Shown here: piece by piece, positions 1 through 33,807 of the stretch
Layout: each line of letters opens with the position of its first letter
How positions within the stretch are numbered: position 1 is the first letter of the stretch
Source of the DNA: a virus
Reading direction: 5' to 3' (one strand)
Length of the DNA stretch: 33,807 nucleotides
IMG/VR virus record: IMGVR_UViG_3300044645_000112
Location: 1 to 33,807 of that record
The notes under the pieces: model-generated
What the model was told of the DNA's origin: nothing
The model's database searches: none
The model's input: only the letters and a program-made list of their open reading frames with translations
Translations under genes and position numbers: made by a program

Positions 1-208
1 AACCGTGCTGGCGCACTACCGGCTTGCCGGGGTATCTGGGATTGGCATGAAGTCGCCCGACATCCTTGGCGCATGGGCCTGTAGCGCGTGCCACGATGCT
101 ATCGACCGTCGAGCGCATACCGACCTCGACCGGGACTATGTGCGCCTGTTGCACCTCGAAGGCATGGCGCGAACCCTCGCACAACTGAACAGGGAGGGAC
201 TATTGTGA
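1..208 (+). CDS. DUF1364/YbcO-type nuclease, 3' part (5' end lies at the right edge of the window)
   Basis: This is the C-terminal part of a small phage nuclease of the DUF1364 (YbcO, lambdoid Nin-region) type. The reading frame enters open at the left edge and stops with TGA at 206-208. Visible motifs are the AHYR segment and WACSACHDAID, matching the Cys/His metal-binding HNH-like core of the family. The N-terminal half is found at 33610-33807; joining base 33807 to base 122 gives a 94-residue protein, close to the 96 residues of E. coli YbcO. The next gene starts inside its stop codon (GTGA). By family knowledge it is a DNA endonuclease of the recombination region; this is not proven here. 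Confidence 0.8.
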   Translation, partial: TVLAHYRLAGVSGIGMKSPDILGAWACSACHDAIDRRAHTDLDRDYVRLLHLEGMARTLAQLNREGLL

Positions 209-786
209 CCTTTATGGTAGACACGCCGTACACCCCGGCGTACATCCGCAACGAATTCCTGTATGACCACCAGACGGGCAGCGGGGAGTTTACCCCCTGC
301 ACCATCTTTGGGTTCCGGGCTGAACCTGCACGGGTACCCATGTTTAGCGTTATGGCGGCCTGTGGGGCGCAATGGGCGAGGGTGCCTATCCATGCCCTTG
401 TGTCGAAGCCATGCCCTCCAATGGCTTTAGAACTCGCCTGCTGGTGGGACTCCTTTAGCCGCCACGCCGAGGTGCGGGAGATGGAGTTCCTGCGGGGTCA
501 CCGTGTCCGCGCCCGTGGCAGGGACGGAGTATGGAGGCCGGGGGTGTATGTGTTTTCTGTGTTCTGGCACAACGGTGGATGGTCGGAGGTTAGCGACCAG
601 AGCAAAGACCACCACATTGTCCGGCTGGAGGCTGGGCCGCTCATCGCTTACCCCAACAACAAATTGCATTGGATTGACCCAAGCCACTTGTCGGGTGAGC
701 CGCAGAAAGATTGGAAGTCCCCGTCACAGTCCTACAGCGTGGAGGCACTATGGTCAGATGGTTCGTCAACTGGTTCCGCAACCTAA
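205..786 (+). CDS. Conserved hypothetical phage protein (193 aa)
   Basis: I do not recognise this protein. The frame is open from base 88, but the likely start is GTG at 205: it overlaps the preceding stop as GTGA and has an AGGGAGGG ribosome site at 191-198. An upstream start would overlap DUF1364 by more than 100 bases. The product is soluble-looking and rich in Trp and aromatic residues, with segments such as ACWWDSFSRHAEVREMEFLRG followed by a basic stretch and a C-terminal Ser/Asp-rich tail. There is no signal peptide or membrane segment. It is transcribed with the rightward recombination operon that crosses the contig junction. Confidence 0.7.
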   Translation: MTFMVDTPYTPAYIRNEFLYDHQTGSGEFTPCTIFGFRAEPARVPMFSVMAACGAQWARVPIHALVSKPCPPMALELACWWDSFSRHAEVREMEFLRGHRVRARGRDGVWRPGVYVFSVFWHNGGWSEVSDQSKDHHIVRLEAGPLIAYPNNKLHWIDPSHLSGEPQKDWKSPSQSYSVEALWSDGSSTGSAT

Positions 787-866
787 AGGCACGCAGACAC
801 CACGAATGGAGCCGCGTGCCGCCACCCAATTGGGCGTGCAGCCGAGGCTATCGGGATACTTGGTAA
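750..866 (+). CDS. Small basic hypothetical protein (38 aa)
   Basis: A short frame starts at ATG 750 with a GGAGG site at 741-745 and stops with TAA at 864-866. It overlaps the last 37 bases of the previous gene in another frame. The product begins MVRWFVNWFRNLKARRHHEW and is rich in Trp, Arg and His, so it may be a small membrane-surface or nucleic-acid-binding peptide. The good ribosome site and the position directly before the tRNA support it, but the short length makes it uncertain. Confidence 0.45.
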   Translation: MVRWFVNWFRNLKARRHHEWSRVPPPNWACSRGYRDTW

Positions 867-871
867 ACGGC

Positions 872-942
872 TGGCGAGTCGTCTAACGGTCGGACAACGG
901 ACTTTGACTCCGTGAATGAAGGTTCGATTCCTTCCTCGCCAT
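872..942 (+). tRNA. tRNA-Gln (anticodon UUG)
   Basis: The cloverleaf can be folded by eye. The acceptor stem is TGGCGAG (872-878) with CTCGCCA (935-941). The D stem is GTC/GAC (881-883 and 893-895). The anticodon stem is ACGGA/TCCGT with loop CTTTGAC and anticodon TTG at 904-906. The variable loop has 4 bases. The T stem is GAAGG/CCTTC around loop TTCGATT. The U1-A72 end pair is typical of bacterial tRNA-Gln. CCA is not encoded. The gene closes the rightward operon, and its last base touches the stop codon of the convergent endolysin gene. Confidence 0.93.
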
Positions 943-1280
943 CACACCCTGCGTTCGAAGTGCGGCACATCCTTGAACGATTTCCAGAACCCGCCCCATT
1001 GGTTCTTGGGGTTGAGGCTCTGCCAATACTCACCAACCGGCGTAAGAGCCGGGATGTCGTAAGTCAACTTGCCGTCGCGGAAGAAATTCAAGTCGATGGC
1101 GCACCGCTTGAGGTGGATGCTGTTCATCGTCTTGCTGCGACCAGTCTTGACATAAATAGCCTGCTGTTCCGGGGTACGGGCAAGTTCACCGCCCGTGACG
1201 ACAAAGCCCAGTTCAGTCGCTTTGTTAACAAGTTTGGCGACATCCAGCAGGAACGCCGCCTGTTCTGCTACGAGACTCAC
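942..1280 (-). CDS. M15-family peptidase endolysin
   Basis: This is a 112-residue zinc peptidase of the M15 (D-Ala-D-Ala carboxypeptidase / L-Ala-D-Glu endopeptidase) family, expected to cut the peptide bridges of the host cell wall at lysis. The zinc set is visible: His56 and Asp63 in SIHLKRCAIDLNF, and His107 in DVPHFE, with Asp104 three residues before it as in Ply500-type enzymes. It consists of the catalytic domain only, with no cell-wall-binding domain and no signal peptide, so it needs the holin just upstream. The start is GTG at 1280, overlapping the holin stop as GTGA, with AAGGAGG upstream. It is the last gene of the leftward late operon. Confidence 0.88.
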   Translation of the reverse strand: MSLVAEQAAFLLDVAKLVNKATELGFVVTGGELARTPEQQAIYVKTGRSKTMNSIHLKRCAIDLNFFRDGKLTYDIPALTPVGEYWQSLNPKNQWGGFWKSFKDVPHFERRV

Positions 1281-1819
1281 TTGATAGCCTCCTTGAGTGC
1301 TTCGGTCTTGTCCTTGCTCGACTGGCTAGAACCAAAGTAGTACGAAACAACCTGCGTAGCGACCGCAGACAGCACGCCCAAAATGTAGATGAGGATGTCC
1401 TTGCGGCTAGGGTCAATCGGGCTTGCTTGGAACAGCACGATGCCAAAGAGCGTGAAGGTGATGCCAAGCAAACCAAGCGCCAGAATCGGCGTGATGAGTT
1501 TGTTTAGCAGCGGTGCCTTGTCGGAGGTGACAATCTGCGTCTCGCGTACCCGCGCATCGTTGGTGTCCTTCAAGCGCATCTCAAGTTCAGCAAGGTCAAG
1601 TTTGTCCTCTTCCAGCCGCAACTTGAGCAGTTCTTCCTCATGCTCCATCTGGGCAATCTGAACCTTTGCCAAGTCCTCGCTGGACATATCCGGCTTCAGT
1701 TCAACGCCCAACTTCTCTTCGACGACCTTCTTGCCCTTTGCCAACACAGCGTTAGCAACGAGGTTAAGCCCGTTGCCAAGAAGCGGCGTCAGGATGGCTT
1801 GTAGCGCGGCAGGTATCAC
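1277..1819 (-). CDS. Holin, GTA 3TM-type family
   Basis: This 180-residue membrane protein resembles the GTA_holin_3TM family. An N-terminal hydrophobic amphipathic segment (about residues 3-28) is followed by a highly charged helical coil (about 50-90) and two clear membrane segments (about 108-131 and 141-161). It ends in YYFGSSQSSKDKTEALKEAI, a tail usual for these holins. Its role would be to permeabilise the inner membrane and time release of the M15 endolysin encoded immediately downstream with overlapping codons. It is longer than minimal holins but normal for this family. Confidence 0.82.
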   Translation of the reverse strand: MIPAALQAILTPLLGNGLNLVANAVLAKGKKVVEEKLGVELKPDMSSEDLAKVQIAQMEHEEELLKLRLEEDKLDLAELEMRLKDTNDARVRETQIVTSDKAPLLNKLITPILALGLLGITFTLFGIVLFQASPIDPSRKDILIYILGVLSAVATQVVSYYFGSSQSSKDKTEALKEAIK

Positions 1820-2103
1820 TTTCCCGTCTCCTTTTGTTCAAGCAGTTTGACCCGCATCTGAAGGTCGTAAATCTTGTCGAGCAGTTCTTCCTTCTGACGC
1901 TGACGGCGCTCTGCCGAGATGGGGCTGTCGGTCGGCACACCCTCCGGCGTGATAAGCGCAGGCATCTGACCCTCAATCTTGGTCAGACGGGTGCTGAAGG
2001 ATGTGACCTGTCCCAGAAGCCATGCGATACAGGCAATGAGGACAGGCACCAGCATCTTCATTATTTCGCCGAAGTTCACAGAACTGGCCCCCTCTTCCTT
2101 CAC
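1816..2103 (-). CDS. Small membrane protein with C-terminal coiled coil, lysis cassette
   Basis: A 95-residue protein with one membrane segment (about residues 15-35) and a charged heptad-like helix (about 66-90). The start is GTG at 2103, sharing bases with the stop of the preceding gene; its stop in turn overlaps the holin start. Its position between another one-TM protein and the holin suggests a lysis accessory (antiholin or inner-membrane spanin-like), but no family motif settles this. The Pro-rich linker (about 48-62) separates membrane anchor and coil. Confidence 0.65.
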   Translation of the reverse strand: MKEEGASSVNFGEIMKMLVPVLIACIAWLLGQVTSFSTRLTKIEGQMPALITPEGVPTDSPISAERRQRQKEELLDKIYDLQMRVKLLEQKETGK

Positions 2104-2291
2104 TTAATGGACTCCAGCCACATCATCGTCACCGTGCCAAACGCGGTCAGCAGGATGACGATAATCGCCCCGCCAACCCGCATCAGAAGGTTCTCCAGAC
2201 GCTTCAGCCGCGCATGGATGGCTTCGTAGCGCACCGCGCAAACATCGATGTGAGAGGTCACAGTCACCTCAAGGTCTTGTACTGTGGTCAC
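2100..2291 (-). CDS. Small membrane protein, XhlA-like topology
   Basis: This 63-residue protein has an N-terminal amphipathic charged helix (residues 1-37) and one C-terminal membrane segment (about 38-60). That is the layout of XhlA-type haemolysin/holin-partner proteins. The start is GTG at 2291 overlapping the stop of the 53-residue gene upstream. It is the second member of the lysis cassette in transcription order. The family assignment rests on topology and position only. Confidence 0.62.
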   Translation of the reverse strand: MTTVQDLEVTVTSHIDVCAVRYEAIHARLKRLENLLMRVGGAIIVILLTAFGTVTMMWLESIK

Positions 2292-2449
2292 GGCTCCCCG
2301 TCCTTCGGCACCTGCGCCTCCACCTGCGCCTCCACCTGCGCTTTCAACTTCGCCCAGAGCGGATACTTGCCTTGACTCGTCGGGAGCGAACCCAGCAGGT
2401 TCACGATGGCGACGGCTTCTTCCAAAGTCACTTCAAGTTTGGCTTTCAT
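2288..2449 (-). CDS. Small hypothetical protein with AQVE repeats (53 aa)
   Basis: A short frame runs from ATG 2449 (inside the TAATG overlap with the preceding gene) to TGA at 2288-2290, which overlaps the next GTG start. The N-terminal part (MKAKLEVTLEEAVAIVNLLG) is a well-formed amphipathic helix. The C-terminal part contains three AQV units encoded by a 12-base tandem repeat. Exact coupling on both sides makes it a real gene despite its size. Function is unknown; position suggests a link to the tail fibre or lysis genes. Confidence 0.72.
   Translation of the reverse strand: MKAKLEVTLEEAVAIVNLLGSLPTSQGKYPLWAKLKAQVEAQVEAQVPKDGEP
2311..2341. repeat. 12-base tandem repeat (about 2.5 copies)
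   Basis: The unit CCTGCGCCTCCA occurs at 2311-2322 and 2323-2334, followed by a partial copy CCTGCGC at 2335-2341. It is in frame and encodes the repeated AQVE units of the 53-residue protein, so changes in copy number would lengthen or shorten the C-terminal arm without a frameshift. Confidence 0.85.
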
Positions 2450-2769
2450 TACGCCACCCACGGCAGCGGCGGCGAGACGACCGGCGGGTTGATTTGGTTC
2501 TGAATCTGCCCCTCCACCGCAGCCTCAGTAGCCGTCTTGTCCACGCCGTTATCCCAGACCCAGCCAAGTACCTGCGCTTGCGTGAGGTCAGCGTAGGGGG
2601 TGAAGGAGGTACCTTCCACGACGGCGAACGAGCAGGTGCTATAGACGCTGCCGTTGTAGTCGCCGTCTACGCCGTTGCATTGCCAATGAGCCGTGACTAC
2701 ATAGTCAGCGCCTTCAGCAGACTGCGGGAGGCAGTCGAGTTGCGAGATGTTCCAAGTGATAGTGGTCAT
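2449..2769 (-). CDS. Tail-fibre-associated hypothetical protein (106 aa; possibly DUF7936)
   Basis: This 106-residue protein is a mostly beta-strand domain followed by a Gln/Pro-rich end (INPPVVSPPLPWVA). The pattern WNISQLD...DYVVTAHWQCNG...TPYADLTQAQVLGWVWD recalls small phage proteins placed after tail-fibre genes (I believe the DUF7936 group, from memory). It starts directly after the fibre stop codon and overlaps the next gene as TAATG. It may be a fibre tip, chaperone or virion component; no catalytic motif is visible. Confidence 0.7.
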   Translation of the reverse strand: MTTITWNISQLDCLPQSAEGADYVVTAHWQCNGVDGDYNGSVYSTCSFAVVEGTSFTPYADLTQAQVLGWVWDNGVDKTATEAAVEGQIQNQINPPVVSPPLPWVA

Positions 2770-4467
2770 TTATTTGCTCTCCAGTTGTGCGACACGCGCA
2801 CGCAACGATTGAATTTCTGCCAACAACAACGGAACCAAAGCCGAAACATCCATCTGTTGATACTTCGGTGTGCCGTCTTCGTTCACGGCATCCTTCTCGC
2901 CTGTCACGGCGTAGGGAGCGTGTTCCTGCGCCTCATGCGCTACCAGCATCGGGCGGCTTTGCGATGCGCCCTTCATCTGGCCTTCGTAGACCTTCAGCGC
3001 GTCAATGGTTGCGCCAGAGTTTTGGACTGGGCCAAAGATGTCTTTGGAGCGATAGTCGGAAGTAGTGTTGTAGGCGACCAAGCCGCCTGCGCGGTTGTAG
3101 GTGATTGTGCCTCGGAGAGTTCCACCTGTTTCTGTGTAAAAATTGACAAATACATTGTCTCCGCTAGTAGCATCATTCCAAAAACTGGCGGCAAAATTTG
3201 CAGAGCCGCCCGTGCATTTAACACCAATACCGCTAGTGCCAATCATTCCGCAAATTTCATCCCCCGACACGACGGTTGATGTTGTGTTTAAAAGAAATTT
3301 CCCCCCGCTCGTGATGCGGGCGCGTTCGGTGTTGCTTGTAGCAAACCTTAGCGCATCGTTTGAATGGTCATAACTAATGCGACCTTGATAATTTCCGTCA
3401 GAATCACGGAAATTTAAGTAACCCGTTTGGTTTGCACCAGATTGCTCAACAGTAATGCCATCGTTGTCACCAATCGTTACCTCAAGTTTACTGTTTGGCG
3501 AACTCGTCCCGATGCCGAGGTTGCCTGCGGTGTCGAGGAACATACGAGGCGTGTTGTCAGGCGAGAATCGAATCCCGCGAACACCAGAGGTAGTGCCAAT
3601 GACCAGCGCATCGCTAAAGTTTGACTCAATGTACCCAGAACGACCTGCCGCAACATCGTCAGTAATCGTGATGCGAGTGGCAGCGGCAGTGTTTGCGACA
3701 TGGAGTTTGCTTGCAGGCGAACTCGTCCCGATGCCGAGGTTGCCGGAACTATCAAACCTAGCCGCCTCAACGCCGCCCTCGGTGAACCCAATGGTGTCTG
3801 CGGCGGGGAAGAAGATTCCGGTGTTGGTGTCGCCGGTCGTGGTGATAGCCGGGGCTGCTGCGGTGCCTGCCGAGAAGGTGGCTACGCCGCCAACATTGAG
3901 CGCCGAGGTGATGGACACATTGGCAAAGGTCGCGTTACCGGCGCTGTTCAACTGCGAGACGACTTGGAAGCGCGTGCCGTCATAGACGACTACCACTACC
4001 TCACCGCTCTTGATGTCACCCGCAGCAAGGGCCACAGACCCGTCACGGGTCACAGCCTTTGCGCCGAGCGAGTCGATGTTGAGCGTCACCGCGCCCGTGT
4101 TATCGCCCGTGGCGACGAAATAGAACATCTGTCCGGCAGCGTAGGCGGCAACCACAGGCGCACCCACAGCCGTGATGGTGTCCGTCCCAGAGACGCTCGT
4201 AAGCAGTTTGGTGACCGTAGACTGTACCTGCGACAGGTTCGCAGAGTCCGTGGCGGCAGAGCCGACCCCAAGACCCGTGAACTTGTAGGTGGACATCGGG
4301 ATGTTGGCGGTAACCGTCGTCTGACCGTCCTTCGTGATGACGGTCGAGAGGCCGGTGGCAAGGTCAGCCGTCAGGGCGTTAAACGCCGTGGACGAGATGA
4401 CGGTGCCAGCGACTACAGGCTGGCCTGCCGTGTTGATAAGGAATGTACCCGAGCCATTGAAAGACAT
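2770..4467 (-). CDS. Tail fibre protein with S74 intramolecular chaperone end
   Basis: A 565-residue fibre. The N-terminal region (about 1-170) is a Ser/Thr/Gly-rich head with typical virion-attachment sequence. The middle has beta-helix-like turns, including two GNLGIGTSSP units encoded by a 29-base direct repeat. The C-terminal part has the peptidase S74 motif SDYRSKDIFGPV and a final coiled coil (LLLAEIQSLRARVAQLE). In S74 proteins this domain guides trimer folding and then cuts itself off at the Ser of the SD motif. AGGAGT lies before ATG 4467. The protein probably determines host receptor binding. The stretch coding the middle is richer in A+T than the ends. Confidence 0.88.
   Translation of the reverse strand: MSFNGSGTFLINTAGQPVVAGTVISSTAFNALTADLATGLSTVITKDGQTTVTANIPMSTYKFTGLGVGSAATDSANLSQVQSTVTKLLTSVSGTDTITAVGAPVVAAYAAGQMFYFVATGDNTGAVTLNIDSLGAKAVTRDGSVALAAGDIKSGEVVVVVYDGTRFQVVSQLNSAGNATFANVSITSALNVGGVATFSAGTAAAPAITTTGDTNTGIFFPAADTIGFTEGGVEAARFDSSGNLGIGTSSPASKLHVANTAAATRITITDDVAAGRSGYIESNFSDALVIGTTSGVRGIRFSPDNTPRMFLDTAGNLGIGTSSPNSKLEVTIGDNDGITVEQSGANQTGYLNFRDSDGNYQGRISYDHSNDALRFATSNTERARITSGGKFLLNTTSTVVSGDEICGMIGTSGIGVKCTGGSANFAASFWNDATSGDNVFVNFYTETGGTLRGTITYNRAGGLVAYNTTSDYRSKDIFGPVQNSGATIDALKVYEGQMKGASQSRPMLVAHEAQEHAPYAVTGEKDAVNEDGTPKYQQMDVSALVPLLLAEIQSLRARVAQLESK
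3497..3525. repeat. 29-base direct repeat in fibre gene, copy 1
   Basis: The segment starting GGCGAACTCGTCCCGATGCC is identical to 3716-3744, 219 bases away and in frame. It encodes a GNLGIGTSSP turn of the fibre shaft and could serve as a recombination point for swapping the intervening shaft module. Confidence 0.85.
3716..3744. repeat. 29-base direct repeat in fibre gene, copy 2
   Basis: Second copy of the repeat at 3497-3525, identical over 29 bases. Flanking codons differ, so selection or recombination seems to have kept only the turn motif constant. Confidence 0.85.
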
Positions 4468-4472
4468 CTGTA

Positions 4473-6149
4473 TTACTCCTGTTCTGCTGCGCGTTCTAAC
4501 GCTTGTCGTTGTTCAGAAATGCGCTGAATGTTTTCTAATTGAGAAATAAGTTGCCGAGTCAAATAAGGGTTTACATTGCCTTTTGCTCGTTTTGCCATAT
4601 CTACCGCAAAAGCCATGCCGGGAACTGTGCTCAATTGGTCGCCATATTGCGAAAGCAAAAATGCTAATCTCTCTCGCACATTGGCAGGCGCGTTGCCAGC
4701 ACGAATTTTTGCAGATGCTCTAGCGGCTGCTGTTTCTGTTGCTCTGGTTGCAGCAATTCGACCTGCTGCACCAACTGCTGGAACTACCGCAGCGCCTGTT
4801 AGTCCCAATGTCCCAGCAGCACCAAAACCAACCGCAGAACCCAGAGTAGGGCCAAGCGTTCCCGAAACCACACCAGTTGGTGCAAATTTTCCAATAAATC
4901 GTGCAGCGTTAGAAAATGGGCCACCTTGCACAACTGCTAAAATTGCTGTTTGTTCATCTTTTGTAAAAAGTCGAAAATCGTCGCTTTTTGCTAATTTTTT
5001 AAATTCACGGCGTATAGCGTTTTCTACGCCAGCACCAGAAAATGTGCGGGGAGAATCTAATCGAGCGTCAAACAACAAATCTTCAATCACATTGCCTTTG
5101 CGTGCGCGTGACCAATACCCACGCGCTTCCTTCAATGCTTCCACGCCTGCTTCGCCGCCAACAGGAGCCTCATTTAAAATAAAATCATCAATTTTGTTGC
5201 GGATAATCATGCCAACCCTGCGGTCAGTAGGGTCTGGAGCAGATGCTGCGTCTTGCGCAATTCGACGCAAATCATCCATATCTTCCAAAGTTTTGTTGCT
5301 TCCTTTATATCGACTAAAGGCTTGCAACACCGCGTTTGATTTTGGATGCAATTCTGGAAGCACGGTAACGCGCTTGCCTTCTTGGTTACGCAAATTGGTG
5401 TTTAAATTATCTATAAAATCGTCAAATTGATTGGCATTGTAAAACACGCCAGATTCTGCTGCTTTTTTGTAAGCAGCGCGAGATTGTTGTTCCAACTGCT
5501 CAACGGAAGGGATGCCGGGAAGCGGCATTTCGCCAGCCTGACGGAATGGATATGCAGCCGTTTTTGTTACCATCGTAAGAGGGTCAATAGCCTCTGACGC
5601 AGCAGCCAATTTACCGCCGACATATTCGGTCGGAGCCGTTGGCACGGCTTTCAACGCTCGGCCAAGCCCGTAACCCACCAAAGAAAGGTCAGACAATGTA
5701 GAAGCAGGGTCATCCGCAAGGCGGCGTTTGAGAACATCAGGGTCAAGATAACCTGCGTAATGACCACCGATTGTGGGCGCAATTCGGGTCAACGGGGTTT
5801 CGTCTTTACTTCCACCAATGCTTGGAAATGAACGATTACTAAACCCGTATACAGTTTTAGCAAATTCGACAGGCTCTCTAAACGGATACGAAAGCGCATC
5901 TGCTGCGCCAGTAACAACTTCTTTGCCTAACTTAATTGTAGACGGAACAAATTCAGCCGCTGCTTCTTGAAGAGCAACAGGCAAAGTTAAACTTTCCTCA
6001 TCTCGACGGGCAACTTCATAGGCTTTTGCAATGTCTTTGAATTCTGGCGTTCCGCTCAAATTTTTGTTAGCAGTCAACCAATCTGCATATCGCACAGATT
6101 TTGGTTTTTCAACAAGCGGAGGAGGTTCAAGCAACGATTCATTAGCCAT
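4473..6149 (-). CDS. Putative internal virion / ejection protein (558 aa)
   Basis: I do not recognise a family. The protein has a Pro/Lys-rich N-terminus, a charged helical middle (about residues 220-400) and a hydrophobic Ala/Gly-rich stretch at about 420-475 (GTLGPTLGSAVGFGAAGTLG), followed by basic helices. Helical proteins with one Gly/Ala-rich amphipathic segment, placed between nozzle/fibre genes, are typical of DNA-ejection proteins of podoviruses, so this is the preferred inference. Start ATG 6149 has GAAGG upstream. Only 3 bases separate it from the preceding gene. The A+T content is clearly above that of the capsid genes, suggesting separate origin. Confidence 0.72.
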   Translation of the reverse strand: MANESLLEPPPLVEKPKSVRYADWLTANKNLSGTPEFKDIAKAYEVARRDEESLTLPVALQEAAAEFVPSTIKLGKEVVTGAADALSYPFREPVEFAKTVYGFSNRSFPSIGGSKDETPLTRIAPTIGGHYAGYLDPDVLKRRLADDPASTLSDLSLVGYGLGRALKAVPTAPTEYVGGKLAAASEAIDPLTMVTKTAAYPFRQAGEMPLPGIPSVEQLEQQSRAAYKKAAESGVFYNANQFDDFIDNLNTNLRNQEGKRVTVLPELHPKSNAVLQAFSRYKGSNKTLEDMDDLRRIAQDAASAPDPTDRRVGMIIRNKIDDFILNEAPVGGEAGVEALKEARGYWSRARKGNVIEDLLFDARLDSPRTFSGAGVENAIRREFKKLAKSDDFRLFTKDEQTAILAVVQGGPFSNAARFIGKFAPTGVVSGTLGPTLGSAVGFGAAGTLGLTGAAVVPAVGAAGRIAATRATETAAARASAKIRAGNAPANVRERLAFLLSQYGDQLSTVPGMAFAVDMAKRAKGNVNPYLTRQLISQLENIQRISEQRQALERAAEQE

Positions 6150-6152
6150 GAC

Positions 6153-7793
6153 TTATTGCCTTCTATTTTGCATTTGCTGAAGGATTGCGTCAGCCCGATT
6201 GTAAATATCTTGTTTTTGTTTTTTGACTTCTGGGCTTGGATACAATTCGCTTTCAAATTTGTAAGAAGGTGGCGAATAATCTAACGGAAATTCTTCACCA
6301 TAAGTTGACTGGTAATTATCAATAATTCTTTGCTCAATGCTTTCAAGTTGCGCGTCCGCGTTTTCCAATGCGCGTCTCATTGCAACAGGGTCTTTTGTTG
6401 ATTTAAGAGGAGCAAGTGCGCTTTCAAAACGAGGCCATTCTTGAACCGTGATGCTGCCAGGAGCAAAACCTTCTTGTCGGTTTTGTTTCATCGTTTCTGT
6501 GCTTGTTCTTTCTAGCAAAGTATCGTAAAGCGATTGAGCAGATGTTGCCGAGCCGCGCACATTTGGAAGTCTGCTCATTACAGGGCCAAAAATGTAATCA
6601 ACGCCTCCATGTTTCTGCAAATCTTTTACTAAATTTTTCATCATCGAAACTTGACCCAAAGCATTAAGAACTGATTTTTTATCAGTAGGTTGTTGTTGCT
6701 CCAACTTCATCCGTTCTTTTGGTGAAGTTCGCTGGATAACAGAACGAGTGGTTGCAGGGTTTGGAACAACTGTGCCGGGTTGATTGAATTTAACAAGTTC
6801 CGGCCCTTGCTCTCCAACAAGGTAAGTCTTTCCGGCACGCACATCACCGCCAAACTGACGCCTGCCGCCATAATTAAGCAAACCTTGGACTGTAGGAGGC
6901 ACGACAGGAAGAGTTTCGCCTGCGGGTAAATTTTGACCAAGTTCTACTGCTTTCATTTGAGCGTTAAGAATACCTAAATTAAGGTTTGCAATCTCGCTTT
7001 GCGACAAACCTTTTTGACTTATAAAATTACTAATTTTTGTGTCATAGATTTTGCGGTCTTCCGCACTAAGACGCGGATTTTGTCGTTCAAGGAGCAATCT
7101 TCCTAGTTCTGATAAAGTTTCTTGTCTTGCTTGAGCGGCAATTTTAGAAGTTCGTGGTGCGCCCCCTCTTTCGGGGAATTGAACAAAATTTCCAGCACTA
7201 TCAACAACTGGAGCATAAAACTTTTCAGAATCAGGCTTTTCCATTGTTTTTGCAAGCATAGCCGCAAGCATTGGATTGCCCCTTATTGCGGCATTGCCAC
7301 CTCTTGTCATAGCCAACCGCATTGCATCCTGCGGGTCATAAACATATTGCGACTGGCGCGTAACCTCTTGAATGTCTCCCGCTTTAAGTTGGGCTTGTTC
7401 TTCCGCATTGCGTTGCAAGAGGTTTTTTTCTTCTTGAATTTGGCGCTGTTTTTCCAGAGCAACAGAATCAACGGGAACACCGGGAGCAGCAGGAACAATT
7501 TCACGACCAGTCAAACGACCTGCAATTTGACTTCCAATTTGAGAAGCCTTTTCTTCTGCACTTTCCTCTGCCTCATCTGCCTTACGGGCAGCACGGGCGG
7601 CAAGGAACGCTTGCAGACCCCGCACCAAGGGCGCTCCGCGAGGAATGGGGGCGTTCTGGATGTCCCCCGGCTGGTACGCCTGCTGCGCCAACATCTCTGC
7701 CATACGGCGACGACGGCGTGCCTCGGAGGCTTGCCGCTGGTACTCGTCTGGGAGCGTAAAGGTTGAGACTGTTTTGTAGCGTTCGTCAGCCAT
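6153..7793 (-). CDS. Putative internal virion protein with tape-measure-type GEQGPEL motif (546 aa)
   Basis: The likely start is ATG 7793 (MADERYKTVSTF), with GGAGG at 7801-7805 and an 8-base overlap with the gene before; the frame is open for nine more codons upstream. The N-terminal region is a charged helix rich in Arg, Gln and Ala, with coiled-coil character to about residue 150. Near residue 320 is GGDVRAGKTYLVGEQGPELV, a motif best known from tape-measure and tail-lysozyme proteins. The C-terminal 150 residues are again helical. The most likely role is an ejected or internal virion protein. No transglycosylase or peptidase active site is visible. Base composition is A+T rich (about 60% in 6181-6240) against GC-rich flanks. 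Confidence 0.7.
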   Translation of the reverse strand: MADERYKTVSTFTLPDEYQRQASEARRRRRMAEMLAQQAYQPGDIQNAPIPRGAPLVRGLQAFLAARAARKADEAEESAEEKASQIGSQIAGRLTGREIVPAAPGVPVDSVALEKQRQIQEEKNLLQRNAEEQAQLKAGDIQEVTRQSQYVYDPQDAMRLAMTRGGNAAIRGNPMLAAMLAKTMEKPDSEKFYAPVVDSAGNFVQFPERGGAPRTSKIAAQARQETLSELGRLLLERQNPRLSAEDRKIYDTKISNFISQKGLSQSEIANLNLGILNAQMKAVELGQNLPAGETLPVVPPTVQGLLNYGGRRQFGGDVRAGKTYLVGEQGPELVKFNQPGTVVPNPATTRSVIQRTSPKERMKLEQQQPTDKKSVLNALGQVSMMKNLVKDLQKHGGVDYIFGPVMSRLPNVRGSATSAQSLYDTLLERTSTETMKQNRQEGFAPGSITVQEWPRFESALAPLKSTKDPVAMRRALENADAQLESIEQRIIDNYQSTYGEEFPLDYSPPSYKFESELYPSPEVKKQKQDIYNRADAILQQMQNRRQ

Positions 7794-8061
7794 TTTCAAA
7801 TCCTCCACGGTCGGGGCCACCCTGCGGGTTGGTCATCCCCGGCGACTTCGGCATCTTCGGGTACTGCCGCAGAAACTGACGCGGCGCACGGTTGATGTCC
7901 GCAGCGTTCTGCGGGGGCGAATACTGCATATCACTCTGCGCCCCTGCGTTGTTGCTCACCTGCTGGCTCTGGCCCTGCATCTGGAGCATACGCGCCATGC
8001 GCTGACCGCGACCGTCGTTCATCATGGGGGGAGCGTTAAAGGTTTGGTAAGGGGTTCTCAT
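7786..8061 (-). CDS. Small Gln/Pro-rich hypothetical virion protein (91 aa)
   Basis: This 91-residue low-complexity protein is rich in Met, Gln, Asn and Pro (for example RMARMLQMQGQSQQVSNNAG). It has no hydrophobic segment and is predicted disordered. ATG 8061 overlaps the stop of the S74 protein upstream (ATGA), and its end overlaps the next start. It may be a linker or an internal virion protein; the function is unknown. Confidence 0.65.
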   Translation of the reverse strand: MRTPYQTFNAPPMMNDGRGQRMARMLQMQGQSQQVSNNAGAQSDMQYSPPQNAADINRAPRQFLRQYPKMPKSPGMTNPQGGPDRGGFENG

Positions 8062-10316
8062 TGCAGCATCCCGTAGTAAACCATCTTATAACCGTCTGCT
8101 GGGTCTATAGCCACAGCCTCGGGTTTGACCTGCTCAACCTCATCAGCCATTACGCCGCGTTCTCGCCGGTCAAAAATGTCGTACTCGTAAATGCCGATGC
8201 CGAGCGGGTGAGTGCCGACGCGAACAATGTTGGATTTCAACCGACGGTCAGATTTGCGACCACCTGCCGCCATTCCTATTGAACCAGCAATGTCCCCATA
8301 AAGACCCATCTTGGCGTTATATGCAGCCGTCTGGTTAGCGTAGTTTTGCTGCGCGAAGTTACCCGCCGCTTGTTGCGCTCCGAAGATGGGAGCCGCTCCC
8401 ACCTCTGCGCCCTGATAGGCTTGGAACTGCGGCATCTGCACCTGTGCGCCGCCCATGATGGCTGCTACCTCGTTAAGCGGCAACTGGCGCAAAGCCAACT
8501 GCTCTTGCAACGCTGCTTGACGCTGGGCGTTCTGGAAGTTTGCCGCCGCCTGCGCTTGGTTGAAGCCCTGTGCTTGGAGCGCCGCTTGAGCCTGTGCTTG
8601 CTGCAATGCCGCCTGTTGGTTCTGGGCAAGCGAGGCGTTATACAACCCAGCAATGTCCATTTCCTGCCCAAACTGCTGACCGGCAGCAGCGTTGTACGCA
8701 CCCGCCGCGCCCAAGCCCTGTTGGAAGTTCTGCGCGATGGCACGGTTAACGGCTTCCTGCGCCGCCTGTCCCGTCTGGAAGGATGCCATCTGCGCGTCTC
8801 GACCAAACTCACCCGCCGCAAGCCGCTGTGCGAACTGCTGCGCCTGCGCTTGGTTGGCAAACTGACCCGATTGGAGCGCCAGTTGAGCGTTTTGGGCAAT
8901 TGCAGCGTTTTGTGCGCCCGTAGCCTGCTGACCCGCGCCAAACCCCGCCAGAGCCGCTTGGTTGGCAAAGCCGCCCAGAGCCTGTGCCTCGCCTAGCCCC
9001 TGCTGACGAGCCGCCATATCAAGGCTAATGCCCTGTAGCGCGGCCTGCGTTCGGAGGTCGTTTTCCTGTTGTTGCTGCTCGGCAATGGCGGCGTTAAACG
9101 CCTCGCCACCACGCACCAGACCCTGATTGGCAAGTTGGGTTTCCAACTGCGCCCGTTGGCGCTGCAACTGCGGGTCGAGGCGCGACATGATAGCCTGCTG
9201 CGCCGTCATGCCAGCGTTTACCGGCATCGCGGCAAGTTGCGAGGTGTCCAACTGCCCTTGAAGTGTTGGGGCAGCGGGGCCACCCTGCGCCGTGCCAAAC
9301 TGGCCTGCGCCGGTCTGCACGCCGCTAATGCCGCTTGTGTCCAAGCCCTGCAAATTCAACCCTTGTGGGCCACCCGCAGCCATTCCGTACTGACCTGCCG
9401 TGGGGCCGAAGTTAACCGGCAGCGCCGACACATCAGAGCGTGCGCGACCCTGCAACTCGGGAAGGGTCGGCAGGTTGCCATAACCGCCAAATTGGAATTG
9501 TTGCGCCGGAAGCCCCTGCGGGGTGAAATCCGTGCCGTAGACATTTTGCACGCGCCCGATGGCCTGTTCGCCAAGGCCGGACAACGCACGCTCTACCCGC
9601 TGCTGCGCCTCAAGGGTCGCCTGTGCCTCGGGGGTCAGGTACTGCTCAATCGTCGGGGTGTCCAAGTCCACCATCTCGGTGAACATCTCGCGGGTGGGCA
9701 TTACATCGCCCATGTACTCCCCGCCGCCGTAGCCCTGATTGAACCGTTGCATTTGTCCCGGCCCCATGCCGGACGCATCAAAGCGACCGCCGCCGATAAG
9801 CATGGCAGTAGGAACTTGCGCTCCGGTAGGGAGCGTGGTGAAGTCGGCTCGACCGCCCTGCGTGTATGCGCGGTCATCGCCCATTCCCAGAGCCTCGCGC
9901 CGCGCAGCAGGCATACCGTCAGCCTTTGATGCCATAGGCTCCGGCGTAACGCCGAGGTCAACGCCGCCGCCATACATACCGCCACCGCCCATCTGCACGC
10001 CACCGCCGCCCGTTGTGGGCATGGAAGCACCGCCACCAACGCCAACGGTTGAGGGTGCGCCTTGCGGTGCGCCGGTAGCCGGTGCGCTAGGCTTTTGCGC
10101 TTGACGCGCATTGTAGTTAGCCATCGCAGCGTCATACGCAGCGCGGTTGAATTGCGGTCGCCCGTAGGTCACACGCTGACCACCAAGCGGGGTAATGACA
10201 TTAGGGTTAGAAAGCCGCGCAGTAAGACGCGCCGCTTCTAGGTTGGCGATGCCCTGCTGTTGCGCTGCGCCTGCGTAGTCAGGTGCCGGAGGCGGCTTCG
10301 GTGATTTTTTGCCCAT
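8058..10316 (-). CDS. Large Gln/Ala-rich virion protein with S74 chaperone C-terminus (752 aa)
   Basis: The protein begins MGKKSPKPPPAPDYAGAA, a start seen in many short-tailed phage proteins, so ATG 10316 is preferred over a start nine codons upstream; neither has a strong ribosome site. Order: Pro/Gly-rich disordered region (about 80-190); a Thr/Gln-rich middle; a long Gln/Ala-rich helical repeat region (about 390-640, repeated AQ and FANQA units); then a C-terminal S74-type module with KSDRRLKSNIVRVG and RGVMADEVEQVKPEAV. The S74 end suggests a trimeric fibre or spike whose chaperone is cleaved after folding. The long Gln/Ala coil is unusual for a fibre and resembles ejection-type coils. 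Confidence 0.8.
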   Translation of the reverse strand: MGKKSPKPPPAPDYAGAAQQQGIANLEAARLTARLSNPNVITPLGGQRVTYGRPQFNRAAYDAAMANYNARQAQKPSAPATGAPQGAPSTVGVGGGASMPTTGGGGVQMGGGGMYGGGVDLGVTPEPMASKADGMPAARREALGMGDDRAYTQGGRADFTTLPTGAQVPTAMLIGGGRFDASGMGPGQMQRFNQGYGGGEYMGDVMPTREMFTEMVDLDTPTIEQYLTPEAQATLEAQQRVERALSGLGEQAIGRVQNVYGTDFTPQGLPAQQFQFGGYGNLPTLPELQGRARSDVSALPVNFGPTAGQYGMAAGGPQGLNLQGLDTSGISGVQTGAGQFGTAQGGPAAPTLQGQLDTSQLAAMPVNAGMTAQQAIMSRLDPQLQRQRAQLETQLANQGLVRGGEAFNAAIAEQQQQENDLRTQAALQGISLDMAARQQGLGEAQALGGFANQAALAGFGAGQQATGAQNAAIAQNAQLALQSGQFANQAQAQQFAQRLAAGEFGRDAQMASFQTGQAAQEAVNRAIAQNFQQGLGAAGAYNAAAGQQFGQEMDIAGLYNASLAQNQQAALQQAQAQAALQAQGFNQAQAAANFQNAQRQAALQEQLALRQLPLNEVAAIMGGAQVQMPQFQAYQGAEVGAAPIFGAQQAAGNFAQQNYANQTAAYNAKMGLYGDIAGSIGMAAGGRKSDRRLKSNIVRVGTHPLGIGIYEYDIFDRRERGVMADEVEQVKPEAVAIDPADGYKMVYYGMLQ

Positions 10317-10722
10317 AACGGTGTCCCAAAAAACGGCACGCATCGCGTGTCATGGTTAGGAAAACAATATCACCGTCGGTGTCGGCGTTCTTTATTCGCG
10401 CTTCCTCGGTGAAACCCATTTTACGCACAAGCCTGATGGCTTTCGCGTTTTTACTGCCCACGGGGGCGATGATTTTGTCAACCCCGCAGACATTGAAAGG
10501 ATAGTCAAACATGGCTGCAATGTAAGCGGGGGTTAAGCGGTCAGAGATGGCGATGTGGCAAACCACGCTGCGCCCGTTCCAGTTCTCGTAAACCACGCCG
10601 CCGACAATGTTCTCTCCCTTACGCAGTCCAATGGCGTTAGAGCGTTCAGCGTGATACCCGCCGCCCGTATGCCCACAGACCCATTCGCCCACCTCGGGGC
10701 CGCTTGTTATATGCCAGCCCAT
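10279..10722 (-). CDS. GNAT-family N-acetyltransferase
   Basis: A 147-residue protein with the GNAT layout: beta strands ENIVGGVVYENWNG and VVCHIAISD, then an acceptor helix region (LTPAYIAAMFDYPFNVCGV), then VGSKNAKAIRLVRKMGFTEE, the conserved acetyl-CoA-binding turn and KxGF motif. It would transfer an acyl group from acyl-CoA to an amine, but the substrate is unknown. GNAT genes in tail-gene clusters are common in podoviruses. It overlaps the 520-residue gene upstream by 16 bases and the next gene by 38 bases. ATG 10722 is the only sensible start. Confidence 0.82.
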   Translation of the reverse strand: MGWHITSGPEVGEWVCGHTGGGYHAERSNAIGLRKGENIVGGVVYENWNGRSVVCHIAISDRLTPAYIAAMFDYPFNVCGVDKIIAPVGSKNAKAIRLVRKMGFTEEARIKNADTDGDIVFLTMTRDACRFLGHRYGQKITEAASGT

Positions 10723-12269
10723 CCGAGTTGATACACCACATCAGTTGAGGCCCATTGAATCGCTAACTTGTTGCTGCTGCTCTGAAACTGTACTGACCCG
10801 CAGTAGCCAACGCCGGTAACGCCCTGCCAGTTGTTCTGAATCTCAAGGTCAGAACCCCACACAGCCGTGTTCCACAACGCGCTGTCCCAAAGGGCAGTCA
10901 GCGGAGTAGAAAACGATATCGGGGCAACATTGTCTGAAATGTTGAAATCAACATTGATGCCGACCCGCACAGACGGGGTGCCGTTGCTGAAAATGCTAGG
11001 CCGTGCGCGTGTAAAAATCTTCTGTACGCCACGAGTCTCAAAGTAGTTAAAGGCTTGAAGAATCTTGCCGTTTATGTTGCTTGTGTCATCAATGTAGCCG
11101 GTGCTACCCGTCGTCCAAGCCTTTGCCACGAAAGTTGCAGCGCCAAAGTACGGAGTGTCGTCAAGAAGCCCAAAGTGAAAAGCATTCCAGTTTGTAAACC
11201 TGCACCACGCCTTCGTGATGTTGTTCATCACAAACTGCTCTTGTGCGCCTTCACGCACCGGGACATTGACGATTAGGGCGTTGTTCTTCGGGTTGTACAA
11301 CATGCACCACCCGAAGTTGTCCCTATACGCCGCAGCAGCCGCCGCAAACGCACCCTGTATCTTGTCCGATAGCGCGATGTTGGGGTCGAGCCGCGAGGAC
11401 TGAAGCGCCGAGGCCATTGGAATCAGCCCGTCAAGCGTCAGCACCAAAAGGTCGCCGCCGTACTTCATCAGGGAGCGGGTGCCGATAGGCGCACCTATAA
11501 TCCACACACCAATCAGCGCCCATGTGGACGCAGATGAGGGGTCGGTGCCACGGTAGACAATGACCTCGCCCTTGTCGGTGACAAATACAAGGTTGTCATC
11601 CACGCCGTAGCCAGCGTCAATTGTCCACGAGGCCATCGACACCAACACGCCGCCCAGACGCGCAATGGATGACAGGTCAAGAACCTGCGCCGCGCCGCCA
11701 ACGCTAGAGGTTGGCAGGTACCACGCCTTAAGCGTGTCCTTCTGGATAAACCACACACGGTTCTTGAAAAGCGTCGGAGAGTTAAGCGTAGTGGTCGTAA
11801 CGCCCGTAATGGCAGGCGAGGATGAACCCGTGATGCTTGTCCAACTTGAGCCGTTGTAAAGATACGGCGTGTTGGTTCCGTTAGCGGCATACAGATAGTT
11901 ACCGCCTGCGGTCGTGACATTGGTGTATTCCCACTTGGAATTTGACAGGCCGCTGACCGCTGGTGCGCCAATAGCACCCGCAGATGTTGCGTTGTAGATT
12001 TTGCCGTCAGAGATAGCCCACAACTCATCGGCTGTGCCGCCGCTGTAGGTCATCAGGGTTTCTACATCGTCGGGAAACCCCGTGGCGTGCTTAACATAGC
12101 CGCCGCGCAAAACAACATTGGATACGCCGGGGAAGTAATTGTCCAACTGCACGGCATCCGTGGGTGCCATGTTGGCGAGAGAATCCCGAGCGTTCCAACC
12201 GCCCACGGGCGACGGCAGGCTTGCGACATTTGCCGCAGAGCGTTGGACGAGGCGACGAGAAACAGCCAT
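10707..12269 (-). CDS. Tail nozzle / DNA-stabilisation-type beta-propeller protein
   Basis: A 520-residue, beta-strand-rich protein with repeated blades (DELWAISDGKIYNATSA, GGNYLYAANGTNTPYLYNG, LVFVTDKGEVIVYRG, LLVLTLDGLIPMAS). This is the pattern of phage nozzle or packaged-DNA-stabilising proteins such as P22 gp10. It would close the tail channel below the adaptor and hold packaged DNA. The N-terminus (PSPVGGWNARDSLANM) is the standard opening of these phage propeller proteins. The start overlaps the adaptor stop as TGATG, which agrees with adaptor-nozzle order. Confidence 0.8.
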   Translation of the reverse strand: MAVSRRLVQRSAANVASLPSPVGGWNARDSLANMAPTDAVQLDNYFPGVSNVVLRGGYVKHATGFPDDVETLMTYSGGTADELWAISDGKIYNATSAGAIGAPAVSGLSNSKWEYTNVTTAGGNYLYAANGTNTPYLYNGSSWTSITGSSSPAITGVTTTTLNSPTLFKNRVWFIQKDTLKAWYLPTSSVGGAAQVLDLSSIARLGGVLVSMASWTIDAGYGVDDNLVFVTDKGEVIVYRGTDPSSASTWALIGVWIIGAPIGTRSLMKYGGDLLVLTLDGLIPMASALQSSRLDPNIALSDKIQGAFAAAAAAYRDNFGWCMLYNPKNNALIVNVPVREGAQEQFVMNNITKAWCRFTNWNAFHFGLLDDTPYFGAATFVAKAWTTGSTGYIDDTSNINGKILQAFNYFETRGVQKIFTRARPSIFSNGTPSVRVGINVDFNISDNVAPISFSTPLTALWDSALWNTAVWGSDLEIQNNWQGVTGVGYCGSVQFQSSSNKLAIQWASTDVVYQLGWAGI

Positions 12270-13183
12270 CAGTTTTCGTACCCGTAATTGCTGTCAGGGA
12301 TGTTGTCGTAGCCGATAAGCACCGTGCCGGGACGCGGGGCAAACGAGAGGTTGGCAGCGCCCGTATCCTGTGCAACAGCCGTCTCAAGTTCAGCGAGGTA
12401 GTCGCGGAAGATGGCGGTTGTATCGAAGCCCTTTGCCTCGAAATACTTGAGTTTGGTAGACAGCACCATCACACGGTCGGGATAGATGCAGGTGTCGTTG
12501 TCTGCCGTCATCGAAGTCTTGGCAGCACCCGCAACGCTTTCTGCCCATGCGTTGCTGCGGTACTCAAAGCCAAGCAACTCGCCAGCGTTCATTCCGGGCC
12601 AAATCTGGAAGTATTTGCCGAGCAAGCGGTAACGGATACGGGGGCCGGTCGAGATGTAGCCCGAGAGCAGCCACTCCCATTGTTGCGGCGACTCTGGGCC
12701 GAGCATCTCCCAACGCTTGCTCTTATCCCAATGCGTGCGGTTGACGCTGCTGTAGTAGTCCGAGGGCAGGCCGTACTTGACCTTTTGGAACACCAGACCG
12801 CCACCGACCTGCGCCTCTGTTGGCTCGTAGTTGATGGAGACAGCCGAGGGAGACAGCACGCCCGTCACATAGGTGGCATTGGGGATGCCAACGCCTTGCA
12901 CCTGATAGGTCGAGTCGATGAGCGAAGTATCAGGGATGCCGGTAATGGTATACGCCGAGGTCGTCCATGTACCCGTGGTGCTGATGGCCTCGGTGTAGAA
13001 GGTGTGCTGCTTGGTCAGTTCGCGCCAGTCAGCACGCCGCATCAACTCGTACCCCGAGGCGTTCATCAGGGCAAGAATCTGCACCACATCCTGATTGGGG
13101 TTACCCGCCACCGTAGCCGGTATCGGTAAACCCAGTTCAGCGGTGACCTGCTGAACCAACGCCAACATGGTTGTGGTGCTCAT
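12269..13183 (-). CDS. Head-tail adaptor protein (SU10/gp4-like)
   Basis: A 304-residue protein with an N-terminal helical bundle (LVQQVTAELGLPIP...ILALMNASGYELMRRADW), a beta-rich insert (about 65-130), and a helical C-terminal region that includes DRVMVLSTKLKYFEAKGFD. This is the layout of podoviral adaptor proteins that bind below the portal. It ends in TGATG overlap with the nozzle gene. Position between the capsid cluster and the nozzle supports the call. I rely on recall of the family, not on a search. Confidence 0.78.
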   Translation of the reverse strand: MSTTTMLALVQQVTAELGLPIPATVAGNPNQDVVQILALMNASGYELMRRADWRELTKQHTFYTEAISTTGTWTTSAYTITGIPDTSLIDSTYQVQGVGIPNATYVTGVLSPSAVSINYEPTEAQVGGGLVFQKVKYGLPSDYYSSVNRTHWDKSKRWEMLGPESPQQWEWLLSGYISTGPRIRYRLLGKYFQIWPGMNAGELLGFEYRSNAWAESVAGAAKTSMTADNDTCIYPDRVMVLSTKLKYFEAKGFDTTAIFRDYLAELETAVAQDTGAANLSFAPRPGTVLIGYDNIPDSNYGYEN

Positions 13184-13186
13184 TCG

Positions 13187-13735
13187 TTAACTCTCCGCAA
13201 CGGGTTCCTTCTTCGGGCGACCAGCCTTGCGCGTCATCAACGCTGCCATCTGCGCCTGAAGTTCTGCCAGTTGTTTTTTGGTGTCGTCCAATTGGTTTTC
13301 GGTTTCCGAGCGATTCCGCTTTGCGAGAAACGCCTTTGCCTTCTCACGCAAACCGGGGCCACCCATGCCGATGCGCTGCAACTGCGAATCGGATGCGTTG
13401 GCAATCTGCTCTACGGTCTGGAACTTCAAGATGCGAAGTTCCTCAATGTGTCCACGGGTAATGTCGCCGTTGCCATCGGTAAACCAGACATCAAGCGAGG
13501 TGCCGATTGCGGGGGCATCCTGCTCGTTTTGCTTCATCTGGAAATAGAGATACTGACGCGGGAACCGCTTCTTGTGGTCTTCATTCATCGGCTGTTCAAT
13601 GATGGTTGTCTTGTCGCCGGGAATGTTGATACGCACAAACGGCTTGCCGTCCCACTTCGGGTCTACATCCTTTGCGATGTAGAACTCGACTTGGAGTTGC
13701 TCGTCCGCGTTAAAAATGTCGCTATCTAGAGGCAT
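13187..13735 (-). CDS. Hypothetical protein with helix-hairpin-helix and AT-hook-like end (182 aa)
   Basis: Residues about 12-105 form a beta-rich domain (QLQVEFYIAKDVDPKWDGKP; LDVWFTDGNGDITRGHIEEL). Residues about 107-138 look like a helix-hairpin-helix (VEQIANASDSQLQRIGMGGP). Residues 142-168 are a coiled coil, and the end contains RKAGRPKK, an AT-hook-like basic patch. The whole suggests DNA contact, perhaps in head filling or completion. CAGGAGT precedes ATG 13735. Proteins of this kind occur in capsid clusters of short-tailed phages, but the function is unknown to me. Confidence 0.68.
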   Translation of the reverse strand: MPLDSDIFNADEQLQVEFYIAKDVDPKWDGKPFVRINIPGDKTTIIEQPMNEDHKKRFPRQYLYFQMKQNEQDAPAIGTSLDVWFTDGNGDITRGHIEELRILKFQTVEQIANASDSQLQRIGMGGPGLREKAKAFLAKRNRSETENQLDDTKKQLAELQAQMAALMTRKAGRPKKEPVAES

Positions 13736-13770
13736 CGTCGTTTACTCCTGTGGGGAGGTGAGGGAAGAAA

Positions 13771-14598
13771 TCACAGGTTGTTGACCTGTGTTAAGGTCGC
13801 AATGACCGAAGGAATTGCAGGCCAGACACTTGTGGCGCTGGCTGCGAGGATTCTAACGCTGGTATCGTCTGTTGCCCACATCAATTCTACATAGTGCGTG
13901 GATTCCAATTGAATTATGAAGTTCCACGCCGCTACCGTTCTGGCTGCGGTGCCTTGAATAGCAATTGTAGTTGCTGTGTTTGGGACATTGGTTCCGTTCT
14001 TGCGAAGCCAAATGTAGATGTTGCCAGTACCGCCAGAGGTCTTATCCAATTGCGCCGAGAATTGCACATTGTAGACACCTTGGAAGTCTGCAACGAGCCG
14101 CGAGGTAGGCGAACCGACAGACACCCCGTTGCTGCTGTCGGTGGTGTTAAACACCATGCCGTAGGCAACATCAATCGACGCAGCAACCTGCGTGGTGGTG
14201 TCGGAAAACGCCCCGTAGTGCAGGATAGGAACCGACCGCCCGAAGCCCTGCAACTCCTCCCAGAGCGTGTTGCTGACGGCAAAGAACATAGCCGAGCAGT
14301 CAGCGTTAATCGTGCCAGAGCCTGCGTTATCAATGCTGCTACCCGCGTCATACGGGTACACCGTGATGGGGTTAGCGGTGCTGTTCTTGACGATGACGGT
14401 TTCGCCCATCTCCGTCGGGGGAAGCCTTACGCCCGTGCCAACCGCCGCGCTGTCTACATTGGTGTAAACATAAGTCAATTGCAGCGCATTGCCCGCCGAG
14501 GTTCCGGCAGCGGTCGCTGTACTAGTGCCGTCGCCGCAGATGGAGACGGTCTTGAGGCTGTCTACGCCTGCGCCCAGCACCCGTGAGGGTATCGCCAT
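13771..14598 (-). CDS. Virion surface/fibre protein with C1q/TNF-like jelly-roll domain (275 aa)
   Basis: The likely start is ATG 14598, four bases after the stop of the upstream gene (TGAGATG); the open frame extends 16 codons upstream but there overlaps DUF115 coding sequence. Residues about 1-120 are a beta-rich domain (VGTGVRLPPTEMGETVIVKN...VYPYDAG). The C-terminal half (about 135-275) has the strand pattern of C1q/TNF-type jelly rolls (GVYNVQFSAQLDK; IYIWLRKNGTNVPNT; HYVELMWATDD). This would fit a trimeric head decoration or spike. No enzyme motif is visible. Confidence 0.7.
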   Translation of the reverse strand: MAIPSRVLGAGVDSLKTVSICGDGTSTATAAGTSAGNALQLTYVYTNVDSAAVGTGVRLPPTEMGETVIVKNSTANPITVYPYDAGSSIDNAGSGTINADCSAMFFAVSNTLWEELQGFGRSVPILHYGAFSDTTTQVAASIDVAYGMVFNTTDSSNGVSVGSPTSRLVADFQGVYNVQFSAQLDKTSGGTGNIYIWLRKNGTNVPNTATTIAIQGTAARTVAAWNFIIQLESTHYVELMWATDDTSVRILAASATSVWPAIPSVIATLTQVNNL

Positions 14599-14599
14599 C

Positions 14600-15373
14600 T
14601 CAAGCAGCCAACGCCATCTTGCGGCGCTCTTCGATGATGGCGGCAATCAACCCCGGCCCCTTGGCCTCAACCGTGATTTCTGGCATCACGGAGTAAATCA
14701 TCTGGAACTCGTTTGCCTGCTGCGCCATCGCAGCATTGCAGGTGAACTTGCGCTTTTCTGCGCCCACATAGACATCCATCGTCGGGCCGGTCATCTCGCC
14801 GGTAAACCGCTTGATGCCGTCAGCCCGATTGCAACTGTCGTACCCGTACAACACAAAGTTGCGAAAGCCAAGCAGGTACCCGATGTTGATGGCACGCATC
14901 CCCGAGGTGGTGCCGCCGCCGACCGCTAACTTGCCAGCGCCCAGCGCCTTCATTTCCAACCCTTCAGCCCATGAGTGCCACAGGACAACCTTGCGCTCTT
15001 TCAGCGTGTCGAAAGTAGCCGGGGGGCAGCGGGAGGCAACGAGATAGACGGTGTGCGCGTTATGGCGCTGTATACCGCTTGTGCGGTCACGGGGGTCGAG
15101 GTTAACCCACAGGTCAGGCTCGATGCCGTTCTCGCACAGGAAGTCGTGTGCGGCCTTTACAGCGACGATGGGACGACCAGTCTTCTGATGCGCCCGGATG
15201 TCCTCTACGAAACTAGGCATTGACCACCCACTCGCTACACACACGAATGTTCCATTGTGGGTGCAGAGAGCGGGGGCCAACTCTGGCAACCCACGGGCAA
15301 GCGACGAGCGGATGTTGGAACAAAGTTCCTCCGGTTTGCCAGCCGCCTGCACCGTGAGTTCCAGTTTTTGCAT
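14600..15373 (-). CDS. MptE-like / DUF115 Rossmann-fold protein
   Basis: A 257-residue protein resembling the DUF115 (MptE-like 6-hydroxymethylpterin pyrophosphokinase / Maf motility-glycosyltransferase) family. Visible are the nucleotide-binding strand-loop FVCVASGWSMPSF (about 43-55), the segment GRPIVAVKAAHDFLCENGIE (66-85) followed by PDLWVNLDP (86-94), and GGGTTSGMRAINIGYLLGFR (152-171) followed by LYGYDSC. In related proteins these bind a nucleotide-sugar or nucleotide donor. Its placement between capsid-decoration genes suggests it modifies a virion protein or cell-surface component, an inference. The start has no competing upstream ATG. The end is separated by one base from the next ATG. 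Confidence 0.75.
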   Translation of the reverse strand: MQKLELTVQAAGKPEELCSNIRSSLARGLPELAPALCTHNGTFVCVASGWSMPSFVEDIRAHQKTGRPIVAVKAAHDFLCENGIEPDLWVNLDPRDRTSGIQRHNAHTVYLVASRCPPATFDTLKERKVVLWHSWAEGLEMKALGAGKLAVGGGTTSGMRAINIGYLLGFRNFVLYGYDSCNRADGIKRFTGEMTGPTMDVYVGAEKRKFTCNAAMAQQANEFQMIYSVMPEITVEAKGPGLIAAIIEERRKMALAA

Positions 15374-15375
15374 GG

Positions 15376-15858
15376 TTACGGGGTCGCGTTAGACGGAACC
15401 GGGATAACCATGGTGAACGCTGCAACCGCAGTCATAGCCGAGGTAGCCGAGGCGGTCACTTCCGTGACCACGCCAGCGACCAGAGCGCCCGACACGGTGG
15501 CATCATCCAACCGGCCTTCGGTGCTGGTGGTGTAGAGGGCAACCGCCGGGAGGCAGGAAGCCGACACATTCACCCGCACCTTGCCGCCCAACTGCACCCA
15601 GCCGTAGTAGCCGGACGCAATCGACACCTGCGCGAAGCCGATACGCTTGGTATCAGCAACACGCGCCGTCGTCGCGTTGGTTACGACATTGGATGCAGGG
15701 ATGCAGACAGCGTTGTACTGCGAGATGGCCGAAGCCGCCTGCACATACACCGCCAAACCACCATCATCGAGCGTCACGACCGTGCCGGTATTAATGGCAG
15801 CGGTCGAGTCGGTATTACCGAGAGCAGGGTACGCAAACCCGTTAACAATAACAGTCAT
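15376..15858 (-). CDS. Capsid decoration-type protein (160 aa)
   Basis: A 160-residue beta-rich, Ala/Val/Thr-rich protein that follows the major capsid gene after 14 bases. Phrases such as YYGWVQLGGKVRVNVSASCL and GVVTEVTASATSAMTAVAAF resemble small head-decoration or fibre-base proteins of tailed phages. There are no catalytic or membrane motifs. Only two bases separate it from the DUF115 gene downstream. Confidence 0.7.
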   Translation of the reverse strand: MTVIVNGFAYPALGNTDSTAAINTGTVVTLDDGGLAVYVQAASAISQYNAVCIPASNVVTNATTARVADTKRIGFAQVSIASGYYGWVQLGGKVRVNVSASCLPAVALYTTSTEGRLDDATVSGALVAGVVTEVTASATSAMTAVAAFTMVIPVPSNATP

Positions 15859-15872
15859 TTTCGTATCCCCTA

Positions 15873-16892
15873 TCAGTTAATCAACACGCCGCAGAACTGC
15901 GGGCCGGACGAGGTAAGGTTACCGGCCCAGCCAATCAGTTTCACGATAGCGTCTTGGTTGACAGCCTGACGGTCGCCGCCAATCGGGACAAAGTTTCTGT
16001 CCTTGTGGGGGCGGAACATCAGGTACTTGGTGTTGAGGAACCACATATGGTTGGCATTGCCCGCGCCGCTGTTGTACGACGACGAACCAATACCACCATC
16101 GAGCACCACATCCGAAGCCATGCCAGCGCCGAAATACTTCAGCGAGGCAAAGCCAGCACCAGCCATGCCCGAACCGGAGTCCGTGATGCGCTGGATGGCT
16201 TGAAGGCTCTGGAGGTACAGCCGATAGTAGTTGTTGTCCGCAACGATGAGGTCAGGCTTATCGGTACCACGAATCAACTGCACCGCAACCGAATCCATGT
16301 AGCCTTGGATGTTGCTGCTAGTGACAGCGCCCGTGCCGTCGCCGGTGGCCGAGAAGGACACCGAACGCCAGAACGGCCACACCGCACGGTTGATGCCGCC
16401 ATAGGTGCCGGTGGACGGGCTATCAGGCACAGCAGCAGCAAGACCCGTGAGGTTCTTACCCGCGTTGCCGGTGCCGTCACCGTACAGGTCACCGCTGATG
16501 CGGTTCGCCAGTTGCGCCTCGGCAACCTCCATACGACCGTCAAGCAGGTCGATGATGGCTTCCTTACCCGAGTTCTGAATCATCTCCAGACCCGAGATGG
16601 ACACAGCACTCGCGTACTGCGTGATGCTGAACTGCGCCGCAGAGATGGGCGAGTTCTGGCCGACATTCAATACTTCGTATCCAGAATAGGAACTTGTATT
16701 ATTTGTCGTATCATCATTATACATGACTTCTTGGAGGATGACATTTCCTCCCGAAAAGGTCTTAACATTGCCCCTTTCTTTGAGACGACGAAGCAACGCA
16801 TTGTTGTTCGTGACATTGTCAGCGAGTTCACCGCTACGGCTCTGAATGTTAGTAGCGATAATGTCGCTGATACTGGAATTGGCATAAGCCAT
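15873..16892 (-). CDS. Major capsid protein
   Basis: A 339-residue protein with the features of a HK97-fold phage coat: an N-terminal helix and arm (NNALLRRLKERGNVKTFSGG), an E-loop region with VILQEVMYND, the P-domain spine helix (EMIQNSGKEAIIDLLDGRME), and a C-terminal beta sheet ending IGWAGNLTSSGPQFCGVLIN. It resembles coat proteins of podoviruses of the BPP-1/BcepC6B kind. AGGAGC lies just before ATG 16892. It follows the scaffold gene, as usual. No protease gene is present, so maturation probably does not include a separate prohead protease. Confidence 0.9.
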   Translation of the reverse strand: MAYANSSISDIIATNIQSRSGELADNVTNNNALLRRLKERGNVKTFSGGNVILQEVMYNDDTTNNTSSYSGYEVLNVGQNSPISAAQFSITQYASAVSISGLEMIQNSGKEAIIDLLDGRMEVAEAQLANRISGDLYGDGTGNAGKNLTGLAAAVPDSPSTGTYGGINRAVWPFWRSVSFSATGDGTGAVTSSNIQGYMDSVAVQLIRGTDKPDLIVADNNYYRLYLQSLQAIQRITDSGSGMAGAGFASLKYFGAGMASDVVLDGGIGSSSYNSGAGNANHMWFLNTKYLMFRPHKDRNFVPIGGDRQAVNQDAIVKLIGWAGNLTSSGPQFCGVLIN

Positions 16893-16915
16893 TTCAATGC
16901 TCCTATATCAGTTGG

Positions 16916-17872
16916 TTACAACCGCGAGTTGGATTCTTCAAACGCTTCTTCCAACATTGCGCGGCGACTATGCGCTTTGGGAGCCGTGTTAGTTCCGGGT
17001 GTGGAACCTCTGACGCTAACCGCAGCAGCCCGTGCAATTTTCACCGCACGGTTCTTCTCTGTTGCCTGACGCTGTGAAACCTCTGCCTGTCGGGCCGATT
17101 GCACTTTGTCAAACAAATCCGAATCAAGCCTAATTGCCTTTTCGTAAGCATCGTCCAGCGTTTCAGCCACCCCAGATTGGAGCAACTGAATCATCGTCGG
17201 ACGCGCTTCCTCAAAGTGTTCAGCCGTCATCGAGAAACTGTTGATTTCGTTTAGCAGGGTCTGGTTTTCAGCCATCTCCTGCTGTTGCTTCCACCCCATG
17301 ACCTCGCCACGGACGGTGTTCAGTTCGTTTTGCAACTGATACACCATCGGGTCGATGGAGGGTTGGGCAGTCTGCTGACCACCCTGCATAACTTGGTTAA
17401 GGTTGATGCCGTATGACGCAGCCAATTGCGTCAGGTACTGCATCTTCTGCGCCGGGGGGCTATTACGCAGCGTGTAATCGGCCTGCGCGAGAGCGGCAAC
17501 CGCCTGCTCCGGCTTTAGACCCAGCCCTTGAATGGTCGGCAGGTACGGCTCCAGCGCCTGATTCATCGCATCGGCAAACTGCGCCTTGGAGAGCAACGGC
17601 TCTACGCCGCGCTTCATCTGCTCTTCGCGTTGCCAAGCGTATTCTTGAATCTTGGGGTCAGCCTTTGCCCAATGCTCGTGATATTCCTTCTTCCACGAGG
17701 CAGGCGGCTTGCGCCACAGGGGTTCTTCGGCGGCTTCTGCGGGTTGCTCTTGAACCTCCGCAAAGCGGCCTTGCTCGTCCCGCCCCTGTGAAGGGGTTTG
17801 TTCGCTCTGCTCAAACTGCTGTTCAAGCAACTCCTTGCGGTCAAGCGTCTCTGCCTGTGGGGCCTGTTCCAT
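16916..17872 (-). CDS. Scaffolding protein
   Basis: A 318-residue, Gln/Glu/Ala-rich helical protein with an acidic, disordered N-terminus (residues 1-55), a middle of regular helices and a basic C-terminus (about 275-318) with RRAMLEEAFEESNSRL. This composition and position directly before the capsid gene are typical of internal scaffolds that leave the procapsid before DNA packaging. The start overlaps the previous gene (TAATG). Confidence 0.85.
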   Translation of the reverse strand: MEQAPQAETLDRKELLEQQFEQSEQTPSQGRDEQGRFAEVQEQPAEAAEEPLWRKPPASWKKEYHEHWAKADPKIQEYAWQREEQMKRGVEPLLSKAQFADAMNQALEPYLPTIQGLGLKPEQAVAALAQADYTLRNSPPAQKMQYLTQLAASYGINLNQVMQGGQQTAQPSIDPMVYQLQNELNTVRGEVMGWKQQQEMAENQTLLNEINSFSMTAEHFEEARPTMIQLLQSGVAETLDDAYEKAIRLDSDLFDKVQSARQAEVSQRQATEKNRAVKIARAAAVSVRGSTPGTNTAPKAHSRRAMLEEAFEESNSRL

Positions 17873-18219
17873 TACCGTCTCCTGTGGGGGTCGTGGGTAA
17901 ATCGGACTTCATCGCGCAACCGCGACAACAACTTGTTGGCATCCGAGTGGGTCATGCTCGACAACTGGTGACGCAGCACATCCACTCGATTGTTCTTGGG
18001 TTTTTGCTTGCTGACGAACTTTGTCGGGTCTTCGTTGCCAACCTCGACGCAGCCGTGAGCCTTGAGGTGCAGACGATGCTGCGAACGGGAAGTAATCATG
18101 CGCCCGTCAATCATCGACTTGTACGGCGCGATGTCCGGCATGATGTAGTGATGCCGACCGCTTGCGTCACGCTTGCGCTCGACAAACTCACCATCAACCA
18201 TTACATAAGTTCGTTTCAT
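17872..18219 (-). CDS. Hypothetical head-cluster protein (115 aa)
   Basis: A basic 115-residue protein. The N-terminal part (YVMVDGEFVERKRDASGRHHY) resembles a short phage beta-hairpin domain, and PDIAPYKSMIDGRMITSRSQ is a segment I associate with small phage proteins encoded before scaffold genes. The C-terminal part is a charged helix. There is no catalytic motif. The start overlaps the stop of the upstream gene (ATGA), and its stop overlaps the scaffold start. Confidence 0.72.
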   Translation of the reverse strand: MKRTYVMVDGEFVERKRDASGRHHYIMPDIAPYKSMIDGRMITSRSQHRLHLKAHGCVEVGNEDPTKFVSKQKPKNNRVDVLRHQLSSMTHSDANKLLSRLRDEVRFTHDPHRRR

Positions 18220-18860
18220 AGCAGCAACAATACTTCTTCGTCGTCCATTTCCTGATGCTCTCGCATCAATCGCTCAACCCTATCAATGTCAGTTAACAGG
18301 GAGTCCCAGTTAATTGTTGGTTGTGCGATGTTAACAGTTATATGCGGCTCTACAATCGTTTCGGCAATCTCTGGGCGTGCCTCAAGCAGTTGTTCGTAAA
18401 CCGAGATTAACTCTTGCTTGCGCTTCTCGCGTTTTTCTTGCTCTTCTTCCCAATGCTTCTTGCGCTTTTTATCGCCTTCGTGGGAATCGCCGATGACGAT
18501 GATGGGTTGGACGGAGGCGGTGAGGGTGCCGGTTGCTCCGGTCGCTTCCACACCGGCAAGTGCAACCTCTCCTTGAAGGTTAACAACACCTGTTTGACCA
18601 GATGCTCCCAGACCGGAAAGGGCAACCTCGACCGAATCGGTTTCATCTCCAACGACTCCAACGGCGCTGACACCCGTAAGGCCCGTCTCAAGGCTTGTTC
18701 CGACGCTTCCCGTCGCACCCGTTGCAGCGTTGCCCGTGAGCGTGACGCTTTGCTGGGTGCCGAGGCTACCAACGCCGCCGGTTCCGGTGACGCTTGTGAC
18801 CGGGAGGCTGTCCCATTGCGCGTCATCCCATGTACCTGTATTCCACGGCCCTTTTGCCAC
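18216..18860 (-). CDS. Structural protein with Gly/Thr beta repeats and coiled-coil tail (214 aa)
   Basis: Residues about 1-25 contain GPWNTGTWDDAQWDSLPV, a Trp-rich start common in phage structural proteins. Residues 25-118 carry four or five degenerate Gly/Thr/Val repeats of the type LTGVSAVGVVG / LSGLGASGQTGV / LAGVEATGATGT. The rest is a charged helix (KKRKKHWEEEQEKREKRKQE) ending in EEVLLLL. The repeats would form a small beta-helix or Ig-like rod; the coil would assist oligomerisation. Function is unknown; a decoration or tail-spike accessory role is inferred from the capsid-cluster position. Confidence 0.68.
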   Translation of the reverse strand: MAKGPWNTGTWDDAQWDSLPVTSVTGTGGVGSLGTQQSVTLTGNAATGATGSVGTSLETGLTGVSAVGVVGDETDSVEVALSGLGASGQTGVVNLQGEVALAGVEATGATGTLTASVQPIIVIGDSHEGDKKRKKHWEEEQEKREKRKQELISVYEQLLEARPEIAETIVEPHITVNIAQPTINWDSLLTDIDRVERLMREHQEMDDEEVLLLL

Positions 18861-18866
18861 GACTCA

Positions 18867-19322
18867 TCACGCAATCCGCAGAAGCGCGGTTGACGCATCG
18901 TTGGTCGGCATGGTCAGGATAAAGTTACCAGCCGTTACCGTCTGCGACCCGAAGGTGTAGACCGCGACCGCTTTGTCGGCCTGCGTGCTGTTGTATATCA
19001 ACACAGCGTCAAACGCCGTGGTCAGGGTCACCCCGGTATAGGTCAGCGAGGCAGAGGGTGTCCAATACGCCGTGGTTCCCGTTGAGGTAGGCGCTGTGGC
19101 GTTGGAGACGGTGATGCCGCCTGCGCTATACCCCGCACCCGAAACCTCCCCAGAGGCGTTATAGGCGGTCGTGGCAGCGTTAACCGTTGCGCTGGCAAGG
19201 TAAAGCGCCGCCTTGAAGGTGTCCTTCGCGGTCGAACCACGGGTAGGCGGGGTGCCGATGGCGTGTACGCCGCCGAGGATTTCGACCTTAAACGAGGTAC
19301 ACATTGCCTGCGTGTTAGGCAT
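18867..19322 (-). CDS. Hypothetical virion protein (151 aa)
   Basis: A 151-residue, Thr/Ala/Ser-rich, beta-strand-rich protein beginning MPNTQAMCTSFKVEILGGVH. That opening, with FKVEILGGVHAIG, is common in small structural proteins of short-tailed phages. The C-terminal half has alternating hydrophobic strands (AVAVYTFGSQTVTAGNFILT). The start overlaps the preceding stop as TGATG. It may be a head decoration protein. Confidence 0.7.
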   Translation of the reverse strand: MPNTQAMCTSFKVEILGGVHAIGTPPTRGSTAKDTFKAALYLASATVNAATTAYNASGEVSGAGYSAGGITVSNATAPTSTGTTAYWTPSASLTYTGVTLTTAFDAVLIYNSTQADKAVAVYTFGSQTVTAGNFILTMPTNDASTALLRIA

Positions 19323-19507
19323 CAGAATTTCTCCAGTTCGCCAAAGAGGGCCGGGGCTTCCTTAAGGTGGACATGGACAGACCGATGCACCAACTCGCCC
19401 TCATGCCAATATTCCACCCAACGGGTATGTTCGTGGTCGTTATCGACCTCGCCCTCGCGCTTATCCAGCAGGGCTTCGTCCATCATCCCTTTGGTCGTCG
19501 TAATCAT
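19322..19507 (-). CDS. Small acidic hypothetical protein (61 aa)
   Basis: A 61-residue protein rich in Glu, His and Asp, with HTRWVEYWHEGELVHRSVHV suggesting one beta hairpin. It overlaps the portal stop as ATGA and the next start as TGATG. I do not recognise a family. Confidence 0.7.
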   Translation of the reverse strand: MITTTKGMMDEALLDKREGEVDNDHEHTRWVEYWHEGELVHRSVHVHLKEAPALFGELEKF

Positions 19508-21756
19508 TGCAGTCGCGGCTCCAGTTCAAGGGCTTGCTGCACCGCCTCCACGCCCACCGCACGCCCATCAGGGCCGCGCACGATGCGCTTGGGGGCAGTC
19601 AGCGTGGCAAGGGCAGTACGCACGCCCTTCATGTTCTCGTCGTTGGACGATGCCATCTGACCGTAAAGCGCCACGAGGTTCTGCATCGCCTGCCTTACCT
19701 CGCCGCCCATATCCTGCATGACGCGCTCGGTGACGGCTTGCTGCTGCTCCAGAGCGGGGATGTCGAGGCCGGGGTTAGCCGAGATACGGGCGACCATGAC
19801 CTTTGTGGCAGCGTCCAAGTCGGCCTTGTACTTCGCCATCTGCTGCTCTGCGGCGATTTTCTGCTGTGCAAGTTGCGCCTCGAACTGCTGCTTCATCTGC
19901 TCCAGTTGCTGGTCATTCTGCGCCTTGAGCGCCTCGACCTGCGCCGATTGCTGCAACTTGGCCTGCTCAATCTGCATGAGCATCTGCGACTTGGCCTGTT
20001 CAGCCTGTGCCTCCATCTGCGCCTGTTGCGCGGCGGGGTTCTCACGGGGCTGCGCTGCCATTTGCTTCAACTGCTCCGTTGCAGCGTCAATCGTACCCTC
20101 AAGCGGACGCGCCGCCTTGAACGCCTGCACGCCGTACTTGAGCAAGTCCATCATCACCGGGACAAGTTCCGGCGAGGCTTGACCGACCGGCAGCGCCTGC
20201 TGCAAGAAACCGCCGAAGGCTTGCAGGAACTGGAGCCTGTCCTGCTTCTCTTGCACCTCGTCAATCTGCACAAGACTGTCAGCGGCGATGTCGATGCGGA
20301 AGTTACGCAACGGTTTGTCGCGGATGAGTTGCAACGCCTGCGGGATGAGCGCCTTGTCAGCGTCCGACATCTGCTCTGCGGCAGAGTAAGCGAGGATGGT
20401 CTGCGGCTGGTACCGCATACACATCACCTGCGCCTTGAGCCTGATGACCTCGGTTGCGAAGAGCGCCACATCTTCCTGCATCGACCGCAGGCGCAGGCCA
20501 GCGTACTGACCCTTGATTTGCTGCGCCGTTGCCGTCTCCGAGGCCGCAGATTGACCACGGATGATGTCGCTGATGCCCGTGATTTCGTATATCTGACCCT
20601 TAATGTCAGCGCGTGCTTGATAACATTGGATGAGCGCCTGCGCGATGGTGTCGAGCGGCAGCAGGTCAACGCTGCCCTTCAAGCCGCCCTTCTCGCTAAA
20701 CGCCGCCCATTTGTCCACCGGGATGAGGGCATTGTTGTCGCCCTCGGTCATCAGACGCTGCAACGCCGGTTGGCTGGCATCGTACACGCCGCGCACACGC
20801 AGCGCCTTGACCAGACCATCGATGCGGTCGGAGAGGATGTCCAACTCCATCGCTTGGTCTTGGTACAGCACGAAGTCTGGGACAGGCACAAGGTTGTCCG
20901 AAGTCGTCGTGGCGTAGAGCGGCTTCGGACAGGGGAAGAACCCCTCAAAGTTAAGCGGGTCGTCACGCACATCAATAAAGTGCGACATACCCTTCGACAA
21001 CCAGTAGACCTTCAGCGTCTCCTTGTCCCAGAGTTCGCAGATTTTGGCGAGATTGTATTGCCGCTTGCTGTCGCGGTAGGCGTTGAGCGTCTCCGGGCCT
21101 TGGTCGGTCGGTATCTGACGCGCCATTTCCTCGCCGAAACGCTCTACAAGCGCCTCACGGGTCATATAGACCCAGCGCCATACCTGACCCACCTCTTCCC
21201 AAGTCCGGCCCTGTGAGTGTCCAAAGTCCTTCCAATGGACATAATCGACCGGGGCGCGTTCGTATTCAATCTCTTCAAGCGGCGGCGGTGCGCCCTCGCC
21301 CTGTTCGATGGCAGAGGTGATGGATACGCCATCATCCTCTACGCCAATGGGGGCAACATGCGGCTCGTACCGCACCCATGCCGTGCCGCGACCGCCGAGG
21401 AACCTGTCCTCGACATCGTATTTCATGGTCGAGCGGAAATCGGGGTAGTGCTCAATCTCAAAGTCGATGGCGCGTTCGACCAATCGTGCAGCGACACGCC
21501 CAACGGGGTCGTTATCGCCGAAGCGTCTGCTTACATCAGCCTTTGGCAGTTTGGCGTAAACGGCAGGGATGAGCGTTTGGACATTGCTCCAGAGGATGTT
21601 GAACTTGGCGGTTTCGTTGCCGCCCGAGCCTCTGGTGTCGTCGCGGTAACGCTTGACGAGTTTCTTTACCCGAGCCTGCCACTTGGCAAACTCGTTTTCA
21701 TAGGTGCCGATGACCCGCAGGTACTTCTCAAGTTCTTGGCTAACGCGCTCGTCCAT
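19504..21756 (-). CDS. Portal protein (P22-like)
   Basis: A 750-residue portal of the P22/podovirus type. The N-terminal clip and wing region includes NILWSNVQTLIPAVYAKLPK and RRFGDNDPVGRVAARLVERA; the segment GGRGTAWVRYEPHVAP is also usual for portals. The last 200 residues form the long Gln/Ala/Glu-rich helical barrel (for example AQLAQQKIAAEQQMAKYKAD), which in P22-like portals extends into the head. It would form the dodecameric ring through which TerL pumps DNA. It starts 3 bases after the stop of the 97-residue gene. Confidence 0.9.
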   Translation of the reverse strand: MDERVSQELEKYLRVIGTYENEFAKWQARVKKLVKRYRDDTRGSGGNETAKFNILWSNVQTLIPAVYAKLPKADVSRRFGDNDPVGRVAARLVERAIDFEIEHYPDFRSTMKYDVEDRFLGGRGTAWVRYEPHVAPIGVEDDGVSITSAIEQGEGAPPPLEEIEYERAPVDYVHWKDFGHSQGRTWEEVGQVWRWVYMTREALVERFGEEMARQIPTDQGPETLNAYRDSKRQYNLAKICELWDKETLKVYWLSKGMSHFIDVRDDPLNFEGFFPCPKPLYATTTSDNLVPVPDFVLYQDQAMELDILSDRIDGLVKALRVRGVYDASQPALQRLMTEGDNNALIPVDKWAAFSEKGGLKGSVDLLPLDTIAQALIQCYQARADIKGQIYEITGISDIIRGQSAASETATAQQIKGQYAGLRLRSMQEDVALFATEVIRLKAQVMCMRYQPQTILAYSAAEQMSDADKALIPQALQLIRDKPLRNFRIDIAADSLVQIDEVQEKQDRLQFLQAFGGFLQQALPVGQASPELVPVMMDLLKYGVQAFKAARPLEGTIDAATEQLKQMAAQPRENPAAQQAQMEAQAEQAKSQMLMQIEQAKLQQSAQVEALKAQNDQQLEQMKQQFEAQLAQQKIAAEQQMAKYKADLDAATKVMVARISANPGLDIPALEQQQAVTERVMQDMGGEVRQAMQNLVALYGQMASSNDENMKGVRTALATLTAPKRIVRGPDGRAVGVEAVQQALELEPRLQ

Positions 21757-21759
21757 CTG

Positions 21760-22053
21760 TCAGTCCTTCTTGTTTCGCGCAGAGATGGCTCTAGCCTTTG
21801 CCTTCGCATCTTCCTTGCTCGACGCACCCCAAGCACGCAGCGCAAGCGCAAGGCGGGTCGGCTTGCCGTTCTTCTCCATCGGCCCAGCCATGTTGCCCAT
21901 GCGTGCGAGGAACGATGCGCGGCGAGGATTGTCGCCGCCCTTCACCGGGGGCTTGAGGGTGCCGCCCGTCTCACGCTTATACGATGCGCGACCAGCGGCG
22001 TTGAGGCCACCCTTCGGGTTCTTGCCTTCCTTACGCTGCCACGCTGCGCTCAT
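21760..22053 (-). CDS. DUF6321-type small basic protein (97 aa)
   Basis: A 97-residue, Lys/Arg/Ala/Gly-rich protein with AAWQRKEGKNPKGGLNAAGR, SFLARMGNMAGPM and KPTRLALALRAWGAS. These match a pattern seen in phage proteins annotated DUF6321, which often lie beside terminase or portal genes. A DNA- or RNA-binding role is inferred from the charge. It begins at the TGATG junction with the 54-residue gene before it. Confidence 0.75.
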   Translation of the reverse strand: MSAAWQRKEGKNPKGGLNAAGRASYKRETGGTLKPPVKGGDNPRRASFLARMGNMAGPMEKNGKPTRLALALRAWGASSKEDAKAKARAISARNKKD

Positions 22054-22217
22054 CAGTAACCCTTTTTCTCTGGTTTAGCGGTCTTGGCAGACTCGCGGAA
22101 CGCCTTTGCGGTCGGCGCACCAGCCTCTCCGGGCTTTCGCATCCTTTCGCCGGAGCCAGCCTTGATGCGCTCCTGCTTCGCTAGGATGTTGGCGTAGAGT
22201 CCGGGCTTACGGTTCAT
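22053..22217 (-). CDS. Small basic phage protein (54 aa)
   Basis: The likely start is ATG 22217 (MNRKPGLYANILAKQERIKA), inside the ATGA overlap with the stop of the preceding gene; a longer frame upstream overlaps that gene. The rest (GSGERMRKPGEAGAPTAKAF) is a conserved small-protein pattern I associate with terminase-to-portal intervals in many phages. The product is strongly basic. Function is unknown. Confidence 0.78.
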   Translation of the reverse strand: MNRKPGLYANILAKQERIKAGSGERMRKPGEAGAPTAKAFRESAKTAKPEKKGY

Positions 22218-22519
22218 TTGCTGAACAGTCCAACTGCCAGCACGGCAGCGCCTGCACCCGTCGTGACCTTCCACGGGCCGGTAGCCGCGTTGAGGCCAAG
22301 TTCCACGACATACACGCCAACAGCAGTACTCGCTGGGATGGAAAGGATGGTCGTGCTGCCGTCGATGATGCTGACGGTTGAAGTCAGCGCCGTTGATACC
22401 GTCACCACGATGCGATGCAAGTAATCGTTTGCCGCGCCGTTGGTGCCAAGCACCTGCGCGGTCTGCGAAACGGCGACCGTCTCGTAGGGGTATTGATACG
22501 GAAGATTTACGCCACTCAT
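22214..22519 (-). CDS. Small beta-rich hypothetical protein (101 aa)
   Basis: A 101-residue protein, Val/Thr/Ala-rich with alternating hydrophobic strands (YLHRIVVTVSTALTSTVSII). It starts within ATGA of the TerL stop. A virion decoration or head-to-tail protein seems likely from composition and place, but no family is recognised. Confidence 0.7.
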   Translation of the reverse strand: MSGVNLPYQYPYETVAVSQTAQVLGTNGAANDYLHRIVVTVSTALTSTVSIIDGSTTILSIPASTAVGVYVVELGLNAATGPWKVTTGAGAAVLAVGLFSK

Positions 22520-23850
22520 ATTCGCGCCCTCCTTGAGACGCTACGCTCGTGAACCTGCCACATGTCGTTTAGCGTGACCTCATTCTGTGGCCCAACAATC
22601 AAGGTCTTGCTCTCTAACGGCCTCTGCGCGGACGGTTCAGCCCTCCACGCAACTGCCAACATACGGAAAGCGTCGGCAGGGTGTGATGTCCAATCGTGTC
22701 GAGGTGATGCCCTAAACGCTTTCGTGTCTTCACTATACTCCCGCTGATACTGGCGTAAAGCCTCTATTCCGTCGCCACATTTTACGGAATTAAACCAAGT
22801 TCGGGGCAACATTTGACGAATTGCTTGGATTCCGTCCTGCAAGCCGATGTTTGGCACCACGGACAAATGGTTGATACCGAGGTGGTCAGCCAACTGCTCT
22901 ACGATGCTGCGCCCCGTTTGAAGCGACTTCGCCCGTGCGTCATGCGGCAGGTGATGCTTGCCGTAGGTGTAACCCTTGTTAACGACTACCTCTGCAATGG
23001 CGCGGATGTCTGCACCAGAGACTGCGTAGAAGTCGATGACGCGCACCTCGCCGCCCACCACCTGATACCACCATATTGCGGTGTCGTCGCGGTAGCCCAA
23101 GTCCCATGCGGTGTGTACCGGATACCCCGGCTCAAAAACTACACGCTCGTTAATGCGCGGCTCTGCCTGTCGCATCTCTGTGCCGAAAAACGCGCCGAGG
23201 ATAGCCGCCTCGAAACTGCACTCAAACTCTTGGAGGTATTGGTCCTCCGATAGTTGGGCTTTCGCTGCGTTAAGTTCGCTTTGGGGTAACAGCCCTGACT
23301 CGCTGGCAGGTAGGCGCAACAGGAACCAATCATCCGGTATGCGCTGGGCAATCTGGTAAATGTCGTAGAACTGATTGCGTCCCTTCGGAGTGCCTGCAAA
23401 AACGCACCATCCGGTTTTGTCAGCAAGAGCCGGTCTTAACACATTGCCAAATACGCTGGGCTTAAAGTCACCGTACTCATCGAGATACAGGCCGCTAAAC
23501 CCCAAGCCTCTCATCGCATCGGCGGAATCGCTTCCGAAAAGGCTAATCTTCGCGCCGTTAACCAGCGTCAGGGTCATTTGCGCTTCGTTTGCATCTTTGA
23601 TGAGCGGCTGGGCGTAGTGCTTGAAGTAGTCCCACGCAATGCGGCGTGCTTGGTTCTGGTATGGGGCGACATACCCGAAGAGGCCGTTTGGCCCCTTGTA
23701 CATAAAGGCTGCGCGGATGATGTCGTTAACCGCTGCGACAGTCTTGCCAGCACGCCGATGCGCGACGAGGCAGGCCCACCGCTTTGTGCGGTCGTGGAAC
23801 GGCATGAAGGCCCGTCTAGGGCGGTACGGGAGTTCTACCCGCTGCTTCAC
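22516..23850 (-). CDS. terL: Terminase large subunit
   Basis: The motor and nuclease of DNA packaging. I take GTG 23850, which overlaps the TerS stop as GTGA, giving 444 residues; a TTG at 23865 would add five. The ATPase Walker A is AHRRAGKT (about 30-37) and Walker B is LYLDEYG (about 121-127). The RNase-H-like nuclease shows AWDLGYRDD (about 248-256), HLPHDARAKS (about 300-309) and HDWTSHPADAFR near residue 385. All needed catalytic acidic residues are visible. The length is usual for the family. Confidence 0.93.
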   Translation of the reverse strand: MKQRVELPYRPRRAFMPFHDRTKRWACLVAHRRAGKTVAAVNDIIRAAFMYKGPNGLFGYVAPYQNQARRIAWDYFKHYAQPLIKDANEAQMTLTLVNGAKISLFGSDSADAMRGLGFSGLYLDEYGDFKPSVFGNVLRPALADKTGWCVFAGTPKGRNQFYDIYQIAQRIPDDWFLLRLPASESGLLPQSELNAAKAQLSEDQYLQEFECSFEAAILGAFFGTEMRQAEPRINERVVFEPGYPVHTAWDLGYRDDTAIWWYQVVGGEVRVIDFYAVSGADIRAIAEVVVNKGYTYGKHHLPHDARAKSLQTGRSIVEQLADHLGINHLSVVPNIGLQDGIQAIRQMLPRTWFNSVKCGDGIEALRQYQREYSEDTKAFRASPRHDWTSHPADAFRMLAVAWRAEPSAQRPLESKTLIVGPQNEVTLNDMWQVHERSVSRRARI

Positions 23851-24122
23851 TCGGGCTTGCCCCAAGTCGCCTCAATCTCAATCTTGCTGCCGTCAGGGCC
23901 GCTGTGTTCGTGGCGTGCGAGTTTAGGCACATGGTATTCGAGCAAATCGCTGAAGCACTTAAACGCCGCCTCTGCGCCCTTCTCTTGGTGTATCTCGTCG
24001 AGCCAACCCTGCAAGCGGTCTGCGTTGCCGTCTACGAAACGAGAGATGGCCTCCCTTGCGGCGGCTGTGGCCTTGTTGGGCGAACCTAACGCCCGTCCAC
24101 CTGTTTTCTTTCCTTTTGCCAT
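23847..24122 (-). CDS. terS: Terminase small subunit
   Basis: A 91-residue protein starting MAKGKKTGGRALGSPNKATA, a signature N-terminus of small terminase subunits in many proteobacterial phages. A helical centre (AREAISRFVDGNADRLQGWL) follows and an acidic tail ends in TWGKPE. It would bind the pac/cos region and regulate TerL. The stop overlaps the TerL start. Confidence 0.85.
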   Translation of the reverse strand: MAKGKKTGGRALGSPNKATAAAREAISRFVDGNADRLQGWLDEIHQEKGAEAAFKCFSDLLEYHVPKLARHEHSGPDGSKIEIEATWGKPE

Positions 24123-24142
24123 CTATAACTGTCTGTTTTACA

Positions 24143-25786
24143 TCAATCTGCGGGGTAATACCCAAACTCAAGCAACGAATCGGGCCATGTCGTTACATCT
24201 TTTGCCTTGACCTTCATAGCCAATACCTTGCCTTTTTGCCCCGGCTTCAATTCTGCGAATTCTTGCGCCACGCTTTTATCAAGCGTAACCCAATCGCCTT
24301 TTGTAATGCCGCTTTTTGCATCGGTCGGAACACCGCGATAAATGGTTACTTCGGCGTCTGGATTGTCTCTTAATCGTTTAAGAGCAGCGACCGTGCCGGA
24401 TTCTCTTGGGTCAGACCCACCAAAATAGCGTAGTGCATTTGGCCCGTAAATGTCCTCCCCAAACGCTTCGTATGCGTTGTCCAATCGCGCCGCGCCGCCT
24501 TCTACAGTCATTGGACGATGGCCCATACGATAGTCAGGAGCCGCCTCCAACGCCTGTGCAATCTTCTGCGGCGGTGCTTTCTGCCCGTCACGCTCCAATA
24601 TGCGTACCTTCTTTTCCTCGCCGGGAAACACGACGAAGTTGCGCGTTCCGGTGCCGCTACCACCGCGACTGCCTGCGTCTAGGTAGCGAACGCCGGGAAT
24701 GCCTGCCTCTTTAAGCATTCGGCTAACATCTTTACTTGCTAACCCGGTGCCGACAAACAAATTTTTTACAATGTCGCCGCCTAATGCGCGGTTGGCAGAA
24801 TATTCAAGAGCGTATGGCGGGGTGCCTCGCTCCTTCATTTTAGCCATCACCATCGGCATCAAAACCCTCCGCACCGCCTCCGACTGCTCACTTAACGGCT
24901 TATCCCAATCGAGCATACGGTCTATCATCTCGTCGGGGAGGTCGGCTTTGTAAAAATGACCTATTGGGTAATCTTTTCCCCAAGTTATTTTTGCGGTTTT
25001 TAGCGCGTTAATTGCTTCCGTTGCGGCATTTTTTGCTTCAACGCTGCTATAAAATTGCAAATTTTCTCTCAAGTTTTTAATTGCGGAATCGGCATCACCA
25101 CTACTGTTTTGCAATGCCGTTTCAGCAAATTTTTTACTTTTCCCGGTTATCGGCAATCCGAATTCAACTGTCATTTCTGGTTTAATTTGAGCCAGTTGTT
25201 TTTGATAACCTTTTGCTACATCGGGGCTTTCGGCAAGGTAAATCCCATGCCCATACGCCTGTGCGCCCTCACCCGTGCCAATCTTGCTAGCGTCAAACTC
25301 GCCTAACGGGTTGGCCTCCGTTTCGGGGAACCGATGCGGAGTGCCGTGGTACACATCTAGTTCAGCGATGGGGGCGGTTTTGCGTAGCGCGGCGGCTATC
25401 CGCATAGGGTCAACCATCGACCCTGCGTATTCACCGGCGGCGCGGGGGCTGGTCATTGCCTGCTGTGCGCGTTCAACCTCGCCTTGTACGAGAGCCTTGC
25501 CCGTCTGAACCGGCTGCGTGACGATTGCCTTGCCGATGGTACCGAGGTCTTGGGCGGCTTGGTCTAGGCGAGGGGTCGGGCGGTCGGCGGCTTGGGAGAA
25601 CTCTGCCGTCGTCATGCGCCCGATGTTGGGGTCGCTCGTAAAGGCTTCGAGGGCGAGTCCACCGACATCCCGTGCGCGGTCTGCGAGGGTATCGACTACC
25701 CCGCCACCGAAGTCAGCGGCACGGTCGCGCATCTGCTGGAGGTATTGCAGCGCGGCTGCATACCGCGACGGTTCCGCTTTTTTCAT
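24143..25786 (-). CDS. Polyvalent protein with two ADP-ribosyltransferase-like domains
   Basis: A 547-residue protein. Domain 1 (about 140-400) has VYHGTPHRF, then GHGIYLAES, then RYLDAGSRG and RNFVVF: the H-Y type ART core found in phage polyvalent proteins. Domain 2 (about 440-547) has VTIYRGVP, GDWVTLDKSVAQEFA and LLEFGYYP: an R-S-E type ART core. The N-terminal 130 residues are Ala/Gln-rich and helical. An A+T-rich segment codes for residues about 180-280, including a Lys/Asn-rich insert. By family knowledge such proteins are often packaged and injected with DNA to modify host targets; this role is inferred. The start overlaps the preceding stop as ATGA. Confidence 0.8.
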   Translation of the reverse strand: MKKAEPSRYAAALQYLQQMRDRAADFGGGVVDTLADRARDVGGLALEAFTSDPNIGRMTTAEFSQAADRPTPRLDQAAQDLGTIGKAIVTQPVQTGKALVQGEVERAQQAMTSPRAAGEYAGSMVDPMRIAAALRKTAPIAELDVYHGTPHRFPETEANPLGEFDASKIGTGEGAQAYGHGIYLAESPDVAKGYQKQLAQIKPEMTVEFGLPITGKSKKFAETALQNSSGDADSAIKNLRENLQFYSSVEAKNAATEAINALKTAKITWGKDYPIGHFYKADLPDEMIDRMLDWDKPLSEQSEAVRRVLMPMVMAKMKERGTPPYALEYSANRALGGDIVKNLFVGTGLASKDVSRMLKEAGIPGVRYLDAGSRGGSGTGTRNFVVFPGEEKKVRILERDGQKAPPQKIAQALEAAPDYRMGHRPMTVEGGAARLDNAYEAFGEDIYGPNALRYFGGSDPRESGTVAALKRLRDNPDAEVTIYRGVPTDAKSGITKGDWVTLDKSVAQEFAELKPGQKGKVLAMKVKAKDVTTWPDSLLEFGYYPAD

Positions 25787-26142
25787 TGCTTTGGGTTAAC
25801 TCGCCGTGCTTCTTGCTCATGTAATCGTTCAGCGTAGCGTGTGCTTTCTTCCGGTGTTTTAAATTTGCCGAGGTGTTCGCCGGTTCGACGATAGTGCTTG
25901 ATGGCTTCATCTTCACTTACGATGCGCCCGTTGACGACTGTGGGGATGAGAACTTCTTCGCCGTCAATGTTAACGCCCATGCTGCGTATCGTACTAATAC
26001 CGCCTTCACCGGGGATTTCGTTCTTTACTCCAAGCCGTTCGTTTAGGTTGATGTTTCCCGGTTCAGTTAGGTCAAACATCGCCATATCTTCTGCGCGGTA
26101 ATTTCGCAAAGCGTCGGCTATTTTTTTAGGTTTATATGGCAT
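25783..26142 (-). CDS. Conserved phage protein of the 'GRIVSEDEAIKHY' type (119 aa)
   Basis: A 119-residue protein with NIDGEEVLIPTVVNGRIVSE followed by EAIKHYRRTGEHLGKF and STRYAERLHEQE. This module is widespread in tailed phages, alone or fused to internal virion proteins and lysozymes, but its function is not known to me. Here it is coupled by ATGA to the ART gene, which supports a virion-packaged partner role (inference). Confidence 0.75.
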   Translation of the reverse strand: MPYKPKKIADALRNYRAEDMAMFDLTEPGNINLNERLGVKNEIPGEGGISTIRSMGVNIDGEEVLIPTVVNGRIVSEDEAIKHYRRTGEHLGKFKTPEESTRYAERLHEQEARRVNPKQ

Positions 26143-26155
26143 TACCTATGCGCCA

Positions 26156-26524
26156 TTATTCAAGGTTTTCGAGTTTGTACTTGAGGCTCGTCACCGCATC
26201 AACCACGGCATCGAACAGGTTAACAAGGTCGGAGTCTTTCGGGAGTGAGCCTTTGATTTCGTCGAGGAAGGTCAGCAGCGACTTCACATACGCCTTCGGG
26301 TTGCTGTTCTTGTGGAACTCGACATCGTAGTCCGTGATGATGCCGTAGCGTCCCTGATACGCCTCGGCGTACTTGTCCACAAGGTCGGGAATGGCTTCGT
26401 AGTATTCTCCGAGCGCCATGTGCTGCGCGAAGGACTTGGTGGCAAGATGCTGAAGGTGCGTGATGGTCGCGCTGTGGAACATGGTTCCGACAAAAAGCGC
26501 AGCGGTTTTTTCGTGAGCAGCCAT
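26156..26524 (-). CDS. Ferritin-like DUF5856 protein
   Basis: A 122-residue all-helical protein resembling DUF5856. The pattern ALFVGTMFHSATITHLQHLA then KSFAQHMALGEYYEAIPDLV places several His and Glu on one face, like a ferritin-like four-helix bundle. Whether it binds a metal is not clear from sequence. It is the first gene of the long leftward late operon. ATG 26524 has GGGGAGAG upstream. Confidence 0.78.
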   Translation of the reverse strand: MAAHEKTAALFVGTMFHSATITHLQHLATKSFAQHMALGEYYEAIPDLVDKYAEAYQGRYGIITDYDVEFHKNSNPKAYVKSLLTFLDEIKGSLPKDSDLVNLFDAVVDAVTSLKYKLENLE

Positions 26525-26575
26525 GACTCTCCCCTATGGTACGATGATGCTAGACCCCTACAGGGAAGGATGCAA
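26525..26575 (-). promoter_or_regulatory. Candidate leftward late-operon promoter
   Basis: On the minus strand, TTGCAT (26575-26570), a 17-base spacer and TAGCAT (26552-26547) form a sigma70-like pair 23 bases from ATG 26524. The -35 overlaps the ribosome site and start area of the rightward methyltransferase gene. A similar TTGCAT-N17 pair lies before the other leftward operon. Sequence inspection only. Confidence 0.35.
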
Positions 26576-26577
26576 GC

Positions 26578-27102
26578 ATGACTACTATCTCCGAAGCCTA
26601 CCGCGCACAGCAGGTCGAACTGCACACTAATCCCAACTATGGCGTGGCCTCCATCGCCTTTGCGCCCATCGTTGCAAAGTTAATCGTGGATAACGGCATC
26701 AAGTCGTTGTCCGACTACGGTGCTGGCAAGAAAAACCTGCAACGCGCCCTTGAGCCTGCGGGTATCTCGATTGACTACCGACCCTATGACCCAGCCTTCC
26801 CAGAGTACGGCGACCCGCAGGAAGCCGATATGGTTTGCTGCATTGATGTGCTGGAACACATCGAACCCGACCGGCTCGACGCGGTGCTGGATGACCTTGC
26901 CCGTATCATGCCCCGGTTGGGTTTCTTCAGCGTCCACACGGGGGCGGCTGGCAAAACCCTTTCGGACGGCAGGAACGCCCACCTCATCCAAGAGCCTGCG
27001 CGGTGGTGGCTCCCACGGCTTTGCGAACGCTTCCACATTCACCACCTCCAACACCATCAACTCATGGGTCAAGGCTTCTGGGTCGTCGTCAGCCGCGTCT
27101 GA
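26578..27102 (+). CDS. Class I SAM-dependent methyltransferase
   Basis: A 174-residue protein with the Rossmann-fold motifs SDYGAGKKNL (about 45-54, motif I) and CIDVLEHIEPDRLD (88-101, motif IV/post-motif region). No target-recognition domain is visible and no DPPY/NPPY-type motif, so DNA methylation is not implied; small molecules, proteins or modified bases are also possible. It is the only rightward gene between two leftward operons and begins right after the candidate late promoter. It overlaps the convergent VRR-NUC gene by 34 bases. AGGGAAGGA lies before ATG 26578. Confidence 0.82.
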   Translation: MTTISEAYRAQQVELHTNPNYGVASIAFAPIVAKLIVDNGIKSLSDYGAGKKNLQRALEPAGISIDYRPYDPAFPEYGDPQEADMVCCIDVLEHIEPDRLDAVLDDLARIMPRLGFFSVHTGAAGKTLSDGRNAHLIQEPARWWLPRLCERFHIHHLQHHQLMGQGFWVVVSRV

Positions 27103-27365
27103 AGCCACGCAACCGTTTTGGCAGGGTCACGGGCTAGGTACCACATCCCCAAAGGCTCAAACGCCATCTGGAAGCGTTCTTGACCCCTTCGCAGTTTTCC
27201 CGTCGGGGTCTTAATTTCGAGGAACGCCGCGAAGCCGGGGGCCGTGATTAGTTTATCGGGGACTCCCTGCCCTGCCTGCCCCAAATCGTACACCGTAAAC
27301 CCCGCCGCTCTCACGGCTGCGGTGATGGCGGCATCGTTAGCATCACGGCGTGCGGCGTAGCGCAT
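27069..27365 (-). CDS. VRR-NUC-like PD-(D/E)XK nuclease
   Basis: A 98-residue nuclease of the VRR-NUC/Holliday-junction-resolvase-like group. Catalytic residues are visible: PD at 36-37, E50-x-K52 in FLEIKTP, and Gln62 in RGQERF. An N-terminal ANDAAITAAVRAAGFTVYDL forms the helix preceding the core, as in the family. It would act on DNA junctions or flaps. The start overlaps the upstream nuclease stop as TGATG. Confidence 0.85.
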   Translation of the reverse strand: MRYAARRDANDAAITAAVRAAGFTVYDLGQAGQGVPDKLITAPGFAAFLEIKTPTGKLRRGQERFQMAFEPLGMWYLARDPAKTVAWLQTRLTTTQKP

Positions 27366-27745
27366 CAGAAAGACCCGTCAGCCCATTCGTACCAGAGTTT
27401 GTAGGCGCGTACAAATTCCTCCACGCCTTCCCCAAGCAGCATTGCTTTGCCCTGCGGCGGCACGAAGAAAAACCGCGCTATCCGTAGCCCCTCGTCCGTA
27501 TCCCCGCGCACCACCCACACTTGGAAGTTTGGCGTGGCAGCAAGTGCCTGCAAGGTGCGGCGCAGCCCTTCGGACATCCTTTCACCCTCGCGCTTCCATT
27601 CAAGCACAAGGAATTTTCCCCTCCTCTCGATAATGCCGTCGATGTTACACGGAGTGATTTTAGGGTTGTTCGGCAGCAACCCGAGGAATGCGCCGTAATC
27701 AATATGCGGCGCATCCCGGTTTTTCATCAGCCGCTCAAACTCCAC
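27365..27745 (-). CDS. Second PD-(D/E)XK nuclease-like protein (126 aa)
   Basis: The core NIDGIIERRGKFLVLEWK (about 34-51) gives Asp36, Glu49 and Lys51, the PD-(D/E)XK arrangement. The rest (SEGLRRTLQALAATPNFQVW and VVRGD) is a typical helix-strand end of such folds. A GTG start at 27745 and an ATG at 27727 are both possible; the gene overlaps the zinc-finger gene stop either way. The target is unknown; a role in host DNA breakdown, resolution or anti-defence is possible. Confidence 0.78.
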   Translation of the reverse strand: MEFERLMKNRDAPHIDYGAFLGLLPNNPKITPCNIDGIIERRGKFLVLEWKREGERMSEGLRRTLQALAATPNFQVWVVRGDTDEGLRIARFFFVPPQGKAMLLGEGVEEFVRAYKLWYEWADGSF

Positions 27746-27911
27746 GGCGTTTGTCGTGCGCTGCGCGTTGTGGTGATACCCATCCTGCGCGGGTCTTAAC
27801 CCATCCGCGAGACTTCAGCAGTTCTTCGCCGCCACACGCGCCGAGTCGATGTTGAAGGATGCTCGACGCGCCCGCGAACTTCTGACCGCATTGCTTGCAG
27901 GTGCGGGTCAT
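27735..27911 (-). CDS. Small C2HC zinc-finger protein (58 aa)
   Basis: A frame runs from ATG 27911 to TGA 27735-27737. The protein has one zinc-finger pattern, Cys5-x2-Cys8-x12-His21-x4-Cys26 (TRTCKQCGQKF ... LQHRLGAC), followed by a Trp/Arg-rich tail (SRGWVKTRAGWVSPQRAAHD). It lies 10 bases after the Mom-like gene and overlaps the nuclease gene after it. The exact metal-binding spacing supports that it is translated. It could be a DNA/RNA-binding regulator or a nuclease partner. Confidence 0.78.
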   Translation of the reverse strand: MTRTCKQCGQKFAGASSILQHRLGACGGEELLKSRGWVKTRAGWVSPQRAAHDKRRGV

Positions 27912-27921
27912 GTTTTTACTC

Positions 27922-28593
27922 TTAAAACAATTGGCTTTGCGTTGATGGTTTGTGACTGATTTGATAACGGTTGCTGTCTCCTTTTGGATAAGACTCTATC
28001 GGATACAACAATTCCGATTGCAATCTCTTACGGTCTTTTTTGTTACCGCAAATGTAGATGTAACGATGTTTTCTAGGGCGAGATTCTGAAAAAAAATCAT
28101 CGCCAAATCTTTCTCTTAAATATTCTGCTGGGTTGTCTTGTCCGTGGGCCATGTTTGCTATGGTTTTGCCGTGCAAATGTTCCATGCCGCGAATTTTCCA
28201 ATCTGTGCGTTTTGCAGATAGCCCTGTGTAAAGAAAATTGGTCGCTTGATACACATAACCAATATGCCCCTGCGCGCTATCTGCGTAACTGACCACAATA
28301 GTAGGCTTTGGCAACAGTTTTAAACTTTGTGACACCAAAAAACTTGGCCCGTTTTTGATAGGTTGCAAAAAAACAAGCCTGTTCAATTCCAAAACAAATT
28401 TTGCATTGTTTTTTCCCGCCACGCCTTCGCATAAGGGGGGGCTAGGCGGCATCCCATAAGTCACGATTCCAAGCAATTCATTTTCGTTGAACAATCCAAA
28501 CGCAAACGAAATTGAAGGAATGCGTTTTGCGTAATGGACGCGCAATAACCATTCGTGCGTTTCTTCCGTCTTTATCGGTAACACGCGCATCAT
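27922..28593 (-). CDS. Mom-like DNA adenine-modification enzyme (GNAT fold)
   Basis: A 223-residue protein resembling phage Mu Mom and its relatives, which place an unusual carbamoylmethyl-type group on adenine and protect phage DNA from restriction. Visible are ELNRLVF (69-75), VSYADSAQGHIGYVYQATNF (101-120) and LYTG, the core segments of this family, and RKHRYIYICGNKKDRKRL (about 174-191), a tail usual for phage homologues. The start ATG 28593 overlaps the stop of the preceding gene (AATGATG). The coding sequence is richer in A+T than neighbours, suggesting transfer. The specific chemical product is unknown. Confidence 0.83.
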   Translation of the reverse strand: MMRVLPIKTEETHEWLLRVHYAKRIPSISFAFGLFNENELLGIVTYGMPPSPPLCEGVAGKNNAKFVLELNRLVFLQPIKNGPSFLVSQSLKLLPKPTIVVSYADSAQGHIGYVYQATNFLYTGLSAKRTDWKIRGMEHLHGKTIANMAHGQDNPAEYLRERFGDDFFSESRPRKHRYIYICGNKKDRKRLQSELLYPIESYPKGDSNRYQISHKPSTQSQLF

Positions 28594-28823
28594 TTGCTCC
28601 CCCTCGCACGGATGGCGTTGACGATTTCTTGCGCGTTGTTATCGCTGACACACAGCCCGTAAACAATCTTCGCACACGCCTCCCGCTCGGCCTCTGCGAC
28701 TAGGGCGGCAAAGCGTTGGTCACGAACTTCTACCCATCCGGGGTGATACTCGCCTTTTTGATAAATGGTGTCGGCGTAATCTTCGACCTCCCGCGCCATC
28801 CTGATGATGTCCTCGCGTGTCAT
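28590..28823 (-). CDS. Small phage protein, MTREDIIRMARE type (77 aa)
   Basis: The likely start is ATG 28823 with GGAGG upstream, not the longer frame that begins at 29042 inside the preceding gene. MTREDIIRMAREVEDYADTI and FAALVAEAEREACAKI are typical of small phage early proteins of unknown function. It overlaps the Mom-like gene start, so the two may be translated together. Confidence 0.8.
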   Translation of the reverse strand: MTREDIIRMAREVEDYADTIYQKGEYHPGWVEVRDQRFAALVAEAEREACAKIVYGLCVSDNNAQEIVNAIRARGSK

Positions 28824-28836
28824 GTCTTGTCCTCCT

Positions 28837-29367
28837 TCATCGCGGCACCTCCTGCCGCTCTTTGAGCCGTGAAATGCCACGGGGGCCGAAGAGGCAAAAC
28901 ACCATCGTCTTGAGATGCGGGTTACCCAATACCTCCCCGGCAGGCGCATCGCGCAGGTGCATCGCAACGACACCGCGAAGCCACTCCATGCGCTCGGCTG
29001 TATCTGCGCCCTCCTCGACGGTATACCTCGCCCAAAGCGCATCGCAGAGTTTCAATCGGTTTATCGGGGTCGGTTCCTGCTTGTCCCAGCCTCTACTGGC
29101 ACGGTCTTGCGCGGCAATAAACATCGCATCGTCCTGCGCCTTCTGCTCTGGAGTCTTGGTCGGGCGGTCGGGCTTCTTCTTGTCCTTAAGTTCAAACAAG
29201 CCCTGATACTGGTTGGCGATGCTCTGGTTAACCACCGCGTCTTGGTCAGCACCGAAACGCGCGAGTTTGAGTTTCATCGCGTGTTCGGATGCTTCCTTAA
29301 TGGGCTTGCGAATCGCCTTGCGGTAGGCGACCCAGCGTTCCCATGCTTGCTGGTCGAGTTCGTGCAT
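28837..29367 (-). CDS. Hypothetical early/replication-region protein (176 aa)
   Basis: A basic 176-residue protein with AWERWVAYRKAIRKPIKEAS then FGADQDAVVNQSIANQYQGL, a segment seen at the C-terminal end of phage replication-initiation-type proteins. A Lys/Pro-rich linker follows, and the second half is helical with LWARYTVEEGADTAERMEWL. No catalytic motif is visible. It is the first gene of the leftward accessory operon. AGAGAGG lies before ATG 29367. Confidence 0.68.
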   Translation of the reverse strand: MHELDQQAWERWVAYRKAIRKPIKEASEHAMKLKLARFGADQDAVVNQSIANQYQGLFELKDKKKPDRPTKTPEQKAQDDAMFIAAQDRASRGWDKQEPTPINRLKLCDALWARYTVEEGADTAERMEWLRGVVAMHLRDAPAGEVLGNPHLKTMVFCLFGPRGISRLKERQEVPR

Positions 29368-29424
29368 AAAAACCTCTCTGTGGTTAGACAGGACAAGCGT
29401 AACTGTTTACCAAGGTTAATGCAA
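29368..29424 (-). promoter_or_regulatory. Candidate leftward promoter of accessory operon
   Basis: Minus-strand TTGCAT (29424-29419), a 17-base spacer and TACGCT (29401-29396) resemble a sigma70 promoter, with the ribosome site AGAGAGG and ATG 29367 directly downstream. The same -35 hexamer and spacing occur in front of the late operon. The -10 match is weak. Confidence 0.35.
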
Positions 29425-29429
29425 CAACT

Positions 29430-29813
29430 TTAGTTTAGGCTTCTTGGATTCAAGGATTTTCGATGGTCAAGGAGGTTTGAAAGAGTCTCTGAAAGCACGA
29501 TGACTGATGGTGAATCCGTGCGGTAAATAGGCGCAATTCGGCCTAGTTCACTCGCACGGGAGATGACTGACGGAGCCATCCGTTGTCGGCAACTTTTGAC
29601 GGGTTTCCCCGTTCGCCTACACGCTTCCCGACTCTGCGCTGCGTGTCCGTAAATCGGCGGCCTCTGTACGGATTTAAGTGCGGCTCCGCGTTCTTCCCCT
29701 ACGAGCCTATGGGAGTTTTCCCTACACCGAGCGTCCAGCGTAGGCTTGACTAGTCCGGGGTTGTCCGGTACTGTCCATCCCACGCTCATTTCGCATCTGA
29801 AGCGTAAGGGCAT
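29430..29813 (-). CDS. Uncertain open frame (127 aa) in the control region
   Basis: This frame is open for 127 codons on the minus strand with a GGGGGGA before ATG 29813, but its product (Arg/Ser/Pro-rich, e.g. GHAAQSREACRRTGKPVKSC) has no family signature. A four-copy, 10-base-phased GTCC pattern lies inside it. It may be a real early protein or a chance frame over non-coding control DNA. I lean slightly to non-coding. Confidence 0.3.
   Translation of the reverse strand: MPLRFRCEMSVGWTVPDNPGLVKPTLDARCRENSHRLVGEERGAALKSVQRPPIYGHAAQSREACRRTGKPVKSCRQRMAPSVISRASELGRIAPIYRTDSPSVIVLSETLSNLLDHRKSLNPRSLN
29733..29781. repeat. Helically phased GTCC repeats
   Basis: GTCC occurs at 29733, 29753, 29763 and 29773, so the last three are exactly 10 bases apart and the first two 20 bases apart. 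Two of the units share the longer form GTCCGG. This spacing puts all copies on one side of the helix, as in binding sites for a repeated regulator. Confidence 0.5.
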
Positions 29814-29831
29814 TCCCCCCGCCCCGTCAAG

Positions 29832-29856
29832 CCCCCGCCATGTGCGGGGGTTTGTC
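29832..29856 (+). terminator. Terminator-like GC hairpin
   Basis: Arms CCCCCGC (29832-29838) and GCGGGGG (29844-29850) form a strong 7-bp stem with a short loop, followed by TTTGTC. The U tract is short, so termination would be partial. There is no strong rightward gene just before it, so it may act on antisense transcription from the control region. Confidence 0.4.
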
Positions 29857-29908
29857 GTTTCTGGGGGTCGCAGAATCGCTTATAGCGGCTTTACAGCCGG
29901 GGCAGGGG

Positions 29909-30100
29909 TTAGCCGGGGGTAGGCGTAGAATCGGCTGTAATCGGCGGGGGCAAGGCTTCCAGAGCCTTCCATTGCCATACCCGCATGGGAGGCAATCGAC
30001 CTGCTTTGACCCACCTGCTGACAGCCGGACGGCTAACTCCCAGTTTACGGGCGAGGGCGGCTTTGCTACCGGCAACGGCTAGGGCGGCTTGAATGTCCAT
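29909..30100 (-). CDS. Cro/YdaS-like helix-turn-helix regulator (63 aa)
   Basis: A 63-residue DNA-binding protein. The HTH is GSKAALARKLGVSRPAVSRW (residues 11-30), the classical Cro/YdaS arrangement. The frame extends upstream to 30370, but ATG 30100 gives a normal-size Cro-like protein and places the start next to the divergent control region. It would bind the operators between itself and the rightward operon and switch early transcription. No CI partner is encoded in the window. Confidence 0.8.
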   Translation of the reverse strand: MDIQAALAVAGSKAALARKLGVSRPAVSRWVKAGRLPPMRVWQWKALEALPPPITADSTPTPG

Positions 30101-30221
30101 GCCGTGAAAGTTAACGCCTGTGAAAAAAAACACAAGGGGGGTGTTGACAGGGGTTAACCAATGGGCGCAAACTACTCCCACAGTCACTAACGACTGGCTA
30201 CCACAGATAGGAGCAACAGAC
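30101..30221. promoter_or_regulatory. Divergent operator/promoter region
   Basis: Contains two GTTAAC hexamers (30110-30115 and 30153-30158; the second within the perfect palindrome GGTTAACC at 30152-30159), whose centres are 43 bases apart, about four helical turns. A rightward -35 TTGACA lies at 30144-30149, with a weak -10 (CAAACT, 30168-30173) after 18 bases. A run of eight A lies at 30123-30130. These would be the sites for the Cro-like protein and the early promoter. Confidence 0.5.
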
Positions 30222-30488
30222 ATGACTGACATGACACGCGAATACGAACTGGTCGAGGGGTTGCATTGCGAACTCGACTTCGAGTTCTGCAACGACGGCA
30301 CGATGGATTCAGCCGCCATCACCTCCATCAAACTGCCGGACGGCACTTGGCTGACCCTCCCGGCCCCCATCTTTGTTCACACCGACAAACTCTCGGAGTT
30401 TGCCGAGCGCGAGAAAGCCGAGCGCGATGCTGACTGGGCCGCCGAAGACCGGCTCGACCGCCGCCGCTCGTGGGAGGACAACCTGTGA
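30222..30488 (+). CDS. First early-operon protein (88 aa, hypothetical)
   Basis: ATG 30222 has AGGAG at 30209-30213; the open frame goes back to 30120 through the operator, so the internal ATG is chosen. The N-terminal half is beta-like (YELVEGLHCELDFEFCNDG; SIKLPDGTWLTLPAP), and the C-terminal third is a charged helix (FAEREKAERDADWAAEDRLD). No family is recognised. Its stop overlaps the next GTG start. Confidence 0.72.
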   Translation: MTDMTREYELVEGLHCELDFEFCNDGTMDSAAITSIKLPDGTWLTLPAPIFVHTDKLSEFAEREKAERDADWAAEDRLDRRRSWEDNL

Positions 30489-30718
30489 ACATTTGGGAAG
30501 AACTTGCCGCTCTTGAGAGCCGCATCACCGACAAGACCCTTCGTGCCGCATGGGCGCGGATGGTTCAGACCCGCAACCCTGTCGATTGTGCGTTTGTGCA
30601 AGACATTGCAGACGACACGGATGACGCAAGCGTGTTTTGGCGGTTGGCGATGTGCGCGGAGGAATACGCCACAGTTGAACAATCGCTGGCGCATTTACTA
30701 ATAAAGGTGCCGAAATGA
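30485..30718 (+). CDS. Small hypothetical early protein (77 aa)
   Basis: The start is taken as GTG 30485, overlapping the previous stop (GTGA); an upstream in-frame ATG at 30470 lies in the preceding gene. The product is helical (IWEELAALESRITDKTLRAA; FWRLAMCAEEYATVEQSLAH), with no motif I can name. The stop overlaps the start of the 25-residue gene (ATGA). Confidence 0.7.
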   Translation: MNIWEELAALESRITDKTLRAAWARMVQTRNPVDCAFVQDIADDTDDASVFWRLAMCAEEYATVEQSLAHLLIKVPK

Positions 30719-30792
30719 AAACCATTGGCCTGTACCTGTTCTCGTTTGTCATGTTTGCCGCCCTTGCGTGGCTTGCTGTGAGGACTTTCTGA
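30715..30792 (+). CDS. 25-residue membrane peptide
   Basis: ATG 30715 overlaps the preceding stop and TGA 30790-30792 overlaps the next start (TGATG). The peptide is nearly all one membrane segment (IGLYLFSFVMFAALAWLAV) with a short basic end. Tight coupling on both sides supports it. Small early membrane peptides can act as superinfection or membrane-enzyme modulators, but no function can be assigned here. Confidence 0.6.
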   Translation: MKTIGLYLFSFVMFAALAWLAVRTF

Positions 30793-30947
30793 TGGACGAC
30801 TGGCAACAGCAACGCGAGTGCGAGGAACGCCGGTACTACACCGAGCCGGTCATCCTCACTTGGACGCAGGCCGATATCGACCGCCACAACGAACTGCGGC
30901 GCGAACTTAAACAAATGATTGAGGAAAGCAAATGTCAGACCTTCTAA
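30792..30947 (+). CDS. Small charged hypothetical protein (51 aa)
   Basis: ATG 30792 overlaps the preceding TGA. The protein (MDDWQQQRECEERRYYTEPV, then a helix DIDRHNELRRELKQMIEESK) is charged and helical. It ends at TAA 30945-30947, overlapping the first 16 bases of the DUF1071 gene, which probably uses its region for a ribosome site (GAGGAAAG). Function is unknown. Confidence 0.65.
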   Translation: MDDWQQQRECEERRYYTEPVILTWTQADIDRHNELRRELKQMIEESKCQTF

Positions 30948-31465
30948 AAATCAATGTCAACGACCACACCGAACGCAAAGGCAACCTCACCTATTTGAGT
31001 TGGGCGTGGGCATGGGCTGAAGTGCTGAAGATTGACCCATCTGCGCGATGGACAGCGCACGAGTGGGATAACAGTCCCGTCATGTACCTGCGGAACGGCA
31101 CGGCGATGGTTAAGGTCAGCGTTGAAATTAAGGGCAACGACAAAACCTGCATCCTTCCTGTCATGGATAACAGGAACCGCGCCATCGTTGACCCTGATGC
31201 CTTTGCCGTGAACACCGCCACCATGCGTTGCCTTACAAAAGCGATTGCGATGCACGGTTTGGCTCTCTACATTTTTGCCGGTGAAGATTTGCCCGAGGGC
31301 GAGAAAGCCGAGCCTAACCCCGAGGTGTTGGCGCAGATTGCGTCTGTGACTGACGCGGCTGCGCTTGTTACCTTGTTCAAATCACTTGACCCCGTCATCC
31401 GCGCAGCGCACATGGATGCGTTTAGCGCACGCAAAAGGGAGTTGGGCAACGGGGGTACGACATGA
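30932..31465 (+). CDS. DUF1071 single-strand annealing protein
   Basis: A 177-residue recombination protein of the DUF1071 (Sak3-like, Rad52-fold) type. KGNLTYLSWAWAWAEVLKID (residues 17-36) is the family hallmark, followed by TAMVKVSVEIKG and AFAVNTATMRCLTKAIAMHG. It would bind single-stranded DNA ends made by the YqaJ exonuclease encoded two genes on and anneal them. The C-terminal third is a variable helical end. Confidence 0.87.
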   Translation: MSDLLKINVNDHTERKGNLTYLSWAWAWAEVLKIDPSARWTAHEWDNSPVMYLRNGTAMVKVSVEIKGNDKTCILPVMDNRNRAIVDPDAFAVNTATMRCLTKAIAMHGLALYIFAGEDLPEGEKAEPNPEVLAQIASVTDAAALVTLFKSLDPVIRAAHMDAFSARKRELGNGGTT

Positions 31466-31677
31466 GCAAACATCAAGGGGAACGGTGTTGCGGAAGTTGC
31501 ATTTTTTATGTTGAGAAAAAAGACGACGAAGGATTTTGCGCGTTTGCTTGGCCGCCATACATAAAAGCAAAGCAACGACCCGTAAGCGCATACGACCGTT
31601 GTGATTTGTACGAAGAATTACCGGATGGACAAGTTCCATTGACAGCATCATTTATTGAAAAGGTATTAAAAATATGA
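31462..31677 (+). CDS. Small Cys-rich hypothetical protein (71 aa)
   Basis: The segment CCGSCIFYVEKKDDEGFC with CDLYEEL gives five Cys, likely a zinc or iron site. The start ATG 31462 overlaps the DUF1071 stop (ATGA) and the end overlaps the exonuclease start. The coding sequence is clearly richer in A+T than its two neighbours, which hints at a later insertion between the two recombination genes. Confidence 0.7.
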   Translation: MSKHQGERCCGSCIFYVEKKDDEGFCAFAWPPYIKAKQRPVSAYDRCDLYEELPDGQVPLTASFIEKVLKI

Positions 31678-32285
31678 TGGAACAGCGTACAGACGACTGG
31701 TTTGCGGCACGGCTTGGCAAGGTCACAGCCTCCCGCGTTGCGGATGTCATTGCAAAGACCAAGACCGGCTATGGCGCAGGCCGCGCTAACTACATGGCTG
31801 ACCTTGTGGTCGAGCGGCTGACGGGTCAGAAGGCATCCTCGTTTAGTAATGCAGCGATGGAATGGGGAACCGAGCAGGAACCCTACGCCAGAGCCGCGTA
31901 CAGCGCCAAGACGGGCATCTTGGTTGAGGAGGTAGGCTTCATAGACCACCCGACTGTGGCAATGTCTGGTGCCTCCCCAGACGGGTTTGCCGAGGATGGT
32001 TTGATTGAAATCAAATGCGGGAACACGGCTACCCATCTCGAATACATCTTCGACGGTAAGCCGCCGCAGAAGTATGTGACCCAGATGCAATGGCAGATGG
32101 CGTGTGCCGGTAAGCCGTGGTGCGATTTCGTGTCCTACGACCCGCGCCTGCCCGAGCGGCTGCAACTGTTAGTCGTGCGCGTCCCGCGTGATGACGATTA
32201 CATCAAGATGCTTGAGCAGGAAGTGACCATCTTCTTGCAAGAGTTGGACGACAAACTCAACAAACTAGAAAAGGTGACCCTGTGA
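31674..32285 (+). CDS. YqaJ-type (lambda exonuclease-like) exonuclease
   Basis: A 203-residue 5'-3' exonuclease. The order of motifs matches the YqaJ/lambda-Exo family: RLGKVTASRVADVIAK (about 13-28), EWGTEQEP (63-70), GASPDGF (99-105, catalytic Asp103), LIEIKCG (110-116, Glu112-x-Lys114) and QMQWQMACAGKPWCDFVSYD. It supplies ssDNA tails to the DUF1071 protein. The gene overlaps the next start (GTGA). Confidence 0.92.
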   Translation: MMEQRTDDWFAARLGKVTASRVADVIAKTKTGYGAGRANYMADLVVERLTGQKASSFSNAAMEWGTEQEPYARAAYSAKTGILVEEVGFIDHPTVAMSGASPDGFAEDGLIEIKCGNTATHLEYIFDGKPPQKYVTQMQWQMACAGKPWCDFVSYDPRLPERLQLLVVRVPRDDDYIKMLEQEVTIFLQELDDKLNKLEKVTL

Positions 32286-32542
32286 GTAAGGAATACGACA
32301 ACAACAACCGTGGCGTTTTGTTCAAGAACGACCAGAAGGGCAACGAAAAAGCGCCTAACTACCGTGGTTCTGCCGTCATCGACAACATTGACCTCAACAT
32401 CAGCGCGTGGATTAAGCGCAGCAGTAAGACCGGCGATGCCTTCATGTCCCTCAAGTTCGAGCCGAAGCAGGCTGCGCGTCCCAAGACGATGGCAGAGAAA
32501 AATCCCGAAAAGTTTGCCGACGATGAGGATTTGCCGTTTTGA
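32282..32542 (+). CDS. DUF736-like protein with SSB-type acidic C-terminus (86 aa)
   Basis: The N-terminal 60 residues follow the DUF736-like pattern NRGVLFKNDQKG ... AVIDNIDLNISAWIKR ... MSLKFEP. The last residues are ADDEDLPF, matching the acidic tip of bacterial SSB (DDDIPF/DDDLPF). In SSB this tip recruits repair proteins such as Exo I, RecQ, RecO and PriA. With an SSAP and exonuclease just upstream, a role as ssDNA-binding or SSB-mimic protein is strongly suggested. The start is GTG 32282, overlapping the exonuclease stop. The stop overlaps the next start. Confidence 0.83.
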   Translation: MSKEYDNNNRGVLFKNDQKGNEKAPNYRGSAVIDNIDLNISAWIKRSSKTGDAFMSLKFEPKQAARPKTMAEKNPEKFADDEDLPF

Positions 32543-33216
32543 AAATCTTTATTGGATACGATAGCCGCGAGGACATCGCCTATGAAGTGGCCCGTGCGTC
32601 CATTCTGGAACACATGGAGGCAGAGGTTGTCGCGCTCCGACTGGATGACCTCCGTGAGATGGGGATGTACTGGCGCGAACCAGACCCGTTTTCATCCACG
32701 GAATTTAGTTTCAGCCGGTTCCTTGTGCCTGCGCTCTGCAATTTCAGAGGCAATGCCTTGTTCATGGACTGTGACTTTCTGGTACGGCACAGTCTGAAGC
32801 CGTTGCTCGACTTCAACAATCCTGATGTTGCCGTGTGGTGTGTCCAACACGACTACAAACCCACATCCCTGACAAAGATGGACGGGCAGGTACAGCGCCA
32901 ATACCCGCGCAAAAACTGGTCGTCGTTTATGTGGTTCAATTGCAGCCATCCGTCAATGGGTGGGCTGACACCCGAAATCGTGAACAGCGAAACCGGGATG
33001 TACCTGCATCGGTTCATGTGGGTAAACGACCGGCACATTGGTGCGTTGCCGCCGACCTTCAATTACTTGGAGGGCTGGCACACACGGGCGCAGGTTCCTG
33101 ACCCAACTTGCGTGCATTTCACCGAGGGTGGCCCGTGGTTCGATGAATACCAGAATGTCGAATACGCCTACGAATGGAAGCAATGGGCTGGACGGGTGAG
33201 GGCATCCGAGCGATGA
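32539..33216 (+). CDS. GT-A glycosyltransferase-like protein
   Basis: A 225-residue protein starting MKIFIGYDSREDIAYEVARA, a typical GT8/GT-A start, with the DxD metal motif in LFMDCDFLVRHSL (DCD at 77-79) and a later WFNCSHPSMGG and HIGALPPTFNYLEGW, which fit a donor/acceptor site. It should transfer a sugar from a nucleotide-sugar; the acceptor is unknown (DNA base, protein or surface glycan). It lies inside the recombination operon, overlapping the NinB start (ATGA). Confidence 0.82.
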   Translation: MKIFIGYDSREDIAYEVARASILEHMEAEVVALRLDDLREMGMYWREPDPFSSTEFSFSRFLVPALCNFRGNALFMDCDFLVRHSLKPLLDFNNPDVAVWCVQHDYKPTSLTKMDGQVQRQYPRKNWSSFMWFNCSHPSMGGLTPEIVNSETGMYLHRFMWVNDRHIGALPPTFNYLEGWHTRAQVPDPTCVHFTEGGPWFDEYQNVEYAYEWKQWAGRVRASER

Positions 33217-33623
33217 AACGCATCTTCCCGCGAGGCACCAGACCCGACGCTATGGCATCTGTCGTAACGCGGATGGTGTCTAACCTTGACCCGCTCAGAA
33301 CATGGGCGGTCGAGGTTACGGAGTGGAAGAAGCCGCGCACCGCCCAACAAAACAAGTTCCTGTGGGGCGTGGTGTACCCGTCCATCCTTGAGGGCGGTGG
33401 CGAGGCGTTGCGCGGATGGCAGCGTGATGACCTGCACGATTACTTTCTGGGCGAGTGTTTTGGGTGGGAGACGCTGGAGGGGTTTGGCAGGAAGCGCCTG
33501 CGACCGCTCAAGCGTTCCTCTGCACTCGACAAACAAGAGTTCAGCGATTACTTGCTGTTTCTTGAAACAAAGTGCCTTGATATGGGCATCGTGATACCGG
33601 AGCCGTCGTATGAAACTGCGTAA
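33213..33623 (+). CDS. ninB: NinB-family recombination protein
   Basis: ATG 33213 overlaps the previous stop and gives a 136-residue protein close to the usual NinB length. KKPRTAQQNKFLWGVVYPSI and DLHDYFLGECFGWETLEG are hallmark segments; SSALDKQEFSDYLLFLETKC ends the domain. NinB (lambda Orf) mediates loading of recombination proteins on ssDNA. It overlaps the DUF1364 start by 14 bases. Confidence 0.88.
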   Translation: MKRIFPRGTRPDAMASVVTRMVSNLDPLRTWAVEVTEWKKPRTAQQNKFLWGVVYPSILEGGGEALRGWQRDDLHDYFLGECFGWETLEGFGRKRLRPLKRSSALDKQEFSDYLLFLETKCLDMGIVIPEPSYETA

Positions 33624-33807
33624 GGAAGCAAAAGGGCGAGGCTGCATGGTGCGTATCCCAGAGGTGTGCAACCACAATTCTGAAACGGTTGTGCTGGCGC
33701 ACTACAGGCTTGCCGGGGTATCTGGCATAGGCATGAAGTCACCCGACATCCTTGGGGCATGGGCCTGTAGTGCATGCCACGATGCTATTGACCGTCGAGC
33801 GCATACC
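33610..33807 (+). CDS. DUF1364/YbcO-type nuclease, 5' part (continues at base 122)
   Basis: ATG 33610 begins MKLRKEAKGRGCMVRIPEVC, followed by AHYRLAGVSG and CSACHDAIDRRAHT at the right edge. It is open for all 66 codons to the edge and continues in frame at base 122 of the window, which supplies the last 28 codons. See the left-edge entry. Cys12, Cys20, His31, Cys53 and Cys56-His57 form a plausible metal site. Confidence 0.85.
   Translation, partial: MKLRKEAKGRGCMVRIPEVCNHNSETVVLAHYRLAGVSGIGMKSPDILGAWACSACHDAIDRRAHT
33687..33807. repeat. Imperfect terminal repeat of bases 1-121
   Basis: Bases 33691-33807 match 5-121 with 8 mismatches in 117 bases and no gap, all synonymous in the DUF1364 frame. 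Four further bases at each edge differ (AACC versus GGTT). This is the overlap expected of a circular or terminally redundant assembly, but the mismatches rule out simple identity. Confidence 0.9.

What the first reader, a model, noticed from the sequence alone, without database searches (positions are those of the whole stretch)
24143..25786. Protein with two different ADP-ribosyltransferase-like cores
One polypeptide has an H-Y type core (VYHGTPHRF, GHGIYLAES, RNFVVF) and an R-S-E type core (VTIYRGVP, TLDKSVAQEFA, LLEFGYYP). Two distinct ART chemistries in one late, terminase-linked protein suggest a virion-delivered effector with two targets, comparable in logic to T4 Alt/Mod proteins. The A+T-rich insert at about residues 180-280 suggests modular assembly.
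Basis: partly seen in the sequence, partly recalled or inferred. Interest (0 to 1): 0.62.

Follow-up and report, generated by a model that had tools for sequence, protein, structure and literature searches.

The report
Phage effector with swappable enzyme cassettes
A freshwater phage carries, beside its DNA-packaging genes, a modular protein with one ADP-ribosyltransferase-type domain whose two variable segments are traded between phages like interchangeable parts, fused to a second, still unproven domain of the same general sort.

Summary
The 547-aa ORF is real (minus strand). It has three parts: an N-terminal module (1-140), an H-Y-type ADP-ribosyltransferase domain (141-402) and a C-terminal domain (about 416-547). 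The middle domain is homologous to ART-PolyVal (PF18760); its third catalytic residue is altered or uncertain. The C-terminal domain is PHROG 2579, misleadingly named "ParB C-terminal". It has invariant H423, R484, T501, E540 and a confident model (pLDDT 90). Its best, non-significant fold matches include ART toxins, so a second ART is plausible but unproven. The two-domain fusion is not unique: it recurs in several phage proteins, in both orders.

The stronger result is what the A+T-rich insert is: one of two helical, hypervariable cassettes (V1, V2) in an otherwise conserved ART core. Among 39 distinct relatives there are 22 V1 and 12 V2 types in 27 combinations. Cassettes are either near-identical at DNA level or unrelated. 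Identical cassettes occur in phages whose terminases are only 69% identical. The gene sits in a fixed slot beside the terminase, where the same N-module also carries LPD23/metallopeptidase-like, ParB-like, R-T-E or unknown domains. Most likely it is a small injected effector with exchangeable specificity. Delivery, NAD use and targets are inferred.

The parts
24143..25786 (-). whole effector gene, 547 aa (P0001)
   Evidence: identical copies in contigs of two other metagenomes, L002 and L003
25367..25786 (-). N-terminal module, residues 1-140, shared by slot proteins that carry entirely different C-terminal domains; starts with motif SRYAAALQYL
24581..25366 (-). H-Y-type ADP-ribosyltransferase domain (ART-PolyVal group), residues 141-402; H147 and Y183 are the expected catalytic residues
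   Evidence: Pfam PF18760, profile-profile match to PF18760-positive domains, conservation
24956..25204 (-). V1, hypervariable cassette 1, residues 195-277 (38% G+C, predicted helical)
24884..24955 (-). conserved core 2 between the cassettes, residues 278-301 (FYKADLPDEMIDRMLDWDKPLSEQ)
24704..24883 (-). V2, hypervariable cassette 2, residues 302-361 (predicted helical)
24581..24703 (-). conserved core 3, residues 362-402, with GTRNFVVFPGEEKKV; most relatives end here
24542..24574 (-). junction motif PPQKIAQALEA, residues 405-415, resembling the effector N-terminal motif; suggests fusion of a second effector
24143..24541 (-). C-terminal R-T-E domain (PHROG 2579), residues 416-547; invariant H423, R484, T501, E540; candidate second ART
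25783..26142 (-). optional small gene upstream (119 aa) whose N-terminus (KKIADALRNYR) carries the same short motif
26156..26524 (-). DUF5856 gene, upstream border of the slot
23847..24122 (-). small gene before terL, probable small terminase subunit by position; downstream border of the slot
   Evidence: function inferred from position
22516..23865 (-). terminase large subunit
19504..21756 (-). portal protein

Best explanation
The protein is a compact polyvalent-type effector kept in a hypervariable slot beside the packaging genes of a group of freshwater phages. Its N-module is the constant part, probably for virion loading (inferred). The middle domain is an NAD-using H-Y ADP-ribosyltransferase of the ART-PolyVal group (homology shown, activity inferred). 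Two helical cassettes in that domain, V1 and V2, are exchanged between phages by recombination in the conserved core blocks (shown). They probably set which host molecule is modified or how the enzyme is recognised (inferred). The C-terminal domain was probably added by fusion of a second small effector (inferred from the repeated junction motif and from free-standing and differently fused relatives). It is probably a further ART-fold enzyme with an R-T-E active site (plausible, unproven).
For: Pfam ART-PolyVal in 22 of 27 relatives, best E 2e-7; hhalign 93.5% probability to compact domains, two of which lie in proteins scoring E 1.2e-17 and 2.2e-11 with PF18760. Cassettes: 22 V1 and 12 V2 types, 27 combinations, type counts unchanged at identity cutoffs 0.4 to 0.7. 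Pairwise identity is bimodal for V1 and V2 but not for the cores. The same V1 is 99% identical in DNA where terL is 69% and the flanking cores 74-78% identical; shared tracts end inside the cores. Of 49 ART pairs with terL at least 99.5% identical, 23 differ in cassettes. Thirteen combinations recur in at least two metagenomes. The core/cassette contrast is seen again in phiGT1-type ARTs, and some cassettes have relatives in distant phages and in an archaeal virus. Fixed slot with alternative domains. C-terminal domain: invariant residues, pLDDT 90.3, pTM 0.82, top fold hits in entries of ART toxins.
Against: No direct evidence of virion location, NAD use or targets. The AlphaFold model of the middle domain is weak (pLDDT 70.5, pTM 0.52) and finds no ART structure. 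The expected strand-5 aspartate is not at its usual place (VVFPGEE instead of VVFDD). For the C-terminal domain, all PDB fold hits are non-significant (best E 0.57) and the profile comparison with T4 ModA/ModB/Alt gives only 6% probability.
Confidence: 0.6

Rival explanations
1. The C-terminal domain is not an ART at all but another phage polyvalent domain (a binding or nuclease-type fold) whose R-T-E residues only resemble an ART.
For: No Pfam R-S-E ART model matches the 50 members at a meaningful level; no significant PDB fold match; PHROG calls it ParB C-terminal; an invariant N-terminal histidine is not part of the R-S-E scheme.
Against: Strand with YRG/YRA, strand plus helix with GDWVTxxxxxA, and strand with a single invariant E come in ART order; the top PDB hits are entries of ART toxins (TreX/TreTu), with ExoS, Tse6 and IcmQ lower down; ART-PolyVal is its commonest Pfam fusion partner, 11 of 48.
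Confidence: 0.4
2. The cassettes vary to escape recognition by host antitoxins or phage-sensing defences, not to change the modified target.
For: Large cassette pool, exchange between phages with nearly identical terminases, constant catalytic core.
Against: Equally compatible with target choice; no defence partner was identified (PADLOC no hits).
Confidence: 0.35
3. V1 and V2 are relaxed linkers that drift freely and have no function.
For: Identity between types is near the level of shuffled sequence (median 0.19 for both, against 0.17 and 0.15).
Against: Bimodal identity with nothing between 0.4 and 0.7, near-identical cassettes in diverged genomes, and full-length relatives of some cassettes in distant phages show preserved modules.
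Confidence: 0.07
4. The cassette combinations are chimeras of metagenome assembly.
For: All relatives in the main set come from metagenome contigs, and short conserved cores could mislead an assembler.
Against: Thirteen of 27 combinations recur in at least two metagenomes, including both partners of one V1 exchange (V1 type 0 with V2 type 0 in three, with V2 type 9 in two); the core/cassette contrast repeats in an unrelated lineage.
Confidence: 0.03
5. The protein acts inside the producing cell late in infection (head assembly, superinfection control or host shut-off) and is not injected.
For: Gene sits at the head of the packaging block; no direct proof of packaging; some relatives of the C-terminal domain lie beside replication genes (VH7D).
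Against: Relatives lie among head, tail or injection genes, and its alternative slot domains are those of polyvalent proteins predicted to be injected (PMC5512222).
Confidence: 0.3

Closest known systems
ART-PolyVal (PF18760) / Tox-ART-HYD2 clade in phage polyvalent proteins (Iyer et al. 2017, PMC5512222)
   Same: Strand-1 histidine, strand-2 tyrosine, sequence homology of the core, phage late-gene context, multidomain neighbours such as LPD23
   Different: Much longer domain (262 aa against about 130-150 aa in compact members); two hypervariable exchanged cassettes; strand-5 aspartate replaced or displaced
Phage T4 Alt, ModA, ModB (R-S-E ARTs; Alt is injected)
   Same: Logic of a phage-encoded ART delivered or made to modify host proteins; YRG/WRG strand followed by a T/S strand and helix, as in the C-terminal domain
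   Different: No significant sequence similarity; Iyer et al. [quoted passage not shown]
GenBank MW202573 protein UOF78806 (phage ctTUS972, annotated DNA repair protein)
   Same: Carries the same R-T-E domain (about 56% identity) and ART-PolyVal domains in one polypeptide
   Different: Reverse order, two compact ART-PolyVal domains, no V1 cassette seen, different N-terminus
Sulfitobacter phage phiGT1 gp5 (QLB38217)
   Same: Same long ART architecture in the head-gene block after the portal gene, with V1 and V2 positions
   Different: Keeps VVFDD in strand 5; no R-T-E domain; different N-module
Type I restriction HsdS subunits (analogy only, from general knowledge)
   Same: Two exchangeable specificity segments separated by conserved blocks that allow recombination
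   Different: Unrelated protein and chemistry; specificity role of V1/V2 not shown

Membership tests
ART-PolyVal / Tox-ART-HYD2 | Match to the family profile PF18760 | tested here: inconclusive
   Window protein 24.5 bits, cutoff 31.2, E 5e-5; sibling L054 32.3 bits, above cutoff; 22 of 27 relatives match
ART-PolyVal / Tox-ART-HYD2 | Profile homology to confirmed members | tested here: met
   hhalign 93.5% probability, E 2.3e-7, over the H and Y region
ART-PolyVal / Tox-ART-HYD2 | Histidine in strand 1 and tyrosine in strand 2 | tested here: met
   H147 nearly invariant (Q in a few relatives), Y183 invariant
ART-PolyVal / Tox-ART-HYD2 | Aspartate in strand 5 | tested here: inconclusive
   VVFPGEE in the window group against VVFDD in phiGT1; invariant E390/E391 could serve, alignment uncertain
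ART-PolyVal / Tox-ART-HYD2 | ART fold with NAD cleft | tested here: inconclusive
   Model pLDDT 70.5, pTM 0.52, no PDB match
R-S-E ART | Arginine in strand 1 | tested here: met
   R484 invariant in 50 sequences, in a predicted strand
R-S-E ART | Serine (STS) in strand 2 | tested here: not met
   T501 (GDWVT) invariant instead of S
R-S-E ART | Catalytic glutamate in strand 5 | tested here: met
   E540 invariant and in a strand, single E
R-S-E ART | Match to known R-S-E profiles or structures | tested here: not met
   No meaningful Pfam hit; best PDB fold E 0.57; hhalign 6%
Polyvalent protein | Several unrelated effector domains in one chain, drawn from the polyvalent set, near virion genes | tested here: met
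   Slot alleles with ART-PolyVal, LPD23/metallopeptidase-like, ParB-like and R-T-E domains; next to terminase and portal
Polyvalent protein | Packaged and injected with DNA | not testable with these tools
   needs virion proteomics

The most novel reading that the evidence does not exclude
Phage ART-PolyVal enzymes form a combinatorial effector system: a fixed catalytic core with two interchangeable specificity cassettes drawn from a pool shared across distant phages. Here one such enzyme is coupled to a second, previously unrecognised R-T-E class of ART that is widespread in polyvalent proteins.
Probability: 0.35. Interest if true: 0.8.

Novelty: new variant of a known kind. Interest (0 to 1): 0.62.

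Why it matters
It suggests how phages could retarget or disguise a host-modifying enzyme quickly while keeping its chemistry: swap two helical cassettes by recombination. That makes ART target choice testable with natural allele pairs that differ only in V1 or V2. It also gives a precise and probably better hypothesis for PHROG 2579 (479 relatives found in viral contigs in one scan), now labelled a ParB domain.

Tried and rejected
Sequence search of the PDB with the protein and with both domain profiles found nothing meaningful. NCBIfam gave no relevant hit. Megablast of the window half in phages found no match. The genome scan for a host gave one short MAG contig only. The plasmid search gave distant ART hits only. 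PADLOC gave no hits, so no defence-system reading. Fold search with the ART model is uninformative because the model is weak. Profile comparison of the two ART-like domains with each other gave no support for a duplication. The idea that the two-core fusion is unique was rejected. Assembly chimerism was considered and largely rejected.

Full report
**What was checked.** The window is an IMG/VR viral contig. All quoted motifs are present at the expected places. Coding is supported by conservation: identical proteins occur in contigs from two other metagenomes, and related proteins in about 80 viral contigs.

**Anatomy.** Three modules are defined by how relatives are cut. Residues 1-140 are an N-terminal module that also occurs in front of quite different domains. 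Residues 141-402 are the H-Y ART domain, and most relatives stop right after it. Residues 416-547 are a separate domain that also occurs alone or in other fusions.

**The H-Y domain.** The window protein matches Pfam ART-PolyVal with E 5e-5, below the curated cutoff. A sibling passes the cutoff (L054), and 22 of 27 relatives match. Its profile matches compact ART-PolyVal domains, two of which lie in proteins that score well above the cutoff (P0002 at E 1.2e-17, L101 at E 2.2e-11), with 93.5% probability. H147 and Y183 correspond to the strand-1 histidine and strand-2 tyrosine that Iyer et al. describe for this group (PMC5512222). Their strand-5 aspartate is not in its usual place: the window group has RNFVVFPGEE where phage phiGT1 has RNFVVFDD. 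The AlphaFold model of this domain is weak and gives no fold match, so membership rests on sequence.

**The main new observation: two exchanged cassettes.** The alignment shows three conserved blocks separated by two segments that look unrelated between relatives: V1 (residues 195-277) and V2 (302-361). In 39 distinct proteins there are 22 V1 types and 12 V2 types in 27 combinations, and the counts do not change between identity cutoffs of 0.4 and 0.7. Median identity between combinations is 0.80-0.88 in the three cores, but 0.19 in both V1 and V2, where shuffled sequence gives 0.17 and 0.15. The distribution is bimodal: of 741 pairs, V1 has 707 below 0.4, none from 0.4 to 0.7 and 34 above; V2 has 652 below 0.4, none from 0.4 to 0.8, and 89 above.

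At DNA level the exchange is direct. The window allele and L053 share V1 at 99%, while core 1 is 74%, core 2 78%, V2 43% and terL 69% (amino acids) identical. The shared tracts often end within the cores, as expected for recombination in short conserved blocks. Among 49 pairs of ART-bearing contigs with terminases at least 99.5% identical, 23 differ in cassettes. Thirteen combinations recur in two or more metagenomes, so assembly chimeras cannot explain the pattern. Relatives of the phiGT1 ART, a separate lineage, show the same contrast between cores and cassettes; for example L178 and L182 have core 1 98%, V1 22% and V2 17% identical. Some cassettes have recognisable relatives in distant phages and in Methanosarcina virus MetMV, so they are preserved modules and not drifting linkers. 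A few types are distantly alike (V1 types 16 and 17, 46% locally), so the number of independent families is somewhat below 22. AlphaFold puts helices in both cassettes.

**The slot.** In nearly all contigs that reach far enough, the gene lies between a DUF5856 gene and the gene pair small ORF/terL. In L011 and L012 it lies between terL and portal. The same N-module in the same slot carries other domains: LPD23 with a metallopeptidase-like HELQH motif (L067, L070, L072), a protein matching PHROG 3170 (seen with a related N-terminus), a ParB-like domain after the ART (L010), the R-T-E domain without the ART (L063, L064) and an unknown 300-residue domain (L061, L065). Some contigs have two slot proteins in tandem (L042-L044, L072). 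The slot proteins share an N-terminal motif, [KR][ILVYF]A.AL. Among 1940 distinct ORF starts, only 22 carry a general form of it in the first 20 residues, all of them slot proteins or the small gene just upstream. The motif recurs at the junction before the C-terminal domain (PPQKIAQALEA, residues 405-415), which suggests that the window protein arose by fusion of two effectors. A loading signal is a guess.

**The C-terminal domain.** It matches PHROG 2579, labelled ParB C-terminal domain, and 479 places in viral contigs encode relatives in one scan. Across 50 diverse members the invariant residues include H423, Y483-R484, D498-W499, T501 and E540. The model is confident (pLDDT 90.3, pTM 0.82). 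The order of strand with R, strand with T followed by a helix, and strand with E is that of R-S-E ARTs, with T in place of S. Against solved structures nothing is significant. Four of the five best hits are chains of TreX/TreTu toxin entries (E 0.57 to 1.1; the chains may be toxin or immunity protein), with ExoS, Tse6 and IcmQ entries lower down. TreTu is an ART that acts on EF-Tu (PMC10469887). The comparison with T4 ModA, ModB and Alt is weak, and no Pfam ART model matches convincingly. I therefore do not file it as an R-S-E ART, but hold it as a candidate at about 0.55. Iyer et al. [quoted passage not shown]

**Is the two-core fusion special?** No. ART-PolyVal is the commonest Pfam partner of the R-T-E domain (11 of 48 proteins). 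The order ART then R-T-E occurs with other N-termini in L086, L087, L104 and (partial) L137. The reverse order occurs in GenBank UOF78806, L101, L148 and L166 (for L148 and L166 the ART part is read from motifs).

**What is shown and what is inferred.** Shown: module structure, homology of the H-Y domain to ART-PolyVal, cassette exchange, slot position, conservation of the R-T-E residues. Inferred: NAD use, injection, specificity role of V1 and V2, ART nature of the C-terminal domain.

Noticed in passing
L061:2894-4246, L065:2734-4080: Slot allele with the N-module fused to an unknown domain of about 300 residues that has no Pfam or PHROG match (L061 scanned).
   Followed up: partly
L072:747-2168, L075:1826-3244, L042:4782-6245: Slot proteins matching PHROG 3170 (unknown function; matched in L072), with a related N-terminal motif, sometimes in tandem with the ART or LPD23 protein.
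   Followed up: partly
L067, L070, L072: Slot alleles with LPD23 and a HELQH metallopeptidase-like motif.
   Followed up: partly
L010:1388-3163: ART followed by a ParB-like domain instead of the R-T-E domain, with the same junction sequence as the window protein.
   Followed up: partly
PHROG 2579; window 24143-24541: The PHROG name ParB C-terminal domain looks misleading; the domain is a separate module with R-T-E invariants.
   Followed up: yes
25783-26142: Small optional gene whose N-terminal motif KKIADALRNYR resembles that of the effectors; no Pfam or PHROG match.
   Followed up: partly
L057:975-2151: In this relative the ART gene is split into two overlapping frames, so some copies appear broken.
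   Followed up: no
872-943: tRNA-Gln (anticodon ttg) on the plus strand near the contig end.
   Followed up: no
10707-12269: Protein matching PHROG 5107 (amidase) sits among tail genes; possibly a tail protein rather than a lysis enzyme.
   Followed up: no
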